Below are positions 1 through 64,000 of a stretch of DNA of 64,000 nt, piece after piece. The position numbers and the translations under genes are program-made. Numbering within the stretch: position 1 is the first letter of the stretch; every line of letters starts with the position of its first letter. Source of the DNA: Rhodococcus spelaei (lineage in GTDB: Bacteria > Actinomycetota > Actinomycetes > Mycobacteriales > Mycobacteriaceae); NCBI RefSeq assembly GCF_006704125.1, contig NZ_VIGH01000001.1, positions 248,001-312,000 on the forward strand, given 5' to 3'. The notes beneath the pieces are model-generated. The model saw only the letters and a list, made by a program, of their open reading frames with translations, had not been told where the DNA came from and searched no databases.

Positions 1-123
1 ACCGAAGGAAAGTACCTCTATTCCGACAGCACGGATGGGCTCAGCACCTGGTCGCCCGTGCAAGAGCTTCCCGGCCTTTCCGGGACGGTGCGCCATGTCG
101 GCGTGATGAGAGAGCCTGCATAA
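1..123 (+). CDS. C-terminal end of a secreted/beta-propeller-like protein (5' truncated)
   Basis: Only the last 40 codons lie in the window, ending in TAA at 121-123. The tail contains YSDSTDGLSTW, which resembles an Asp-box (S-x-D-x-G-x-T-W), the turn motif of sialidase and glycosidase beta-propellers; this is suggestive only. A strong hairpin follows at 183-217 and the next gene is convergent. The rest of the protein is off the left edge, so the function cannot be settled here. Confidence 0.55.
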   Translation, partial: TEGKYLYSDSTDGLSTWSPVQELPGLSGTVRHVGVMREPA

Positions 124-182
124 CGACCCCGCCGGCCGCGGTCGGCGTGCCCGAGCGCTCGCTGCAGTCGGTCCGATCTGAG

Positions 183-217
183 TGTGGGGCGGAACCCGGA
201 TCGGGTTCCGCCCCACA
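183..217. terminator. Bidirectional hairpin terminator
   Basis: A perfect 16-bp stem (arm TGTGGGGCGGAACCCG) with a 3-base loop sits between two convergent genes. It has no clear T-tract, as is usual for high-GC actinobacterial terminators. Confidence 0.75.
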
Positions 218-249
218 TTCGCATCACATTCAGTTGTCGCGATCGGTGT

Positions 250-921
250 CTAGATCGTGCCGTTCTCGATGTCGCGTTTCATGGCCTGCTGGTTCTCGAT
301 GTGAGAGGACACTCCGTTCTTCACGGTGTAGTCGATCAGCAGCGCCGGCGCCGAGAACGTCAGCTGTTCGGTGACGGTGGTCGCGCCGCCGCTCTCGGCG
401 AAGGTGACCTTCTGGTGCGTGATCACGCCGGGCGCGTCCCAGGTGTCGGTGCTGTACCAGTGATCGGCGGCGTACACCCGCTGCTGTCCGACGGTGCGCC
501 CCGGGATCGACGCCGAGCCCGCCGGGATGTCCTCGAGCGCGATGAACTCCCAGACGTCGGCGCCGCCCTCGGTGTACTTGCGGCGGTCGAGCACGCCGCG
601 CAGGAACGGGTGCCGTCCGAGGCTGTTGTAGAGGTTCGAGTACGCCGGGAACACCCGATCGATGGGTGCGTTGATGGTGATCGGCAGGGTGACGTTCACG
701 GTAGCCAGTGCCGGGCCTGCCACGCTTTTCTCGAACTTGTAGGCCGCCCATGACGCTTCCCACTCCACGTCCAGTGTGGATGAGGAACTCGAACCAGGTT
801 CGGCCCCGGCAACTCCCACACCCCCCAGCGTGATTCCGGTCGCCAGCACGCAGGCTGTGAGTACCTTGGGTACCGAGCTCCGGGCTCGCCGGCCGGCGAG
901 CTGCTCAGGACGTTCGACCAT
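250..921 (-). CDS. Exported SRPBCC/polyketide-cyclase-like protein
   Basis: A 223-aa protein. The N-terminus has two arginine-rich stretches, then a hydrophobic segment (about residues 19-38) ending AGA, read as a signal peptide. The mature part looks like a START/SRPBCC hydrophobic-pocket domain: ITINAPIDRVFPAYSNL near residue 80 is the typical first strand and helix, followed by beta-rich sequence with VWEFIALEDI and ISO-style strands, and a long C-terminal helix (IENQQAMKRDIE). Such domains bind or modify small hydrophobic ligands; no substrate can be named. It stands alone between a convergent neighbour and a divergent mycothiol-type gene. The fold is inferred from pattern only; export is fairly secure. 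Confidence 0.7.
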   Translation of the reverse strand: MVERPEQLAGRRARSSVPKVLTACVLATGITLGGVGVAGAEPGSSSSSTLDVEWEASWAAYKFEKSVAGPALATVNVTLPITINAPIDRVFPAYSNLYNSLGRHPFLRGVLDRRKYTEGGADVWEFIALEDIPAGSASIPGRTVGQQRVYAADHWYSTDTWDAPGVITHQKVTFAESGGATTVTEQLTFSAPALLIDYTVKNGVSSHIENQQAMKRDIENGTI

Positions 922-946
922 TCGTGTTTCCTCACCCGTCGAGACC

Positions 947-1078
947 GTTGCCGCGCTTCGGCAACCGCGCGAATGATACGCCGCCCGCGTTTCGCTCGAC
1001 CGGGTATGGGATCAGTTCCAGCCGAACGCATTTCGAACTCTCCGGTGGCTGGTTTGTCCGGACCGAATCGGGACAAAC
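947..1078. promoter_or_regulatory. Divergent promoter region with two inverted repeats
   Basis: The 292-base gap between the divergent genes at 921 and 1214 holds two inverted repeats: GTTGCCG/CGGCAAC at 947-965, and GTTTGTCC/GGACAAAC at 1052-1078 with an 11-base spacer. Either could be an operator. No regulator is assigned and no other gene is visible here. Confidence 0.3.
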
Positions 1079-1213
1079 GTCGAGAATCCGACGGCCGCCC
1101 ACGGCGTCGGCAGGCGCCGCTGTGCGGTGAGCGGGTCGGGTGGCCCTGTGTGACGCAGCGGCATCCGGTTCGCGGTGACCGCGGTGTGGTCTCGCATGGG
1201 TTAACGTGCGCGC

Positions 1214-1846
1214 ATGGACGTAAGGGCGCACATCCTTGCCGAACGCGCTGAACTGGTCGAACTCTTGCGCACATTGAGCCCCGACCAATGGTCGGTGCAG
1301 TCCCTGTGCGGACGGTGGTCGGTACGTGACGTCGCCACGCACCTGTCGATGGACTCCGTCTCCATGCCCCGTTATCTCCTTGCGGCAGTGCGGAATCTGT
1401 CGGCCGACCGGGTTAACGAGCGGTACGTCGCCACCCACCGCGACGGATCGACCGACGACCTCGTCGATCAGCTCGCGTCGTCGGCGACCGCGAGCTGGTT
1501 CGCGCGGTACGCGCCGCGCCTGACCCTTGCCGACCATGTCGTGCACCAGCAGGACATCCGGCGACCCCTGGGGCTGTCGCGACGTGTCGATCCCGAACGG
1601 CTGCGTCTCGTCCTCGATCGGCCCGACCCGTTCGCCCGTCCGCGCAGCTACACCCGAGGACTCCGGTTCGTCGCGTCCGACCTCGAGTGGGACCACGGAA
1701 CCGGGCCCGAGGTCCGTGGACCGGCCGAGGCGTTGGCGCTGGCGATGGTCGGTCGGGTGACGGCGGTCGACGAATTGGAAGGCAGCGGGGTCGACATCCT
1801 CCGGGCACGGATGGCGCCCCAGGCGGATTCGGGCTCCGGCGGGTAA
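1214..1846 (+). CDS. Maleylpyruvate isomerase-family mycothiol-dependent protein
   Basis: A 210-aa protein of the DinB/MDMPI superfamily (mycothiol-dependent maleylpyruvate isomerase N-terminal domain). The start of the four-helix bundle is clear (ELVELLRTLSPDQW, then GRWSVRDVATHLS), with candidate metal ligands in ATHLS (about residue 48) and in the HVVHQQD segment near residue 110. Family members use mycothiol as cofactor or detoxify with it; most are uncharacterised, so the reaction is unknown. It is a single gene with an ATG start just after GCGCGC. A secreted lipase follows 75 bases later on the same strand with its own Shine-Dalgarno. Confidence 0.8.
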   Translation: MDVRAHILAERAELVELLRTLSPDQWSVQSLCGRWSVRDVATHLSMDSVSMPRYLLAAVRNLSADRVNERYVATHRDGSTDDLVDQLASSATASWFARYAPRLTLADHVVHQQDIRRPLGLSRRVDPERLRLVLDRPDPFARPRSYTRGLRFVASDLEWDHGTGPEVRGPAEALALAMVGRVTAVDELEGSGVDILRARMAPQADSGSGG

Positions 1847-1921
1847 GCCGGGTCCGCTGAGATGCCCGCGGATTCGGGCTACTCTCGGTCCGTCACGCGG
1901 ACGAGGCGGGGAGGCCTGAAC

Positions 1922-2818
1922 ATGGGTGGACGACGTGTGGGTGTGCTCGCGGTGCTGGCAATCGGCCTGGCGGTGAGCACGGGCGCAGCCGCGCAGGCGG
2001 CGCCGTCCACGGGGTCGGTCGACCCGGTCGTGGTACCCGCCGGTGATGTGGTGGCTCCGCGGATCGACTGCCGTCCCACCGATTCGCATCCACGCCCGGT
2101 GATCGTGCTGCCCGGCGGCGACGGCACCACGAGCCAGACCGCCGACCAGTGGGCCACCGTGACGTCGGCGCTCCGTGAATCCGGTGCCTGCACCCTGGTG
2201 TTCCAGGGCGGCGTCGTCGACGGCAAGCGGTGGGCCGGGAACGTCCGGGACTCGGCGACCCAGCTCGCGGCGTTCGTCACGGCGGTGGAGGACGCCACCG
2301 GGGCGGCCACCGTCGACCTCGTCGCGCACTCGGCCGGCACCGTCGTCTCGAATTACTACCTGAAGGTGCTCGGCGGCGCGCCGAACGTGACCCACGCCGT
2401 GTTCCTGGCGCCGGAGGGGCGGGGCTTCGACGGCGCCGGCTTCCTCGCCGCGTACGGCATTCGCAACTTGCCGGTCACCCCGGTGCAGGTCTTGCAGGCG
2501 ATGCCGTTCCTCCCGCCCCTGCTCGGCCACCTCTCACCGGACCTGGCGTCCGCGCTCCAGTTCGCGCCCGGCTCGCAGGCGTACCAGGACGTGTTCGGTA
2601 CCGGGCCGGTGACCCAACCCGGGGTCTCCTACTCGGTCCTGGCCACCGCGCACGACGAGCTCGCCACCCCCGCGCCCGCGTGCTCGTTCATCGCCGAACC
2701 GGGCGTGACGAACACCCTGTACGAGGACGCCTTTCCGGACGCGCCCGCCGTCGACCACTCGAGCCTGCGCTCGAGCCCGCAGACGGCCGGCTGGATCCTC
2801 GATCGGCTCGCACGCTGA
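1922..2818 (+). CDS. Secreted class-2-type lipase/esterase (alpha/beta hydrolase)
   Basis: A 298-aa protein starting at the ATG at 1922, chosen because GGGGAGG lies just upstream and it opens directly into a signal peptide (VGVLAVLAIGLAVSTGAAAQA, cut after AQA). The mature enzyme follows the EstA/LipB pattern: VIVLPGGDG as oxyanion loop, then the nucleophile elbow AHSAGT near residue 135 (the usual first Gly is Ala), and a catalytic His candidate in VDHSSL near residue 279. It probably hydrolyses acyl esters outside the cell. The two C-terminal cysteines could form a disulphide. A hairpin terminator follows. Confidence 0.85.
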   Translation: MGGRRVGVLAVLAIGLAVSTGAAAQAAPSTGSVDPVVVPAGDVVAPRIDCRPTDSHPRPVIVLPGGDGTTSQTADQWATVTSALRESGACTLVFQGGVVDGKRWAGNVRDSATQLAAFVTAVEDATGAATVDLVAHSAGTVVSNYYLKVLGGAPNVTHAVFLAPEGRGFDGAGFLAAYGIRNLPVTPVQVLQAMPFLPPLLGHLSPDLASALQFAPGSQAYQDVFGTGPVTQPGVSYSVLATAHDELATPAPACSFIAEPGVTNTLYEDAFPDAPAVDHSSLRSSPQTAGWILDRLAR

Positions 2819-2876
2819 GTGACGCTCCCCACACTCTCGTGAAGTCACGATCCGGTCACGCTATGGTTACGTCAAC

Positions 2877-2911
2877 ACTGACCGCAGCTGACACGATTCG
2901 CTGCGGTCAGT
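2877..2911 (+). terminator. Hairpin terminator after the lipase gene
   Basis: A perfect 12-bp stem (ACTGACCGCAGC paired with GCTGCGGTCAGT) with an 11-base loop, 58 bases after the lipase stop codon. Confidence 0.65.
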
Positions 2912-3331
2912 AGTCATTTCTGGGCAAGTTTTGCGGCCCCGGTGTCCGCACCGAGCGCGGCGTCGCGCACCTTCGCTGCCGGGCCGAGGCCGTCGATGTC
3001 CGGTCGAATTCCTGCCTCTGATTCCGTGACCGGCGCGTTCGCCCCTCCCGGGCGCACACATCGCGACGAGCCGGACTGTGAGGTTGCTCGCGCGTCACCT
3101 GCACCGCCCGCTGGTGTCGACCATCTACTGCCGGAAGGTGTCGTTAAGACCGATTAGCCACGCGGACAAGGTGATTCGGCGGTCAGTGCAGGAATTCGCG
3201 GGCCCGGACCACCCTCGACGGCTATCGTGGGGGCCTGCTGGACAACTCGCCTCCGCCGAGGTCAGGAGCCGAAAGAGGCTACCCTAAGTTGGCGCAACAG
3301 TGGGGTCCTGAATTATCGTTTTCGGAACATG
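2912..3331. other. Intergenic stretch without a recognisable gene
   Basis: No open frame here has a credible start, Shine-Dalgarno or family resemblance. TATCGT near 3224 could be a -10 for gltB, which would make an mRNA leader of nearly 300 bases, but no convincing -35 is seen. The stretch leads into the hairpin-rich leader at 3332-3449. Confidence 0.4.
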
Positions 3332-3449
3332 CTGGACACACAACCGTCCAGATAGTCAGTCAGCGACGTCGGCGGAGACGGGAACACATCCCGATCACCG
3401 TCCGCCGCCGCCGCTGACGAGGCGCGCCGACCCGACGCTGTGTCGGCGC
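3332..3449 (+). promoter_or_regulatory. Structured mRNA leader of gltBD (three stacked hairpins)
   Basis: Three hairpins follow one another just before gltB. The first is CTGGAC/GTCCAG (3332-3351). The second is a long imperfect one (3359-3418) closed by GTCAGCG/CGCTGAC with inner CGGCGGA/TCCGCCG and CGGG/CCCG. The third is a perfect 8-bp GCGCCGAC/GTCGGCGC (3424-3449) followed directly by TTGTATT, which looks like an attenuator-type terminator. gltB starts 70 bases later. It matches no riboswitch class I recognise. Confidence 0.45.
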
Positions 3450-3518
3450 TTGTATTGCCACGTGATGGCCATCAGCGTTGCTGGTCGTCTGTGCATCTGA
3501 CGCACACGAAGGCTAGGT

Positions 3519-6500
3519 ATGAAGCAACTTCCAGGCCACCGGTCTCCCGGACCCCAGGGCCTCTACGACCCCGCGAACGAGCACGACGCCTGTGGTGTCG
3601 CGTTCGTCGTCGACATGCACGGTCGGCGTAGCCGCGACATCGTCGACAAGGCGATCACGGCGCTGGTGAACCTCGAGCACCGCGGTGCCGCCGGATCCGA
3701 GCCGAACACCGGCGACGGCGCCGGCATCCTGCTCCAGGTTCCGGACTCGTTCTTCCGCGCGGTGGTCGACTTCGAGCTGCCCGCAGAGGGCGCCTACGCG
3801 ACCGGCATCGCGTTCCTCCCGCAGGCCCACGACGACCTCGACGAGGCCGTTGCGGCGGTCGAGAAGATCGTCGTGGAGGAGGGCCTGCAGGTCCTCGGCT
3901 GGCGCGAGGTCCCCACCGACGACTCCTCGCTCGGCGCCCTCGCGCGCGACGCGATGCCGACCTTCCGCCAGCTCTTCGTGGCCGGGGCGAGCGAAGCGAC
4001 GGGGGATGTCGCTGGGGCGAACGCGTCGGTGACCGGTATGGACCTCGAGCGGCGTGCCTTCGTGATCCGCAAGCGGGTCGAGCACGAGCTCGGCAACGAG
4101 GGCGCCGGCCAGGACGCCCCCGGCCGCGAGTCGGTGTACTTCCCGAGCCTGTCCGGGCAGACCTTCGTCTACAAGGGCATGCTCACCACCCCGCAGCTCA
4201 AGGGCTTCTACCTGGACCTGCAGGACGATCGCATGGAGAGTGCGCTCGGCCTGGTGCACTCGCGCTTCTCCACCAACACCTTCCCGTCGTGGCCGCTGGC
4301 GCACCCGTTCCGCCGCGTCGCGCACAACGGCGAGATCAACACCGTCACCGGCAACGAGAACTGGATGCGTGCCCGCGAGGCGCTCATCTCGTCCGACGTG
4401 TTCGGTGAGGGCGCGCTCGACAAGATCTTCCCGGTCTGCACCCCGGGTGCCAGCGACACGGCGCGCTTCGACGAGGTGCTCGAGATGCTGCACCTCGGCG
4501 GCCGCAGCCTGCAGCACGCCGTGCTGATGATGATCCCGGAGGCCTGGGAGCGGCACGAGTCGATGGACCCGGCCCGCCGGGCGTTCTACGAGTACCACTC
4601 CACCCTGATGGAGCCCTGGGACGGCCCGGCGTCGGTGTGCTTCACCGACGGCACCGTGGTCGGCGCCGTGCTCGACCGCAACGGCCTGCGCCCGAGCCGC
4701 ATCTGGGTCACCGACGACGGGCTGGTCGTCATGGCCTCCGAGGTCGGCGTCCTCGACATCGACCCCGCCAAGGTGGTCAGCAAGACCCGCCTGCAGCCGG
4801 GCCGGATGTTCCTGGTCGACACCGCGCAGGGCCGCATCGTCAGCGACGACGAGGTCAAGTCCCAGCTCGCGGCCGAGCACCCGTACCAGGAGTGGCTCGA
4901 CGCCGGCCTGGTGCAGATGGCCGACCTGCCGGCCCGCGAGGTCGTGCACATGAACCACGAGCGCGTGCTGATCCGTCAGCAGGTCTTCGGGTACACCAAC
5001 GAGGAGCTCAACGTCCTCGTCACGCCGATGGCCAAGACCGGGGCCGAGGCCCTCGGTTCGATGGGCACCGACACCCCGATCGCGGTCCTCTCGGCCCGCC
5101 CGCGACTGCTGTTCGACTACTTCTCGCAGCTGTTCGCACAGGTGACGAACCCGCCGCTGGACGCCATCCGCGAGGAGGTCGTCACCAGCCTCGGCGGCAG
5201 CCTGGGACCGGAGGGCGACCTGCTCAACCCGGGTCCGGCGTCCTGTCGACTGCTGGCGCTGCCGCAGCCGATCCTGCACAACGACGACCTCGCGAAGCTG
5301 GTTCACGTCAACGACGACGGTGAGTTCCCCGGCTTCCGCTCGGTGGTCATCCCCGGCCTGTACCGGGTCGCGGACGGCGGCGAGGGCCTGCGCAAGGCGC
5401 TCGACGACATCCGCTTCCAGGTCTCCGAGGCGATCGCCGGCGGCGCGCGCATCATCGTGCTCACCGACCGCAACTCCAACGAGACCTTCGCGCCGATCCC
5501 GTCGCTGCTGCTGACCTCGGCGGTGCACCACCACCTGGTCCGCGAGCGCTCGCGCACCAAGGTCGGCCTGGTCGTGGAGGCCGGTGACGCCCGCGAGGTG
5601 CACCACATGGCCACCCTGGTCGGATTCGGTGCGGCTGCGATCAACCCGTACATGGCCTTCGAGACGATCGAGGACATGATCGAGGGCGGCGAGCTCACCG
5701 GCATCGCCTTCGACGACGCGGTCAAGAACTACATCAAGGCGGCAGGCAAGGGCGTGCTCAAGGTGATGTCCAAGATGGGCATCTCCACGCTCGCCTCCTA
5801 CACCGGCGCGCAGCTGTTCCAGGTCATCGGCCTGTCGCAGGAGCTCGTCGACGAGTACTTCACCGGCCTGAACTCCAGCCTCGGCGGCATCGGCCTGGAC
5901 GAGATCGCGGCGGACATCGCGGTCCGGCACGCGTCGGCGTACCTGCCCCGCAAGGAGGAGCGCGCGCACCGCGAGCTCGAGGTCGGCGGCGAGTACCAGT
6001 GGCGTCGCGAGGGCGAGTACCACCTGTTCAACCCGGACACGGTGTTCAAGCTCCAGCACGCGACCCGCACCGGCCAGTACTCGATCTTCAAGGAGTACAC
6101 CAAGCTCGTCGACGACCAGTCGGAGCGGCTGGCGTCGCTGCGCGGCCTGTTCGAGTTCAAGAAGGGTGTCCGCGAGCCGGTCTCGATCGACGAGGTCGAG
6201 CCGGCGTCGGAGATCGTCAAGCGGTTCTCCACCGGTGCCATGAGCTACGGCTCGATCTCGGCCGAGGCGCACGAGACCCTCGCCATCGCGATGAATCGCC
6301 TTGGCGCGCGGTCGAACTCGGGTGAGGGCGGCGAGCACCCGTCCCGCTTCGAGGTGGAGCCGAACGGCGACTGGCGACGGTCCGCGATCAAGCAGGTCGC
6401 GTCGGGACGCTTCGGCGTCACCTCGCACTACCTGTCCAACTGCACCGACATCCAGATCAAGATGGCGCAGGGAGCCAAGCCCGGTGAAGGTGGCCAGCTG

Positions 6501-8150
6501 CCGCCGCACAAGGTGTACCCCTGGGTCGCCGAGGTGCGCGGGTCCACCCCGGGCGTCGGCCTCATCTCGCCGCCGCCGCACCACGACATCTACTCGATCG
6601 AGGATCTCGCACAGCTGATCCACGACCTGAAGAACGCGAACCCGCAGGCCCGCATCCACGTGAAGCTGGTCTCCGAGATCGGTGTCGGCACCGTCGCCGC
6701 GGGCGTCTCCAAGGCGCACGCCGACGTGGTGCTCATCTCCGGTCACGACGGTGGCACCGGCGCCACCCCGCTGACCTCGGTCAAGCACGCGGGCGCACCG
6801 TGGGAGCTCGGCCTGGCCGAGACCCAGCAGACGTTGCTGCTCAACGGTCTTCGCGACCGCATCGTGGTCCAGGTCGACGGCCAGCTCAAGACCGGCCGCG
6901 ACGTGGTCATCGCCGCGCTGCTCGGCGGCGAGGAGTTCGGTTTCGCGACCGCACCCCTGGTCGTGTCCGGCTGCATCATGATGCGGGTGTGCCACCTGGA
7001 CACCTGCCCCGTCGGTGTGGCGACCCAGAACCCGGTGCTGCGCAAGCGTTTCGCGGGCAAGCCCGAGTTCGTGGAGAACTTCTTCATGTTCATCGCCGAG
7101 GAGGTGCGTGAGCTCCTCGCCGAGCTCGGATTCCGCACCCTCACCGAGGCGGTCGGACAGGTCGGCGCGCTGGACACCACCAAGGCGCTCGACCACTGGA
7201 AGGCCTCCAAGCTCGACCTGTCGCCGATCCTGGCGCAGACCGAGTCCGCGTTCATGGACCAGGACCTGTACTGCACGGGAAGCCAGGACCACGCGCTGGA
7301 GAAGGCACTCGACCAGCAGCTGATCGCACAGAGTCGTGCGGCCGTCGACACCGGCGTGCCGGTGAAGTTCGAGTCGAAGATCACCAACGTCAACCGGACG
7401 GTCGGCACCATGCTCGGCCACGAGGTGACCAAGGTGCACGGCGGTGCGGGCCTGCCCGAGAACACCATCGACATCACGTTCACGGGCTCGGCGGGCAACA
7501 GCTTCGGCGCGTTCGTGCCGAGCGGCATGACGCTGCGGCTGCAGGGCGACGCCAACGACTTCGTCGGCAAGGGCCTGTCCGGCGGTCGGCTGATCGTGCG
7601 GCCGTCGCTGCAGGCGCCCGCGGGATTCGTCGCCGAGGACAACATCATCGCCGGCAACGTCATCCTGTTCGGTGCCACCGGCGGCGAGGCCCTCATCCGC
7701 GGCGTCGCGGGTGAGCGGTTCGCGGTCCGGAACTCCGGTGCCACGGCGGTCGTCGAGGGCGTGGGCGACCACGCCTGCGAGTACATGACCGGTGGCCGGG
7801 TGGTGATCCTGGGCAAGACGGGACGCAACTTCGGTGCCGGCATGTCCGGCGGTGTCGCGTTCGTCTACAACGCCGACAAGTCCTTCGAGGCGAACCTCAA
7901 CACCGAACTGGTGGATCTCGAGGATCTCGAGCACGAGGACTTCGCCTGGCTCAAGGGTGCCGTCGAACGGCACCGGGACGAGACCGGATCCGAGGTTGCC
8001 GCGCGCATCCTCGCGGACTGGTCTCAGCAGGTCAATCACTTCGCGAAGGTGATGCCGCGCGACTACAAGAAGGTGCTCGTGGCGATCGACACCGCGAAGA
8101 AGAACGGAACTGACGTGGACGAGGCAATCATGGAGGCAGCTCGTGGGTGA
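3519..8150 (+). CDS. gltB: Glutamate synthase (NADPH) large subunit
   Basis: A 1543-aa alpha subunit of glutamate synthase (GOGAT), full length for the family. It transfers the amide of glutamine to 2-oxoglutarate to give two glutamates. The N-terminal glutaminase nucleophile is in HDACGVAF (Cys25), implying removal of a 24-residue propeptide. The central and FMN-binding domains follow, with [13 protein letters not shown] near residue 905. The 3Fe-4S cysteines are C1152-x5-C1158-x4-C1163. The C-terminal GXGXG beta-helix is visible from about residue 1320 ([35 protein letters not shown]). The ATG start has GAAGG upstream. It overlaps gltD by 8 bases, so the subunits are translationally coupled. 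The stacked leader hairpins suggest extra control of transcript elongation. Confidence 0.98.
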
Positions 8151-9597
8151 CCCGACAGGCTTCCTCAAGCACACCTCGCGTGAGCTGCCGGTCCGCCGGC
8201 CTGTGCCGCTGCGGCTGATGGACTGGAAGGAGGTGTACGAGGACTTCGACTCGAAGACCCTCCGCACCCAGGCCAGCCGATGCATGGACTGCGGTGTCCC
8301 GTTCTGCCACAACGGTTGTCCCCTCGGGAACCTGATTCCCGAGTGGAACGACCTGATCCACAAGGATCGCTGGCGCGAGGGCATCGACAGGCTGCACGCG
8401 ACGAACAACTTCCCGGAGTTCACCGGGCGGCTGTGCCCCGCGCCGTGTGAGGCCTCCTGCGTCCTGGGCATCAACCAGGACCCGGTCACCATCAAGCAGG
8501 TCGAGGTCGAGATCATCGACCGCGCTTTCGACGAGGGCTGGGTCAAGCCGGTCCGCACGTCGAGCCTGACCGGCATGAAGATCGCGATCGTCGGCTCCGG
8601 CCCGGCGGGCCTGGCAGCTGCGCAGCAGCTGACGCGGGCCGGCCACACGGTGACGGTGTTCGAGCGGGCGGACCGCATCGGCGGCCTGCTGCGCTACGGC
8701 ATCCCTGAGTTCAAGATGGAGAAGCGCCACATCGACCGGCGCCTCGTGCAGATGGAGTCCGAGGGCACCGTCTTCCGCACCGGCGTCAACGTGGGCGTCG
8801 ACATCTCGGTCGAGCAGCTGCGCGCCGACTTCGACGCGGTGGTGCTGGCCGGCGGTGCGACCGAGGCCCGCGACCTGCCGATCCCGGGTCGCGAGCTCGA
8901 CGGCATCCATCAGGCGATGGAGTTCCTGCCGATCGCGAACCGCGTGCAGCAGGGCGATCTCGACGCCCCGACCATCACGGCCGAGGGCAAGAAGGTCGTC
9001 ATCATCGGCGGCGGCGACACCGGTGCGGACTGCCTCGGTACCTCGCTGCGCCAGGGTGCGGAGATCGTGCACCAGTTCGAGATCATGCCGCGTCCGCCGG
9101 AGGCTCGCGCGGACTCCACCCCGTGGCCGACCTACCCGCTCATGTACCGGGTGTCCTCGGCGCACGAGGAGGGCGGCGAGCGGGTCTTCTCGGTCAACAC
9201 CGAGGAGTTCGTCGGCGAGAACGGCAAGGTCACCGCGCTCAAGGCGCACGAGGTCGAGATGAAGGCGGGCCGTTTCGAGAAGGTCGAGGGCTCCGAGTTC
9301 GAGCTCGAGGCGGACCTGGTCCTGCTCGCGATGGGCTTCGTGGGTCCGGAGAAGCCGGGTCTGCTCACCGACCTGGGCGTCGACCTCACCGACCGCGGCA
9401 ACGTCGCCCGGTCGAGCGAGTGGGCGACCAACGTCCCCGGCGTGTTCGTCGCCGGCGACATGGGCCGCGGTCAGTCGCTCATCGTGTGGGCCATCGCGGA
9501 GGGTCGCTCCTGCGCGGCCGCCGTGGACGCCTACCTCGAGGGTGGCACCACCGCGCTGCCGTCGCCGATCGTCCCGACCGCCGCTCCCCAGCGGTAA
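8143..9597 (+). CDS. gltD: Glutamate synthase (NADPH) small subunit
   Basis: A 484-aa beta subunit of GOGAT that passes electrons from NADPH through FAD and Fe-S clusters to GltB. The N-terminal cysteine clusters for two 4Fe-4S centres are intact ([17 protein letters not shown] from about residue 47, and [13 protein letters not shown] near residue 98). An FAD Rossmann motif [13 protein letters not shown] is at about residue 150, and an NADPH-binding [11 protein letters not shown] is near residue 288. The GTG start lies inside the last codons of gltB, giving an 8-base overlap. A strong terminator follows at 9636, so gltBD is a two-gene operon. Confidence 0.97.
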
Positions 9598-9635
9598 GTC
9601 ACCCGCCGGTCAGCGTCGCCCGGCACCAGTTACCG

Positions 9636-9679
9636 CAACCCGCCGTCCCGGATCCTTCCGGGGCGGCGGGTTGTGTTTT
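9636..9679 (+). terminator. Intrinsic terminator of gltBD
   Basis: A 16-bp stem (arms 9636-9651 and 9658-9673, one G-T wobble) with a 6-base loop, followed by TGTTTT. This is one of the few terminators here with a T-rich tail. Confidence 0.85.
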
Positions 9680-9710
9680 GCGCCCTGTGACCTTCCAGTG
9701 TCCTTCGTTT

Positions 9711-9807
9711 GGATGAACGTTGACCGGAAATGGACGAATGTCCAGAAAACTCCTCGCAATCTTTTCGTGATGATTACCCTCCGGTGCGAGATGTGACCGT
9801 GATCACT
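9711..9807 (+). promoter_or_regulatory. Upstream region of the Ig-repeat gene: possible shared element and CRP-like box
   Basis: GAACGTTGACCGG near 9715-9727 resembles the AACG-TTGACC core found upstream of the small secreted genes at 35-40 kb, and a TACCCT hexamer lies 55 bases downstream (9775-9780), the same spacing as there. TGTGACCGTGATCACT at 9792-9807 fits the CRP/GlxR consensus TGTGA-N6-TCACA at 9 of 10 arm positions. If TACCCT is the true -10, the box would overlap the start of transcription. Both matches are by eye. Confidence 0.4.
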
Positions 9808-9851
9808 ACACGAGAGCCACCTCTGCGGTGGTTCCGCTCAGGAGGTATGCA

Positions 9852-11630
9852 GTGCGCATTTCCCTTCCCCGTCGCCTCGCGACACCGTTGATCGCGGCCA
9901 CCGCCGCAGCCGGGCTGATGCTCGGCGTGACGAACGGCATCGCCGCGGCCGCGGATCCGCCGCCCGCGTGGTCGGGCGACCAGTCGGCGGACAACCTCGG
10001 GTGGAACCTGAGCCTGTCCGCCGTGAACGGGGCCGCGGTCGACCGTGCCCAACCGGGTGTCAACGTCGTCCACCCGGGCGACACCGTCACCTACACCGCC
10101 AAGATCTGGAAGAAGTCCGGCATCGGCCGGTACATGACCAGTATCCGGCAGATCCGGCCCGCCGGTTTCGAGTACGTCTCGAACACGGTGAGCAAGCAGT
10201 CGACCGTCACCAACGAGGGCACCGCGGGCGTCAAGGCGGTCTGCGCCGGGGGCGGCTGCAGTTCGGTGCCGATCCTGGGCACCAAGGGCTACCTCGACAA
10301 CGTGGACTTCGCTGTCACCTACAAGATCCCGACGACCCAGGCCTTCGGCGACTACAACGCCGGATTCGTGTTCGACGTCTACGCGTTCTCCACTCAGTCG
10401 GGCGCCAACCCGGCCGGCGCGTGGGTGCGTGTCGTCGACCCCGCCGTGAGTACCACCACCGACCTGCAAGCGCCCGCCACCGCGAAGACCGGTGAGACCG
10501 TCACGCTGACCGCGAACGTCGGGCCGGCGAACTCGGTCGGTACGGTGCAGTTCAAGGACGGCGCCACCAATATCGGTGGCCCGGTGTCCGTTTCGGGTGG
10601 CGTCGCCATCCGCTCGCACATCTTCGACACCGTGGGCCCGCACTCCATCACCGCGGCGTTCACCGCGGGCGCGGGCTTCCACGACTCGGTGTCCGGTGCC
10701 AAGACCGTCGACGTCACCGCCGACACCACCACCACGCTGCAGGTCCCGGCCACCGCGGTCGTCAACGCGGACGTCGACCTGACCGCCACCGTTTCCCCGG
10801 CCAACGCCGCGGGCCAGGTTCAGTTCAAGGACGGCGACGCGACCCTCGGCGCCCCCGTCGACGTGGCGAACGGCACGGCCAAACTGACCAAGAAGTTCGA
10901 CGCGGCCGGCACACACAGCTTCACCGCGGTGTTCACCGGTGCCCCCGGCTACAACGGCTCCACTTCAGCGCCCGCGCCGCTGACCGTGAAGGACGCCGAC
11001 TGGGGCACCACCACCACCGTCCTCGAGCCGGTCACCGCGACCGTCGGCACCCCGGTGAACCTGTCCGCCACCGTCGGCCCGATCCCGACCGGTGGTGACG
11101 TGAAGTTCCGCGTGGACGGCGTCGAGGTCGGCACCGCGCCGGTCGGCACCGGTGACGGCGTCGCGATCCTGTCGCACACCTTCACCACTGCCGGCACCGC
11201 CAAGGTCGTCGCCGAGTTCGTGGGCACGGCGGGCTTCACCGGTTCCACCTCGGCCGCGTTCGACGTGACGGTCAAGGCGCCCGACACCCGCGAGGCCACC
11301 ACCACCGCGCTCGCGGTCACCGGCAACGCCGCTGTGGGACAGGCGATGACCTTCAAGGCCACCGTTGCCCCGGCCGGAGCCAACGGCACCGTGCAGTTCA
11401 AGTCCGGTACCACCGCGATCGGTGCCCCCGTTCCGGTCGTCAACGGCGTCGCCAGCCTGACGCACACCTTCGACACGGCCGGCACCTACGGCGTCACCGC
11501 CAGCTTCGTCGGTGGCGACGGGTTCAAGGACTCCGTCTCCGGTCCCACCGTGGTGAACGTGGCCGCCGCGGGCACCCCGGGCGGCGGCAGCCTCGACACC
11601 GGTTCGCTGACCAACCTGTTCGGCAGCTAG
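9852..11630 (+). CDS. Secreted protein with four bacterial Ig-like repeats
   Basis: A 592-aa protein. The GTG at 9852 is chosen because AGGAGG lies six bases upstream; the reading frame is open a little further. A signal peptide ends in IAAAA near residue 34. Residues about 35-200 form a beta-rich domain with RQIRPAGFEYVSNTV, like DUF11-type domains, and a CAGGGC cysteine pair. Four tandem Ig-like domains (Big_3-like, about 85 aa each) follow, each opening TT-T-L and carrying G-VQFKDG or a variant plus a final TA-F-G--GF-DS segment. The C-terminus is a Gly-rich hinge and GSLTNLFGS, nearly the same tail as the next gene. No LPXTG motif or membrane anchor is seen, so it is released or held by other contacts. 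Probably a surface or matrix protein. Confidence 0.85.
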   Translation: MRISLPRRLATPLIAATAAAGLMLGVTNGIAAAADPPPAWSGDQSADNLGWNLSLSAVNGAAVDRAQPGVNVVHPGDTVTYTAKIWKKSGIGRYMTSIRQIRPAGFEYVSNTVSKQSTVTNEGTAGVKAVCAGGGCSSVPILGTKGYLDNVDFAVTYKIPTTQAFGDYNAGFVFDVYAFSTQSGANPAGAWVRVVDPAVSTTTDLQAPATAKTGETVTLTANVGPANSVGTVQFKDGATNIGGPVSVSGGVAIRSHIFDTVGPHSITAAFTAGAGFHDSVSGAKTVDVTADTTTTLQVPATAVVNADVDLTATVSPANAAGQVQFKDGDATLGAPVDVANGTAKLTKKFDAAGTHSFTAVFTGAPGYNGSTSAPAPLTVKDADWGTTTTVLEPVTATVGTPVNLSATVGPIPTGGDVKFRVDGVEVGTAPVGTGDGVAILSHTFTTAGTAKVVAEFVGTAGFTGSTSAAFDVTVKAPDTREATTTALAVTGNAAVGQAMTFKATVAPAGANGTVQFKSGTTAIGAPVPVVNGVASLTHTFDTAGTYGVTASFVGGDGFKDSVSGPTVVNVAAAGTPGGGSLDTGSLTNLFGS

Positions 11631-11652
11631 CCACCCACCACCCACGACCGGT

Positions 11653-11681
11653 CCCGGGGCGTGACGAGTGCACGCCCCGGG
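11653..11681 (+). terminator. Hairpin between the two Ig-repeat genes
   Basis: A perfect 11-bp stem (CCCGGGGCGTG with CACGCCCCGGG) and a 7-base loop, 22 bases after the first Ig-repeat gene. It may reduce read-through into the second gene. Confidence 0.6.
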
Positions 11682-11722
11682 TCCGGGTGGGCCCAGACTT
11701 TCCCTCATTCGTAGGAGAATTC

Positions 11723-13444
11723 ATGCAGAACAAGAGAATTCGCCGGTTAGCGACACCGATCACCGCGGGTGCCGTCGTCGGCATCACCGTGTTCGGTGGC
11801 GTGCCCGCCCAGGCTGCCCCGACCACCACGACCTTCACGGCCTCCTGCCTGGCGACTCCGTCCGCAGTCGCCGGTCCGACCGTGCAGTCGCAGCCGTCCT
11901 CGGTGACCGTCGATGCGCCGGCCGTGGTGAACGCCGGCGACCAGTTCGACGTCGTCATCGCACCGCCGCCGATCACGTACCCGAACTCGGTGTCCGGGGC
12001 GTCCGTGCAGAACGTCTCGCGGGTCAAGATCGACGTCGAGGTCCCGCAGAACGCCGACTACCTCGGTGCGGAAATTGTTCCCGGGACCGGCTCCGGCCTC
12101 AGCGGTGTGGCTCCGAACCTGTTGCGGGTCAACGAGAACGGCGTCGTCGACCCGAACGGGACCATTCTTCGCCTGTCGGGCAACAACGCGACCATCGGAA
12201 ACGGCCCGAACTCCAGCAAGAACTCCGAGGGCGGCATCGTCGCGAAGGCGTCGTCCGGTTCGGACACCACATTCCAGTTGCCTCAGGTCAAGGCGCATCT
12301 CAAGGCGGGTGCTTCCGGAAACGTCGACCTCAAGTTGCGCACCAGCGGCGACGCGGGGGCGTGGGCCAACGACAAGAACTTCCTGACCTTCCTGCCGAAG
12401 GCCACCCTCGTCATCACCGCCTGGGCGCCGACCCAGTGCACCCCCCGTGACAGTCAGACCGCACCTCTCAACGTCGGTGCCGGCCCGCTCGCGACGGTCA
12501 AGATCCAGGAAGCCGACAAGGCGACCACCACGACGCTGACCGGACCGGCCGCGGCGAAGAACGGCACCCCGATCACGTTGACTGCCAACGTCGCTCCCGG
12601 CGCGAATGCCGGCACCGTGCAGTTCAAGGACGGCGGCGTGCCGCTCGGTGGCGCAGTGACTGTCGCGAACGGCAGTGCCTCGATCTCGCCGACCTTCACC
12701 ACCGACGGGGACCACTCGATCACCGCCGAGTACTCCGGAGCCACCGGCTTCCTCGCGTCCACCTCGGCCGCCAAGGTCGTCAAGGTGACCACCGACGCGC
12801 CTCCGGACGCGACCACCACCACGACGGTGACGGCGCCGAACAACGCCAAGGTCGGACAGGACGTGAACCTCACCGCGAAGGTCGACCCGGCGGGTAGCGG
12901 GGGCACGGTGAACTTCGTCGTCGATGACGGCGCCCCCATTCCGGGGATGGTCGGCACGGACGGCGTGGCGGTCGCGCCGTACACCTTCACCACCACCGGC
13001 ACTCACAAGGTCGTCGCGAAGTTCACCGGCGGGGCGGGATTCGCGCCGTCCACCTCGCTCGCCTTTCCGGTGAGCGTCACCACGCCCGCTCCCGCGGATG
13101 TGGACACCACGACCACGCTGGCCCCGCTCGGCACGGTCGAGAAGAACGTCCCGGTGGTGCTCAAGGCGACGGTCGCCCCGGCCAACGCCAGGGGCACGGT
13201 GCAGTTCAAGATCGGTGACGCGCTGATCGGCGGACCGGTCGACGTGGTCGACGGCGTCGCGACCCTGCCGACGACGTTCGTCAACTCCGGTACGTACAAC
13301 GTCACCGCGGAGTTCACCGGCGCGGCCGGGTTCACCAGCTCGGCCGCGGCGCCGCAGACGCTGACCGTGCCCGGTGCGACCGGCCCCGGTGACGGGGGCG
13401 GTGGATTCGGCAGCCTCGAAAGCCTCTTCGGTTCGTCCAAGTAG
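11723..13444 (+). CDS. Secreted protein with three bacterial Ig-like repeats (paralogue of upstream gene)
   Basis: A 573-aa protein with ATG at 11723 and AGGAG six bases upstream. A signal peptide (RRLATPITAGAVVGITVFGG, cleaved after AQA) precedes a roughly 230-aa domain unlike that of the upstream gene, with two widely spaced cysteines. Three tandem Ig-like repeats follow (about residues 270-550), with the same TTTTL opening, GTVQFK core and GATGF/GGAGF closing motifs. The tail GGFGSLESLFGSSK echoes the upstream paralogue. The shared repeats and tail show tandem duplication with exchange of the N-terminal domain. The tail may be a sorting or assembly signal (inference). Confidence 0.85.
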   Translation: MQNKRIRRLATPITAGAVVGITVFGGVPAQAAPTTTTFTASCLATPSAVAGPTVQSQPSSVTVDAPAVVNAGDQFDVVIAPPPITYPNSVSGASVQNVSRVKIDVEVPQNADYLGAEIVPGTGSGLSGVAPNLLRVNENGVVDPNGTILRLSGNNATIGNGPNSSKNSEGGIVAKASSGSDTTFQLPQVKAHLKAGASGNVDLKLRTSGDAGAWANDKNFLTFLPKATLVITAWAPTQCTPRDSQTAPLNVGAGPLATVKIQEADKATTTTLTGPAAAKNGTPITLTANVAPGANAGTVQFKDGGVPLGGAVTVANGSASISPTFTTDGDHSITAEYSGATGFLASTSAAKVVKVTTDAPPDATTTTTVTAPNNAKVGQDVNLTAKVDPAGSGGTVNFVVDDGAPIPGMVGTDGVAVAPYTFTTTGTHKVVAKFTGGAGFAPSTSLAFPVSVTTPAPADVDTTTTLAPLGTVEKNVPVVLKATVAPANARGTVQFKIGDALIGGPVDVVDGVATLPTTFVNSGTYNVTAEFTGAAGFTSSAAAPQTLTVPGATGPGDGGGGFGSLESLFGSSK

Positions 13445-13462
13445 GGCCCAGTCCACAGCGGG

Positions 13463-13492
13463 GTGCGCCGCCGGTCCAGGCCGGCGGCGCAC
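13463..13492. terminator. Hairpin terminator between convergent genes
   Basis: A perfect 12-bp stem (GTGCGCCGCCGG with CCGGCGGCGCAC) and a 6-base loop, 19 bases after the second Ig-repeat gene and just before the end of the convergent small membrane gene. Confidence 0.7.
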
Positions 13493-13504
13493 TCGTGCGC
13501 CGGG

Positions 13505-13687
13505 TCAGACTCCTGCGGTGAGGGCGACCGTGAGTGGGACGGCGGTGAGGAAGCAGACGGCGGCCACGAACAGGGCGATGACGATGCCGCGGTGCCAGCG
13601 GCCGCGGACACCGCTCGCGGCGGTCACGAACAGGACGAATCCCACGCAGACCGAACCGATGGTGAGGATCACGGGGGCGTCGACCAT
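13505..13687 (-). CDS. Small two-helix membrane protein
   Basis: A 60-aa protein from the internal ATG at 13687 (MVDAPVILTIG...), preferred over a start 15 codons upstream because the extension is polar and unlike a membrane protein. Two hydrophobic spans (about residues 6-24 and 34-56) are joined by a short basic loop (RGRWHRG). The family is not recognised; small proteins like this are common and mostly uncharacterised in actinobacteria. It converges on the Ig-repeat gene and diverges from the cutinase gene. Confidence 0.55.
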   Translation of the reverse strand: MVDAPVILTIGSVCVGFVLFVTAASGVRGRWHRGIVIALFVAAVCFLTAVPLTVALTAGV

Positions 13688-13886
13688 GCTCCGATTCTGC
13701 CCGGGACGATCGAACGGGCCGGATGCGGCCACCGGCAGGTGTCCGTCATTCGATCGATAGGCGTGCGAATTATCCGGCCGCTGAGGTAACGTTCCTTCAC
13801 CGTTTGTGCATCAGTTCGACACATTCCGATGCCACCATGACCTGGTAGTTCGGACGGATTCGCAAGATTTTTGGGGGGCCATACTC

Positions 13887-14804
13887 ATGCGTTTGAAGAA
13901 GCTGTCGGCCATCGTGGCAGCCTGTGCCGCGACCGCCACCGGAATGCTCGTTTCCGGCGCCGTGGCGCAGGCGTCCCCGGCCGGGGACTGCCCGAGCCTG
14001 TACGTGGTGGCCGTGCCCGGTACCTGGGAGACGTCCACCAAGGCCGACAAGCAGCCGACGCCCGGCATGTTGGCCCAGGTCACCGACCGCCTGGGCGGGG
14101 CGAACATCCGCTCCGACTACGTCACCTACGCCGCGACCGCGTTCCCCTGGGAGGGCGACGTGTACGGGGCGTCGAAGAAGCAGGCGACGGACAACGCTCG
14201 CGGGATGCTCGAGGCGATGCAGCAGCGGTGTGCGGGCACCCGATTCGCGATCATCGGCTACAGCCAGGGCGCCGACGCCGCGGGTGACCTCGCCTCCGAG
14301 ATCGGGACCGGCACCAGCACCATCCGGCCGGAGAAGATCGCGGGCGTCGGCCTGCTGTCGGATCCGCGCCGCTCGGAGACCGACGCGTTGATCGGACCGC
14401 GGGTGTCGGGCAACGGCGCCGGCGGACCGCGGCTCGGCGGATTCGGGTGGATCAGCGACCGCACCGTGACGTTCTGCGCCCCCGGCGACCTGTACTGCTC
14501 CACCGAGCGCACCGACTTCGTCACCCGGCTTGCGGGCGCCGCCGCGGTCAACTCGGATCCGGGTTCCTCGGACTCGCCGAACTACGTGCCGGAGGTCGGG
14601 GCCATCTGGCAGGACCTGCTGGGCGCGGGCGGGATCCCGACCCTGCAGAACCAGCTGAGCGAGCAGGCGAACGGGCAGCGCGTCGACCAGCTCGAGCAGT
14701 TCTACGGCTCGGGCGTGCACCAGAGCTACTGGCACTACACCGTCGACGCCGCGGGGAACACACCCGGCACCTGGCTCGCGGGCTGGCTGCGGGCCAAGGC
14801 CTGA
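13887..14804 (+). CDS. Cutinase-family secreted serine hydrolase (Culp-like)
   Basis: A 305-aa protein from the ATG at 13887, which directly precedes a signal peptide (SAIVAACAATATGMLVSG, cut after AQA). It follows the cutinase family: serine elbow GYSQGAD near residue 124, the conserved CAPGDLYC with catalytic Asp between two cysteines near residue 200, and a C-terminal His in QSYWHYTVD. Mycobacterial homologues (Culps) are exported esterases or phospholipases acting on lipids, and at least one contributes to mycolate-containing envelope lipids. At about 305 aa it is longer than plant-pathogen cutinases but normal for actinobacterial members. GGGG precedes the start. The substrate is unknown. 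Confidence 0.9.
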   Translation: MRLKKLSAIVAACAATATGMLVSGAVAQASPAGDCPSLYVVAVPGTWETSTKADKQPTPGMLAQVTDRLGGANIRSDYVTYAATAFPWEGDVYGASKKQATDNARGMLEAMQQRCAGTRFAIIGYSQGADAAGDLASEIGTGTSTIRPEKIAGVGLLSDPRRSETDALIGPRVSGNGAGGPRLGGFGWISDRTVTFCAPGDLYCSTERTDFVTRLAGAAAVNSDPGSSDSPNYVPEVGAIWQDLLGAGGIPTLQNQLSEQANGQRVDQLEQFYGSGVHQSYWHYTVDAAGNTPGTWLAGWLRAKA

Positions 14805-14848
14805 ATCCGCTCACGCCGCTGCCCGTGTAGCGGACTCCCCGACGACCG

Positions 14849-15460
14849 TCAGCGGTGTCGGGGCAGCAGGTCCCGCACGTGCCCCGTCTCGTTCACCGAG
14901 GCGGGGCGGGCGTTGCCGTTGCGGGACACCAGGATCCGCGTCACCGAGGCGTAGTCGACGGGGAAGGTCAGCGGTCGGTCGAGGCCGAGCAGGTGCTGCA
15001 GGTACACGTTGACGACGCCCCCGTGCGCGACCACCGCGACCGTGTCGTCGTGGTCGGCGGCCGCGATCACCCGGTCGATCCCGTTCAGGACCCGGGACCG
15101 GAAGGCGGACGCGTCGACGAAATCGGGAAGGTACCCGGCGAGAATCCTGGCGTAGGCCTCGGGCGCGATCTGCTTGGCCTCGTGGATCGGCACGTAATCC
15201 GATCGGCCGTAGTCGTATTCGGCGAGGTCGGGGTCGGCGGTGACGGGCAGACCGCGTGCGGTCGCGAGTGGTGCCGCGGTCTCCCGTGCGCGACGCTGTG
15301 GGCTGCTGACGATCGCCGAGATCGGGTACGCGGCCAGGGCCTCGGGCAACCTCGCCGCCTGGGCGTGTCCCTCCGGAGTGAGGCCGGGGTCGGCCCCGGC
15401 AGGGGAGTCGGCGGTGAGGATGCGCTCGGGCAGCGCATGGCGGATCAGGAGCAGTTGCAC
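14849..15460 (-). CDS. Histidine phosphatase family protein
   Basis: A 203-aa member of the phosphoglycerate mutase-like superfamily. The phosphohistidine motif is LLIRHALPE at the N-terminus (RHA in place of the commoner RHG), followed by SSPQRRARETA and the second catalytic His in VAHGGVVN. It is a broad-specificity phosphatase; the substrate cannot be told. It begins at GTG only four bases after the stop of the upstream hydrolase and has no clear ribosome site of its own, so it is read as the last gene of the lysX operon, coupled by translation. Confidence 0.85.
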   Translation of the reverse strand: MQLLLIRHALPERILTADSPAGADPGLTPEGHAQAARLPEALAAYPISAIVSSPQRRARETAAPLATARGLPVTADPDLAEYDYGRSDYVPIHEAKQIAPEAYARILAGYLPDFVDASAFRSRVLNGIDRVIAAADHDDTVAVVAHGGVVNVYLQHLLGLDRPLTFPVDYASVTRILVSRNGNARPASVNETGHVRDLLPRHR

Positions 15461-15464
15461 CGGT

Positions 15465-16292
15465 TCACACTGTCATGCCCGCGATCAGGGCGGCCACCGC
15501 GGCAGGGCGGTCGATCATCGCGGTGTGCCGGGCGGGTCGCAGTATCTCGAGCCGGGCGCCCAGGTCCGCGGCGAGGCGACGTTGGGTCCGCAGCCACGCC
15601 GGCGACCACGGCAGGCCCTGGTCGGCGGCGACGACGAGGGTGTCGGGCAGGGGTCCCACCCCGCGAATCGACGCCAGTTCCGCGGGCAGGTCGGTGTAGG
15701 CGGCGTTCTCGAGCAGCACCGCGCGCAGGTAGCTCGGTTCGGTGACGATCCGCTCCATCAGCGGGACGGTCGCGGCGTCCGGCTCGCTCTGGTGCGCGAG
15801 CCGGTGCACGGTGGGTGCGCACAGTCGCTGCAGTCCGCTGCGGGATGCGACCGCGGCCGCTGCCGTCGCCAGGCCGTACCGCCATCGAGACGGCAGCGCG
15901 GGTTGCCGGGGCGGCTCCACGCTCGCGTCCAGGAGCACCAGACCCGACGCACGGTCGCCGTGCAGTCGGGCGAAGGCCTCCGCGTACCAGCCGCCCATCG
16001 AGTGCCCGACGATCAGCACCGGGTCGACGACCCCGACCGCGTCCAGCACCGCGCAGATCCGCTCCGCCTCGCCGCGGACCGTCGGCGGTCGGCCGGTCGG
16101 GGCGCTGAGGCCGAACCCGGGACGGTCGAATCGGATCACCGTGTGGTCGGGTTCGAGCGCGCGTGTGACCGCGTCCCAGTCGAACCAGTTGCCGGCGAGG
16201 CCGCCGCACACCAACACCGGCGGTCCGCCGCCGTCCACGACGACGTGCAGTTTCGACCCGTTGACCTGCAGAAACCTGCCGGATGGTTTCAC
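15465..16292 (-). CDS. Alpha/beta hydrolase
   Basis: A 275-aa hydrolase. The oxyanion region is VCGGLAGNWFDWD, the nucleophile elbow is GHSMGGWYAEA near residue 98, and the catalytic His is in RHTAMID near the C-terminus. The proposed start is the GTG at 16290-16292 ([12 protein letters not shown]), which overlaps the TGA of the DUF998 gene as GTGA. The frame is open far upstream, but that part is an out-of-frame shadow of the neighbour. The coding start lies inside a parS-like palindrome (16285-16300). The substrate is unknown; the operon with lysX suggests an envelope-lipid role (inference). Confidence 0.85.
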   Translation of the reverse strand: MKPSGRFLQVNGSKLHVVVDGGGPPVLVCGGLAGNWFDWDAVTRALEPDHTVIRFDRPGFGLSAPTGRPPTVRGEAERICAVLDAVGVVDPVLIVGHSMGGWYAEAFARLHGDRASGLVLLDASVEPPRQPALPSRWRYGLATAAAAVASRSGLQRLCAPTVHRLAHQSEPDAATVPLMERIVTEPSYLRAVLLENAAYTDLPAELASIRGVGPLPDTLVVAADQGLPWSPAWLRTQRRLAADLGARLEILRPARHTAMIDRPAAVAALIAGMTV

Positions 16293-16300
16293 GTGGAACC
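16285..16300. promoter_or_regulatory. Candidate parS site (ParB-binding)
   Basis: GGTTTCACGTGGAACC is a near-perfect palindrome. Its 14-base core GTTTCACGTGGAAC differs at one base from the widespread chromosomal parS core GTTTCACGTGAAAC, and at a position where accepted parS variants also differ. It sits across the 4-base overlap between the DUF998 and hydrolase genes, so it constrains both reading frames. parS sites cluster near the origin, which agrees with the gene-order argument for this window. Confidence 0.6.
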
Positions 16301-17014
16301 TTGCCGCCACTGTCTCGCGGCGATCGCGGCCAGGTACACGATCCACCCGGTGACGGCGATGAGCTGCAGTCGTTGCGCGTAGCCGAGCAGCCACACCTCG
16401 TCGCCGCGTCCGTCCATGTCGATGGCGAACAGGGTCCACGCGTTGCCGACCATGTACACCACGACCACCGCCACTCCGGACCATCGGGTCCAGCGCGGCC
16501 AGCCGTAGCGGAAGGCGGCGATGATGAACGCGAACACCGAGACCGCGGCGGCGGTCGCCGCGATCGTGCTGGTCGACGCGTGCAGGAAGCGGGACTCGTC
16601 GAGCAGGCCGGCCTGTTCGCGCGCGGCGCATGCGGCACTGGCGTGAGCCGCGCAGTCCAGCGGCATCCGCGAGTCCAGGATCGTCGAGACTGCGAAGACG
16701 CCGAGGCCGATCCAGCCGATCGTGGTCAGCAGTCGTCGCGGCCGCAGCCACAACGCCAGCAGGGCCGCGATGGTCAGCACGATGCCGGTGAGAAGGTCGC
16801 CGGTGCGATAGAAGAGACCCCACGGCTGGTCCAGCGCGGCGAGTTCGCTGGCGTAGGCCCGTGACTGATCGAGGTGCGAGCTCAGGAACCATCCCAGCAT
16901 CCACGTCGAGTACAGGATCGGGCCGAGCGCCAGCAGCGCGACCAGTACCGCCCGGCCGGTTCGCTGCGGATCCGCGGTGACGGACGTCGACGGGGACGTC
17001 ATCTCGTCGATCAC
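16289..17014 (-). CDS. DUF998-type multi-pass membrane protein
   Basis: A 241-aa integral membrane protein with about six hydrophobic spans and short loops (first span [20 protein letters not shown], last [14 protein letters not shown]). The layout fits the DUF998 family, whose function is unknown. The start is placed at the GTG at 17012-17014, which overlaps the lysX stop codon as GTGA; an ATG at 17002 would shorten it by four residues. It in turn overlaps the next gene by four bases. Sitting between lysX and a hydrolase, it may help handle or export envelope lipids (inference). Confidence 0.75.
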
Positions 17015-20000
17015 TGGCGTGGCTTCGCGAGCGGGAAGGCCAGGGTCTCGCGGATGCTGCCGCCGGTGATCAGCATGACCACTCGGTCCACGCCCATCCC
17101 GAGGCCGCCGGTCGGCGGCATCGCGTGTTCGAGCGCCTGCAGGAAGTCCTCGTCCAATTCCATTGCCTCCTCGTCGCCGCCCGCGGCCAGCAGCGATTGT
17201 TCGGTCAGTCGCGCGCGCTGGTCGACCGGGTCGGTCAGCTCGCTGTAGGCGGTGCCCAGCTCGATGCCCCACGCCACCAGGTCCCACTTTGCCGCAACTC
17301 CGGGGATGGTCGGATGCGGCCTGGTCAGCGGCGACATCGAGGTCGGGAAGTTCGTGTAGAAGGTCGGGAACTCGGTGTGGTCCTCGACCAGGTGCTCGTA
17401 CAACTCCTGCGCTACCGCGCCGGCATCCCAGCCAGGCTGGTGCGGGATCTCGTGCTTGTCGCACAGTCGGCGCAGCTCGTCGACCGGGGTCTGCGGCGTG
17501 ACCTCGACGCCGAGCTTCTCCGCGATCGCCCCGTGCATGGTCTTGACCGGCCACGTACCGGAGATGTCGACCTCGACCAGTTCGCCGTCCGGGCCCGGAC
17601 GCAGGATGATCTCGCGTCCGTGCGCCGCGACCGCCGCCGCCTGGATGAGCTCGCGGCACAGGTCCATCATCCGTTCGTAGTCGCTGTGCGCCTCGTAGGC
17701 CTCGAGGATCGTGAACTCCGGGTTGTGCTTGAAGTCGACGCCCTCGTTGCGGAACACCCGGCCGATCTCGAACACCCGCTCCATGCCCGCCACGCACAGC
17801 CGCTTCAGGTAGAGCTCGGGCGCGATCCGCAGGTACAGGTCGAGGTGGTAGGCGTTGATGTGGGTGAGGAACGGCGCCGCGTTCGCGCCGCCGTGCACCT
17901 GCTGCAGGATCGGCGTCTCGACCTCCAGGTACTGCCGCGCGGTCAGGGTGTCGCGGAGGGACTTGACCACCGCGCTGCGCGCGACGAGCAGGTCACGCGC
18001 CTCGGCGTTGATGGCGAGGTCCACGTACCGCTGCCGAACTCGGGTCTCGGGATCGGACAGGCCCTTCCACTTGTCCGGCAGCGGATGCAGGCATTTGCCG
18101 TTCATCCGCCACTCCGCGGCGAGCAGGGACAGCTCGCCCTTGCGGCTGCGGCCGATGGTGCCGCTCACCTCGATGAGGTCGCCGAGGTCGAAGTCGGCGG
18201 TGAACTCGTCGAGCCGATCGCCGACGTCGGCTCTGTCGAAGAGGACCTGGACATCGCCCGACCAGTCCCGCACCACGGCGAACGCGACGCCGCCGTACGA
18301 GCGAATTCGCATAAGCCGTCCCGCGATCCGCACCCGGGTGCCCTCCGGCGAGCCGGCGGCCGCGGCGACGGTGTGGGTCGGCGGGTACGCCACCGGATAG
18401 CCGTCGATGCCCGCCTCGGTGAGCCGGGCCAGCTTGTCCATCCGCACCCGGACCTGCTCGGGTCGGCGCGGCCCGCTCACCTCGGTGACGTCGGTGATCG
18501 GGAGGTCGGGTGCACTGCCGTCCTCGTGCAGGGCCACCGTCGCGGCCATCGCCGCAGGTACCGCCTCGTGCACGCCGGTGTGTTTGCTGACGTCCCGCCG
18601 GCGCAGCCTCGGCAGGGTCACGAACCCCTCGGCCACCGCCGATGCCACGCCCACCTTGGGCAGCACGCGACTGTCGGAGAAGCACAGGTACCGCGGGGCC
18701 CATTCGGGCTGGTACTTGACATTGGAGCGGTACAGCGCCTCGAGTTGCCACCACTTGGAGAAGAACACCAGCACCGAACGCCACACGCGCAGTACCGGTC
18801 CCGCGCCGATGCGGGCACCCTCCTCGAACACGGTGCGGAATACCGCGAAGTTCAGCGAGATCTTGGTGACGCCGAACTTGTCCGCCCCGGTCGCGAGGTC
18901 GCTGACCATCAACTCCACGACCCCGTTGGGCGCCATCGGGTTTCGGCGCATCAGGTCGAGGGAGACGCCGGTGTTGCCCCACGGCACCAGCGACAGCATG
19001 CCTTGCACGCCACCGTCCTCGTCGACGGCCTCGACCAGCATGCAGTCGCCGTCGGCCGGGTCGCCCAGCCTGCCGAGCGCCATCGAGAAGCCGCGCTCGG
19101 TCTCGGTGTCGCGCCACGCGTCGGCGCGGGTGATCGCCTGAGCCATCTCCTCCGGCGGGACGTCGCGGTGCCGGCGGATCCGCACCGAGATGCCGTGTTT
19201 GCGAACGCGATTCACCGCCTGGCGGACCTGGCGCATCTCACGGCCGCCCAGGTTGAAGTCGCGAGTGTGCAGGATCGCCTCGTCGCCGAGGCCGAGCACG
19301 GTCAGTCCGGCCCGGTTGTACGCGGTGGCGCCGAGCTCGCTGGCCCCCATCACGGCGGGCGTCCAGCCGTAGGTCGAGGCGAGGTCCATCCAGGCGTCGA
19401 CGGCGTGCGGCCAGGCCTCCTCGTCGCCGATCGGGTCTCCGCTGGCCAGGCACACACCGAGCTCCACCCGGTAGGTGACGGCGGCCTTGCCGCTCGGGGC
19501 GAACACCACCGCCTTGTCGCGGCGGGTGGCGAAGTATCCCAGCGAGTCGTCGGCGCCGTAGCGGGCGAGCAGTCCGCGCAGTGCGGATTCGTCGTGACCG
19601 GTGAGCGCGTTCGTGGAGCGCTGCGACCGGAACAGGGTGATGACCGCGGCGAGCAGGGCGAGCGCGCCGAACAGGCCGAGCAGCGTGTTGACGAAACCGT
19701 GTGTGCGACCGTCGAACTGCTCGTTGCCGACGACCACGACGCCCGCGACCCGGTTGATCGACCACAGCAGTCGCTGGTGCTGCGGCAGGGTGCCGGGGAA
19801 CAGTTCGACCAGCGCCCAGCCGAGCAGGGTGCCGACGGCGAGCCCGGCGACCAGGACGCCGAGCGCCTTCCAGCCGGCACCGCGTCGCACCCGCGTGTAG
19901 AACTGCGGTCGTGAGGCGAGGAGTACGGCGGCGACCGCGAGGTGCACGACGAGCGCCCCGACGGCGTTGAGGTCGCGGTCGACGGCCACCTGCGCCACGT

Positions 20001-20340
20001 TCACCAGGCAGAACAGGAGTACGTAGATCGTGAGCAGCCACCAGGCGATCCGCTTGCGGCTGGCGAGCGCGGCCGCGAGCAGGGCGAGTACCAGTGCCCA
20101 CGCGAAGCTGGTGTCCGGCGCGTCGAGGTAGTAGGCGTCGAGGTACTCGCGGGGCACCCGGGTCAGGTAGCGCAGTACCGGCGACAGGCTCCACAGGAAC
20201 ACCAGGATCGAGATGATCCCGACCACGAGTCCCGCGATGTGCGGCACCTCGCTCAACCGCCCGTTCGGCGGTTTGCCGAGAGCGCGGGCCGGTGGCCGGA
20301 CGGGACCGCCCGGCGGTTGACTTGTCGTGGTCGGCATCAT
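17011..20340 (-). CDS. lysX: Bifunctional phosphatidylglycerol lysyltransferase / lysyl-tRNA synthetase LysX
   Basis: A 1109-aa fusion. Residues about 30-245 carry six or seven membrane spans. A DUF2156-type lysyl-transferase domain (about 250-590) follows, with [20 protein letters not shown] and [16 protein letters not shown]. The C-terminal half is a class II lysyl-tRNA synthetase: OB domain ([14 protein letters not shown], about 670), the motif with [11 protein letters not shown] (about 860) and motif 3 [15 protein letters not shown] near the end. It makes lysyl-tRNA and transfers lysine to phosphatidylglycerol at the inner leaflet, giving resistance to cationic peptides. Length and order match LysX of mycobacteria and rhodococci. 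It is first in a four-gene operon linked by GTGA overlaps. A separate housekeeping LysS would be expected elsewhere. Confidence 0.96.
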
Positions 20341-20387
20341 GTACCCAGTGTGAAGGGTTCCGCCGGGAGGTGGGGGATGATGGGCCC

Positions 20388-20609
20388 ATGCCTGCCCCCG
20401 AAGACGTGCCGATCCGCGACGAGTCCATTCGGCTCGGCCAGTTCCTGAAACTGGCCAACCTGATCGACTCCGGCGCGGAGGCGAAGGGGGTCATCGCGGA
20501 CGGACTCGTCAGTGTCAACGGCGAGCCGGAGGTGCGCCGCGGCCGGCAACTGCACGCGGGCGACGTCGTGGAGATCGGTGGCATGAGCGCCCGGGTCGCG
20601 CACGAGTAG
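20388..20609 (+). CDS. S4-domain RNA-binding protein (YbcJ-like)
   Basis: A 73-aa protein that is essentially one S4 RNA-binding domain: [20 protein letters not shown], then [25 protein letters not shown]. It resembles the small stand-alone S4 proteins of the YbcJ type, thought to bind structured or ribosomal RNA. The ATG at 20388 is chosen because GGGAGGTGGGGG lies just upstream and the domain starts soon after; a longer open frame upstream looks non-coding. It is divergent from lysX with a 47-base gap, so their promoters must lie close together. Confidence 0.85.
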
Positions 20610-20800
20610 CTGTCCGATTGCCCGGTTGGTTCGCCGAGTGTGCAGTTTTCGTCACGTCCTCTCGAGCGATGCCCCGGCAGGTGCACTCTCGGGGCGGTCG
20701 GGTGGACCACGCGAACAGCGCTCGCTCGGCTCTGTTCCCGGCTCGGCCGTGGTGCTTAACTGGTAGGGCTAGCCGCGTCTTTCCGAAGGGCGGGTACGCC

Positions 20801-21304
20801 ATGTGGAAGAAACAGAGTGTGCGAGTCCTGGTCGCCGTCGCCGCGGTGCTGCTGTTCGGTGCGGGCAACGCGGCTCGAGCGGCGCCCGCCGCCGACGGGT
20901 TCGGAACGCAGGCCGGTGACACTCCCGTGGCCGTCGCGAACGTCACGACGCACCAGTTCACCGTCGACATCGGCGGCGTGGTCAAGGCGATGCCGGCGTC
21001 GATGGGCAAGCCCGGCCACGAGACTCCGCTCGGCACCTTCCACGTCCTCGAGAAGTTCCGCAGCATGGTGATGGACTCGTCGACCTACGGCGTGCCCGTG
21101 GACTCTCCGGAGGGGTACCGGCTCGAGGTCGAGTACGCGGTCCGGATCACCTGGAGCGGCATCTTCGTGCACTCCGCCCCGTGGTCGGTCGACTCGCAGG
21201 GCTACGCGAACGTCAGCCACGGGTGCATCAACCTGAGCCCCGAGAACGCCCGCTGGTTCTTCGACAACGTCAACGTGGGTGACGCTGTCACCGTGGTGGA
21301 TTGA
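20801..21304 (+). CDS. Secreted L,D-transpeptidase (YkuD domain)
   Basis: A 167-aa exported enzyme from the ATG at 20801, which opens a signal peptide ([19 protein letters not shown]). The remainder is a bare YkuD catalytic domain: [13 protein letters not shown], then [12 protein letters not shown] with catalytic Cys142. L,D-transpeptidases make 3-3 cross-links in peptidoglycan or attach proteins to it. It lacks the Ig-like domains of mycobacterial LdtMt2-type enzymes and is much shorter, so it may be a specialised or accessory member. It converges on rraA with only 12 bases between stop codons and no obvious terminator. Confidence 0.9.
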
Positions 21305-21316
21305 GCCGAACCGGGG

Positions 21317-21796
21317 TCAGTCCTCCGCGCGGACGACGACGCCGTCGTGATCGCTGTAGACCATCTCGCCGGGGTTGAAGGTCACGCCACCGAACGAGAC
21401 CGGGACGTTCTTCTCGCCGGAGCCGGTCTGCGTGCTCTTACGGGGGTTGGTGCCCAGTGCCTTGATGCCGATGTCGAGGGTCCGCAGGATCGCCGAGTCG
21501 CGGACGGCGCCGTTGACGATCACGCCCGCCCAGCCGTTGGACACGCCCTTGCCGCCGATGATGTCGCCGACCAGCGCGGTGTGGACGCTCGCGTCGCCGT
21601 CGACGACGAGCACGCCGCCGTTGCCCGGCTCACCGAGGGTCTGCTTGACGAGCAGGTTGTCCTGGAAGCACTTGATGGTGGTGACGCGGCCGGAAAAGAC
21701 TGCGTTGCCACCGAACTGGATGAACTGAGTGTCACAGCTACGGATGTCGGGGCCGATCTCGTCGGCCAGGTCGGCGGTGGCTACCTGCTCACTCAT
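21317..21796 (-). CDS. rraA: RraA family protein (RNase E regulator / aldolase-like)
   Basis: A 159-aa full-length RraA family protein ([64 protein letters not shown]). In Escherichia coli RraA binds RNase E and slows RNA decay; related proteins act as HMG/CHA aldolases, and the fold was earlier mis-named MenG. The VNGAVRD motif with an active-site-type Arg-Asp is present, so an aldolase role is not excluded. M. tuberculosis has the orthologue in the same neighbourhood as gltB and sodA. The DUF5313-type gene lies 32 bases upstream on the same strand, so the two may be co-transcribed. Confidence 0.92.
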
Positions 21797-21828
21797 GCAT
21801 GTTCCCTTCGTCTACGGACGGCAACAGC

Positions 21829-22221
21829 CTAGCCAGCCTGGCCCCGACCGTGGCGCTGCTCGTAGTCGTCGCGGGTGCGCTCGACCCGGCGCTGCGCCTT
21901 CTCGTTGAGCAGTTCCGGGTCGAGACCGTGCGCGAGCAGGCGGTGCCTGCGGTAGATGTTCATCAGCGCGATCGCGAAGTACAGCACCGGGAACAGCAGC
22001 AACGCCATCATCGCCAGCGGAATCCAGCGCTCGCCCGGGATCAGGAAGTAGAACGCCACGAACAGCGGGATCAGCGGCACCGTGAACCGCACCACATAGC
22101 GCAGCGAGGCGCCCCGGCCGACGAGGTCCTCGCGTACCCAGTCCTGCATGGAATCGGGCAGAGTCCGACCGAACAGGTAACCGAGGTACTGGCCGAAACT
22201 GGGTTTGCGCTGGTCGGGCAT
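21829..22221 (-). CDS. DUF5313-type two-helix membrane protein
   Basis: A 130-aa protein. The N-terminal FGRTLPDSMQDWVREDLVGRGA motif is typical of a small actinobacterial family of unknown function (DUF5313, assigned from memory). Two hydrophobic spans (about residues 45-63 and 69-89) are followed by a basic, helical C-terminal tail with RRVERTRDDYEQRHG. It is upstream of rraA on the same strand. Confidence 0.65.
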   Translation of the reverse strand: MPDQRKPSFGQYLGYLFGRTLPDSMQDWVREDLVGRGASLRYVVRFTVPLIPLFVAFYFLIPGERWIPLAMMALLLFPVLYFAIALMNIYRRHRLLAHGLDPELLNEKAQRRVERTRDDYEQRHGRGQAG

Positions 22222-22249
22222 GAGTACAGCGTAGGACTCCGGAGCGGCT

Positions 22250-22303
22250 TCACAGTTCGCGGCCCGAACGGCGGTTGTCGCGCGTTCGGGCCACAGACTG
22301 TGA
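22250..22303 (-). terminator. Hairpin terminator of the MerR-type gene
   Basis: A 10-bp stem GGCCCGAACG/CGTTCGGGCC (22261-22292) is nested within an outer TCACAGT/ACTGTGA pair (22250-22303), just downstream of the MerR-type gene on the minus strand. Confidence 0.65.
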
Positions 22304-22315
22304 GAGAAATCCGGA

Positions 22316-23101
22316 CTACCCGTGGCGCGCGGCGTTCGCGACGATCGCGTCGTGCAGGTACTGCGCCAGCCCGGCCGCGACGTCGTCGTAGTGCCGACGG
22401 AACCGCTCGTCGGCGACGTACATCTGCGCGAGGTTCACCTGCATGTCGTAACCACAGTCGTAGTGCCTGCGGATGCTCTCGAGGTGACGGTCGGCCAGCG
22501 CCGCCGCCCGGTCCGAGTCCGCGGCCGCACCCTCGGCCAACGCTGCCGCGAAGTCCGCCTCGAGGGCGTCCGTCTCGGCCTTGATCTGTTGCCAGTCGTC
22601 CTTGGTCCACTTGGCCGACCGGGCCTGCGACTGCTTCCAGGCGTCGGTGTCGCCCCAGCGCTGCTCGGCCTCGGCGGCGTACTCCTCGCCGGGCCAGTTG
22701 TCGCCGAAGATCTCGCGCTGCTCTGCTGGGGTCAGCTGGATACCCATCTGTTTCGCCTCCATCATCTTCTCCACGGCCGCGGCCATCCGATGCAAGCGAT
22801 CGATCCGCTGCTCCAACAGCTCGCGCTGTCGCCGCAGGTGCGCCAGGGCGTCCACGGACGGATCGTCGAGGAGGGTCGCGATCTCCTCGAGGGGGAAGCC
22901 GAGCTCCCGGTAGGTCAGCACCTGGTGCAGGCGTTCGACGTCGGCAGCCGAGTAGCTGCGATAGCCGGACGGCGTGCGACCCGACGGCGCGACCAACCCG
23001 ATCTCGTCGTAGTGGTGCAACGTCCGCACGCTCACCCCGACCAGCCGGGCGACCTCGCCGACGGTCAGCCGGGACTCCCTGTTCTCGCTCACACCGGTCA
23101 C
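22316..23101 (-). CDS. MerR-family regulator with TipAS ligand domain (TipAL-like)
   Basis: A 261-aa regulator. Residues about 10-80 are a MerR winged helix-turn-helix (LTVGEVARLVGVSVRTLHHYDEIGL, then GYRSYSAADVERL). A coiled-coil linker (LRRQRELLEQRIDRLHRMAAAVEKMME) leads to a TipAS domain from about residue 125 (PAEQREIFGDNWPGEEYA, ending FRRHYDDVAAGLAQYLHDAI). TipAS domains bind thiopeptides or other bulky drugs and activate efflux or sequestration. The globin-like C-terminus has a single cysteine (in RRHYDCGYD), as in TipA where it can trap thiopeptides. No efflux gene lies next to it, so it probably regulates itself or distant genes. Confidence 0.9.
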   Translation of the reverse strand: MTGVSENRESRLTVGEVARLVGVSVRTLHHYDEIGLVAPSGRTPSGYRSYSAADVERLHQVLTYRELGFPLEEIATLLDDPSVDALAHLRRQRELLEQRIDRLHRMAAAVEKMMEAKQMGIQLTPAEQREIFGDNWPGEEYAAEAEQRWGDTDAWKQSQARSAKWTKDDWQQIKAETDALEADFAAALAEGAAADSDRAAALADRHLESIRRHYDCGYDMQVNLAQMYVADERFRRHYDDVAAGLAQYLHDAIVANAARHG

Positions 23102-23202
23102 CGTGCAGCCTCCCGTCGCGTGAGGGTCAAGCCCGGATCCAGTGTGCCGCTCGCACCGGGTCCGCCGGCCGTCAGCGGGCCCGGCGGGTCCATTTCCTCC
23201 GC

Positions 23203-24690
23203 CTACGTCCCGCTGCGGGACTGTCGCCGCTGCCTGGCGTTGGCCAGCCCGACCGCCGCTCGAAGGACCTGCGGCGCCCGCCGGGCGGTGCGGATGATCG
23301 CCCGGTCGACCAGGGTGGGGCGCGGCGCCTCAGCAGGTGTCGCCGGGTGTTCGACCGTGTCGAGGGCGTAGATCCGCCAGCGACCCGGGACGCCCTTGAG
23401 GGTGTGTTCGCCGCGGTCGTCGAACCTCAGTCCGGATCCGACGACGAGGTCGCGGGCCGTCCGTGACACCAGAACCTCACCGGGACCGGCGGTCGCGCAG
23501 ATGCGGGCCCCGATGTGCACGGTCATTCCGGTGAGGTCGGGCCCGGCGCGCTGTACCTGACCGGTATGCACCCCCGCACGGACCTCGATGCCGAGACCGT
23601 GCGCCTGCTCGCAGATCCGTCGCGCACAGCGGACTGCCGCCGCCGGGGACTCGAACACGCTGAAAGTGCCGTCTCCCGCGACGTTGACGAGTTGCCCGCC
23701 GGCTTCTTCGACGCAGGACCGCACCTGGCGTTCGTGGGCCGCGCGCAGGTCCCGGTAGGCGACGTCGCCGATCCGGGCCAGTGCCTCCGTGGACGCCACC
23801 ACGTCCGTGAACAGCACGGAGGCGAGGAAACGGTCGGCATCGGGTGCGCGGTGCACGCCGGTCGCCACCTCCTCGACGTGATCGACGATCGGAAGCCATG
23901 CCTCGCCGAGCGAGGCCCCCGGCGGGGCGGGCGCGAGCACGTGGAAGCTGCCGTGCGGGATCTGCTCGGCGACCCAGCGCGCGGCGCCCCGCGAGACGGG
24001 ACTGGCCGGGACGAGCAGCGCGCGTGCGGGGCACTGAATCAGGGGCAGCGCGTGCGAATAGTCAAGTCGGAACATCCATTCCAGGTGGGCCTGTGCGGTA
24101 GTCGGTGTGGCCGAGCAGCGTTCGAGCATGCCCATCAACCGCCTGTTGAAGGTCGAATCCACGGCCGGGTCCCACATCCGAGCGCTCCCTCCGGAACCCC
24201 AGTGCGCGGCCGCCGAGCGCCAGCCGCGGACGAAGGCATCGACGTCGGTGGGATCCCAGCCGTGCGGGTGGTGGCGGCCCCCGATCAGGCGCTCCGCGGT
24301 CGGCTGGACGAGGACGAGCCCGGCCACCCGCTCGGGCGCCCGGGCGGCGAGTAGCGCCAGTGCCCCGCAGGTGCTGGCGACCCCGACCATGGTGGCCCGG
24401 CGCATCCCGATCTCGTCCATCACGGCCAGGACGTCGTCGGCCTGCTCGTCGAGGGTCGGCGCGCGCTCGACCGGGTCGGACAGTCCGAAACCGCGACGCT
24501 GGAAGAAGACGCTGCGGGCGAACGTGCCGCCGCGCTCCATCAGGTAGTGGATCTGCGGGTCGGTCCACATCAGGTCGAGATGCAAGTTGATCTCGAAGAA
24601 GTACACCACCTCGGCCTCGCCCCGGCCCACGACCTGGTAGGCGAGCGCGTGACCGTCGCGCTCGACGTACCTGGTCCCCGGCGGGTCCAT
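23203..24690 (-). CDS. Alpha/beta hydrolase-adenylate/guanylate cyclase fusion protein
   Basis: A 495-aa two-domain protein. Residues 1-270 are an alpha/beta hydrolase fold (VFFQRRGFGLSDPVERAPTLDEQADDV is typical), but the expected G-x-S-x-G elbow reads GVASTCGAL, so the nucleophile site is degenerate and hydrolase activity doubtful. Residues about 285-460 are a class III cyclase: metal Asp in LFTDVVASTEAL, second Asp in VNVAGDGTFSVF, and the transition-state Arg in VHIGARICATAGPGEVLVS. This layout is common in mycobacteria and rhodococci and is thought to couple ligand sensing to cAMP or cGMP production. The C-terminus ends in a basic tail. Confidence 0.88.
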   Translation of the reverse strand: MDPPGTRYVERDGHALAYQVVGRGEAEVVYFFEINLHLDLMWTDPQIHYLMERGGTFARSVFFQRRGFGLSDPVERAPTLDEQADDVLAVMDEIGMRRATMVGVASTCGALALLAARAPERVAGLVLVQPTAERLIGGRHHPHGWDPTDVDAFVRGWRSAAAHWGSGGSARMWDPAVDSTFNRRLMGMLERCSATPTTAQAHLEWMFRLDYSHALPLIQCPARALLVPASPVSRGAARWVAEQIPHGSFHVLAPAPPGASLGEAWLPIVDHVEEVATGVHRAPDADRFLASVLFTDVVASTEALARIGDVAYRDLRAAHERQVRSCVEEAGGQLVNVAGDGTFSVFESPAAAVRCARRICEQAHGLGIEVRAGVHTGQVQRAGPDLTGMTVHIGARICATAGPGEVLVSRTARDLVVGSGLRFDDRGEHTLKGVPGRWRIYALDTVEHPATPAEAPRPTLVDRAIIRTARRAPQVLRAAVGLANARQRRQSRSGT

Positions 24691-24699
24691 TCCCCCAGG

Positions 24700-26229
24700 C
24701 TAGTCGCCCCGCCGGCCGGCGGGCCGTCGGAGCGGCGCACCTACGCGGAACTCGAGCGGCGGTCGAACCGGCTCGCGCACCACCTGCAGTCGGTCGGGGT
24801 GCGGCCCGGGCAGCACGTCGGTGTGCACATGCGCAACTGCATCGAGTACGTCGAGTGCCTGCTCGCCTGAATGAAGATCCGGGCCGTCCCGATCAACGTC
24901 AACTACCGGTACACGGACGCCGAACTTGTCTACCTGTACAACAATTCGGAGATGGTCGCGCTCGTCGTCGAGGACGAGTACCTGCTGACCGCGACCGCCG
25001 CGCTGCCGCAGTGCCCCGGTGTGCGGCACCTGGTGGTGGTCGGCGGCGAGCAGTCGGGTGGTGATGTCGTCGGCTACGAGTCGGCACTGGCGGCACAGCC
25101 CGACACCCGGGACTTCGCGCCACGCAGCCCCGACGACCATTTCGTCATCTACACCGGCGGCACCACCGGGATGCCGAAGGGTGTGGTGTGGCGACACGAG
25201 GACTTCTACTACGCCGCGCTGTCCGGGGCGAACCTCAGCGGTCCGCCCCGGACGAGTCTCGACGAGGTGGTCAGCGCGGCCGTTGCCAACGCCAATCCGA
25301 CTGTCCTGCTGCTGATTCCGCCGCTGATGCACGGCGCGGCCATCTACTCGCTGCTGACCGCGTTCCTGATGGGCGCCCCTCGTGTGCTGATCCGTGCCTT
25401 CGACCCGGTGGAGTGCCTGCGACTGATCGAGGCCGAGCACATCACCGGGATCACCGTGGTCGGGGACGCCATCGCCCGCCCCATCGCCGACGCGATCGTC
25501 GCGCACCGCGGCGAGTACGACCTGAGCTCGCTGACGTTGATCGGCTCCGGCGGTGCCCTGTTCTCGCCGCAACTCAAAGACGAACTGCGCGAACTGATTC
25601 CGGGACTCGTCATCAAGGACGCCTTCGGCGCCTCGGAGTCCGGAAACGACGGCGTGGTCGAGTTCGGCGCCGACGGGACCAAGCGGATCCGGTCCAACCC
25701 GAACATGATGCTCGTCGACGAGCGCGGCATCGCGTTGCCGGCGGGGTCCGGTGAGGCCGGGTACATCGCCCGTCGCGGGCACGTCCCCGTGGCCTACTAC
25801 AACGACCCCGAGAAGACCGCCGCGACGTTCCGGGTGGTCGACGGGGTGCGGCTCGCCGTGCTCGGGGACCTGGGCCGGATGGAGGCCGACGGCACGATCG
25901 TGCTGCTCGGCCGCGGGTCGATGTGCATCAACACCGGCGGCGAGAAGGTGTTCCCTGAGGAGGTCGAGCAGGCGCTCAAGACGCATCCGGCCGTGCTCGA
26001 CGCGCTGGTGGCCGGGGCGCCCGACGCCCGCTTCGGCGAGAGGGTCGCGGCGATCGTGCAGCTGCGCGAGGACGTCGGCGCCGACCCGGACGAGATCGCC
26101 GAGCACTGCCGCGCCCACGTCGCCGGGTACAAGATCCCGCGGTCGGTCGTGGTCGTGCCCTCGATCCGGCGCTCGCCGAGCGGCAAGGCCGACTACCGGT
26201 GGGCCAAGGAGATGGTCGCGCAGACGTAG
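24700..26229 (+). pseudogene. Broken acyl-CoA synthetase (AMP-binding, FadD-like)
   Basis: The frame is homologous to FadD-type acyl-CoA ligases but damaged twice. First, the N-terminal 30-40 residues are missing: similarity starts near ERRTYAELERRSNRLAHH (about 24733), directly against the start of the divergent cyclase gene, with no suitable start codon. Second, an in-frame TGA at 24868-24870 interrupts VECLLA-stop-MKIRAVPINVNYRY, where homologues read through with a Cys or Gly codon. Downstream the enzyme looks intact: YTGGTTGMPKGVVW (P-loop), FGASESGND, LGDLGRMEADG, and catalytic Lys in SPSGKADYRW. A 452-aa product could begin at the ATG at 24871, but it would lack part of the large domain. 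A hairpin terminator follows. Confidence 0.75.
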
Positions 26230-26246
26230 GAGGAACCCCGGCGTTG

Positions 26247-26301
26247 TTTCCCGAATGGCCCATCCGGTCGGTCCAAGTGACTGGATGGGCCATTCGGGAA
26301 A
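26247..26301 (+). terminator. Long hairpin after the acyl-CoA synthetase relic
   Basis: A perfect 19-bp stem (arm TTTCCCGAATGGCCCATCC) with a 17-base loop, 17 bases after the stop codon. Confidence 0.75.
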
Positions 26302-26366
26302 GTGGTGCGGGGTAGTCGGACACCCCTGTGACGGCGGACACCAACGCGGTAGGTTGTCTGTAACCG

Positions 26367-26395
26367 CAAAAACTACTAACCAGTAGGGGTAAGAA
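26367..26395 (+). promoter_or_regulatory. Small inverted repeat upstream of gabD2
   Basis: CTACTAACCAGTAG (5-bp arms) lies immediately before the Shine-Dalgarno AGGGG and could be a TetR-type operator or part of a promoter. By-eye observation only. Confidence 0.3.
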
Positions 26396-27949
26396 ATGCC
26401 TGCTCCGTCCGCCGCGACCTTCGCACGGCTCGCCGAACTGATCGCCATTCCCGACGCGGCGAACCGGCCGACGCGCCCGGTCGTCGAGGCCTTCACCGGC
26501 CGGGAGCTGGCCACCGTCCCCGTCGGCACCGCCGACGACGCGAAGGCCGCCATCGAACGGGCCCGCGTCGCCCAGCGGGAGTGGGCCCGCCGTTCGCCTG
26601 CCGACCGCGCCCGCATCTTCCACCGCTACCGCGACCTGGTGCTCGAGAACCGCGACGCCCTGATGGACATGGCGCAGGCCGAGACCGGCAAGTCCCGGTC
26701 CTCGGCACTCGAGGAGGTGCTCGACATCTCGATGACCGCCCGGTACTACGCCCGCCTCGCCCCGAAGGCACTCAAGCCCCAGCGCGTGCAGGGCATGCTC
26801 CCGGGCCTGACCAAGACCGTCGTCCGGCATCACCCGAAGGGCGTCGTCGGCGTCATCTCGCCGTGGAACTACCCGATGACCCTCGCCGTCTCCGACGCCA
26901 TCGCCGCGCTGCTCGCCGGCAACGCCGTCGTGATCAAGCCGGACAGTCAGACGCCCTACTGCGCGCTGGCCTGCGTCGAGCTCCTGTACCAGGCGGGACT
27001 GCCGCGTGACCTGTTCGCCGTCGTCCCCGGCCAGGGCTCGGTCGTCGGCACCGCCATCGTGGAGAACACCGAGTACCTGATGTTCACCGGTTCCACCGCG
27101 ACCGGGCAGCTGCTCGCCGAGCAGGCCGGCCGTCGCCTGATCGGTTTCTCCGCCGAACTCGGCGGCAAGAACCCGATGATCGTGACCAAGGGCGCGAACC
27201 TGCGCGAGGTCGCCGACGCCGCCGTGCGCGCCTGCTTCTCGAACTCCGGTCAACTGTGCATCTCCATCGAGCGCATCTACGTCGAGCAGCCCGTCGCCGA
27301 CGAGTTCACCCGGCTGTTCGGTGACCGGGTCAAGAAGATCACCCTCGCACCGGGCTACGAGTTCGGCGTCGAGATGGGCTCCCTGGTGTCCGAGGCACAG
27401 GTCAAGACCGTCTCCGGGCACGTCGACGACGCGGTCGTCAAGGGTGCGACGGTGGTCGCGGGCGGCAAGGCCCGTCCCGACCTCGGCCCGCTGTTCTACG
27501 AGCCGACCGTGCTCACCGGCGTCACCGACGAGATGGAGTGCGCCCGCAACGAGACGTTCGGTCCGCTGGTCTCGATCTACCCGGTCGCCGACGTGGACGA
27601 GGCGATCCGCCGCGCCAACGACACCGAGTACGGCCTCAATGCCAGCGTCTGGGCAGGCAGCAAGGCCGAGGGCGAGGCCATCGCCGCGCAGGTCCGCGCC
27701 GGCACCGTCAACGTCGACGAGGGCTACGGCCCGGCCTGGGGCAGTACCGCCGCCCCGATGGGCGGCATGGGTGTCTCGGGTGTCGGTCGCCGTCACGGAC
27801 CCGGCGGTCTGACGAAGTACACCGAGTCGCAGACGGTCGCGACGACCCGCATCCTCAATCTCGGTGGGCCCAAGGGACTTCCGCCCAAGATCTGGGCGAA
27901 GGTGCTGGCGCCGTTCATCAAGACCATGCAGTACCTGCCCGGCCGGTAG
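26396..27949 (+). CDS. gabD2: Succinate-semialdehyde dehydrogenase (NADP-type)
   Basis: A 517-aa aldehyde dehydrogenase that matches GabD2 of mycobacteria in length and sequence. It oxidises succinic semialdehyde to succinate in GABA breakdown and the variant TCA route. Signatures: substrate/cofactor region GVVGVISPWNYPM (about 155), FTGSTATGQ, general-base Glu in SAELGGKNPMI (about 255), catalytic Cys288 in NSGQLCISIER, and NETFGPL. The ATG at 26396 follows AGGGGTAAG. It has its own upstream gap and a terminator on each side, so it is monocistronic. Confidence 0.93.
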   Translation: MPAPSAATFARLAELIAIPDAANRPTRPVVEAFTGRELATVPVGTADDAKAAIERARVAQREWARRSPADRARIFHRYRDLVLENRDALMDMAQAETGKSRSSALEEVLDISMTARYYARLAPKALKPQRVQGMLPGLTKTVVRHHPKGVVGVISPWNYPMTLAVSDAIAALLAGNAVVIKPDSQTPYCALACVELLYQAGLPRDLFAVVPGQGSVVGTAIVENTEYLMFTGSTATGQLLAEQAGRRLIGFSAELGGKNPMIVTKGANLREVADAAVRACFSNSGQLCISIERIYVEQPVADEFTRLFGDRVKKITLAPGYEFGVEMGSLVSEAQVKTVSGHVDDAVVKGATVVAGGKARPDLGPLFYEPTVLTGVTDEMECARNETFGPLVSIYPVADVDEAIRRANDTEYGLNASVWAGSKAEGEAIAAQVRAGTVNVDEGYGPAWGSTAAPMGGMGVSGVGRRHGPGGLTKYTESQTVATTRILNLGGPKGLPPKIWAKVLAPFIKTMQYLPGR

Positions 27950-27965
27950 TCCGCGCCCGCGGCGC

Positions 27966-28009
27966 CTGTGCGCGCCGTTCACCCCAGGTGGGGTAAACGG
28001 CGCGCACAG
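27966..28009. terminator. Bidirectional hairpin terminator (repeat family 1)
   Basis: A 20-bp stem with one mismatch (CTGTGCGCGCCGTTCACCCC and its complement) and a 4-base loop, between convergent gabD2 and the MmcQ/YjbR gene. It is one of three related hairpins in the window (see also 28456-28495 and 43355-43394). Confidence 0.75.
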
Positions 28010-28068
28010 TCGGCAGGCAGTCGTCGCGAGCGAATCGCAATGCGGGCTACGAAGGGCCGGAACAGGTC

Positions 28069-28428
28069 TCAGCGGCTGTCGCGCTCCCGGTCGTACGCCG
28101 CGACCACCCGCTTCGGCGCGGTCAGCCGCCAGGCCTCCTCGACGAGCTCGGCCAGCAGGTCCGGCTCCACCAGATCCAGGACCACGTCGACCCAGCCCCA
28201 CCGTCCGAAGAACGGTGCGACCAGGAACACGTCAGGGTTCTCGTCGATGAGCGCGGCCTGGTCGTCGCGGGTGGCTTTCAGACACACCGTCGGCGCGCCG
28301 TGGCCGACGAGCCCGAACATCTTGTTGCGCACCCGGAACGTCGGCTGGTCGCCCCAGTTCGCGACCACCACCTCCTCGGCCTCGGGCAGGGCCAACATCA
28401 GTTCGCGCACGAACTTCTCGGAGGGCAT
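28069..28428 (-). CDS. MmcQ/YjbR family protein
   Basis: A 119-aa protein of the MmcQ/YjbR superfamily (double-wing fold, possibly DNA-binding). Recognisable parts are LALPEAEEVVVANWGDQPTFRVRNKMFGL, the VCLKAT strand, and the C-terminal LVEEAWRLTAPKRVVAAYD. The molecular role is unknown. It lies after the copper genes on the same strand but is separated from them by a strong hairpin, so it is probably transcribed on its own. Confidence 0.8.
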   Translation of the reverse strand: MPSEKFVRELMLALPEAEEVVVANWGDQPTFRVRNKMFGLVGHGAPTVCLKATRDDQAALIDENPDVFLVAPFFGRWGWVDVVLDLVEPDLLAELVEEAWRLTAPKRVVAAYDRERDSR

Positions 28429-28455
28429 GGTTCCTTTCTATCGGCTGCGCCGACC

Positions 28456-28495
28456 GTGCGCGCGAATTACCCCAATCGGGGTGAACGGCGCGCAC
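28456..28495 (-). terminator. Hairpin terminator of the copper operon (repeat family 1)
   Basis: An imperfect 18-bp stem (GTGCGCGCGAATTACCCC with GGGGTGAACGGCGCGCAC) and a 4-base loop, 14 bases past the copD stop codon. Confidence 0.7.
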
Positions 28496-28509
28496 GGGCG
28501 GCGGAGCCG

Positions 28510-29460
28510 CTAGGCCGTGGTCGCGAGGGCCGCGGCGAGGCCGAACGCGACTGCCATCGCGACCACGTCGACCACCGCGCGGCGGAGCGAGTCCTCGGCG
28601 GTCACCCGGTGCGCGCCCGCGGCGGGCACCCAGCTGCGCCGCCACCGCCAGCCGAGCGCGCCCAAACCGACCAGCGCCACCACCTTCGCCAGCACGATCC
28701 GGCCGTACCCGGTACCGACCAGCGAGCCGACGTCGCCGAGCTTGACCGCCGCGTCGACCACCCCGGTCACCGCGAGTACCGCCACGCACCGCCACGCCAG
28801 GTCCGAGTAGCGCGGCAGCAGCACCGCCCAGGCGCCGCGCGCCCGCAGCAGCAGTGCCATCGCGGCCAGCGGCCCCAGCCACAGCGCCGCGGCCAGCGCG
28901 TGCGCGGCGACGAACACCGACCCGAGCGCCTGCGCGGACATGTGGCCGGTGACGGGCCGGGCGAGCAGCGCGACCGTCGCCAGCACCGCGACCGGCGTGA
29001 GCGGCCACCGCGCGTCGCGCCGGAACGCGACCGCCGTGAGCACCGCGATCGCGGCGGTGCAGCCGAGGGTCGCGGCGCCGATCTGCCCGACGCTGATCTC
29101 GCCGACGAACCGGCCGAACGCCGTCGACGACAGCGCGGACGCCCCGACCTCGCTGGTCTGGGCGGCCGCCGCGACCAACAGGGCCGCTTCCGCGACCGTC
29201 CACGCCCCGGCCAGCGCCGCCAGCGGTCGCCACAGCGCCGACCGCTCGAGCACCGGGCGTCGCTCCGAGCGCTGCAGCCATTCGAGCACCGTCACGCCGA
29301 GCACCGTCGCCCCCAGACAGTCCGAGAGCACCCGGATCAGGCTCGACGCCTCCGGGCCGTCCGGGGTGGCCAGCAGCCAGGCCAGCCCGACCCCGGCCAG
29401 ACCGGCGGGTGCGGCGAGCAGCAGCCACCCCGGCGAGGCACGCCGCGCCGCCGAACCCAC
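28510..29460 (-). CDS. copD: CopD-family copper resistance membrane protein
   Basis: A 316-aa integral membrane protein with eight or so spans and the CopD domain (SVGQIGAATLG, RPVTGHMSAQALGSVFVAAHALAAALWLGPL with conserved His residues, then a span ending GYGRIVLAKVVALVGLGALGWR). CopD works with CopC to move copper across the inner membrane. The start is the GTG at 29458-29460, six bases after the copC stop; the longer open frame upstream overlaps copC and is not used. It is the last gene of the operon and is followed by a hairpin. Confidence 0.88.
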   Translation of the reverse strand: MGSAARRASPGWLLLAAPAGLAGVGLAWLLATPDGPEASSLIRVLSDCLGATVLGVTVLEWLQRSERRPVLERSALWRPLAALAGAWTVAEAALLVAAAAQTSEVGASALSSTAFGRFVGEISVGQIGAATLGCTAAIAVLTAVAFRRDARWPLTPVAVLATVALLARPVTGHMSAQALGSVFVAAHALAAALWLGPLAAMALLLRARGAWAVLLPRYSDLAWRCVAVLAVTGVVDAAVKLGDVGSLVGTGYGRIVLAKVVALVGLGALGWRWRRSWVPAAGAHRVTAEDSLRRAVVDVVAMAVAFGLAAALATTA

Positions 29461-29465
29461 CGCTG

Positions 29466-29993
29466 TCAGCCCTTGTCGCGCGGCCGGCGCAGCGCGAACG
29501 CCAGCCCGCCGCCGAACACCACGACCGCTCCGACGATGAACGGCCACAGCGGCACGCCGTCGGACCCCTCGTCGCCGGCGGAACCCGAGCCGCCCGCCTT
29601 GGCGCCGGGGGTGCCGGTGCCCTGGGTGGTCAGGGTGAAGGTGCGGGTGCCGCTGACCGGGTGCCCGTCCGCGGACGTGACCCGGAACGCGATCGTGTAC
29701 TGGCCGGTGGGGCCGAGTTCGCCGACCGGCACGCTGATCGTCTGGCCCTGCACCGTCGGGTCACCCTTCGACCACAGGTTTCCGTCCGGCCCGACCACCG
29801 TCATGGTGGCGAAACTGGACTGCAGCGGTTCGTTGAAGGTCACCGACGCCTGCGCCGGGCCGGTCGCGACCGACGAACCGTTGTCGGGGACGGACCCGGT
29901 CACCACCGAGTGCGCGCCGGCGACGCCGCCGCCGATCAGGGTGGCGAGGACGGCCAGCGTCGTGACGGCCAGCAGCCGTAGCCGGGCGCTCAC
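29466..29993 (-). CDS. copC: CopC/YobA-like extracytoplasmic copper-binding protein
   Basis: A 175-aa protein with a signal peptide (LRLLAVTTLAVLATLIGGGVAGA) and mature N-terminus at AHSVVTGSVP, so the His needed for Cu(II) binding would sit first or second after cleavage. The CopC beta-barrel (ASVTFNEPLQSSFATMTV, YTIAFRVTSADGHPVSGTRTF) is complete, with a second His in DGHPVSG. A Gly/Ser linker and C-terminal membrane span (PFIVGAVVVFGGGLAFALR) anchor it. The GTG start overlaps the ycnI stop codon as GTGA. Confidence 0.9.
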   Translation of the reverse strand: MSARLRLLAVTTLAVLATLIGGGVAGAHSVVTGSVPDNGSSVATGPAQASVTFNEPLQSSFATMTVVGPDGNLWSKGDPTVQGQTISVPVGELGPTGQYTIAFRVTSADGHPVSGTRTFTLTTQGTGTPGAKAGGSGSAGDEGSDGVPLWPFIVGAVVVFGGGLAFALRRPRDKG

Positions 29994-30649
29994 GAGCGCC
30001 GGCTTCGGACGGTGGCGCCGATGCCCAGGGCCGCGCCGAGGGCGCCGACCACCAGACCGATGCCGCCGAGCCAACGGGCGGTGGTGTCGGTCGAGTCGGT
30101 GCTCGATGCCGCCGCGTCCGACGAGGCCGCACCGTGGTCGTCGCCGGACTCCGCGGCCGAGGTGAGGGTCAGGCTGGGCGCCGGCTTGTCGGGTTCGCTG
30201 CCGTCGGGGCCCGGCCGCTGGTTCCAGTCCACGACCTGGCCGTCGCTGTAGGTCTGCACCGCCGGGAAGGACACCTCGTCCTGCTTGGGCAGCGGCCCGG
30301 CGGACAACATGAACTGCTGGAACTGCCCGGGTCCGACGGCGACGCCGGGATCCGCCGTCCAGGTCACCGCGGTTGCCTCGCCGGAGGCGGGGTCCTTGGT
30401 CACCTGCGAGGTCCATCCCGGCATCGGTTCGGTGCGTGCCGACTTCAGGTTGGGCAGGGTCACCGTCAGCTTCGTGGTGCCCGCGGTCTCGGACTCGGTG
30501 GGCACCTTGAAGTTCAGGACGGTGTAGCCGCCCTGCGCGGCGCCGGGGGCACCGACGGTGACGTGGGCGGAGGCGATACCGGTGCCGAGCAGCAGCACGC
30601 CGCCGGTCGCGCCGACCGTGAGCAGGGCACGCGAAAGGGAGGTCTTCAT
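29990..30649 (-). CDS. ycnI: YcnI-family (DUF1775) copper-associated membrane-anchored protein
   Basis: A 219-aa protein from the ATG at 30649. A signal peptide ends IASA, giving a mature N-terminus HVTVGAPGAAQGGY, the hallmark His of YcnI proteins that bind Cu(II). The DUF1775 domain continues with TVLNFKVPTESETAGTTKL, a conserved Trp in MPGWTSQV, and QFQQFMLSAGPLP. An acidic Ser/Ala linker leads to a C-terminal membrane span. YcnI proteins travel with CopC/CopD and probably deliver or hold copper outside the membrane. It is first in the operon ycnI-copC-copD. Confidence 0.92.
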   Translation of the reverse strand: MKTSLSRALLTVGATGGVLLLGTGIASAHVTVGAPGAAQGGYTVLNFKVPTESETAGTTKLTVTLPNLKSARTEPMPGWTSQVTKDPASGEATAVTWTADPGVAVGPGQFQQFMLSAGPLPKQDEVSFPAVQTYSDGQVVDWNQRPGPDGSEPDKPAPSLTLTSAAESGDDHGAASSDAAASSTDSTDTTARWLGGIGLVVGALGAALGIGATVRSRRS

Positions 30650-30692
30650 GTGTGGTTGTCGTTTCTCTCGAGTGAGGATGGGGGAGTTGCGG

Positions 30693-31247
30693 TCACGCGT
30701 GCGTGGCCGCGGGTGGTCCCCGTCTCGAGATGGCGAAGTCGAGCAGTTCGTGCACGGCGACGGCACAAGGTCCGACGGCCGGGCGGGCGGCCGGCCGCAC
30801 CACGGGCGCGGGCCCGCGCAGGACCGCCCGCAACACCCGGGTGATCGGGCCGTACAGACGTTCCGCGGCGACGATCAGCGCCGCACAGACGAGGGTCGCC
30901 GCTGCGTGGGCGGCAAGCATCGACAGTCCGCGCGAGGACAGATCGGTGCCGGTGTGGTGATGGCTCAGCGCGGTGGACAGCACGAGGTGTCCGACCACCT
31001 GCCCGCCGGCCAGGGCCGCGAGCAGTCCGGCGCGGCCACCGGCGTGACCGGTCCCCAGGCTGGTGGTGAGGGCGCCGACGCCCGCGCAGCACAGCACCAG
31101 CAGGGTCAGCGCCGCGGTGCCCGGGTAGCCCCCGCCGCCGACCCCGTGCCCGGCCACGGCCAGGGCCGCGGTCAGCGCGCCGACCGCGGCACCGCGCAGC
31201 CGCCGAGCTGCCGGGACGGCTGTCGGTGCTGTGCGGGCGGTCGGCAT
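30693..31247 (-). CDS. Histidine-containing four-helix membrane protein
   Basis: A 184-aa membrane protein with about four spans. His residues are placed near membrane edges (VAGHGVGGGGYPG, GTGHAGGRA, VGHLVLSTALSHHHTGTD, LAAHAAA), a pattern typical of metal-handling membrane proteins. It lies 43 bases upstream of ycnI on the same strand and probably belongs to the copper operon. No family is recognised; a copper-related role is inferred from context and the HHH cluster only. Confidence 0.65.
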   Translation of the reverse strand: MPTARTAPTAVPAARRLRGAAVGALTAALAVAGHGVGGGGYPGTAALTLLVLCCAGVGALTTSLGTGHAGGRAGLLAALAGGQVVGHLVLSTALSHHHTGTDLSSRGLSMLAAHAAATLVCAALIVAAERLYGPITRVLRAVLRGPAPVVRPAARPAVGPCAVAVHELLDFAISRRGPPAATHA

Positions 31248-31266
31248 GGGAAGCGGTGTTTCCGGG

Positions 31267-31884
31267 TCAGCGCACGCCGAGTCGCGCCAGGACGTCGGCC
31301 TCGATGCCGTCGAGTTCGGCGGAGATGGCCTGGTGGGCGGACTTGCGGCGCTGGGCGGGCATCTGCTCGGCCGCGCGGACCGCGGTGGTCAGCTCGGTGA
31401 GCCGGCCCCGGATCGCGGCGGTGAACCGGGCGGTCTCCGCGTCGGTGAACTGGGCGGCGATGTCGTTGGCGGAACGCTCGGCGCCCGCGATCCGGGCGCT
31501 GAGCTGCGCACCGTGCCCGGTGTAGTTGCCGAGTTCGTCGGTGGCGATGCCCATCTTCGCGGCGCGCTGCTGGTCGAGCTGACCGCGCACGATCACCGCG
31601 CCGCGGTACGCCAGCGGGGCCAGCACGGGGGTTAGCAGCCGGGCGATCCCGAGGTAGCGGCGGACCTGGCCGACGCTGAATCCGGTGCGCTCGGCGGCCT
31701 TCTCCTGGGCCTTGAGGGTGGCCAGCTGGGCCTTCTCGACCTTCTTCGCGGACTTCGCCTCGCCGCGCATCTTCTTACGGTCGTTCCGGGCGCCGAGCTT
31801 CGCCTCCACCTTGGCCTTGTGCTTGAGGGCCTTCGCCTCGGCACGGCGCGTCGCGCGTGTCTTGCGTTTCTTGAACAAACCCAT
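31267..31884 (-). CDS. DUF6474-like basic/coiled-coil protein
   Basis: A 205-aa protein. The first 70 residues are extremely Lys/Arg/Ala-rich and helical (MGLFKKRKTRATRRAEAKAL and onward), suggesting coiled-coil, nucleic acid or membrane-surface contact. A short hydrophobic stretch (IARLLTPVLAPLAYRGAVIV) lies in the middle, followed by a helical C-terminal half. It resembles the actinobacterial DUF6474 family (assigned from memory), of unknown function. It is 19 bases upstream of the preceding membrane protein gene on the same strand. Confidence 0.65.
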   Translation of the reverse strand: MGLFKKRKTRATRRAEAKALKHKAKVEAKLGARNDRKKMRGEAKSAKKVEKAQLATLKAQEKAAERTGFSVGQVRRYLGIARLLTPVLAPLAYRGAVIVRGQLDQQRAAKMGIATDELGNYTGHGAQLSARIAGAERSANDIAAQFTDAETARFTAAIRGRLTELTTAVRAAEQMPAQRRKSAHQAISAELDGIEADVLARLGVR

Positions 31885-32028
31885 GCGATAGGCCCCTTAA
31901 GTCTGGTGCTCGAGCGCCGGCACACTGCCTAGGACAGCCTATCCGCGCCGGTGCCGGGGCTCGCGGGGGAGTCACGACCTTCGCCGCCGATGCGGGATGT
32001 CGGTCCGGCGGACCATAATCTCGACATC

Positions 32029-33678
32029 GTGAACACATCGCAGGACGCGCGGGACGAGGCGTCGCGGGAACAGGCCGGTGGCGCAGTGCCCCCCACCGAG
32101 GGGCAGCGTCGGCCGGTGCTCATCGACCCGCGGGCGCTGACCGGCTGCCGGCACCGGGTTCACCTGGACACCGCGCACCCGGGCACCGTGGCGAATGTCC
32201 CCGAGGACATCGGGGTTCAGCAGCGCCGGGAGTCGGCCCGGGCGTACCGGGAGGCGACCCGCGAGCGGCTGATGGCCGGCGGCGCCCACACGTGGGTGCA
32301 CATCACCCCGGACGCCCCGGCGAGCGAGCGGGCGGCCGCGACGATGCGGGCCTGCGAGGAGGGCGTCGACCGGATCTGGGGTGCGGTCCTGCCGCTGGAG
32401 TTCGACACCGGTCGGCGCGCGCGCTCCGAGTTGCTGGTGCGCGACGCCGACCGCGGCGGGTACGTCCCGGTGATCGTGGTCAACCACAAGGTCACCGATC
32501 CGGGCAGCGGTGCGGTGACCTCGGGACTGGACGAGTGGGCGCCCGCCACCGACCCGACCCGGAAGGTCCGGGCCCAGCTGCGTGACCAGTTCCGGCTCGC
32601 TCAGATCTACCGGATGCTGCAGACGCACGGGCACGCCAGCCCGGCCGCGCTGGGCGGGGCGATCGGGTACGGCGGCGAGTGCATCCTGGTGCACGACCTC
32701 GCGGCAATCATGGACCAGTACGACGAGCGGTTCGAGGACCGGCTCGCGGTCGCGCGGGGGGAGCGGGCCACGGCGCCGTCCCAGGTCGGCGAGTGCCGGT
32801 CCTGTCCGTGGTGGCCGGACTGCAGCGCGGTGCTCACCGACGCACGGGACGTGAGTCTGGTGGCGACGGGGTCGCGGGCGGAGGTGCTGCGTGGGGTCGG
32901 GGTGCGGACCATCGACGCGCTGGCCGCCTGGGAGGGACCGGCGCCGGAGGAGTGGCAGGGCGACGGGTTCGCCGACACGGTGGTGCTGGCGAAGGCCTGG
33001 CTGGCGGGGATCCCGCTGGTGCGGCGACGGCCGGACGTGACGGTGGTCCGCGCGGACGTCGAGGTGGACGTGGACATGGAGAGCTACCAGGAGCACGGCG
33101 CGTACCTGTGGGGCACGCTGCTCACCGAGGCGGGTGTCGCGCAGCCGTATCGTCCGTTCGTGACCTGGGATCCGGTGCCCACGTCCGACGAGGCGCGCTC
33201 GTTCGCCGAGTTCTGGACCTGGCTCACCGGCACTCTCGAGGCGACCCTGGCGGCGGGGAAAACCTTTGCCGCCTACTGCTATTCGCGCTCGGCCGAGGAC
33301 AAGTGGCTGCTGGACTCCGCGACCCGGTTCGCGGGAATGCCCGGTATCCCGACCGTCGCGCAGGTGAAGACCTTCATCAACGGACCGCACTGGGTGGACA
33401 TCTACCAGGCCGTGAGTGAGCAGTTCATCTGCCCGAACGGCAAGGGGCTCAAGAAGATCGCACCGGTCGCGGGCTTCCGCTGGCGCGACGCCGAGGCCAG
33501 CGGTGAGGCGTCGATGAGCTGGTACTGCGACGCGGTCGGCTACGACGGCGAGCCGGACCTCGACCAGCGTGAGCGGCTGTTCGTCTACAACGAGGACGAC
33601 GTGCGCGCGACGAAGGTGTTGCGGGAGTGGATGACCGACCGCGCCGTCGCCGAGGTCCCGCTGGCATCGGAGCTGTAG
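32029..33678 (+). CDS. TM0106-family RecB-like putative nuclease
   Basis: A protein of about 549 aa. The N-terminal half is RecB-like with four cysteines arranged as in Fe-S nucleases of the Cas4/AddB kind (LTGCRHRVHLD near the start, then CRSCPWWPDCSAVL near residue 255). The C-terminal half is an RNase H-like exonuclease domain (ADVEVDVDMESYQEHGAYLWG, AYCYSRSAEDKWL, YNEDDVRATKVLREW with catalytic acidic residues). Family members are putative single-strand nucleases of unknown pathway. The start is unsure: the GTG at 32029 is used, the ATG at 31990 is also possible, and neither has a good Shine-Dalgarno. Confidence 0.85.
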   Translation: MNTSQDARDEASREQAGGAVPPTEGQRRPVLIDPRALTGCRHRVHLDTAHPGTVANVPEDIGVQQRRESARAYREATRERLMAGGAHTWVHITPDAPASERAAATMRACEEGVDRIWGAVLPLEFDTGRRARSELLVRDADRGGYVPVIVVNHKVTDPGSGAVTSGLDEWAPATDPTRKVRAQLRDQFRLAQIYRMLQTHGHASPAALGGAIGYGGECILVHDLAAIMDQYDERFEDRLAVARGERATAPSQVGECRSCPWWPDCSAVLTDARDVSLVATGSRAEVLRGVGVRTIDALAAWEGPAPEEWQGDGFADTVVLAKAWLAGIPLVRRRPDVTVVRADVEVDVDMESYQEHGAYLWGTLLTEAGVAQPYRPFVTWDPVPTSDEARSFAEFWTWLTGTLEATLAAGKTFAAYCYSRSAEDKWLLDSATRFAGMPGIPTVAQVKTFINGPHWVDIYQAVSEQFICPNGKGLKKIAPVAGFRWRDAEASGEASMSWYCDAVGYDGEPDLDQRERLFVYNEDDVRATKVLREWMTDRAVAEVPLASEL

Positions 33679-33702
33679 AGACCGCGACCGGAGGGGGCGG
33701 GC

Positions 33703-34359
33703 ATGACCATCGAGACGTCGACGTCGCTGCGGTTCGCCCTGCTCCTGACGGTTGCGAGCGGGTTCCTCGACGCCTACACCTACGTGAGCCGGGGAGGCGT
33801 GTTCGCGAACGCGCAGACCGGCAACGTGATCCTGATGGGTATCGACCTGTCGGACCGGCACTGGCAGTCGGCGCTGGCGCACGTGTGGCCGATCCTCGCG
33901 TTCCTCGTGGGTGTCGCGTTCGCGAACCTGCTCAAGAGTGCGCGCGCGGAACGTGTTGTGCGGTACCCGATCCGGCTCGCCGTCGCGGCGCAGGTCGTGG
34001 TGTTGGTGGCCGTCGGGTTCGTGCCGGCGAGCGTGCCGGACGCGCTCGTCACGGTGCCGATCGCGTTCGTGGCGGCGATGCAGATCGGACTGTTCCGCAC
34101 CGTGGGCACGCTGTCCTACATCGCGATCGCGACGACGGGGAACCTGATGCGGCTGACGGAGGCGGCGTACGCGGGCCTGGTCGACCGGGACCGCGACGCG
34201 CGCCGATCGGTGGCGGTGTACGCCGCGATCATCGCCAGCTTCGCCGTCGGCGCGGTGGTCGGGGCGGTGTGCACGAGAGCGGTCGGTGGGCCTGCCGCCT
34301 GGATTCCGGCGGGCCTGCTCGGCGCCGCGCTGGTGTTGTTCTTCGTCGACGAGCGGTGA
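33703..34359 (+). CDS. YoaK/DUF1275 family membrane protein
   Basis: A 218-aa membrane protein with six or seven spans. The family signature is near the N-terminus: VASGFLDAYTYVSRGGVFANAQTGNVILMG; later MQIGLFRTVG and IATTGNLMRLTEA are typical. Function is unknown (YoaK in E. coli is uncharacterised). It lies 24 bases downstream of the nuclease gene with GGAGGGGG just before the ATG, and may share its transcript. Confidence 0.88.
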   Translation: MTIETSTSLRFALLLTVASGFLDAYTYVSRGGVFANAQTGNVILMGIDLSDRHWQSALAHVWPILAFLVGVAFANLLKSARAERVVRYPIRLAVAAQVVVLVAVGFVPASVPDALVTVPIAFVAAMQIGLFRTVGTLSYIAIATTGNLMRLTEAAYAGLVDRDRDARRSVAVYAAIIASFAVGAVVGAVCTRAVGGPAAWIPAGLLGAALVLFFVDER

Positions 34360-34374
34360 TGCGGCGCAGCCGCA

Positions 34375-34416
34375 GTGGTGCGGTTGTGGAGGCCTGGACC
34401 TCCACAACCGCACCAC
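34375..34416. terminator. Bidirectional hairpin terminator (repeat family 3)
   Basis: A perfect 18-bp stem (GTGGTGCGGTTGTGGAGG) with a 6-base loop, between convergent DUF1275 and SDR genes. It is related to the hairpin at 56130-56177, which shares the GTGGTGCGG/GGAGG framework. Confidence 0.75.
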
Positions 34417-34432
34417 CGCGCGGAGCGCACTC

Positions 34433-35200
34433 TCAGCGCGGCGCCATGCGCAGCGCGCCGTCCATGCGGATCGTCTCGCCGTTGAGGTAGTCGTGCTCGA
34501 CGATCATCTGCGCGAGCTGCGCGTACTCGGCGGGCTTGCCCAGGCGGGACGGGAAGGGGACGCCCGCCTCGAGGCCCTTGCGGTACTCGTCGGTGACGCC
34601 GGCGAGCATCGGGGTGTCGATGATGCCGGGGGCGATGGTGTTGACGCGGATCCCGTACTGCGCGAGGTCGCGGGCGGCCGGGACGGTCATGCCGTGCACG
34701 CCGCCCTTGGAGGCGGAGTACGCGATCTGGCCGATCTGGCCCTCGAACGCCGCGACGGACGCGGTGTTGATGACGACGCCGCGCTGGCCGGTCTCGTCGA
34801 CGGCGTCGGTCTTGGCGATCGCGTCGGCGGCCAGGCGCATCACGTTGAAGGTGCCGAGCAGGTTGACGGTGATGACCGTGCGGAACAGCTCGAGGTCGTG
34901 CGGGCCGTTCTTGGACAGGATCCGGCCGGCCCAGCCGACGCCGGCGCAGTTGACGACGGTGCGCAGCGGCACACCGGAGCCGACGATCTGGTCGACGGCG
35001 GCCTGGACCTCGTCGGCGCTGGTGACGTCGGTCGGGATGAGGGTGACGCCGGCGGGGACGCTGTCGCCCGCGCGCTCGATGGACTGGGCGAGGTCGAGCC
35101 CGAAGACGGTCGCGCCGGCGTCGGCGAAGCGCTTGGCGGTGGCGGCGCCGAGTCCGGAGGCGGCGCCGGTGACCAGTGCTGCGGTTCCCTGGAGTTCCAC
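34433..35200 (-). CDS. SDR dehydrogenase, 3-hydroxyacyl-CoA dehydrogenase (HSD10) type
   Basis: A 255-aa short-chain dehydrogenase. The NAD motif is TGAASGLGAATAKRF, the NAG equivalent is VNCAGVGWAG, and the catalytic Tyr and Lys are in IAYSASKGGVHGM with Ser in NTASVAAFEG. Length and the APGIIDTPML segment fit the HSD10-like 2-methyl-3-hydroxyacyl-CoA dehydrogenases used in branched-chain or fatty acid oxidation. The GTG at 35200 is chosen because AGGGGA lies nine bases upstream; the frame continues nine codons further. The gene is monocistronic. Confidence 0.9.
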   Translation of the reverse strand: MELQGTAALVTGAASGLGAATAKRFADAGATVFGLDLAQSIERAGDSVPAGVTLIPTDVTSADEVQAAVDQIVGSGVPLRTVVNCAGVGWAGRILSKNGPHDLELFRTVITVNLLGTFNVMRLAADAIAKTDAVDETGQRGVVINTASVAAFEGQIGQIAYSASKGGVHGMTVPAARDLAQYGIRVNTIAPGIIDTPMLAGVTDEYRKGLEAGVPFPSRLGKPAEYAQLAQMIVEHDYLNGETIRMDGALRMAPR

Positions 35201-35326
35201 TGTTCGATCCCCTTTTCTGGCGGCCACCGTTGGCCGACCGGTAGTGAACGCAACGATAGCGCCCGTCGCCCAATCGGGTTAACGGCGGTTCACCGAGTGG
35301 GGCGGTGTCGCTGGATAGCGGTTCCT

Positions 35327-35395
35327 GTTTAACGCTTTGACCTGCAGTGATGATCCTCCGATTTGCCGACCGGCGGAGTCGATCGTCCCTATGCT
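35327..35395 (+). promoter_or_regulatory. Shared upstream element (copy A) and -10 of secreted gene 1
   Basis: GTTTAACGCTTTGACCTG at 35327-35344 is identical to copy C at 37503 and near-identical to copy D at 39914. A -10-like TATGCT lies at 35390-35395, 53 bases after the TTGACC of the element. No good -35 is seen at the usual distance, which suggests activator dependence. Confidence 0.6.
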
Positions 35396-35450
35396 GGCGC
35401 GGTCGGGGCGGTCGGACATCTGCCCATCACTCATCGAATGGAGTTATTCA

Positions 35451-36113
35451 GTGCGAACAAGTTCGACATGGTCGAAGAGTCCCATCCGGCGGAGTGGGTC
35501 AATGCTCGCCACCGTCGCCGTCGTTGCCGGAGCGCTTACCGCAGGCATTGGGACAGCAACCGCGGCGGGGTCCGCCGACCTCGCGGGGATTCCGGGGTTC
35601 GGCTCAGTTGACGCACGCCCCTGCGGCCCCTCGTACTCGACGGCCGTTGAGAAGCAGGTCGGAGATGTTACGGTGCGGAAGAACGTAACGTCCCAGGCAT
35701 TTTCCGGATCAAGCCTCACCAGCCAGATTGGTTTCCGGGTCGCGGATGGGGAAGCCCCGATCGTCCACCGCTTGACCGACTACCCGCCGTCGGCCGCGTA
35801 CAAGCTTCAACGTCTTAGGATCCAGTGGTTCGAGGAGGTCGACGGGACGTGGAATCGCAGGGAGGACGACCACCCCGTCATGCAGGTCGACGACCAGACC
35901 GGAGCCGTGACAATCACCGGTGTATGGCCGATCGGTACGGACTTCGTCTTCTTCTACGACGTTCCGTGGACGGTCAAGGTCGGCTCGATCCAGGAGAGCG
36001 GCGTCGGGTTCACCGCCACAGGCTTCGCACCCCAGGACTGGCCGGTGATTGACGGGGCTGGCATCAAGGCCGTCGACCCCGAGATATGCCATGGCCCCCC
36101 CGGCAACATGTGA
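35451..36113 (+). CDS. Secreted protein 1 of the 35-41 kb family (divergent member)
   Basis: A 220-aa protein from the GTG at 35451 with GGAG seven bases upstream. A signal peptide spans about residues 18-38 (MLATVAVVAGALTAG, cut after TAA). The mature protein has two cysteines (one in DARPCGPSY, one in PEICHGP) and aligns loosely with its neighbours: IVHRLTDYPPSA for VTH-APKGF, VDDQTGAVTITGVW for VVDP-TGDVTVTAPAGGW, and SGVGFTATGFAPQDWPV for SGLTYTGTGVPASDGWV. This suggests the same DUF11-like beta-sandwich. No function is known. The codon mix has more A/T-ending codons than flanking housekeeping genes, as in the other island members. Confidence 0.7.
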   Translation: MRTSSTWSKSPIRRSGSMLATVAVVAGALTAGIGTATAAGSADLAGIPGFGSVDARPCGPSYSTAVEKQVGDVTVRKNVTSQAFSGSSLTSQIGFRVADGEAPIVHRLTDYPPSAAYKLQRLRIQWFEEVDGTWNRREDDHPVMQVDDQTGAVTITGVWPIGTDFVFFYDVPWTVKVGSIQESGVGFTATGFAPQDWPVIDGAGIKAVDPEICHGPPGNM

Positions 36114-36222
36114 GACGGCGGGCGCCCGGATCTCGGACGGCCGTCGATGGTGCCGGCACGAGGGCCGCACACCCGCTCTCGTACGTGTTCGGTCCGGTCG
36201 GATGAGCTGAATCGAGTTCGTG

Positions 36223-36251
36223 CCGCCCGCTCAGGGTTCCTGGGCGGGCGG
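36223..36251 (+). terminator. Hairpin after secreted gene 1
   Basis: A 13-bp stem with one wobble (CCGCCCGCTCAGG with CCTGGGCGGGCGG) and a 3-base loop. A copy of the same hairpin follows secreted gene 2 at 36765-36792. Confidence 0.6.
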
Positions 36252-36252
36252 T

Positions 36253-36324
36253 TCACGAGCAGTCGATGCAGCGTCGCGCCGCGGGTAGCGCATCCAATCG
36301 CTCCGCCCTGATTGTGTGGCCGCA
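36253..36324 (-). pseudogene. Relic of the 3' end of a TraR/DksA zinc-finger gene
   Basis: Read on the minus strand this encodes CGHTIRAERLDALPAARR then CIDCS and a stop, which matches the last 24 residues of the intact gene at 36958-37311 (CGRPIGTERLDALPAARR, CIDCA). Upstream the frame runs into TGA within four codons and similarity stops. It is therefore a truncated duplicate, not an expressed gene, and shows that this segment arose by duplication of a block that included the end of the traR-type gene. Confidence 0.75.
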
Positions 36325-36343
36325 CCTCAGTCTTCACTCGGTT

Positions 36344-36416
36344 GTGTATAACGGTTGACCTGCGAAGACGCCGAATATCGAGTTCGGCCGTCGGGTGGGC
36401 GGACAGCCCCTACGCT
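36344..36416 (+). promoter_or_regulatory. Shared upstream element (copy B) and -10 of secreted gene 2
   Basis: GTGTATAACGGTTGACCTGC (36344-36363) is copy B of the island element, one base shorter in the middle than copies A and C. TACGCT at 36411-36416 lies 56 bases after its TTGACC. Confidence 0.55.
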
Positions 36417-36478
36417 TCGTCGGGGGAGTCCGCTGGGTGTGGCTGCCCCGTCATGACCCCTCGATGGAAGGAATCTGC

Positions 36479-36742
36479 ATGTCTCGAACTCTGGCGCGCC
36501 GCGGCGCGTCCGTCCTCGCCGCCGCCGCAATGCTCGGCGGCGGGCTGGCCCTCGGTGGGGGCACCGCGTCGGCCGCAGAAGCACCCGGACTCGGCTCCGT
36601 GGGCGACGCCATCGGCTCGGTCGACCCCGGGCCCTCTGCCTTGTCGGTTGGGTGTGAGGCCGTTGTGGATGCCCCCTGCAGCTTCCCCACCCCCTACCAG
36701 GTCTTGTACAACCTGATTGTCAGGGGAAACGGTTCGTTGTAG
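36479..36742 (+). CDS. Secreted protein 2 of the family: very short member
   Basis: An 87-aa protein; the ATG at 36479 has AAGGA upstream. It has a full signal peptide (SVLAAAAMLGGGLALGGGTASA) and a short mature part with two cysteines (VGCEAVVDAPCSF), then a stop. It keeps the promoter element, the LGSVGDAIGSVDPG start of the mature protein and the downstream hairpin of its neighbours but lacks the roughly 130-aa domain. It is either a shortened duplicate or a distinct secreted peptide. No frameshift remnant of the missing domain is visible after the stop. Confidence 0.6.
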   Translation: MSRTLARRGASVLAAAAMLGGGLALGGGTASAAEAPGLGSVGDAIGSVDPGPSALSVGCEAVVDAPCSFPTPYQVLYNLIVRGNGSL

Positions 36743-36764
36743 TCGTACCCAGTCGTCCGCGATG

Positions 36765-36792
36765 CCGCCCGTTCAGGTTCCTGGGTGGGTGG
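36765..36792 (+). terminator. Hairpin after secreted gene 2
   Basis: A 13-bp stem with G-T wobbles (CCGCCCGTTCAGG with CCTGGGTGGGTGG) and a 2-base loop. It is homologous to the hairpin at 36223-36251. Confidence 0.55.
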
Positions 36793-36957
36793 TTTCGTGT
36801 GCTGATCGTCGAGCTCTCGCATCGTGCTCGACTCACGCGGGACTGCCTGGCGAACGGATGGACGGCGCACCAGAATCCGCCTGGCCCTCCGGCAGTTCCG
36901 GCTCTTGACGTTTTGGTGCCTTGACCTGTCGAACAGAAGAACCCCCGCACGAAACCG

Positions 36958-37311
36958 TCACGCGCAGTCGATGCACCGCCGGGCGGCGGGCAACGCATCG
37001 AGTCGCTCGGTGCCGATCGGTCGTCCGCACTTCTCGCAGACTCCGTAGCTGCCGTCCTCGAGTCGTCGTTCGGCCGCGGTCAGCTCGTCGAGTTCTCGGC
37101 GGGCGTCGTCCAGCAGTCCCACGACCTGGGCCCGATCGAACGCGATCGTCGAGCCCTCGGGATCGTGCTCGTCGTCGTCGGTGGTCAGGTGCGAGCCCGC
37201 GATGATGTCGTCGAGTCGGGCGGTGAGGAATTCGATGCGGTGCGTGGCCTCCGCTCGTTCGGCAGCGATGCGCTGACGCGCCGTGGCGGTGACCGATTCC
37301 GGAAGCGTCAT
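36958..37311 (-). CDS. TraR/DksA-family C4 zinc-finger protein
   Basis: A 117-aa protein from the ATG at 37311. An N-terminal coiled-coil (TATARQRIAAERAEATHRIEFL and RRELDELTAAERRL) leads to a C-terminal zinc finger CEKCGRPIGTERLDALP with a second pair CIDC. It belongs to the small TraR/DksA group, which bind RNA polymerase secondary channel or related surfaces to modulate transcription; actinobacterial members are mostly uncharacterised. An open frame continues upstream, but the extension lacks similarity. A parS-like sequence lies five bases before the start. A relic of its 3' end is present at 36253-36324. Confidence 0.88.
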   Translation of the reverse strand: MTLPESVTATARQRIAAERAEATHRIEFLTARLDDIIAGSHLTTDDDEHDPEGSTIAFDRAQVVGLLDDARRELDELTAAERRLEDGSYGVCEKCGRPIGTERLDALPAARRCIDCA

Positions 37312-37315
37312 GCTC

Positions 37316-37331
37316 GGTTCAACGTGAAACC
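37316..37331. promoter_or_regulatory. Weak parS-like palindrome
   Basis: GGTTCAACGTGAAACC has two mismatches to the core GTTTCACGTGAAAC. It lies just upstream of the TraR/DksA start. It is weaker than the site at 16285-16300 and may be chance. Confidence 0.3.
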
Positions 37332-37502
37332 ATCCCGATCCGATACCCGGCGTCACGTCGGTCCGTCGGAGTTGGTCGGCCCGTAGTGGATCCGGTCGAT
37401 CCTCGACGTGTGTATGCGTGGTCCCGCAACCCCGAGGGCGGCGATGCGAGGGCGGCGCAGGGTGGAGCGAACCCGCGTGTCCGCCGGCCCGCTCGAGGCA
37501 GT

Positions 37503-37572
37503 GTTTAACGCTTTGACCTGGGCAAATCAATCATGTGATTCACCGCCGGTTTGCCGTTTCTTCCCATACTCT
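37503..37572 (+). promoter_or_regulatory. Shared upstream element (copy C) and -10 of secreted gene 3
   Basis: GTTTAACGCTTTGACCTG at 37503-37520 is identical to copy A. TACTCT at 37567-37572 lies 54 bases after its TTGACC. The 318-base gap from 37312 to 37629 otherwise shows only the parS-like site and no gene. Confidence 0.6.
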
Positions 37573-37629
37573 TGGCGAGCAATTTGGGGGCGGGCAGTGG
37601 GCCAGCTCTTCGGGGAAGGGACATTGTCG

Positions 37630-38319
37630 ATGGCTGGAAAACTGGTGCGCGCGGGTGGGTCCGTGCTCGCGGCGCTGACCATCGTCGCAGTCGGAGCGAC
37701 GGTGGGTGTGGGAACCGCGGCTGCGGTGTCAACGGGAAGTGCGGGGCTCGGAAGCGCCGCATTCCCCTGCGATGGCTGCAACGACGGAGGCTTCGACGAT
37801 TTCCAGAGACGGGGCGACATCCTGGTGCGCTACCAGGGTCCCGGCGAGGCCGTCGTGGGGCAGGAGGTCGCGTTCACTGCAGCATTCGAGGCCAGGGGCT
37901 ATGCCAGCGTCGACCGGCTCCCCGACCTCGCGGTTGCCACCGTCACGCACCACGCGCCGAAAGGCTTCACGTTCACGGGTGCCGAGGTCACCGCCTACGA
38001 CCCGGACAGCGGCGGGTACCCGGTCACGGCTCTGGACTCGTCCGTCGTCGTTGATCCCGCCTCAGGGGATGTCACGGTAGCGGCGCCCGCTGGGGGTTGG
38101 GCCATCCCGGAGTTCGTGTCCAGTAACCAAGGCACGACCTATTACGGCTCGGGCAACGTGATAGTCAAACTGAGCTACAAGGCGATCGAGTCGGTTGGCG
38201 ACGGTGCCAGCGGCCTCACGTACACCGGCACCGGCGTCCCGGCGTCGGACGGCTGGGTGGCGAAGGGGACCACTCGGGTCACACAGGGTCTCGGAGGGTT
38301 CGGCAGCTCGGGAAGCTGA
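37630..38319 (+). CDS. Secreted protein 3 of the family
   Basis: A 229-aa protein from the ATG at 37630 with GGGAAGGGA upstream. The signal peptide MAGKLVRAGGSVLAALTI is nearly identical to those of secreted proteins 4 and 5. The mature part has a CDGC pair near its N-terminus and a domain with VTHHAPKGFTFTGAEVTAYD, VVVDPASGDVTVAAPAGGW and LTYTGTGVPASDGWVAKGT, resembling a DUF11-like beta-sandwich. It ends GLGGFGSSGS. There is no membrane anchor or sorting motif. Function unknown. Confidence 0.8.
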   Translation: MAGKLVRAGGSVLAALTIVAVGATVGVGTAAAVSTGSAGLGSAAFPCDGCNDGGFDDFQRRGDILVRYQGPGEAVVGQEVAFTAAFEARGYASVDRLPDLAVATVTHHAPKGFTFTGAEVTAYDPDSGGYPVTALDSSVVVDPASGDVTVAAPAGGWAIPEFVSSNQGTTYYGSGNVIVKLSYKAIESVGDGASGLTYTGTGVPASDGWVAKGTTRVTQGLGGFGSSGS

Positions 38320-38343
38320 TTGCGCGTCCTCGTTCGAATACTC

Positions 38344-38420
38344 GTTCAACCGGTGGCCTGACACGGTCGCCATGATTCTCGACGCCGGGTCTCGCGTCTC
38401 TCAGTCTCACTGCGTACGGC
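38344..38420 (+). promoter_or_regulatory. Degenerate copy of the shared element before secreted gene 4
   Basis: GTTCAACCGGTGGCCTG at 38344-38360 matches the element at roughly two thirds of positions. The nearest -10-like hexamer (TACGGC, 38415) is further away than in the other copies, so secreted gene 4 may instead be read through from gene 3. Confidence 0.3.
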
Positions 38421-38470
38421 GGCGGACTGATCGAAGGCGCCGGGCTCGGCAAACCGAAAGGAACGGTTCA

Positions 38471-39193
38471 ATGGTTGGAAAACTGGTGCGTGCGGGTGGG
38501 TCGGTGCTCGCGGCGCTGACCATCGTCGCGGGTGGCGCGGTGGTGGGTATGGGGACCGCGGGCGCGCAGACCGGGTCGGCGGACGAGGTTTGGCGGAACC
38601 TCGTGTCCCCTTGCTACGACAGCGATCCGTTCTTCCCGGATCAGCGGCCTTGCTACCGGAACAACTTCTCGGATTCAGGGATGCTCGGCAACTACAAAGG
38701 TGCGTACTTCGGCGCCAAGACGGTCGATCAGGGTGCCCATGCCACTTTCACTGCCGTCGTCGTAGCCCAGGAAGCCGCGTTCCAAGTTGCCGCACCCGAA
38801 GTCAACGTGGACGTGACGAGCGTTACCCATCGTGCTCCGAAGGGCTTCGAATTCGTAGCGGTGAAGGTGACTGGAATTACGCCGGCACCGCAGCCGCTGG
38901 GTGGGCAGGCCGTGGCCCTGGACTCGACCGCGGTGGTCGACCCCGTCACCGGGGACGTCACGGTCACGGCGCCGGCCGGGGGCTGGGCGCTACTTCCGGG
39001 GCGCGACGGCCGCCAATTCGCAGGCGGCTCTGTCAGTCTCGTGTTCGACTACAAGGCGCCCGACAAGGATCTCGGCGGAGACAACGGATTCACTTTCACC
39101 GGCACCGGGGTCCCGGCGTCCAATGGTTGGGTGGCGCAAGGGAACACCCGGGTCGTCCCGGTGAGCGGTGGTATCGGGAGCACGGGTTCCTGA
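38471..39193 (+). CDS. Secreted protein 4 of the family
   Basis: A 240-aa protein; ATG at 38471 with AAAGGAA upstream. Its signal peptide (MVGKLVRAGGSVLAALTI) is almost the same as that of secreted protein 3, 151 bases upstream. The mature part carries two cysteines (SPCYDSDPF and RPCYRNN) and the family core: SVTHRAPKGFEFVAVKVTG, VVDPVTGDVTVTAPAGGW, FTFTGTGVPASNGWVAQGN. It ends GGIGSTGS. A clear recent tandem duplicate of gene 3. Function unknown. Confidence 0.8.
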   Translation: MVGKLVRAGGSVLAALTIVAGGAVVGMGTAGAQTGSADEVWRNLVSPCYDSDPFFPDQRPCYRNNFSDSGMLGNYKGAYFGAKTVDQGAHATFTAVVVAQEAAFQVAAPEVNVDVTSVTHRAPKGFEFVAVKVTGITPAPQPLGGQAVALDSTAVVDPVTGDVTVTAPAGGWALLPGRDGRQFAGGSVSLVFDYKAPDKDLGGDNGFTFTGTGVPASNGWVAQGNTRVVPVSGGIGSTGS

Positions 39194-39205
39194 CCTTTGT
39201 CGGTT

Positions 39206-39251
39206 GTACCCACCGGTCGAGGACTCGCGTGGTCCCTCGACCGGGTGGTAC
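39206..39251. terminator. Hairpin between convergent genes
   Basis: An imperfect 17-bp stem (GTACCCACCGGTCGAGG with CCTCGACCGGGTGGTAC) and a 12-base loop, 12 bases after secreted gene 4, facing the convergent PPOX gene. Confidence 0.6.
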
Positions 39252-39371
39252 GGCGGCCCACCAGCACTTCGCCCAGGGGCGCCGCCTGGGCGTTGTGCCC
39301 GATTCGGAAGTGTCGTGCACGAATGGACGTGAACCGCATGGTTCCGATTACTCGGTGGCCCGGGTCGGACG

Positions 39372-39764
39372 TCACGGGGTCCGGAAGCCGGTCAGCTCGT
39401 AGTGCAGGGTGGGCGTGCGCATGACCTTGTGGGTCGCGCGCACCAGGACGCGCTGCAGGATCGGGAAGCGTCGGTCGATCGCCCGGGCGGCGGTGTCGGC
39501 CTCGGCGCCGGCGAGTAACCGCGCGGTCGCCGCCGACTCCGGTCCGGTGGGTTTGCCGGACCAGCTGCACGGCCGGAGGCGGACGTCGGGGAAGTTGCGC
39601 AGCCGCTTGTTCTTCGACGCGCGGCCCGGGGTGCGGAAGTAGGCGCGGGACCCGGCGGCCGCGATGTTCACCGGGGTGTCGACCCAGCTGCCGTCGCGTT
39701 TGCGGGTCTGCAGCAACACCACCTTCGCGGCCGCGAGCGGGTCCGGGACCATGGGTTCGGTCAT
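39372..39764 (-). CDS. PPOX-class F420-dependent oxidoreductase family protein
   Basis: A 130-aa split beta-barrel protein of the pyridoxamine 5'-phosphate oxidase-like class (AAKVVLLQTRKRDGSWVDTPV, AYFRTPGRASKNKRLRNFPDVRLRPC). Actinobacterial members usually bind F420, sometimes FMN or haem. The substrate is unknown. The ATG at 39764 is preferred because GGAGGAGG lies six bases upstream; a GTG two codons earlier is also possible. It is the only apparently housekeeping gene inside the secreted-protein island. Confidence 0.82.
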   Translation of the reverse strand: MTEPMVPDPLAAAKVVLLQTRKRDGSWVDTPVNIAAAGSRAYFRTPGRASKNKRLRNFPDVRLRPCSWSGKPTGPESAATARLLAGAEADTAARAIDRRFPILQRVLVRATHKVMRTPTLHYELTGFRTP

Positions 39765-39913
39765 GTCCACCCTCCTCCGGGTGCCGACGAGACCTCCTCA
39801 GTGTCCCCGAACTCGCCGGACCACGCGCGGCGCCTGCCCGCCGACTGCGGGTCGGCCAGCGGGTGACTCGAACTGTGGCGCGAATCCTCGTGGGAGGACC
39901 GTTCGAACGAACC

Positions 39914-39984
39914 GTTTAACGCTGTGACCTGCGCAAAGTGGCTTCTCAGTTCTGCGGCGGAGCGCCCGTTTCGTCCTCTACGGG
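39914..39984 (+). promoter_or_regulatory. Shared upstream element (copy D) and -10 of secreted gene 5
   Basis: GTTTAACGCTGTGACCTG at 39914-39931 differs from copies A and C at one base. TACGGG at 39979-39984 lies 55 bases after the TGTGACC core. Confidence 0.55.
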
Positions 39985-40053
39985 TTGGCGGGTTGTCGGG
40001 GGTGGGCCAGTAGTCGGCTCGTCGGCGCTCCGGCACGGAAGGGGAACTCGAAA

Positions 40054-40716
40054 ATGGCTGGACGTCTGGTGCGCGCGGGCGGGTCGATGCTCGCGGCGCC
40101 GACCATCGCCGCGGGCGGTGCGGTGACGGGTGTGGGGACCGCCGGCGCGGCGGGCTCGGGAAGCGCGGACGGGGGCAGCGTGGCGCTCGGCAGCTCCGCG
40201 CATCCGTGTACTGGCGAGGACACCATGCCCGGTTGCGACGACGGCCAGTTCAAGGAAGTAGCGACAGTCGGGCACATTCAGTTGGAGTACATCGGCTCAA
40301 GTAAGCCGGTGGTGCTGGGTCAGGAGACCGGGTTCCTCACAAGGTTCGACGGCCGGGATGCCGTCATTACGAGCGTCACCCACCACCCGCCGCGAGGTTT
40401 CGAGTTCACGTCGGCCAAGGATTGGTCCTGGTCCTATCCGGCTGGGGACGGGGTCGTGACGTACCTTGATTCGACAGCGGTGGTGGATCCGGTGACCGGG
40501 GATGTCACTGTCACGGCGCCTGCCGGCGGCTGGACCGCCGCACCGGGCCGCTACTCCGGCTCTGTCTTCGTCTCGCTGGGCTACAGGGCGACCGCGTTTG
40601 GTCAAGATGGCGCGAGCGGGCTCAGGTTCACCGGCACCGACGTTCCGGCGTCGGAGGGGTGGATGGTGACGGGGACCACGAAAGTCACCCTCATGGATCT
40701 CGGCAGCTCCTTCTAG
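40054..40716 (+). CDS. Secreted protein 5 of the family
   Basis: A 220-aa protein; ATG at 40054 with GAAGGGGAA upstream. The signal peptide begins MAGRLVRAGGSMLAA, as in proteins 3 and 4, though its hydrophobic core is weakened (APTIAAGGAVTG). The mature part has a cysteine pair (HPCTGEDTMPGCDD) and the family core: SVTHHPPRGFEFTSAKDW, VVDPVTGDVTVTAPAGGW, LRFTGTDVPASEGWMVTGT. It ends MDLGSSF. It has its own copy of the shared upstream element. Function unknown. Confidence 0.8.
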   Translation: MAGRLVRAGGSMLAAPTIAAGGAVTGVGTAGAAGSGSADGGSVALGSSAHPCTGEDTMPGCDDGQFKEVATVGHIQLEYIGSSKPVVLGQETGFLTRFDGRDAVITSVTHHPPRGFEFTSAKDWSWSYPAGDGVVTYLDSTAVVDPVTGDVTVTAPAGGWTAAPGRYSGSVFVSLGYRATAFGQDGASGLRFTGTDVPASEGWMVTGTTKVTLMDLGSSF

Positions 40717-40770
40717 CGATCGCCACCGTCACGTCACCCACCTAGTGATGTGGCGGTGGGTCCGCCGCCG

Positions 40771-41484
40771 TTATCCCGCCCCGTGGTCGAGGGCGGTGGG
40801 GCTTTCCTCGACAGGTAGGGCCGCGGCCCGCCGGGACCGCGCGTAGTGCACGACACCCGCGGTGATCGCGACCGCGAGGATCACTCCGCCCGCGATCGGT
40901 GCCGCGGCGTTCCCGGGGAACAGGCCCTCCAGCAGCAGCATCAAGCCGAACACGAGGAACAGGGTGGCGGCGGCGAGCTGGATGAACCGCTCGGGCAGGT
41001 GCTTGCCGAGCACGGCGCCGACCACGATCGCGAGCGCGTCGGCCGCGACCATGCCGATGGTCGAGCCGATCCACACCCCGACCCAGTCGTTGTCCGCGGC
41101 GAGGGTGATGGTCGCCAGCATCGTCTTGTCGCCGAGTTCGGCCAGGAAGAACGCCGAGGCCACTGCGAGGAACGCGGACGTGCCGACGCGGGCGGCCTTG
41201 TTCTCCTCGTCCTCGCTGAGGCTGTCGCCGCGCAGGGTCCACAGCGCGAAGACCAGGAACGCGATGCCGCCGACGATGCTGATGACGTTCGTGGGGATCG
41301 CGACGCCCAGGTAGTGGCCGACGCCCACCGAGACCAGGTGCACGACGGTGGTCGCCAGGGTGATGCCGCCGATCACGACCCACCACTTGTAGCGCAGTGC
41401 GAACGTCATCGCCATCAGCTGGGACTTGTCGCCGAGTTCGGCGACGAAGATGACGCCGAAGCTCAGCAGTAGGGCGGCGAGCAC
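40771..41484 (-). CDS. TMEM165/GDT1 family divalent cation transporter (Mn2+ export type)
   Basis: A 237-aa membrane protein with two homologous halves, each with the family motif E-x-G-D-K-S/T (VAELGDKSQLMAM near residue 18 and LAELGDKTMLATI near residue 117). TMEM165/GDT1 proteins exchange Mn2+ or Ca2+ for protons; the bacterial MneA type exports manganese. The start is the GTG at 41484, behind CGGAGGAT; a much longer open frame upstream overlaps the riboswitch and is not coding. Control by the manganese-sensing leader (41553-41690) strongly supports a Mn2+ role. Confidence 0.92.
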   Translation of the reverse strand: MLAALLLSFGVIFVAELGDKSQLMAMTFALRYKWWVVIGGITLATTVVHLVSVGVGHYLGVAIPTNVISIVGGIAFLVFALWTLRGDSLSEDEENKAARVGTSAFLAVASAFFLAELGDKTMLATITLAADNDWVGVWIGSTIGMVAADALAIVVGAVLGKHLPERFIQLAAATLFLVFGLMLLLEGLFPGNAAAPIAGGVILAVAITAGVVHYARSRRAAALPVEESPTALDHGAG

Positions 41485-41488
41485 GTGG

Positions 41489-41515
41489 ATCCTCCGTTTC
41501 GTCGATTCGGAGGAT
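41489..41515 (-). promoter_or_regulatory. Hairpin hiding the Shine-Dalgarno of the Mn transporter
   Basis: ATCCTCCG/CGGAGGAT forms an 8-bp stem that includes the GGAGGA ribosome site just before the GTG start. This suggests that the upstream riboswitch acts on translation by freeing or masking this site. Confidence 0.5.
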
Positions 41516-41552
41516 GTTGGGGACCTTCCTCCGGCCCCCGACGCGGGTGCGT

Positions 41553-41690
41553 CGACGGCCGAAGGTCTCGCCCACCGGGGTTGATCGTCTCGACCAACAG
41601 TGCCGGTTCGCGCAGCCGGGCCCGACCGCGGCGTGCGGTTCGGGCCAGTATGTCGACTACGCGATTGGGGGCTACTCCCCTTCGCTGTGC
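41553..41690 (-). ncRNA. yybP-ykoY manganese riboswitch
   Basis: The minus strand shows the conserved blocks in order: GCGAAGGGGAGTAGC (41685-41671), GTCGACATACTGG (about 41657-41645) and GGGCGAGACCTTCGGCC (about 41573-41557). These match the class consensus AAGGGGAGUAGC ... AUACU ... GAGACCUU, with the first and last blocks pairing to close P1. The class binds Mn2+ and turns on exporters. It lies 69 bases upstream of the TMEM165-type gene. Confidence 0.85.
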
Positions 41691-41769
41691 AAAAGGCTAC
41701 CCCCGGGATCGTGAGATGGCAAAGCCCGCAACAAGTTTGGGCTACCAAACTTTGAACTTTCGGTTGCGC

Positions 41770-42297
41770 TCAGGCGGTGAGCAGCATCGCCAAAACCGCG
41801 GTGTCGGGGTCGCACGCGGGGTCGAGGCGCACTCGACTGACCATGGAAGTCACCGTCCCGTCCGCCTCGGCCTCCACCCAGGCGGCCCGATGGTCGAGTC
41901 CGAGGTACGGCAGGCCGGGCAGCAGGACGCAGCCGGACGCGACCCCGGTGCACTCGGGCAGGGAGGGCACCGTCTCCGACGGCGGATGCAGCACCAACAA
42001 GGCCGGAGGTTGATGGTCCGCGAAACATCCTGGCGCGACGGCAGATTCGCCGATGATGGGGCCCTCGGCGAGAACCAGGCCCACCGTGTCGGGCGCGGGA
42101 TCGTCGGGGAGTTCCTCGTGTGCACCGAAAATCGTTGAGGTGGAGAGCAATCCGGGAAGCGATGCCACCCGCACCGCGAGCACCAGCAGTTGTGTCCACT
42201 CCTTGGTGGTGTCCGGCCACCGGCCGGAGATCACGAACCCACGCAATGCGCCCGAGGCATGGAAGGGTGAGACCCCGATGTATCTGTTTCTGTCCAT
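41770..42297 (-). CDS. Hypothetical protein
   Basis: A 175-aa protein beginning MDRNRYIGVSPFHASGALRG, with CGGGGGCGG just upstream of the ATG. It has no signal peptide or membrane span. It is mixed alpha/beta and rich in acidic residues, with motifs FVISGRWPDTTKEWTQLLV, LPDDPAPDTVGLVLAEG and AAWVEAEADGTVTSMVSRV; several cysteines are scattered (PGCFADH, PECTG, SGCVLL, DPACDPD). I do not recognise a family. It is likely a real gene, from codon pattern and position between the riboswitch and the SMP-30 gene on the same strand. Confidence 0.55.
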   Translation of the reverse strand: MDRNRYIGVSPFHASGALRGFVISGRWPDTTKEWTQLLVLAVRVASLPGLLSTSTIFGAHEELPDDPAPDTVGLVLAEGPIIGESAVAPGCFADHQPPALLVLHPPSETVPSLPECTGVASGCVLLPGLPYLGLDHRAAWVEAEADGTVTSMVSRVRLDPACDPDTAVLAMLLTA

Positions 42298-42399
42298 GTC
42301 CGCCCCCGCCCGTGGTGCGCTCCGGGACTGCCGCTCCGGATACCTCCAGGATGCGCCGAACTGCGCTGGCAGACAACTCGGGTCGAGTGCCGACGACGC

Positions 42400-43254
42400 T
42401 CAGTGTCCGGGCGCCGGGACGTCGACCCGCAAGCGCAGGATCGCCCCCGACTGCTCGTCGAGCGCGTCCTCGACGATCCACGAACCGGATGTGCACACGA
42501 ACAGGTCCCGGCCGTCGGACCCACCGAGAGCCGCGGTGTACGGACCCGCGATCGCCAACAGGTCGGTGACCGACCCGTCCGCGTCCACCCGGATCAGCTC
42601 GTCGCTGGACGGGGACGCGACCCAGATGCCGTCCTCCGCGTCGATCGTCAGTCCGTCCGGCAGCACGCCGTTCTCGAATTCGGCGAACACGCGTCGCTGC
42701 TCGAGGCTGCCGTCCGGTTCGATCGTGAAGGCGGTCAGCCGGGCCGGTGTCGCGCGGGTCTCGGCCACCACGAGGGTGGACCCGTCAGCGGTCACCACCA
42801 TCCCGTTCGCGAACAGCATGTCCGTCGCGACGGCGTGCACGGTCCCGTCGGGCTCGACCATCGCCAGGTCGGCGGGTCGTGGGGGCGCCGGGGGAGTGCT
42901 GTCGTCGCCGTAATTGCCGACGTACGCCCGCCCCCGCCGGTCGACACACATGTCGTTGAGCAGGGAGGTTGCGATCCCGGACAGGTCGGCGTGCACGACA
43001 AGCGAGCCGTCGAATTCCCGGCGCAGCACCAGGCGGTCCTGGACCGAAGCGATCAGGAGCCGGCCGTCGGGCAGGAAGCCGAGCCCGCACGGCATCCCAG
43101 GTACCTCGACGACGGTGTTCACCGCCCCGGTGACCGGGTCGAGTGCCAACACCGCTCCCGCGTAGACGTCGGAGAACCACAGGTGGTGGGCGTGCCAGCG
43201 TGCGCCCTCCGGGAAGGCGAGTCCGTCGACGAGCGTGTCCACGGTCATGGTCAC
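42400..43254 (-). CDS. SMP-30/gluconolactonase/LRE family protein
   Basis: A 284-aa six-bladed beta-propeller. Typical motifs are LVDGLAFPEGARWHAHHLWFSD (metal Glu near residue 16), LNDMCVDRRGRAYVGNYGD (metal Asn), and FENGVLPDGLTIDAEDGIWVAS (metal Asp near residue 205). These enzymes hydrolyse lactones in a divalent-metal-dependent way. The substrate here is unknown. The start is at MTM, with a second in-frame ATG two codons later. The 102-base gap to the downstream gene has no clear terminator. Confidence 0.88.
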   Translation of the reverse strand: MTMTVDTLVDGLAFPEGARWHAHHLWFSDVYAGAVLALDPVTGAVNTVVEVPGMPCGLGFLPDGRLLIASVQDRLVLRREFDGSLVVHADLSGIATSLLNDMCVDRRGRAYVGNYGDDSTPPAPPRPADLAMVEPDGTVHAVATDMLFANGMVVTADGSTLVVAETRATPARLTAFTIEPDGSLEQRRVFAEFENGVLPDGLTIDAEDGIWVASPSSDELIRVDADGSVTDLLAIAGPYTAALGGSDGRDLFVCTSGSWIVEDALDEQSGAILRLRVDVPAPGH

Positions 43255-43354
43255 GCTTCCAACGATACGACTGATCCGGCGAAATGAACCCGGCCGAACC
43301 GAGCCGGAAACGACGCCGCCGCGCCCTGGAGGGGCGCGGCGACGGGGTCGAACT

Positions 43355-43394
43355 GTGCGCGATTTTCACCCCGTCCGGGGTGAACCGCGCGCAC
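43355..43394 (-). terminator. Hairpin terminator of sodA (repeat family 1)
   Basis: An 18-base arm GTGCGCGATTTTCACCCC pairs with GGGGTGAACCGCGCGCAC, with a 3-base internal mismatch and a 4-base loop, 16 bases after the sodA stop codon. Confidence 0.7.
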
Positions 43395-43409
43395 GGGCAG
43401 CGCAGCTGC

Positions 43410-44033
43410 CTAGACGATCAGACCGGCGGTCTGGGTGCGGGCCTTCTCGAAGCGCGCCGCGACGTCGGGCCAGTTCACGATGTTCCAGAAGGCGTTGACG
43501 TAGTCGCCCTTGACGTTCTGGTAGTCGAGGTAGAAGGCGTGCTCCCACATGTCCAGCATGAGCAGCGGGGTCAGGCCGATGGAGATGTTGCCCTGCTGGT
43601 CGTAGAGCTGGACGATGATCAGCCGCTGGCCGATGGAGTCCCACGCCAGGATGGACCAGCCGGAGCCCTGGATGGCGTTGGCGTTCGCGGAGAAGTGGCT
43701 GCGGAAGGCGTCGAAGCTGCCGAACTGGTCGTCGATCGCGGCGGCCAGCTCACCCTCGGGGTTGCCACCACCGTTCGGGCTCAGGTTGTTCCAGAACACG
43801 CTGTGGTTCGTGTGGCCACCGAGGTGGAAGGCCAGGTTCTTCTCGTGCAGGTTGACCACGGGGGCCAGGGCATCGGACGCGCGCAGCTCCGCCAGCTTGT
43901 CGAGGGCGGCGTTGGCGCCGGCCACGTAGGCGGCGTGGTGCTTGTCGTGATGCAGCTCCATGATCTTGCCGGAGATGTGCGGCTCGAGGGCTGCGTAGTC
44001 GTAGGGCAGTTCAGGCAGCGAGTAGACAGACAC
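43410..44033 (-). CDS. sodA: Superoxide dismutase (Fe/Mn type)
   Basis: A 207-aa Fe/Mn superoxide dismutase converting superoxide to peroxide and oxygen. The four metal ligands are present: His in [13 protein letters not shown] (residue about 28), His in [15 protein letters not shown] (about 76), and Asp and His in [11 protein letters not shown] (about 160-164). There is no signal peptide; mycobacterial SodA is nevertheless found outside the cell. It starts with GTG behind AGAAGGGA. M. tuberculosis keeps sodA in the same neighbourhood as gltB and glpQ1. The upstream region carries tandem 33-bp repeats. Confidence 0.96.
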
Positions 44034-44163
44034 GAGGGTCCCTTCTTTACGGGCGGGTGTGCGCCCGGCGTGTACCTTGATTGATCCTTCTCGGGCTATA
44101 ACCCAATCTCATTGGTACACCGTCCGCAAGACTTGTCAGCACGCGGGCGCGCGACGAACAGGA

Positions 44164-44257
44164 CCGTCGGTTCGTTCCGCGAGCTCCACGACTGGGCCGT
44201 CGGTTCGTTCCGCGAGCTCCACGACTGGGCCGTCGGTTCGTTCCGCGAGCTCCACGA
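44164..44257. repeat. Tandem 33-bp repeat, 2.85 copies
   Basis: Copies start at 44164, 44197 and 44230 and are essentially identical (each begins CCGTCGGTTCGTTCCGCGAG; the third is cut short after CTCCACGA). They lie in the intergenic region between divergent sodA and the acyltransferase gene. The unit is a multiple of three and is open in several frames, but no gene spans it convincingly. Confidence 0.85.
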
Positions 44258-44293
44258 AATGGCGGGAATTCGTCCGACCGATGAACGAAACCT

Positions 44294-44308
44294 TAATATT
44301 GCGTGGTG
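44294..44308 (+). promoter_or_regulatory. -10 box implying a leaderless acyltransferase mRNA
   Basis: TAATAT at 44294-44299 is a near-consensus -10. Transcription should start about seven bases later, at 44303-44306, which is exactly the paired GTG start codons of the acyltransferase; no Shine-Dalgarno is present. Leaderless mRNAs are common in actinobacteria. Confidence 0.5.
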
Positions 44309-45457
44309 CCTGACCTCCGACACGACTCCCCGCCGGCGGCCGCACCGGCGTCACGGATCGAGTTCAGCGGAGCCAACCTGCTGCGGGCGCTGGCCGTCCT
44401 CGCCGTTCTCTACTCGCACATCTCGCTCTACTTCATCGACGACCTGCACACCGGTTGGTGGCTGATCGACGGCGTCTACCAGGTGTTCGTCGTCGGCGCC
44501 GGTCTCAATCAGCACCTGTCGTTCCTGGGCGTCGCCGTGTTCATGATGCTGACCGGTCTGATGCTCACCGCCTCGTCCATGCGACACACGCCCGGCCGCT
44601 TCCTGTTCAACCGGATCGGACGGCTGCTGCCCGCGCTGTGGGTGGCGATCGCGTTGGCGATCGTGCTGGTCAAGCTCGGTGTCAACGGCATGTTCAGTCC
44701 GCAGCACGGCATCACCAATGCCCAGTCGGCGCTCAGTTTCGTGCTCGGTGGCTTCTTCCTCACCCCCGAGGTCGCCGTGCTGGGGGTGACCTGGACCCTC
44801 GTGGTGCAGGTGGTGTTCTACCTGTACTGCGTCTCGTCCCGCCCGCTGCTGCGCACCTCGCCGATCGCGGTGCCGATCGCGGGCGCGGCGCTGTGCGCGG
44901 CGATCCTGCTCTACAACCGCTTCGTCCCGATGCCGTACTCGGTGCCGATGCTGAGCAAGATCGCCGCGACGCTCCCGGCGGTGTTCCTCGGCCAGATCAT
45001 CTACCTGGGGTGGGCGCGGCTGGCCGACTGGCGCTGGGTGGTGGTGGCCGTCATCGCGCAGGCCGAGGTGGTGCGCCTGGCCACCGACGTCCGCGCCTAC
45101 TGGGCCGGGGACCGCTACATGTGGACGATGGTGGTGGTCACCGGAGCGGTGCTGTTGTTGGTCCGCTACGACGGACCGGTGACCCGATGGCCGCCGGTGC
45201 GCTGGATGGCGACCCGCAGTTACGCCATCTACCTGCTGCACACGTTGATCCTGTACCGGGCGTACGAGTTGACCGTCGGCTACGTCGGCAAGACGGCGGC
45301 GATCGGGGTGTTCCTCGTGGTCACCGCGGTGGCTTCGGAACTGCTCTACCGCGCGGTTGAGGTCCCGGCCGGTCGCTGGATCTCTGCGGTGTCCGACCGC
45401 ATGGGCGCGTCCCGCACGGCCGCGGACCGACCGAAGGACGTCACCACCCGCGCGTAG
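44303..45457 (+). CDS. Membrane acyltransferase 3 family protein
   Basis: A 384-aa protein with ten or so membrane spans and the acyltransferase-3 signature: IEFSGANLLRALAVLAVLYSH with the catalytic His in LYSHISLYF, then MLTGLMLTASSM, RFLFNRIGRLLPALW (Arg motif), and C-terminal ATRSYAIYLLHTLI. Such proteins O-acylate sugars or glycolipids of the envelope. It resembles members acting on trehalose or glycan lipids in mycolata, but the substrate is not predictable. It is divergent from sodA and ends nine bases before msrA, so the two may be co-transcribed. Confidence 0.87.
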   Translation: MVPDLRHDSPPAAAPASRIEFSGANLLRALAVLAVLYSHISLYFIDDLHTGWWLIDGVYQVFVVGAGLNQHLSFLGVAVFMMLTGLMLTASSMRHTPGRFLFNRIGRLLPALWVAIALAIVLVKLGVNGMFSPQHGITNAQSALSFVLGGFFLTPEVAVLGVTWTLVVQVVFYLYCVSSRPLLRTSPIAVPIAGAALCAAILLYNRFVPMPYSVPMLSKIAATLPAVFLGQIIYLGWARLADWRWVVVAVIAQAEVVRLATDVRAYWAGDRYMWTMVVVTGAVLLLVRYDGPVTRWPPVRWMATRSYAIYLLHTLILYRAYELTVGYVGKTAAIGVFLVVTAVASELLYRAVEVPAGRWISAVSDRMGASRTAADRPKDVTTRA

Positions 45458-45466
45458 CATCGGGGC

Positions 45467-46177
45467 ATGTCCTGGTACGACGAAATCCTCGGCCACGCGT
45501 CCGCGAAGTCCACCCTGATCAGCGCCGAACAGGCTCTGCCCGGGCGCGCCCAGGCCCTTCCGGTACCGGCCGCCCACTACGTCAACGGACACCCGCTGAC
45601 CCCGCCCTTCCCGGAGGGCATGCAGACGGCCGTCGTCGGGATGGGCTGCTTCTGGGGTGCCGAGAAGGAGTACTGGCAGCTCGCCGGCGTGCACAGCACC
45701 GCGGTGGGTTACGCGGGCGGCTACACGCCGAACCCCAGCTACGAGGAGGTGTGCTCGGGCCGCACCGGGCACACGGAGGTCGTGCTGGTCGTGTTCGACC
45801 CCGAAGTGATCTCGTATGCTGGTGTCCTGCAACATTTCTGGGAGAACCATGACCCGACGCAGGGCATGCGGCAGGGCAACGACCAGGGCACGCAGTACCG
45901 TTCGGCGATCTACACCACCGACGATGCGCAGGTTGCGACCGCCCGCTCCACCGCCGAGGCCTTCGGCGCGCGACTGGCCGAGGCCGGATACGGCGCGATC
46001 ACCACCGAGATCGCCCCGCTCGGCGCCTTCTACTACGCCGAGGAGTACCACCAGCAGTACCTGGCCAAGAACCCCGGTGGGTACTGCCCGGTCCACGCGA
46101 CCGGAGTCAGCTGCCCGGTCGGGCTGCTCCCGCAGGACGAGGTGCCCGCGCAGACGGACGTGCTGCCGCCCCAGTGA
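45467..46177 (+). CDS. msrA: Peptide-methionine (S)-S-oxide reductase MsrA
   Basis: A 236-aa enzyme reducing methionine-S-sulfoxide in proteins. Catalytic Cys61 is in [39 protein letters not shown] and [23 protein letters not shown] are canonical, and C-terminal recycling cysteines lie in [14 protein letters not shown]. The N-terminal extension of about 50 residues is usual in actinobacterial forms. Its position beside sodA, nine bases after the acyltransferase, makes an oxidative-stress cluster. Confidence 0.96.
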
Positions 46178-46307
46178 GGGGTTCGCGGTCCCGCTGTGAC
46201 GGTGTCCGCACAGGCTTGATCTTGGTCGCCGCGCGGACGACCCTGGCGTGGATGACCTGCGCGGGGTGAGGGGCGACCGCCGGTGCGGGCGGCCACCCGG
46301 CCCGCAC

Positions 46308-47237
46308 TCAGCGCAGCTGCGGCATGACCTCGGTGGCCACCAGTTCCAGGTGGTCGAGGTCGTCGAGGTCGAGGGTCTGCAGGTAGATCCGGCTCGATCC
46401 GAGCTCGCGGTAGCGGCCGATCTTGTCGACGAGCTCGGCGGGGGAGCCGGCGGCACCGTTGGCGCGCAGCTCGTCCACCTCGCGGCCGATCCGTGCTGCG
46501 CGGGAGGCGATCTCGGCCTCGGTGCGTCCGCAGCACAGCACCAGCGCGTTCGAGAAGGCCAGCTCGGCGGGGTCGCGGTCGATCGCCGCGCAGGCCGCCT
46601 TGACGCGGTCGAACTGCACCGCGGTGTCCTCGGGCGAGGCGAACGGGAGGTTGAACTCGTCGGCATAGCGGGCGGTCAGTTCGGGGGTGCGCTTCTTGCC
46701 CATGCCGCCGATCACGATCGGCGGACCCGCCTGCTGGTGCGGCTTGGGCAGCGCGGGCGAGTCCAGGATCCGGTGGTGCGCGCCCTCGTACGAGAAGGTC
46801 TCGCCGACAGGCGTCTGCCACATCCCGGTTATCACCGCGAGCGACTCCTCGAGCCGGTCGAAGCGGTCCTTGAGCGAGGGGAACGGGATGCCGTAGGCGA
46901 GGTGCTCCTCCTCGTACCAGCCGGCGCCCAGGCCGAACTCCACGCGGCCGCCGCTCATGGCGTCGACCTGGGCGACGGCGATGGCCAGCGGTCCGGGGTG
47001 GCGGAAGGTCGCGGAGGTGACCAGGGTGCCCAACCGGATGGTCGAGGTCTCGCGGGCGATGCCGGCCAGGGTGATCCAGGCGTCGGTGGGTCCGGGCAGG
47101 CCTGCGCTGTTCATCGCGAGGTAGTGGTCGGACCGGAAGAACGCCCCGTACCCGAGCTGCTCGGCGGTCCGCGCGACGCGCAGCAGCTGCTCGTAGGTGG
47201 CACCCTGCTGCGGTTCGGTGAAGATTCTCAGCTCCAT
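46308..47237 (-). CDS. LLM-class F420-dependent oxidoreductase
   Basis: A 309-aa luciferase-like TIM-barrel protein (MELRIFTEPQQGATYEQLL, AFFRSDHYLAM, RLGTLVTSATFRHPGPLA, GLGAGWYEEEH, PPIVIGGMGKKRTPELTARYADEFN). Sequence style is that of F420-dependent rather than FMN-dependent members; the substrate is unknown. The start is the ATG at 47237. The frame stays open to 47408, but that extension (LSTELSTVSTALST) is only the translation of the DnaA-box cluster and is not counted as protein. Confidence 0.88.
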   Translation of the reverse strand: MELRIFTEPQQGATYEQLLRVARTAEQLGYGAFFRSDHYLAMNSAGLPGPTDAWITLAGIARETSTIRLGTLVTSATFRHPGPLAIAVAQVDAMSGGRVEFGLGAGWYEEEHLAYGIPFPSLKDRFDRLEESLAVITGMWQTPVGETFSYEGAHHRILDSPALPKPHQQAGPPIVIGGMGKKRTPELTARYADEFNLPFASPEDTAVQFDRVKAACAAIDRDPAELAFSNALVLCCGRTEAEIASRAARIGREVDELRANGAAGSPAELVDKIGRYRELGSSRIYLQTLDLDDLDHLELVATEVMPQLR

Positions 47238-47297
47238 GACCGCCAATGGTGCCCTATCGGCGCGCACGCGGCCGACCTCGTAGCGTTGTGCACTATC

Positions 47298-47426
47298 TGT
47301 GGACAACGCTGTGGAAACTGTGGATAACTCGGTGGACAACCTGTGGCCCGCATCACAAATGGGGTGCCTGGACTCGCTCTGGCCTGTGGATAACCCCGAC
47401 ATCGGCATTCCCCAGCCTGTGGAATA
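47298..47426 (+). promoter_or_regulatory. Cluster of DnaA boxes outside oriC
   Basis: Seven same-direction 9-mers related to TGTGG(A/C)(T/C)AA lie in 129 bases. Perfect: TGTGGACAA 47298 and TGTGGATAA 47319 and 47385. One mismatch: GGTGGACAA 47331. Weaker: TGTGGAAAC 47310, TGTGGCCCG 47342, TGTGGAATA 47418. The first five are spaced 9-12 bases apart, about one helical turn. TTGTCCACA is the favoured actinobacterial DnaA box. No dnaA, dnaN or AT-rich unwinding element is nearby, so this is read as a DnaA-binding or titration locus rather than an origin. Confidence 0.65.
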
Positions 47427-47491
47427 CGGGTTGGGGACCGACGGCCGCCACCTTGCTGCCGCTGTGCGGCGAACGTGACAGTATCGAGGGC

Positions 47492-47833
47492 GTGAGCTTC
47501 GGTGACGTGCCGTCGGTACCGGTCGGGGAGGTCCCCGACCTGGACGAGTCGGTGATCCTGTTGGACATTCGCGAGGACGACGAGTGGGAACTCGGGCATG
47601 CGCCCGGGGCCCTGCACATCCGCATGGTCGACGTGCCGGCCCGACTCGACGACATCGACATCGACGCCGAGGTGTACGTGATCTGCCGGTCCGGAGGGCG
47701 GTCGGTCACGGTCGTCGAGTACCTGAACGGGATCGGCTTCGAAGCGGTCATGGTCAGCGGCGGCATGGTGGCCTGGCAGAAGTCGGGCCTGCCGTTGACC
47801 GCCGGCCCGGGCGTCACGGCGAAGATCTACTAG
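47492..47833 (+). CDS. Single-domain rhodanese-like protein
   Basis: A 113-aa rhodanese (sulfurtransferase) domain with ILLDIREDDEWELGHAPGALHIRM and the active-site loop ICRSGGRSVTV (Cys near residue 70). It moves sulfane sulphur or handles thiols; the partner is unknown. The GTG at 47492 is chosen since GAGGG is just upstream and the domain begins soon after; a longer frame to 47246 runs through the DnaA-box cluster and is rejected. Its stop codon abuts the ATG of the next gene (TAGATG), so it heads a small operon with the DUF4328 protein and glpQ. Confidence 0.9.
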   Translation: MSFGDVPSVPVGEVPDLDESVILLDIREDDEWELGHAPGALHIRMVDVPARLDDIDIDAEVYVICRSGGRSVTVVEYLNGIGFEAVMVSGGMVAWQKSGLPLTAGPGVTAKIY

Positions 47834-48745
47834 ATGGCGGCCGTACAGGTGTGTGCCCGATGCGGCGTGAGCTGGCCGGTGCCGGCCACGCCCGCGCAGT
47901 GGTGCCCGGGTTGCCGCGGCGTGCTGCTGTCCCCGACGGATCCGAGCCGACCCGAACCGCGGTCGCGGCGCAACTTCCGCTGGGTCGCGAGGAGACCGGG
48001 CGCGCGGATCGCGCCCTCGCCGCGCGGTGCGTCCGGGTCCTCGCCGACGCCGTCCTACCGGGAGATGCCGCGCTGGGGCCTGCTCGACCCGCCACCCGCC
48101 GCGCCGGAGGAGTCTCCGGGCACCCGCACCGAGCGGCTCGGCGAGCTCGCACCCACCCTGCTGGTCGCGACGGCGCTGCTGTTCGCGGTCGGCGCGCTCG
48201 CGGAGCTGTTCCGGTACGCCCTGCTGCTGCGCAACCGCACCAGCCTGATCTCGCCGACGGTGCTGGCCGTCTCGGACGGGCTGGTCTCGGCGGCCGGGGT
48301 GATGGCCCCGGTGGTCGCCGTCTGCGCCGCCGCCGCGTCCGCGTCCTGGCTGGTGGGGGCGCGCGCGGCCGCCTTCGGCCGGTCGGGCCGGACCGATCCG
48401 CGCCGGCCTGCGGAGGTGATCCTGGGCTGCCTCACCCCGGTACTGAACCTGGTGCTGCCGGGGGTGTACCTCAACGAACTCGCCGAGTCGAATACCAAGA
48501 CGCGCAACCTGATTCGACTCTGGTGGGTGACATGGGCGGTCGGTGCCGCAATGCTGGTGCTGAATCTGGCGTGGCGCTCGCACGACTCCCTGCAGGCGCG
48601 CGCCAACGGGGTACTGGTGGCCGCGCTGACCGACCTGGTCGCGGTGGCCGTCGCCGTTCTCACGCTGGCCGTGATGCGCCGCGTCGACGGTCTCGGCGTC
48701 ACCGGTCGGCCGCGGGAGCTGACCCGGTGGGTGGTCGCCGGGTGA
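47834..48745 (+). CDS. DUF4328 membrane protein with N-terminal zinc ribbon
   Basis: A 303-aa protein. The N-terminus is a zinc ribbon (CARCGVSW and CPGCRG), then a basic Pro-rich linker, then about five membrane spans from residue 105 (TLLVATALLFAVGALAELFRY) with LGCLTPVLNLVLPGVYLNEL and NLIRLWWVTWAVGA, the DUF4328 core. The M. tuberculosis gene next to glpQ1 has the same arrangement. Function unknown. It starts immediately after the rhodanese stop and overlaps glpQ by four bases. Confidence 0.82.
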   Translation: MAAVQVCARCGVSWPVPATPAQWCPGCRGVLLSPTDPSRPEPRSRRNFRWVARRPGARIAPSPRGASGSSPTPSYREMPRWGLLDPPPAAPEESPGTRTERLGELAPTLLVATALLFAVGALAELFRYALLLRNRTSLISPTVLAVSDGLVSAAGVMAPVVAVCAAAASASWLVGARAAAFGRSGRTDPRRPAEVILGCLTPVLNLVLPGVYLNELAESNTKTRNLIRLWWVTWAVGAAMLVLNLAWRSHDSLQARANGVLVAALTDLVAVAVAVLTLAVMRRVDGLGVTGRPRELTRWVVAG

Positions 48746-49497
48746 GCGCCGACGGTCGCGGACCGCTGGTCGTCGCGCACCGCGGTGCGTCGGCCGCGCT
48801 GCCCGAGCACACCCTCGCGGCCTACCAACTGGCCCTCGAGCAGGGCGCCGACGGCCTCGAATGCGACGTCCGCCTCACCCGCGACGGGCACCTGGTGTGC
48901 GTGCACGACCGCACGGTGGACCGCACCTCCTCCGGGTCCGGGGTGGTCAGCGAGATGACGCTGCGGCACCTGAGCGAGCTGGACTTCGGCGGCAACGGTG
49001 AGCCGGTGCTCACGCTCGCCGAGCTGATCACGCTGGTGCTCGACTTCACCGGCCCCACCAAGCTGTTCATCGAGACCAAGCATCCGGTGCGGTACGGCGG
49101 GCTGGTCGAGAGCAAGGTGCTCGCCGAGTTGGCGCGTTTCGGGCTGTCCGCGCCCGCGTCGGCCGACCACTCGCGGGCGGTAGTCATGTCGTTCTCGGCG
49201 ACGGCGGTGTGGCGCATCCGGCGGTCGGCGCCGCTGCTGCCGACGGTGCTGCTCGGCGAGTCGTCCCGGTACCTGGGCGGCAGCGCCGCGACGACGGTCG
49301 GGGCCACCGCGGTCGGGCCGTCGATCAAGACCCTGCGCGAGCATCCCGAACTGGTGGACCGGGCGGCCGCGTCCGGTCGGGCGACGTACTGCTGGACGGT
49401 CGACGAGCGCGCGGACGTCGAGCTGTGCCGCGAACTCGGCGTCGGCTGGATCGCCACCAACCACCCCGGCCGGACCAAGGAATGGCTCGCGGGTTAG
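48742..49497 (+). CDS. glpQ: Glycerophosphodiester phosphodiesterase
   Basis: A 251-aa cytoplasmic GDPD TIM-barrel enzyme. Catalytic motif: VVAHRGASAALPEHT, ECDVRLTRDGHLVCVHDRTVDRTS (Glu/Asp metal ligands and acid-base His), FIETKHP, and YCWTVDERAD near the C-terminus. It splits glycerophosphodiesters, releasing sn-glycerol-3-phosphate from deacylated phospholipids. The GTG start overlaps the stop of the DUF4328 gene as GTGA. It is orthologous in position and type to M. tuberculosis glpQ1. Confidence 0.93.
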   Translation: MSADGRGPLVVAHRGASAALPEHTLAAYQLALEQGADGLECDVRLTRDGHLVCVHDRTVDRTSSGSGVVSEMTLRHLSELDFGGNGEPVLTLAELITLVLDFTGPTKLFIETKHPVRYGGLVESKVLAELARFGLSAPASADHSRAVVMSFSATAVWRIRRSAPLLPTVLLGESSRYLGGSAATTVGATAVGPSIKTLREHPELVDRAAASGRATYCWTVDERADVELCRELGVGWIATNHPGRTKEWLAG

Positions 49498-49521
49498 CCG
49501 GGGCGTGTAGGTTTTCCGGTC

Positions 49522-50433
49522 GTGGGTAAGAGCAAGAGAAACAGTGGTCCCAAGCCCGACAGCAACCGCGCGGCCAAGCTCGCCGAGCGGCGCGCCGCCC
49601 AGGACAGCGCCGCGGCGACAGCGGTGCCCCGGCCGTTCGAGGGCCTCGCGGCCGAGTGCGACCTCGTCGCGCTGCGCGAGTTCGTCCCGTCCGCCACGGC
49701 GCCGCTGCCGCTGACTGCCGGCGAGCGTGCGGTGGTGGCCGCCACCGTGCTGCCCGGCGCGGTCGCGGCACTGGTGCGCGACGAGACCGACGCGGCCACC
49801 GGATTCGTCGGCCTGCAGGTGCAGGCCTCGTCGACGGACGTGGCGGCCGACCTCGCCGCCGCGGTGACCTGGGCCGTCGCCGCCGAGCCCGGGCAGTCGC
49901 TGACGGCCGCCGAGGCGAGCGAGGGTACCCACCTCGCCGACGTGATCGACGCGTCCGCGCTGCTGGAGATAACCGTGCACCAGGACTTCAACTGGTGGAT
50001 CCCCGAGGGCGTCACGCCCGCACCGGAGGTCGCCGCGACCGTCGAGCAGGCCAACTCGGTGATCATGCCGTCCGCCCGACTCGACGCCGACGGTGTCGTC
50101 GCGGCCTGGTGGGTCGACGCCGGCGAGAAGGCGCACCTGCGCTGGGTGCGTCCCGAGGACGAGGACGAGCTGATGCTCGCGCTGGCCCGCGTCCACGCCT
50201 CGGGTGGTCTGCACCTCGGCGAGGGGTCGCGCTACGCCGGGTCGTTCCGTACGCACGGCCTGCTGGTGCCGGTGTTCGATCTCGATCCCGAGAAGCACGC
50301 GCAGGAGTGGGCGCCCGCGACCGCCGAGCTCGGCGAGCGTCTGGCGCAGGCCCTTGCCGTCGACACCCCGCTCACCTCCGACGAGCGTCGCAGCCGCGAC
50401 GGACTGCGCGGACGCCAGGTCACCCTGCGCTGA
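49522..50433 (+). CDS. DUF5926 family protein
   Basis: A 303-aa soluble protein starting MGKSKRNSGPKPDSNRAAKL, a basic N-terminus typical of the actinobacterial DUF5926 family (recalled from memory), followed by RPFEGLAAECDLVALREFVPSA and the conserved HQDFNWWIPEG near residue 155. No catalytic motif is evident. Function unknown. It lies 24 bases after glpQ on the same strand with the start codon ending a Gly-rich spacer, and a hairpin closes the unit. Confidence 0.8.
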   Translation: MGKSKRNSGPKPDSNRAAKLAERRAAQDSAAATAVPRPFEGLAAECDLVALREFVPSATAPLPLTAGERAVVAATVLPGAVAALVRDETDAATGFVGLQVQASSTDVAADLAAAVTWAVAAEPGQSLTAAEASEGTHLADVIDASALLEITVHQDFNWWIPEGVTPAPEVAATVEQANSVIMPSARLDADGVVAAWWVDAGEKAHLRWVRPEDEDELMLALARVHASGGLHLGEGSRYAGSFRTHGLLVPVFDLDPEKHAQEWAPATAELGERLAQALAVDTPLTSDERRSRDGLRGRQVTLR

Positions 50434-50451
50434 CAGGCGGCTCCGCCGCCC

Positions 50452-50491
50452 GTGAGTCCTTCTGGCCCCCATGGGGACCGGAAGGACTCAC
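50452..50491. terminator. Bidirectional hairpin terminator (repeat family 2)
   Basis: A stem of about 19 bp (GTGAGTCCTTCTGGCCCC with two imperfect pairs) and a tiny loop, between convergent DUF5926 and lutC genes. It is a near-copy of the hairpin at 60341-60384. Confidence 0.75.
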
Positions 50492-50498
50492 AGGCGCG

Positions 50499-51122
50499 TC
50501 AGCGCACGATGACGACGTGCAGGTTCCGCGGACCGTGCACGCCCTCGACCCGCTCGAGTTCGATGTCGGACGTGGCGGACGGCCCGCTGATCATCGTGGT
50601 CGGCCGCTCGGGCACCAGCCGGGCCAGCGACTCCGGCACGCCCACCTCGACGGTCCCCAGCGGCACCACGCACACGTGGGTGTCGGGCACCAGGGTCAGC
50701 GCCCGACGACCCTGATCGGCGCGACCGTCGAGGAAGATGGTTCCGGTCTCGGCGCAGCTGACCGTCGAGGAGGTCACCACCGCGTCCAGGTCGGCCAACT
50801 GCGGCGCTGGGATGTCGGGACCGTCCACGACCACGTCGCCGTCGAATCCCGACAGCCACGAATCATCGAGTCCCACAGGCACACCCACGCGCCTCGCACC
50901 GACCTCGCCGAGCACCCGCACGACGGTGGCGGGCAGGTCTGCCGCCTCGCACCGGTGCACGTGCGCCTTGTAGTCGACCAGCCGGTCCACCAGAAGCGCG
51001 ATCAGCTCCGCCGGGGGCAGGGTGCGCCCGGTCCGGTACTCGCGCGGAACCCGCTGCGGCGCAGGCGGTGCCAGCGTCAGCGCGTCCCGGATCCGGCCGA
51101 GGATCACGTCCCGACTGCTCAT
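50499..51122 (-). CDS. lutC: Lactate utilization protein LutC (LUD domain)
   Basis: A 207-aa LUD-domain protein (MSSRDVILGRIRDAL; later DAVVTSSTVSCAETGTI, and C-terminal GVHGPRNLHVVIVR). LutC is the third subunit of the L-lactate dehydrogenase complex LutABC; its exact role is unsettled. The ATG overlaps the lutB stop as ATGA. It is last in the operon and ends at a bidirectional hairpin. Confidence 0.95.
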   Translation of the reverse strand: MSSRDVILGRIRDALTLAPPAPQRVPREYRTGRTLPPAELIALLVDRLVDYKAHVHRCEAADLPATVVRVLGEVGARRVGVPVGLDDSWLSGFDGDVVVDGPDIPAPQLADLDAVVTSSTVSCAETGTIFLDGRADQGRRALTLVPDTHVCVVPLGTVEVGVPESLARLVPERPTTMISGPSATSDIELERVEGVHGPRNLHVVIVR

Positions 51123-52633
51123 GCCCGTCCCTCTTCCCGTGCGGCCGCCATCGCGGCGCGGCCCTCGTCCGAGTCCCACCACTGGCGGAACGTGTGTTTC
51201 GGCGGCGCCGGGATGTCCCGGGCGGCGGTCCACCCGTTCAGCGGCGGCGGCAGGGTGGAGATCTTGCCCTTCTTGCCGGCCATGAGGCGGCCGAGACCGG
51301 CGGCCTTCTGGGCCACGGTGAAGCGGCGCGCGGAGCTCATCGCGACCGACGCGGCCTTCATCGCGACCTTCTCGGCGCCGAGCCCCGCCTTCTCGACCTT
51401 CTGGTGCCGCAGCTCCACCAGCAGCGACGGGATGTCGATCTTGACGGGGCACGCGTCGAAGCAGGCCCCGCACAGGCTGGACGCGAACGGCAGCGTCGAG
51501 TTGGGGTCCGCGGCGTCGTCCATGCCGGCGAGTTGCGGGGTGAGCACCGCGCCGATCGGGCCGGGATAGGTCGAGCCGTACGCGTGCCCGCCGGTGCGCT
51601 CGTACACCGGGCACACATTCAGGCAGGCCGAGCAGCGGATGCACTTGAGTGCCTCGCGGCCGATCTCGTCGGCCAGGGTGGCGGTGCGGCCGTTGTCGAG
51701 CAGGACAAGGTGGAAGGCCTGTGGGCCGTCGCCGTCGGTGACGCCGGTCCACATCGACGTGTACGGGTTCATCCGTTCGCCGGTGGACGAACGCGGCAGC
51801 AGTTGCAGGAACACCTCGAGGTCGGCGTAGGTCGGCAGCACCTTCTCGATGCCCATCACGGTGATCAGGGTCTGCGGCAGGGTCAGGCACATCCGACCGT
51901 TGCCCTCGGACTCGACCACGCCGAGGGTGCCGGTGTCGGCGATTCCGAAGTTGGCGCCCGAGATCGCGACCGGCACGGTCATGAACTTGTGCCGCAAGAA
52001 CTTTCGGGATGCCGCGGCGAGGTGCGCCGGGTTGTCGTCGAGGTCCGGGTCGACGCCGGTCATCTCGCGCAGGAAGATCTCGCGGATCTCGGAGCGGTTG
52101 CGATGGATGGCGGGCACCAGGATGTGCGAGGGCTTGTCGTGGCCGAGTTGGACGATGAGCTCCGCCAGGTCGGTCTCGAAGGCGGTGATGCCCTGCTCGG
52201 CCAGGTGTTCGTTGAGCCCGATCTCCTGGGTGGCCATCGACTTGACCTTGATGACCTCGTCGGAGCCGGACTCGCGGACCAGGCGGGTGACGATCTCGTT
52301 GGCCTCGTTGGCATCCGCGGCCCAGTGCACCACGCCGCCGCGCGCGGTGACCGCGGCCTCGAGCTGCTCGAGCAACTCGGGCAGTCGGTTCATCGCGTCG
52401 ACCTTGATCGCGGATCCGGCGTCGCGCAACGACTCCCAGTCCGGCAGCTCGCCGGTGACGTGCAGTCGCTTGGCCCGGATGGTGTGCGTCGCCTTGCCGA
52501 TGTTGCGGCGCAGCTGGGCGTTGGCCAGCTCGTGGTGCGCGGCGTCGGGGAACTTCTCGTCGCCGCGCAGGAAGCCGGCGCCGCGGGGCGCGCGCGGGGG
52601 CATCGCGGGCAGGCCCAGGTTCGTGCCGGTCAT
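51119..52633 (-). CDS. lutB: Lactate utilization iron-sulfur protein LutB
   Basis: A 504-aa protein with an N-terminal LUD-like region (VVHWAADANEANEIV, VKVKSMATQEIGLNEHL, SGANFGIADTGTLG) and a C-terminal ferredoxin-like part with two 4Fe-4S sets (CIRCSACLNVCPVY near residue 330 and CGACFDACPVKIDIP near residue 378). It carries electrons in the LutABC L-lactate oxidising complex. The ATG at 52633 overlaps the lutA stop as ATGA; the open frame further upstream is a shadow of lutA. Confidence 0.96.
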   Translation of the reverse strand: MTGTNLGLPAMPPRAPRGAGFLRGDEKFPDAAHHELANAQLRRNIGKATHTIRAKRLHVTGELPDWESLRDAGSAIKVDAMNRLPELLEQLEAAVTARGGVVHWAADANEANEIVTRLVRESGSDEVIKVKSMATQEIGLNEHLAEQGITAFETDLAELIVQLGHDKPSHILVPAIHRNRSEIREIFLREMTGVDPDLDDNPAHLAAASRKFLRHKFMTVPVAISGANFGIADTGTLGVVESEGNGRMCLTLPQTLITVMGIEKVLPTYADLEVFLQLLPRSSTGERMNPYTSMWTGVTDGDGPQAFHLVLLDNGRTATLADEIGREALKCIRCSACLNVCPVYERTGGHAYGSTYPGPIGAVLTPQLAGMDDAADPNSTLPFASSLCGACFDACPVKIDIPSLLVELRHQKVEKAGLGAEKVAMKAASVAMSSARRFTVAQKAAGLGRLMAGKKGKISTLPPPLNGWTAARDIPAPPKHTFRQWWDSDEGRAAMAAAREEGRA

Positions 52634-53385
52634 GCCCGCGCCTCCACGGGCTTCTCCACCGATGCCAGGATCTCGGCGAGATGGACCGTGCGGGTGCCCA
52701 TCTGCAGCCGCGACATGCCGCCACCGATGTGCATCAGGCACGACGAGTCGCTGGCGCAACAGAATTCGGCGCCGGTGTCCGCGACGTTCCGGATCTTGTC
52801 GGCGAGCATGGCGGTCGAGGTCTCGGCGTTCTTGATCGCGAAGGTGCCACCGAAACCGCAGCAGACGTCCGCCTCCGGAAGCTCGACCAGGTCGATCTCG
52901 CGCACCGCGCGCAGCAGCTGCAGCGGCTTGTCGCCGACGCGCAGCATCCGCAGCGAGTGGCAGGTGGGGTGGTAGGTGACGCGATGCGGGTAGTAGGCGC
53001 CGACGTCAGTGACGCCGAGGACGTCGACGAGCAGTTCGGAGAGCTCGTAGGTCTTGGCCTTGACGGTCTCGACCTGCCCGCACAGGGCGGCACTGCCGTA
53101 GCGAGAGGCGACGATCTCGTGCTGGTGCCGGACCGAACCGACGCAGGACCCGGACGGCACGACCACTGCGTCGATGGAGGCGTCGCCGAAGTTCTCGGCG
53201 TAGTTGCGCACCAGTGGCAGCGCCTCCGGCTGGTAGCCGGTGTTGACGTGCATCTGGCCGCAGCAGGTCTGTCCCGGAGGGAACACGACCTCGTGTCCGA
53301 GGCGGGTGAGCAGCAGGGCGGTGGACTTGGCCGCATCCGGGAACATCGTGTCCCCGATGCACGTGGCGAACAGCGCGATTCGCAT
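52630..53385 (-). CDS. lutA: Lactate utilization protein LutA (CCG-domain Fe-S protein)
   Basis: A 251-aa protein with two cysteine-rich CCG domains: FPPGQTCCGQMHVNTGY near residue 40 and DVCCGFGGTFAIKN near residue 170, with further ligands in CHSLRML and SSCLMHI. It is the first subunit of LutABC, which oxidises L-lactate to pyruvate. It is first in lutABC, whose genes overlap by ATGA steps. A perfect GntR-type palindrome lies 22 bases upstream of its start. Confidence 0.96.
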   Translation of the reverse strand: MRIALFATCIGDTMFPDAAKSTALLLTRLGHEVVFPPGQTCCGQMHVNTGYQPEALPLVRNYAENFGDASIDAVVVPSGSCVGSVRHQHEIVASRYGSAALCGQVETVKAKTYELSELLVDVLGVTDVGAYYPHRVTYHPTCHSLRMLRVGDKPLQLLRAVREIDLVELPEADVCCGFGGTFAIKNAETSTAMLADKIRNVADTGAEFCCASDSSCLMHIGGGMSRLQMGTRTVHLAEILASVEKPVEARA

Positions 53386-53406
53386 GCAGATCTCCGAAAT
53401 CGTCTA

Positions 53407-53421
53407 TGTGGTCAGACCACA
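53407..53421. promoter_or_regulatory. GntR/LldR-type operator at the lutA promoter
   Basis: TGTGGTCAGACCACA is a perfect 15-bp palindrome that fits the FadR-subfamily core (GGTC-N-GACC). It lies just upstream of lutA and is one of a pair with 53519-53533. The regulator encoded at 55278 is the obvious candidate to bind it. Confidence 0.8.
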
Positions 53422-53491
53422 GTAACCCATGGTCAGTGCGTTGTGACGAAAATTCCGTGCGTCGACCGTCAGTATCCGCCGGACACTCGAT

Positions 53492-53533
53492 TGTGACGTG
53501 GGTCATGGTGTACGTTGCTGTGGTCTGACCACA
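53492..53533. promoter_or_regulatory. Operator at the lldP promoter, with a weak CRP-like box
   Basis: TGTGGTCTGACCACA at 53519-53533 is a perfect 15-bp palindrome differing from the lutA operator only at the centre. Just upstream, TGTGACGTGGGTCATG at 53492-53507 partly fits TGTGA-N6-TCACA and could be a CRP/GlxR site. The two operators, 112 bases apart, sit on either side of the divergent promoters. Confidence 0.7.
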
Positions 53534-53584
53534 CACAGGCCGTCACAACCGCCGCTACCTGCGGTGTAATCACAGGAGTTACAT

Positions 53585-55252
53585 GTGGCAACTGAGCTGC
53601 TCGCGGTGACCTTCACCCCGGCGACCGACGCCGTCGCGCACAACCTGACCCTCTCGGCGTTGATCGGCCTGACCCCGCTGCTGACGTTCTTCGTCCTGCT
53701 CGCGGGCTTCAAGCTCAAGGCCTGGTACTCAGGTCTCGGGGCGCTCGCCGTCGCATTGCTCGTCGCGATCGTCGGGTTCTCCATGCCGGTCACCCTCGCC
53801 GCGCTGTCCGCGGCCCAGGGCATCGCCTTCGGCCTGTTCCCGGTGATGTGGATCGTGGTCACCGCGATCTGGTTCTACGAGCTGACGGTGGTCAGCGGCC
53901 GGTTCGAGGACCTGCGCCGGGTGTTCAACTCGATCGGCCGCGGCGACATGCGCGTGCAGGCGATGCTCATCGCGTTCTGCTTCGGCGGCATGCTGGAGGC
54001 GCTCGCCGGTTTCGGCGCGCCCGTCGCGATCACCGGCGCCATGCTCATCGCGCTCGGTATGCCGCCGGTTCGCGCCGCCGTCACCGTACTGGTCGCCAAC
54101 ACGGCCCCGGTTGCGTTCGGCGCCATGGCAATTCCGATCACCACCGCGGGCAACCTGACCGGCATTCCGGCGACGGAGATCGCCGCCGTGGTCGGCAGGC
54201 AGACCCCCGTGCTCGCGCTGTTCGTGCCGTTGCTGCTGCTGTTCCTCGTCGACGGCAAGCGCGGTTTCCGGCAGACCTGGCCGATCGCCCTGGTCACCGG
54301 TGTCGTCTTCGCGATCACCCAGTTCTGGTGCTCGAGCCACTTCTCCTACGAGCTCACCGACGTGGTCGCCTCGCTCGCCGGCCTCGCCGCCGCCGTGATC
54401 ATGCTCCGCTTCTGGGCCCCCACCACGCCCGACGAGCAGCGCTCCCAGGTCGAGCCGGAGGCCCTCGGCGCCGGCCGGGTGTTCCTCTCGCTGTTCCCGT
54501 ACCTGCTGGTGGTCGTGGTCTTCGGCGTCGCCAAGCTGTGGACAGTCGGGTTCGACCTGCCGGCCTGGCTGGCCCGCACCGACCGCAAGGTGCAGTGGCC
54601 CGGGCTGTACGGCAACCTGCTCACCGGTGCCGGGAAACCGTCGTCCAGTGCTGTCTACACCTTCTCCTGGCTCTCGAACCCGGGCACTCTGCTGCTGATC
54701 TGCGGCGTCATCGTCACGGTCGTCTACACGTCGTGCACGAGCGGCGGCCGGTTCCCGATGTCGGCGCGGGCCGGGGTGCTCGCCTTCGGCCACACCCTGG
54801 TCAAGATGCGGCTGTCCATCGCGACCGTCGCGACCGTGCTCGGCCTGAGCTACGTGATGAACCAGTCCGGCCAGACCGTCGCGATCGGCACCTGGCTGGC
54901 CGGCACGGGAGCTGTCTTCGCCTTCTTCTCCCCGATTCTCGGCTGGCTCGGTACCGCGGTGACCGGCTCGGACACCTCCGCGAACGCGCTGTTCGCGAAG
55001 CTGCAGCAGACTGCCGGGCAGACCGCGGGCATCGACCCGACGCTGCTGGTGGCGGCCAACACCTCCGGCGGTGTGGTCGGCAAGCTGGTCAGCCCGCAGA
55101 ACCTGACCATCGCGGCGACGGCGGTGGGGCAGCCGGGCAGCGAGCCGATCCTGCTGCGCAAGGTGATCGGCTACAGCCTCGGCATGCTGCTGATCCTGTG
55201 CACCCTGGTGTACCTGCAGTCCACCCCGGTACTGGGCTGGATGCTGCCGTGA
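53585..55252 (+). CDS. lldP: L-lactate permease LldP
   Basis: A 555-aa transporter with 12-14 membrane spans. It matches the LctP family in length and motifs: ALAGFGAPVAITGAMLIALG, NTAPVAFGAMAIPI, WLGTAVTGSDTSANALFAKLQ, and VAANTSGGVVGKLVSPQNL. It imports lactate with protons. The GTG at 53585 follows AGGAG at optimal spacing. It is divergent from lutABC, sharing an operator-bearing 199-base promoter region, and is followed 25 bases later by the GntR regulator. Confidence 0.96.
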   Translation: MATELLAVTFTPATDAVAHNLTLSALIGLTPLLTFFVLLAGFKLKAWYSGLGALAVALLVAIVGFSMPVTLAALSAAQGIAFGLFPVMWIVVTAIWFYELTVVSGRFEDLRRVFNSIGRGDMRVQAMLIAFCFGGMLEALAGFGAPVAITGAMLIALGMPPVRAAVTVLVANTAPVAFGAMAIPITTAGNLTGIPATEIAAVVGRQTPVLALFVPLLLLFLVDGKRGFRQTWPIALVTGVVFAITQFWCSSHFSYELTDVVASLAGLAAAVIMLRFWAPTTPDEQRSQVEPEALGAGRVFLSLFPYLLVVVVFGVAKLWTVGFDLPAWLARTDRKVQWPGLYGNLLTGAGKPSSSAVYTFSWLSNPGTLLLICGVIVTVVYTSCTSGGRFPMSARAGVLAFGHTLVKMRLSIATVATVLGLSYVMNQSGQTVAIGTWLAGTGAVFAFFSPILGWLGTAVTGSDTSANALFAKLQQTAGQTAGIDPTLLVAANTSGGVVGKLVSPQNLTIAATAVGQPGSEPILLRKVIGYSLGMLLILCTLVYLQSTPVLGWMLP

Positions 55253-55277
55253 GAGCGCGCCGATAGGCTCTGCTCCC

Positions 55278-55991
55278 ATGTCTGGTGAGTCGTCGTCGCA
55301 GTCCGGCCCCCGCGCGTGGGAGCAGGTGCTGAGCCGGCTCGAGCAGATGCTGGTCTCGGGTGAGGTCCGTCCCGGCCAGCGTCTGCCCGGCGAGCGGGTG
55401 CTCGCCGCGGACCTGGGGGTCGGGCGGTCGTCGGTGCGTGAGGCGCTGCGGGTGATGGAGGCGCTCGGGCTGCTGAAGGCGCAGACCGGGTCCGGGCCGA
55501 GCGCGGGTGCGATGATCGTCGCCCGCCCGACCGGTGGCATGGCGATGCTGATGCGGATGCAGGTTGCGGCGCAAGGGTTTCCGGTGACGGACGTGGTGCA
55601 GACCCGACTGGTGCTCGAGGCGGAGGTGATGCGCACCCTCGCCACCCGCAGGCCCGAGCCGGACCTGCGTCTCGCGACCGAACTACTCGACTCGATGGAC
55701 GATACGGCGTTGTCCGCCGACGAGTTCCTGATCCTCGACGCGCAGTTCCACGTCGCCATGGCCGACGCCGCGGGCAACCAGGTGGTCGCGGCGATGATGG
55801 CGGGCCTACGCGAGTCCATCGAGTCGTACGTGATCGGGGGAGTGGACGCCGCGGCGTGGCCCAGTACCTGCACCCGGCTGCGGCACGAGCACCGCGGGCT
55901 GGTCGAGGCCGTCGTCGCGGGCGATCCGACCCTGGCCGAACGACGGATCCTCGACCACATCCGCGGCTACTACGAGGGCCTCAGACCCTGA
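55278..55991 (+). CDS. FadR-subfamily GntR regulator of lactate genes (LldR/LutR-like)
   Basis: A 237-aa regulator. The N-terminal winged helix-turn-helix (EQVLSRLEQMLVSGEVRPGQ, RLPGERVLAADLGVGRSSVREAL) is GntR type; the C-terminal FCD domain (about residues 95-230) has metal-ligand-type acids and histidines in DEFLILDAQFHVAMADAAGN and TRLRHEHRGLVEAV. By position it should repress lutABC and lldP and release on L-lactate, binding the two GGTC-N-GACC palindromes. It is co-directional with lldP and probably in the same transcript. Confidence 0.9.
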   Translation: MSGESSSQSGPRAWEQVLSRLEQMLVSGEVRPGQRLPGERVLAADLGVGRSSVREALRVMEALGLLKAQTGSGPSAGAMIVARPTGGMAMLMRMQVAAQGFPVTDVVQTRLVLEAEVMRTLATRRPEPDLRLATELLDSMDDTALSADEFLILDAQFHVAMADAAGNQVVAAMMAGLRESIESYVIGGVDAAAWPSTCTRLRHEHRGLVEAVVAGDPTLAERRILDHIRGYYEGLRP

Positions 55992-56041
55992 CGCCCCGGC
56001 GGGCCGGACCCGGACCCTCAGCGGACGCAGACTCCCGGCGC

Positions 56042-56128
56042 GAGGGAGTGGTGGTCGGCTACGGCACGCCGCCCGACCACAGCTATGCGAGTGCACTCGA
56101 CGCGCTGATCCGGGTGTCGAGGTGCTGA
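56042..56128 (+). pseudogene. C-terminal relic of a MocR-type (GntR-aminotransferase) regulator
   Basis: The frame reads EGVVVGYGTPPDHSYASALD then ALIRVSRC and stop. This resembles the extreme C-terminus of PdxR/MocR aminotransferase-like regulators (LVVGYG-P--H-FE-AL-AL-RVL). Nothing upstream in frame continues the similarity, and no start codon is available. It is judged a degraded end left after deletion. Confidence 0.45.
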
Positions 56129-56129
56129 C

Positions 56130-56177
56130 GCAGTGGTGCGGATACGGAGGGCCGACCCTCCGTATCCGCGCCACTGC
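56130..56177. terminator. Bidirectional hairpin terminator (repeat family 3)
   Basis: A 21-bp stem with one wobble (arms 56130-56150 and 56157-56177, beginning GCAGTGGTGCGG) and a 6-base loop, just before the ferritin gene end. It resembles the hairpin at 34375-34416. Confidence 0.75.
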
Positions 56178-56188
56178 GGCGGAGCCTC

Positions 56189-56737
56189 CTAGATCGAGCC
56201 GCCCGCCGCGGTGGGTGCGCCGGCCGCGTCCTTCGGGGCACCCATTTCGCGCGCGACGAAGGTCTCGAGGTCGAACAGGTTGGTGCCGGCGCGATCCGCG
56301 ATGGCGAGCAGGGTGGTCATCGAGGCGACCTCCTCGACCTGCTCCTTGAGGAACCACTGCATGAACTGCTCGCCGAGGTAGTCACCCTCGTCCCGGGCGG
56401 TGCTCGCGAGCTGGACGATCTGGTCGGTGACGATCTTCTCCTGCTGGAGGGCGAGCGCGATCGGCTCGCGCGGTCCGTCGAAGCTGGTCTTCGCGGCATC
56501 CACCCCGGTCAGTTCGACCTCCATGTCACGGTCGAGGAAGTACTGCACGATCATCATGGCGTGGTTACGTTCCTCCACCGCCTGGCTGTAGAAATGCTTG
56601 GCCAGCTGCGGGAGGTCGGCATTGTCGAAGTACACGGCCGTCGCGATGTACTGGTGCGACGCGTTGAATTCATTGCGAATCTGATCGTGGAGCAGTGCGT
56701 GAAACTTCGTCCGTTGATTGTCGTCGCTATTGCTCAT
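56189..56737 (-). CDS. Ferritin (BfrB-like), copy 1
   Basis: A 182-aa ferritin from the ATG at 56737 (MSNSDDNQRTKFHALL). Ferroxidase residues are in place: Glu in IRNEFNASHQY, E-x2-H in VEERNHAMM, Glu in LQQEKIVTDQ, and FMQWFLKEQVEEVASM. The C-terminal tail is extended (DAAGAPTAAGG), as in mycobacterial BfrB. It stores iron as a 24-mer cage. Upstream are two direct AATTAGG repeats 20 bases apart (56784-56790 and 56804-56810) that include TTAGG half-sites of IdeR boxes. Confidence 0.93.
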   Translation of the reverse strand: MSNSDDNQRTKFHALLHDQIRNEFNASHQYIATAVYFDNADLPQLAKHFYSQAVEERNHAMMIVQYFLDRDMEVELTGVDAAKTSFDGPREPIALALQQEKIVTDQIVQLASTARDEGDYLGEQFMQWFLKEQVEEVASMTTLLAIADRAGTNLFDLETFVAREMGAPKDAAGAPTAAGGSI

Positions 56738-56783
56738 TCGGCGACGATATCGCTGGTCAGAAGCGATTGTCATCCAAGTCAAG

Positions 56784-56810
56784 CCTAATTGAGGACAGTG
56801 TTCCCTAATT
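56784..56810 (-). promoter_or_regulatory. Two AATTAGG direct repeats upstream of ferritin 1
   Basis: On the minus strand AATTAGG occurs at 56810-56804 and 56790-56784, spaced exactly two helical turns, 47-73 bases before the ferritin start. TTAGG is the half-site of the IdeR/DtxR box, so iron control (activation, as for mycobacterial bfrB) is possible. No full 19-bp box is visible. Confidence 0.35.
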
Positions 56811-56926
56811 CATAGCGCCGGCGCATATCACGGTTGTCCGGTTTCCGGCGAGTATTCGAATTACTGTATTCAGGTGTCAGTGGTCACCTGGCCGCTGTGT
56901 TCCGGGAGTGAAAGGAGTTGTCTGGT

Positions 56927-57457
56927 ATGAACATTTCGACCAAACGGCTGTTGAGCATTTCGGTCGCATGCGCCGCAGTGGGACTCGCGGCAGTCGGCTG
57001 CAGCAGCGACGACAACAGCAGCGGCAACGGCACCAGCACCACCACGGCGGGGGCCATGGCGAACCTGACCACCGAGGCCCCCTCGACGACGATCATGACC
57101 CCGAACGGCGACGTGACGCTCTCGGGACCGATCCTCGAGCGGTACACGGCGGCCGGCGGTCCGACCGGTTCGCTGGGCGTGCCGCTCGGGCCGCCCGAGG
57201 ACGTCGGCAACGGCGGCAAGGTCGTCCACTTCACCAACGGCGCAATCTATTCCACTGCGGCCGGCCCGGCCTACGTGGTCCAGGGCGAGATCCTGCGCGT
57301 CTACACCGCGCAGCAGGGCCCGACCGGCACGCTCGGGTTCCCGACCGGCGACGAGAAGGTGATCACCGGCGGCTGGGAGAGCACCTTCGAGCACGGCACC
57401 ATCAAGTGGGTGGACACCGGCAACGGCGTCTTCGTCGAACAGGTCACCCAGAACTGA
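56927..57457 (+). CDS. LGFP-repeat lipoprotein
   Basis: A 176-aa protein. The ATG at 56927 follows AAAGGAG. The signal sequence ends in a lipobox (GLAAVGC, Cys near residue 25), then a Ser/Thr/Asn linker. Two LGFP repeats follow: ILERYTAAGGPTGSLGVPLGPPED and a second with GPTGTLGFPTGDEKV, each about 55 aa. LGFP repeats occur in mycolata envelope proteins and are thought to bind or stabilise the cell wall arabinogalactan/mycolate layer. It lies between, and on the opposite strand to, two ferritin genes; no link to iron is evident in the sequence itself. Confidence 0.85.
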   Translation: MNISTKRLLSISVACAAVGLAAVGCSSDDNSSGNGTSTTTAGAMANLTTEAPSTTIMTPNGDVTLSGPILERYTAAGGPTGSLGVPLGPPEDVGNGGKVVHFTNGAIYSTAAGPAYVVQGEILRVYTAQQGPTGTLGFPTGDEKVITGGWESTFEHGTIKWVDTGNGVFVEQVTQN

Positions 57458-57461
57458 CCGG

Positions 57462-57501
57462 ATTCGCCGCACCACGGGAGACCGTCCCGGGTGCGGCGAA
57501 T
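57462..57501. terminator. Bidirectional hairpin terminator
   Basis: ATTCGCCGCAC pairs with GTGCGGCGAAT, with inner ACGGGA-type pairing, between the convergent LGFP lipoprotein and ferritin 2 genes. Confidence 0.7.
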
Positions 57502-57505
57502 GTGC

Positions 57506-58054
57506 TTACGCGGCACCGCCTCCCGCGGGCCGCGGCGCGGTCGCGTCCGCGGCCGACGCCGAGTTCATCTCGCGCGCGACGAAGTCCTCGATGTTGAACA
57601 GGTTGTCCCCGGCCCGGTCGACGATGGTCAGCAGGGTGGTCATCGAGGCGACCTCCTCGACCTGCTCCTTGAGGAACCACTGCATGAACTGCTCGCCGAG
57701 GTAGTCGCCGGTGTCGCGGGCGGTCCGGGCCAGCTTGGTGATCTGGTCGGTGACGGCGCGCTCCTGGTTCAACGCCAGCTCGACGGGCTCGCGGACCGAC
57801 CCGAACTCGGTGACGACCTCGTCGATACCGGGGATCTGCACCTCGAGGTCGTTGTCGAGCAGGTACTGGATCATCATCATCGCGTGGTTGCGTTCCTCGT
57901 TCGCCTGGCTGTAGAAGCGCGCGGCGAGCTGCGGCAGATCGTGTCCGTCGAAATACACCGCGACCGCGAGGTACTGCTGCGAGGCCGTGAACTCGTTGCG
58001 CACCTGGGTGCGGAGTAGGTCGTGGAATTCGCTGCGTTCACGGGGGTTGCTCAT
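57506..58054 (-). CDS. Ferritin (BfrB-like), copy 2
   Basis: A 182-aa ferritin, the same length as copy 1, from the ATG at 58054 (MSNPRERSEFHDLL). Ferroxidase motifs are intact (VRNEFTASQQYLA, NEERNHAMMMIQY, LNQERAVTDQ, FMQWFLKEQVEEVASM). It keeps the FDG/FDN loop but differs from copy 1 in the 80-100 region and in the C-terminal tail. It begins 28 bases after the LCP gene on the same strand, matching the LytR-bfrB order known in M. tuberculosis, so this is the likelier bfrB orthologue by position. Confidence 0.93.
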   Translation of the reverse strand: MSNPRERSEFHDLLRTQVRNEFTASQQYLAVAVYFDGHDLPQLAARFYSQANEERNHAMMMIQYLLDNDLEVQIPGIDEVVTEFGSVREPVELALNQERAVTDQITKLARTARDTGDYLGEQFMQWFLKEQVEEVASMTTLLTIVDRAGDNLFNIEDFVAREMNSASAADATAPRPAGGGAA

Positions 58055-58082
58055 GCGGCACAGGCTACCGGGCACGGCTCGG

Positions 58083-59489
58083 TCAGTTGGTGGTCAACAG
58101 GTCCTGCGGAATCGGCTTGTCGTCGGCCAGTGCACCGAAGAACCGGGTCGCCTTGTCCCGGTCCCACAGCAGCACGTTCCCGGAACCGTCGACGTCCTCG
58201 AACCCGCCGACCGGGACGGTCGTGGTGACGAGGTCCCCGCGCATCGCCCAGGCCAGGCCTGCCAGGTTCCACAGGTGATCGCCCTGGTCGACTTGCAGCG
58301 AGCCGGCGGTCTTGGTCACCAACGGCCACAACCGGAACGGGTTGAGCATGGTGCCGAGGCCGGTGGCCTTCTTCAACAGCGCCGCCATGAACGCGCGCTG
58401 GTTGTTCATCCGGTCCAGGTCGGCCAGCGGTGTCGCGCGGCTGCGCACGAAGCCGAGCGCCTGACTACCGGTGAGGTCCTGGCAGCCGGGCTGCAGGTTC
58501 ACCCCGGCGAGCGGGTCGTCGATCGGGTACGGCACGCACAGGTTCACGCCGCCGACCGCGTCGACCATGCCGGCGAACCCGCCGAAGCCGATCTCCGCGT
58601 AGTGGTCCATCCGCAGCCCGGTCGCGCCCTCGACGGTCTGCACCAGCAGCGGCGCACCACCGATCGCGAACGCCGCGTTGATCTTGTCCTTGCCGTTGCC
58701 GGGGATGGGGACGTAGGAGTCGCGCGGGATCGACACCATCGTCGTGGCGCCGCTCTTCGGGATGTGCACGACGATGATCGTGTCCGTGCGACCGTTCCCG
58801 ACCTCGCCGCCGGTCGAGAGCTGCTGCTCCTGCTCGGGAGTGAGCCCGGCGCGGCTGTCCGAACCGACCAGCAGCCAGTTCGTGCCGGGAGTGTCGCCGA
58901 TCCGGCCCGCGTAGTCGGAGAGCGCGTCGATCCGGGTCAGCGAACGGTCCAGGTAGAACACGGAGCCGCCGAGGACGACGAGCACGATCAGCAGCACCAG
59001 CCCGATCCGCCGGCCCCAGCGCGGCCGCCGGCGTGACCTCGCGGGGCGGGGTGGCTGCTCGGGCGGCACGGATCCGGGGCGTCCGCCGCGCGGGGGCGGC
59101 GGCACCGGGGTCCCGCGTCGCCGCGACGGGTCGACGTACGGCTGGGGCGTCCGGGGCGGCGCGTACGGCGAGCCCGCCCGGTTGTCGGGCCGCGGTGGCT
59201 GCGGTCGGGGTTGCGGGGGTCTCGGTGCGAGGGGACGCTGGTCGGGCTGTTGCGACCAGGCTCGCGGCGCGGCCTGTGGCGGCACCTGCCTGCCGTCGCG
59301 GCGGATCACCTGGGTGCCCTCCGGCGGGGGTGCCGCCGGGCCTCGTGGCGGCGGGACCGGCCGGCGCGGCTGCTGCTGGTTCGGGGCCGGCGGCTGGTTC
59401 GGTCCCCAGGGTTGCGGACGCGGCGCCCCACCGCGACCCGCGCGGGGGTCCCGGGGGTCGCGGGGCGGGTAGTGGTCGCCGTTCACCAC
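58083..59489 (-). CDS. LytR-CpsA-Psr (LCP) family cell-wall glycopolymer ligase
   Basis: A 468-aa protein. The first 160 residues are a Pro/Arg/Gln-rich cytoplasmic region, followed by one membrane span (IGLVLLIVLVVLGGSVFYL) and an extracellular LCP domain: NWLLVGSDSRAGLT, GRTDTIIVVHIPKSG, VSIPRDSYVPIPG, GFVRSRATPLADLDRMNNQ (catalytic Arg/Asp set). LCP enzymes join arabinogalactan to peptidoglycan in mycolata. Start is one of two adjacent GTG codons (59489 or 59486), 15 bases after the upstream stop codon. The long disordered N-terminus could be phosphorylated or bind partners (inference). Confidence 0.93.
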   Translation of the reverse strand: MVNGDHYPPRDPRDPRAGRGGAPRPQPWGPNQPPAPNQQQPRRPVPPPRGPAAPPPEGTQVIRRDGRQVPPQAAPRAWSQQPDQRPLAPRPPQPRPQPPRPDNRAGSPYAPPRTPQPYVDPSRRRGTPVPPPPRGGRPGSVPPEQPPRPARSRRRPRWGRRIGLVLLIVLVVLGGSVFYLDRSLTRIDALSDYAGRIGDTPGTNWLLVGSDSRAGLTPEQEQQLSTGGEVGNGRTDTIIVVHIPKSGATTMVSIPRDSYVPIPGNGKDKINAAFAIGGAPLLVQTVEGATGLRMDHYAEIGFGGFAGMVDAVGGVNLCVPYPIDDPLAGVNLQPGCQDLTGSQALGFVRSRATPLADLDRMNNQRAFMAALLKKATGLGTMLNPFRLWPLVTKTAGSLQVDQGDHLWNLAGLAWAMRGDLVTTTVPVGGFEDVDGSGNVLLWDRDKATRFFGALADDKPIPQDLLTTN

Positions 59490-59503
59490 AGAAACTCTAC
59501 GGG

Positions 59504-60316
59504 TCAGGGCAGCCAGGACACGCGGCCGCGGAGCGCGGTGTACCCGACGAACGCGACCGCGTCGATCAGCCAGTGCGCCACGATCAGCGGCCACAGCTTG
59601 CCGCTGCGCTGCCAGTATCGTCCGAAGACCACGCCCATCACGACGTTGCCCAGCCCCCCGCCGAGACCCTGGTAGAGGTGGTAGCTCCCGCGCAGCAGCG
59701 CGGACGCCGCGAGCGAGGAGTTCTCGCCCCACCCGAGCCTGCGCAGCCGGGAGATCAGGTACGCCACCACCAGCACCTCCTCGGCCGAGGAGTTCGCCAG
59801 CGCCCACAGCACCAGTGCGGGCAGCCGCCACCAGTGGTCGTCGATGGTGCTCGGGACCACGGTGACGTTCGCACCGATCGCGGTCGCCGCGAGGTACAAC
59901 CCGAGGCCCGGCAATCCGATCAGTGCGGCCAGCCCGACACCCGGCAGCAGGTCGCGACGCCACCGAGGCCGGCGACTCAGCCCGACCTGCTCGGGGCCGA
60001 GGCCGCCGCGCCAGAGCAGGTACAACCCGAGGGCGGCCCACGCGCAGAGCTTGACGATGCCGAGCAGCTGCCGGCCCAGGTCGATCCAGTCGACCGTGGA
60101 GCGGGACGCGTTCAGCGCGACCGTCTGGTCGGACAGTCCGCCGGGGGCCATCGCGCTCTCGGCCAGCGACAGCATGCTCGACAGTGCGCTCAGCCCGAAC
60201 GTGACCAGCAGGACGACGGTGATCTCGAACCACAACGCGCGGCGCTCGGCGGGGTCCGGCGGCGGCGCGGTCTGTGCAGGTGGGGCGGGCCGGAGCCAGT
60301 CGTCGAGCCGGGTCAC
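59504..60316 (-). CDS. CPBP (CAAX protease-like) intramembrane metalloprotease
   Basis: A 270-aa membrane protein with seven or so spans. The CPBP/ABI motifs are present: EE in NSSAEEVLVVAYLISRL, His in LRGSYHLYQGLGGG, and HWLIDAVAF. These are Glu/His-dependent intramembrane proteases; the substrate is unknown. The GTG at 60316 is taken as start because the protein begins RLDDWLRPAPP there and the long open frame upstream is antisense-type. It sits between the DUF2470 gene and the LCP gene, likely in a transcript with the latter. Confidence 0.87.
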   Translation of the reverse strand: MTRLDDWLRPAPPAQTAPPPDPAERRALWFEITVVLLVTFGLSALSSMLSLAESAMAPGGLSDQTVALNASRSTVDWIDLGRQLLGIVKLCAWAALGLYLLWRGGLGPEQVGLSRRPRWRRDLLPGVGLAALIGLPGLGLYLAATAIGANVTVVPSTIDDHWWRLPALVLWALANSSAEEVLVVAYLISRLRRLGWGENSSLAASALLRGSYHLYQGLGGGLGNVVMGVVFGRYWQRSGKLWPLIVAHWLIDAVAFVGYTALRGRVSWLP

Positions 60317-60340
60317 GGGTCGACAGTAGGCGCTGCGCGC

Positions 60341-60384
60341 CTGTGAGTCCTTCTGGCCCCGGTGCGGGCCAGAAGGACTCACAG
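60341..60384 (-). terminator. Hairpin terminator of the DUF2470 gene (repeat family 2)
   Basis: A perfect 19-bp stem (CTGTGAGTCCTTCTGGCCC) with a 6-base loop, overlapping the last bases of the DUF2470 gene. It is a close copy of the hairpin at 50452-50491. Confidence 0.75.
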
Positions 60385-61119
60385 GTGGCGGAGCCGCCTC
60401 AGGGCCCGGTTCAGCGCGACCGCGTCGTCCACGGGGTCGGCGAAGGAGATCCGGACGTCGCGGTCGGCGTCCTCGCCCTCCACCCGCAGGCGCACGCCGT
60501 AGCGGTCCAAGCCGAGGGGGCGGATCCGGCCGCCGGTGCGCAGCGGTCGCGGCAGCCGCCGGGCGAGCAGTGCGATCAGCTCGCCGTGGTCGGATTCGAG
60601 GTGTTCGAGCCAGCAGTCCTCGACCTCGTGGAAGGGGTCGGGTCGCGCGGCAAGCAGGTCGTCGAGGGGCACGGGTTCGGCGCCGTGGCTGTCCGCGACG
60701 ACCGCCGAGTCGAGCACCAGCCTGAGCAGAGTGGTCTTGTGGCCGACGTCGAGGAGGGCGGGGTCGGGCCGCTCGCCCGCGACGGCCGCGGCCAGCGCGC
60801 GGGAGGCCTCGGCCGGTACGGCGTGCAGCGCCCCGCGCAGCCACACGAGCGAGCGGACGGGTTCGCGCAGCGGCAACGGGGTCTGGTCGGTGAGCTCCAG
60901 GACGGCGGGGAGTCCGCCGCGACCTGCTTGCCAACTCAGCGCGGTGACGGCCGAGTCGGTGGGGACGGTGAGCACCACGTCGCCGCATGCTCGCAGGTGC
61001 TGGACGGGGACGGGCACGGGGTCGCTGCCGTCGATAGCGAGGACGGCCTGGCGTGAGCGGGCGCAGGCGCTGCGAACGCGTTCGGCGGTGGACGGGGCGA
61101 GCGTGGCGGGGGCGGGCAT
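60379..61119 (-). CDS. DUF2470 domain protein (haem-handling type), iron-regulated
   Basis: A 246-aa soluble protein. The C-terminal 80 residues match DUF2470 (WLEHLESDHGELIALLARRL and LGLDRYGVRLRVEGED), the small domain found at the end of HugZ-type haem-degrading or haem-binding proteins; the N-terminal part is an incomplete split-barrel-like region (GDVVLTVPTDSAVTALSWQ). It resembles Rv3839, an IdeR-repressed gene beside bfrB in M. tuberculosis. An IdeR-type box lies 36 bases upstream of the start. It probably helps use haem iron under iron shortage. Confidence 0.85.
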   Translation of the reverse strand: MPAPATLAPSTAERVRSACARSRQAVLAIDGSDPVPVPVQHLRACGDVVLTVPTDSAVTALSWQAGRGGLPAVLELTDQTPLPLREPVRSLVWLRGALHAVPAEASRALAAAVAGERPDPALLDVGHKTTLLRLVLDSAVVADSHGAEPVPLDDLLAARPDPFHEVEDCWLEHLESDHGELIALLARRLPRPLRTGGRIRPLGLDRYGVRLRVEGEDADRDVRISFADPVDDAVALNRALRRLRHL

Positions 61120-61154
61120 GGGTGCTCCTTTCGTCCCCGGAGACCGGAGTCACA

Positions 61155-61173
61155 GTAGGTTAGCCATGCCTAA
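61155..61173. promoter_or_regulatory. IdeR/DtxR iron box
   Basis: On the minus strand TTAGGCATGGCTAACCTAC matches the 19-bp consensus TTAGGTTAGGCTAACCTAA at 15 positions, with both TTAGG and GCTAACCTA arms kept. It lies 36 bases before the DUF2470 start, where a bound repressor would block transcription when iron is plentiful. Confidence 0.8.
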
Positions 61174-61229
61174 GTTACGTGAGCCGTCCCGGAGCGCGCA
61201 AGACTCAGCCGCGCGGCTACCGTGGAGCC

Positions 61230-61964
61230 GTGTCCACCCTGCTCACCCTGCATCCGCCCACCCCGAACGATCCGCGGCCACCGTTCGCCGGTCTGCTCTC
61301 GGAGATCTGCGTCGACGCCGCCGGCGTTCGGACGCGCCGACGGGGCGAGTTGTTCGGCCCGCCGATCCTGCCGGTCACCGCGATCGCCGAGGCGGAGGCG
61401 TCCGACGGACCGCTGTGGGTGCGGTTGGGTGCGGACCCCGACCTGCTACCCGAACAGGCCGGCCCCATGCTGGCGCGCGTCGAGGTCGACTGCCCGTTCG
61501 AGAGCCTCGACGACGCCGTCGCCCTCGCGCAGGGCGATCCGCGCCCGCTGCCGGCCCCGCTGGCGGTGTTCGTCGACGGCGGCACGGCCGGGCGCGGCTG
61601 GGCCGCCGAGTCGGCCGAACGGATCGCCGCCGCCGGGGCGCACCCGGGACTCGACGCCGACCTCGCCGATGTGGACGTGGCCGACTTCCTGGCCGTGCTC
61701 GCGCATTCCGATGCCGGCTTCGTCGCGCGCGCCGCGACCGGGGAGCAGGTCGTCGCGATCCTGGCGGCGACGGTCGCGGCCCTGCGCGGCGACGACATCC
61801 GCGCCGCCTACGTCGGGGCGGACCCGGCCCCGGTCGCGTCACTGAGCACGGCCGCCGCCGGGGCGGTCCGCGAGGTGCTGCTCGGCATTGCGGTCGATGA
61901 CGCCGCCGCCGTCGAGGCGCACCTGCGCGCGTGCGGCATCACCGCCACCCTCGCCAAGGCGTGA
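61230..61964 (+). CDS. Hypothetical protein
   Basis: A 244-aa soluble, acidic, Ala-rich protein. GTG at 61230 follows GTGGAGCC. It starts STLLTLHPPTPNDPRPPFA and has LWVRLGADPDLLPEQAGPM, VFVDGGTAGRGWAAESAERI, DVADFLAVLAHSDAGFVARA and a C-terminal helix DDAAAVEAHLRACGI. No motif that I can tie to a family is seen; the alternation of helices and strands suggests an alpha/beta fold. It is divergent from the DUF2470 gene and its promoter must lie near the IdeR box. The hairpin at 61961 overlaps its stop. Confidence 0.6.
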   Translation: MSTLLTLHPPTPNDPRPPFAGLLSEICVDAAGVRTRRRGELFGPPILPVTAIAEAEASDGPLWVRLGADPDLLPEQAGPMLARVEVDCPFESLDDAVALAQGDPRPLPAPLAVFVDGGTAGRGWAAESAERIAAAGAHPGLDADLADVDVADFLAVLAHSDAGFVARAATGEQVVAILAATVAALRGDDIRAAYVGADPAPVASLSTAAAGAVREVLLGIAVDDAAAVEAHLRACGITATLAKA

Positions 61965-62007
61965 ACGGACCGTTCAGGCTCACCACGAACCTGAACGGTC
62001 CGTTCAC
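61961..62007 (+). terminator. Hairpin terminator overlapping the stop codon
   Basis: A perfect 18-bp stem (GTGAACGGACCGTTCAGG with CCTGAACGGTCCGTTCAC) and an 11-base loop. Its first bases include the TGA of the upstream gene, and it ends 28 bases before pheA. Confidence 0.75.
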
Positions 62008-62035
62008 ACCGGGGGGTAGTGCGTAATCTGGACCA

Positions 62036-62956
62036 GTGCCTCGCATCGCCTACTTCGGACCGTCCGGGACCTTCACCGAGATGGCCCTCGCCCAGTTCGA
62101 GTCGTCCGGTCTCTTCGACGGCCCGGTCGAGCGGGTGGCCGCGCCGAGTCCGCCTGCCGCGCTCGCGCTGGTGCGCGCGGGCTCCGTGGACGGTGCCGTC
62201 GTTCCCATCGAGAGCTCGGTCGAGGGCCCGGTGCCGCCGACCCTGGACGCGCTCGCGGTCGACGACCGGCTGCAGATCGTCGCGGAAACCGAACTGGACG
62301 TGAGCTTTACGATCGTCGCGCGCCCCGGCACCACCCTCGAGCAGGTGCGTACCATCCGCGCGTACCCGGTCGCGGGTGCGCAGGTCCGGATGTGGATCGA
62401 GAAGAACCTGCCCGACGCGGCGGTCGAGTCCGCCTCGTCCAACGCCGGTGCCGCCGAGGACGTCGCGGCGGGGGTGGCGGACGCAGGGGTGTCCACCGCG
62501 CTGGCGGGGGAGCGGCTCGGCCTGACGGTGCTCGCCGACTCGGTGGCCGACTTCGACGGTGCGCGAACGCGATTCGTGCTCGTCACCCGGCCGTGCCCGG
62601 CGCCTCCCGCGACCGGAGACGACCGCACGGCGGTGGTGCTGCAGCTCGACAACTCGCCGGGGTCGCTCGTCAGTGCGATGTCCGAATTCGCTACTCGTGG
62701 AATCGATCTCACGCGAATCGAGTCGCGCCCCACCCGGGTCGAGTTCGGCACCTACAAGTTCTACCTGGACTGCATCGGGCACATCGAGGACACCGCGGTC
62801 GCGGAGGCGCTCAAGGCGCTGCACCGCAAGCACACGGTGCGCTTCCTCGGGTCGTGGCCGGCGGCGACGCCCGGCGGCCAGCGGCCGCCGTCGGACGAGG
62901 AGGCCGCCGAGTGGTTGCGCCGGATCCAGGCCGGCGAGCCGGACGGAGGGAACTGA
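62036..62956 (+). CDS. pheA: Prephenate dehydratase
   Basis: A 306-aa enzyme converting prephenate to phenylpyruvate in phenylalanine synthesis. The catalytic domain (residues 1-190) has IAYFGPSGTFTEMAL, VPIESSVEGPVPPTLD and the essential Thr-Arg-Phe in GARTRFVLV. The ACT regulatory domain (about 205-285) has LQLDNSPGSLVSAM, LTRIESRPTR and FYLDCIGH, which bind phenylalanine for feedback control. There is no chorismate mutase domain, as usual in actinobacteria. It starts with GTG. The phosphatase gene follows after two bases, as in M. tuberculosis. Confidence 0.97.
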   Translation: MPRIAYFGPSGTFTEMALAQFESSGLFDGPVERVAAPSPPAALALVRAGSVDGAVVPIESSVEGPVPPTLDALAVDDRLQIVAETELDVSFTIVARPGTTLEQVRTIRAYPVAGAQVRMWIEKNLPDAAVESASSNAGAAEDVAAGVADAGVSTALAGERLGLTVLADSVADFDGARTRFVLVTRPCPAPPATGDDRTAVVLQLDNSPGSLVSAMSEFATRGIDLTRIESRPTRVEFGTYKFYLDCIGHIEDTAVAEALKALHRKHTVRFLGSWPAATPGGQRPPSDEEAAEWLRRIQAGEPDGGN

Positions 62957-62958
62957 CG

Positions 62959-63633
62959 GTGGCGGGCAAGCTGATCCTGGTCCGGCACGGACAGACCGAG
63001 GCGAACGTCGCGCGGCGGCTGGACACCCGACTGCCCGGAGCGCGGCTGACCGAGCGCGGAGAGGGGCAGGCGCTGGCCTTCGGGACTGCGCTCACCGGTC
63101 CGCCGCCGAAGACCGTGGTCGCATCGGAAGCGTTGCGCGCCAGGCAGACCGCGAGCTTCGTGGAGTTGGCGTCCGGCATCACCGTGCAGGTGCGCGAGGG
63201 CATTCACGAGGCGCAGGCAGGCGAGCTCGAGGACCGCACCGACCGCGCCTCGCACGAGCTGTTCGCGAGGGTGTTCCACTCGTGGCACGCGGGTGAACTC
63301 GGCGCCCGGATGCCCGGTGGGGAGTCCGGCGAGGACATCCTCGAGCGGTACCTGCCGGTGGTGGGCTCGTTGCGGTCCGAGTTCCTCGAGGGCGAGCGCG
63401 CCGACGAGGACGGCGACGTGCTGGTGGTCAGCCACGGCGCCGCCATCCGCCTGGTGGCCCGCTACCTCGCGGACGTGGACGGCACCTTCTCCGCTGACAC
63501 CCACCTCGACAACACCCAGACCATCGAGCTGGTCCCGACCGCGGGCGGCGGCTGGGAGTGCGTGCGCTGGGGCGCGGCGTTGCCGCCGTTCTTCGCTCCG
63601 CCGGAGGACATTCTCGACGACCCGATGGGTTGA
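62959..63633 (+). CDS. Histidine phosphatase family protein (PGM-like)
   Basis: A 224-aa member of the phosphoglycerate mutase-like superfamily: LILVRHGQTEANVARRLDTR with phospho-His near residue 9, ASEALRARQTASFV, and VVSHGAAIRLVARY with the second His. The insertion with HSWHAGELGARMPGGESGEDI is typical of the actinobacterial group next to pheA. The substrate is unknown. GTG start two bases after the pheA stop; they are surely co-transcribed. Confidence 0.9.
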   Translation: MAGKLILVRHGQTEANVARRLDTRLPGARLTERGEGQALAFGTALTGPPPKTVVASEALRARQTASFVELASGITVQVREGIHEAQAGELEDRTDRASHELFARVFHSWHAGELGARMPGGESGEDILERYLPVVGSLRSEFLEGERADEDGDVLVVSHGAAIRLVARYLADVDGTFSADTHLDNTQTIELVPTAGGGWECVRWGAALPPFFAPPEDILDDPMG

Positions 63634-63762
63634 TGCGGCGTCGCGGGCCGAGTCGGCGACGTTGACGGCGCTGGACCGCGGTGAGGCGGCCGCTCGCGAC
63701 CCGGACGTCGAAGAGCACTTCTGGCCGGAGACTTCACGTTCAGCGCGTTTCGGGACGCTGCG

Positions 63763-63777
63763 TACGCTGTGACGATG
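63763..63777 (+). promoter_or_regulatory. -10 box placing transcription start at the TetR ATG
   Basis: TACGCT at 63763-63768 is a good actinobacterial -10. A start about seven bases later coincides with the ATG at 63775, so the regulator may have a leaderless mRNA; no Shine-Dalgarno is present. The stretch 63634-63762 shows no gene. Confidence 0.4.
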
Positions 63778-64000
63778 AGCGAGTTCGAACGGGTCGACAA
63801 GCGCAGCCTGCGGTACGCGGGCAGACGTGCGGAGTTGCTCGCCGCCATCACCGACTACGTGGTCGAGCACGGCGTCCTCGAGCTGTCGATGCGACCGCTG
63901 GCCAGGGAGGTCGGCGTCTCGCATGCCTCGCTGCTGCATCACTTCGGCAGCAAGGAGAACCTGCTCGCCGAGGTCATCGAGAACATGCGCGTCGAGTCCA
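63775..64000 (+). CDS. TetR-family transcriptional regulator (3' truncated by window edge)
   Basis: The first 75 residues are present. A TetR-type helix-turn-helix is clear: AELLAAITDYVVEHGVLELS, MRPLAREVGVSHASLLHHF, GSKENLLAEVIENMR. The ligand-binding half is off the right edge, so neither ligand nor target can be inferred. It is co-directional with pheA and the phosphatase but has its own likely promoter. Confidence 0.88.
   Translation, partial: MSEFERVDKRSLRYAGRRAELLAAITDYVVEHGVLELSMRPLAREVGVSHASLLHHFGSKENLLAEVIENMRVES

Follow-up and report, generated by a model that had tools for sequence, protein, structure and literature searches.

A conserved cluster of DnaA boxes near the replication origin of Rhodococcus spelaei, a putative counterpart of a mapped mycobacterial DnaA-binding site

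The stretch of DNA analysed here (the window; 64 kb, C1:248001-312000) contains an intergenic gap of 254 bp (47238..47491, 63% GC) that lies between two divergent genes and holds a cluster of DnaA boxes (47298..47426). The divergent neighbour encodes an LLM-class oxidoreductase (46308..47237, minus strand; Pfam Bac_luciferase, PF00296) and the first gene downstream of the cluster encodes a protein with a rhodanese domain (47492..47833, plus strand; Pfam Rhodanese, PF00581), so that both neighbours are those named in the preliminary description of this DNA. The rhodanese gene is followed, again on the plus strand, by genes for a DUF4328 protein (47834..48745; Pfam PF14219) and for a protein with a GDPD (glpQ1-like) domain (48781..49494; Pfam PF03009). 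On the other side of the gap, the gene for a Fe/Mn superoxide dismutase, i.e. the counterpart of sodA (43410..44033, minus strand; assigned by Pfam), serves as a marker of the conserved neighbourhood. With further genes interspersed, the order in the window thus reads sodA, msrA, LLM gene, cluster, rhodanese, DUF4328, GDPD, and the gene on the LLM side of the cluster differs among relatives. Many relatives have in common a GTGACAGTATCGA-like sequence just 5' of the rhodanese start (window 47470-47494), from which a leaderless message may be transcribed. At a larger scale, the cluster is situated 84 kb downstream of dnaA (C1:209750-211312), after which comes dnaN (both named from sequence).

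Seven boxes, all in the same orientation when read on the plus strand, are found within the 129 bases of the cluster. Three of them are perfect, one has a single mismatch and three are weaker, and with respect to this count the sequence and the scoring agree with the preliminary description. Box I (TGTGGACAA, 47298, perfect), box II (TGTGGAAAC, 47310, two mismatches) and box III (TGTGGATAA, 47319, perfect) make up a core triad (47298..47327, plus strand) that represents the conserved 30-bp unit and that is kept in register in relatives. The triad is followed by a fourth box (GGTGGACAA, 47331..47339, one mismatch), which is retained in two loci of the same genus (L040 and L042), and by a weak fifth box (TGTGGCCCG, 47342..47350, three mismatches), which was read by eye and carries low weight, as box scoring was run on every box of the cluster except this one. 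Apart from the triad there are another perfect box (TGTGGATAA, 47385..47393), identified in the sequence and by the scoring, and a weak one (TGTGGAATA, 47418..47426, two mismatches), which was scored as well. The starts of the first five boxes are 12, 9, 12 and 11 bases apart, in keeping with the phasing of 9-12 bases noted before. Within the triad the starts are at 0, 12 and 21, i.e. boxes I and III are separated by two helical turns and box II abuts box III. The triad is a rigid head-to-tail array, which in the window is extended by further same-facing boxes.

A count of box density over the whole genome, proposed earlier as a check on the cluster, shows that perfect boxes are rare elsewhere. 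The perfect sequence TTRTCCACA occurs 30 times genome-wide; the expectation for 64 kb is 0.22 perfect boxes, compared to 3 that were found, and when 30 boxes were placed uniformly (that is, with base composition ignored) three of them came to lie within 96 bp in 3 of 200,000 trials. If one mismatch at most is allowed, the 64-kb window as a whole holds 10 boxes, four of which are in the cluster. The densest 129-bp stretch in 200 windows generated with a first-order Markov model contained one box (174 windows) or two boxes (26 windows), compared to four in the real sequence. The particular box TTATCCACA is present in 8 copies in 4,805,991 bases, all of them within a stretch of 156 kb (C1:209589-365695, 3.2% of the genome) that begins at oriC, and two of the eight are part of the cluster. 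The eighth and last copy stands alone at C1:365687-365695, 154 kb downstream of dnaA. There is one other spot where three perfect boxes occur in about 200 bp (C1:608968-609166); perfect and near-perfect boxes are found there in mixed orientation, some 400 kb from dnaA. Lone pairs of perfect TTGTCCACA boxes were observed on other contigs, at C17:209993-210018 and C11:126661-126687.

The array recurs upstream of many rhodanese orthologs in relatives. Counts that are free of score-selection bias were obtained from a set of 80 named loci anchored on 16 rhodanese orthologs, of which 68 were taken as in-group on the basis of the genus name (Nocardia, Rhodococcus, Prescottella, Aldersonia, Hoyosella, Speluncibacter, Millisia, Williamsia, Gordonia, Mycobacterium and Mycolicibacterium) and 12 as outgroup. 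In 52 of the 68 in-group loci, and in none of the 12 outgroup loci, the 500 bp upstream of the rhodanese gene hold one or more perfect boxes, and a triad with a score of 22 or higher (maximum 27) occurs in the upstream 600 bp of 53/68 and 0/12 loci, respectively. The 68 in-group loci together have 67 perfect boxes in the 500-bp upstream stretch and a single one, which belongs to L188, in the 754,881 bases that remain; the outgroup loci (n = 12) have four, all outside the upstream stretch. The DUF4328 gene is found downstream in 68/68 in-group loci and in only 5/12 outgroup loci, which implies that the outgroup is in part another locus and to that extent a weak control. In a collection of 84 triads (thinned from 101) the box columns carry 1.88 bits on average and the flanks 0.08 bits, a contrast that is inflated because the sequences were picked for their resemblance to the triad. 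The retention of the cluster but not of the spacer in relatives, which had been put forward as a second check, is thereby borne out, where it should be kept in mind that one of the data sets was selected by score.

A broader view of the distribution follows from a scan with the 20-mer CTGTGGAWACTGTGGATAAC, allowing at most two mismatches, which yielded matches in 145 of 201 family genomes and in 25 of 31 genera, versus 3 genomes for the reversed control. Among the 30 loci that were kept, 20 have a rhodanese or DUF4328 gene, 6 have a DnaA match instead and 4 have neither; the number of 145/201 therefore overstates the presence of the rhodanese locus, since some of the matches lie elsewhere, including beside dnaA. 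In one genome (G107) the array is found 1-2 kb from dnaA, and the 20-mer array (at most two mismatches) adjoins a DnaA-coding match in L209 (which derives from G107), L072, L073, L075, L076, L085 and L086. The sequence of G107 and the loci with a DnaA match indicate that some genomes employ the array next to dnaA as well. For genus g29, which we infer to be Mycobacterium because the named mycobacterial loci share the array and the gene order, a variant of the pattern was found in 137 of 148 genomes (control: 1 genome), and of 30 loci examined 28 have a DUF4328 or rhodanese gene and the other two SodA. Taking every pattern match to be the cluster of the rhodanese locus, the distance between match and dnaA in 48 genomes of at most three contigs varies from 34 to 529 kb (median 174.5 kb), with 24 matches on each side of dnaA and 47 of the 48 oriented with the replication fork; the set includes G171 and leaves out G107, where the match is beside dnaA, and genome sizes were rounded to 0.1 Mb. 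Conservation of gene order alone could be enough to account for the proximity to the origin and for the fork orientation.

The cluster has also been lost. It is absent, and the gap shortened, in G002 and G004, i.e. in two of the six genomes of the window's genus (the genome of the window included), and in 15 of the 68 anchored in-group loci the triad remains below threshold (L141, L144, L148, L154, L156-L159, L166-L169, L175, L184 and L186), although some of these retain boxes with an altered spacing. The 20-mer was recovered in 0/15 genomes of genus g4, 4/15 of g3 and 5/14 of g9, some of the matches in g3 and g9 adjoining dnaA, and 6 of the 31 genera have none. The losses within the genus and the sub-threshold in-group loci imply that the element is dispensable and not essential.

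Comparison of the gene order links the cluster to the mycobacteria. In M. tuberculosis we take Rv3843c to be the DUF4328 gene beside glpQ1, Rv3842c to be glpQ1, Rv3841 to be bfrB and Rv3846 to be sodA. The DUF4328 gene of the window would by its place be the counterpart of Rv3843c, as judged from the M. senegalense locus L191, which reads sodA, triad, rhodanese, DUF4328, GDPD, BfrB (SodA and BfrB being assigned by PDB match). The genomes G315 and G288 show sodA, triad, DUF4328, GDPD and BfrB, with no rhodanese match, and SodA adjoins the triad in L191, L212 and L213. An IS6110 end pattern from PMC7738170 matched 28 of 396 g29 genomes, with three copies at most, so that none of them was regarded as that of M. 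tuberculosis; G288 was discarded as a candidate because its SodA departs at many residues from PDB 1gn3, the M. tuberculosis enzyme. The named Mycobacterium and Mycolicibacterium loci among L170-L202 bear the box array at the counterpart place. As judged from the loci of relatives that were compared, the mycobacterial triads differ in that they mostly end in TGTGGATAG and in that many are accompanied by an opposed box 69 bp away. A perfect opposite-facing box at that distance (measured between the starts) from box I of the triad was observed in L191, L196, L197, L199, L200 and L202.

The site Rv3843c-RVnc0040 is among the five strongest DnaA sites of M. tuberculosis as determined in vitro by IDAP-seq, and a homolog of it is present in the in vivo DnaA ChIP-seq data of M. 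smegmatis (PMC7738170; this source and those mentioned hereafter are cited from the parts of their text that were available). With the genes assigned as above, it lies like the cluster upstream of a DUF4328 gene beside a glpQ1-like gene; in the window the rhodanese gene intervenes, and the rhodanese and LLM genes adjoin. In terms of gene order, the cluster thus probably corresponds to a DnaA site that had already been mapped in mycobacteria, and to which the present analysis adds the architecture and the range. The earlier assertion that a locus of this type had not been described for this group was therefore only partly right: a counterpart DnaA-binding site was on record for both M. tuberculosis and M. 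smegmatis (PMC7738170), whereas no earlier description of the 30-bp triad architecture and its range across genera was found in the available text of the literature searched. A function for the Rv3843c-RVnc0040 site was likewise not encountered in the open-licence literature searched, as far as its text was available. With respect to the same region, a Northern-verified small transcript (MTS2975) has been reported between Rv3843c and Rv3844 in M. tuberculosis (PMC3207917), and the gene Rv3843c is listed, beside dnaA, among the candidates for raised isoniazid resistance (PMC8613195), where the available text makes no mention of the DnaA site. When four loci (L037, L191, L196 and L133) were searched with cmscan, only L133 had matches, two in number, with a sub-gathering score and off the site; a structured RNA was set aside, as there was no match at the site in these four loci.

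For the other four mycobacterial DnaA sites, this genome likewise has clusters of boxes, namely between rpmH and dnaA, between dnaA and dnaN, in the gap between the genes for a bPH_6 protein and CrgA, and upstream of dnaB. The cluster between the bPH_6 gene and crgA (C1:234317-234382) matches the M. tuberculosis Rv0010c-Rv0011c site in place. The cluster upstream of dnaB (L207 4288-4461; dnaB at C1:96228-98780) consists of five boxes with a single mismatch each and matches the mycobacterial dnaB-upstream site. The dnaB match (C1:96228-98780) comprises about 850 codons versus the 435 positions of the profile, which suggests that dnaB contains an insertion, for instance an intein. Judging from this set of clusters, the layout with five sites that is known from mycobacteria may be shared by another genus.

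Of 120 loci, a number that includes redundant ones, 116 have the triad and the downstream gene co-oriented, the triad being inverted with respect to the rhodanese gene in L077, L078, L079 and the Gordonia paraffinivorans locus L174. The distance between the two ranges from 43 to 466 bp (96 loci), and from 62 to 174 bp within L128-L167 alone, where the values are approximate because gene starts were extrapolated from tblastn and the pooled locus sets share genomes; the distances cover all helical phases, with 1-18 loci per bin (no formal test). A triad that is rigid inside and loose towards the gene looks like a self-contained DnaA platform, and the widely varying distance and the four inverted triads fit a stand-alone DnaA-binding element better than a promoter operator. 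The idea that DnaA acts here as a transcription factor on the rhodanese-DUF4328-GDPD genes or on the divergent gene, and thereby couples them to the cell cycle, agrees with the place of the cluster upstream of the same downstream genes throughout the family, with the prevailing co-orientation, and with what is known from other bacteria, where DnaA serves as a transcription factor (PMC7738170). Nevertheless, we consider it rather unlikely in view of the variation in distance and phase, the inversions, the retention of the triad where the rhodanese gene is absent, and the fact that the expression of Rv0010c and Rv0011c, the genes that flank the sister site in M. tuberculosis, is unaltered in dnaA mutants (PMC7738170). 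Since other family genomes have the array next to dnaA, the cluster could be taken for a second origin (cryptic or ancestral) or for a part of oriC that has been displaced. In contrast to oriC, which has an AT-rich unwinding element or a DnaA-trio, the cluster has neither: the lowest 20-bp window in the gap has 40% GC versus 25% in the dnaA-dnaN gap, in line with the earlier remark that an AT-rich unwinding region is lacking, and no DnaA-trio was found at the cluster with the crude pattern that was used. Moreover, dnaA and dnaN are 84 kb away and the minimum of the cumulative GC-skew over the 272 kb examined, where the skew is weak, is at C1:233393, 22 kb from dnaA. A second origin was rejected on account of the missing unwinding stretch and the position of the skew minimum elsewhere, weak as it is, and we hold it to be very improbable. 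It is hardly credible that the boxes are without function and owe their presence to chance or to hitch-hiking with the gene order: the cluster is indeed lost in some relatives, but the boxes are retained and the flanks are not across many genera, the null models do not produce such a density, and binding of DnaA has been reported at the counterpart.

A further alternative concerns the nucleotide state of DnaA. The IHF consensus, taken as WATCARNNNNTTR, has no match on either strand in 47101-47600. The cluster shares with datA of E. coli that it is non-coding, near oriC and composed of parallel boxes, which are the essential ones in datA (PMC5742627); it differs in that datA needs an IHF site between its boxes. 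As in DARS1 and DARS2 of E. coli, its core consists of three boxes whose spacing is fixed; the DARS box I is opposed to boxes II and III (PMC5742627), whereas the boxes of the cluster are all parallel. Functionally, datA promotes the hydrolysis of DnaA-ATP, its loss leading to untimely initiation, and DARS brings about the release of ADP from DnaA; the cluster was compared with both at the level of the sequence. A site where a DnaA oligomer swaps ADP for ATP (DARS-like) or hydrolyses ATP (DDAH-like) would be consistent with the rigid internal spacing, which resembles that of a defined oligomer, with the occurrence of parallel essential boxes in datA (PMC5742627), and with the fact that titration and nucleotide exchange have both been raised for non-oriC DnaA sites (PMC7738170). 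Given a gap without IHF consensus and boxes that are all parallel, unlike those of the DARS core, we regard such a site as unlikely. For the features tested, the lack of the IHF consensus means that the cluster is not a homolog of datA, and the box polarity that it is not one of DARS, although it may resemble datA in logic. From the earlier label of a datA/DARS-like locus there remains a probable origin-near DnaA site that is not a second origin, whereas a literal kinship with datA or DARS is not supported. Box clusters of a comparable nature are known from S. coelicolor, which belongs to another bacterial order, and from B. subtilis. Those of the actinobacterium S. coelicolor (Smulczyk-Krawczyszyn 2006) repress untimely initiation and those of B. 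subtilis (Okumura 2012) are oriC-proximal and several per chromosome, and both are considered analogous to datA (PMC5742627). In the present genome box clusters are found around oriC, for which the corresponding effect would be a lower frequency of initiation.

We favour, with slightly better than even confidence, a stand-alone DnaA-binding element, vertically inherited in this family and close to the origin, that is the counterpart of the mycobacterial site and for which titration is the most likely mechanism. The parallel and nearly abutting boxes would serve as the nucleation site of a short oligomer of DnaA along one face of the DNA. Replication reaches the locus soon after initiation, and the second copy thus formed might pull DnaA off the new origins and so damp re-initiation, in which the sites at crgA, dnaB and rpmH-dnaA might act jointly with the cluster. 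The claim of titration has to be tempered because M. tuberculosis mutants of the Rv0010c-Rv0011c site have longer cells but initiate at an unchanged rate (PMC7738170). In a variant of the mechanism the oligomer would alter the nucleotide state of DnaA.

The wider relevance of the cluster lies in the regulation of replication in this group. To our knowledge, the control of DnaA in mycobacteria and their relatives is poorly understood. A site for which the literature found gives a binding peak alone now gains a 30-bp architecture, a range of genera and evidence for its independence from the neighbouring genes, and the exact bases of the triad are given for testing. At a higher level, we tentatively propose, at somewhat less than even confidence, that the 30-bp triad is a family-wide, origin-proximal switch of initiation timing that works without IHF and that is made up of the array that some relatives carry beside dnaA. 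If this is true, the mycobacteria and their relatives would own a system of the datA/DARS type that is based on several fixed sites around oriC.
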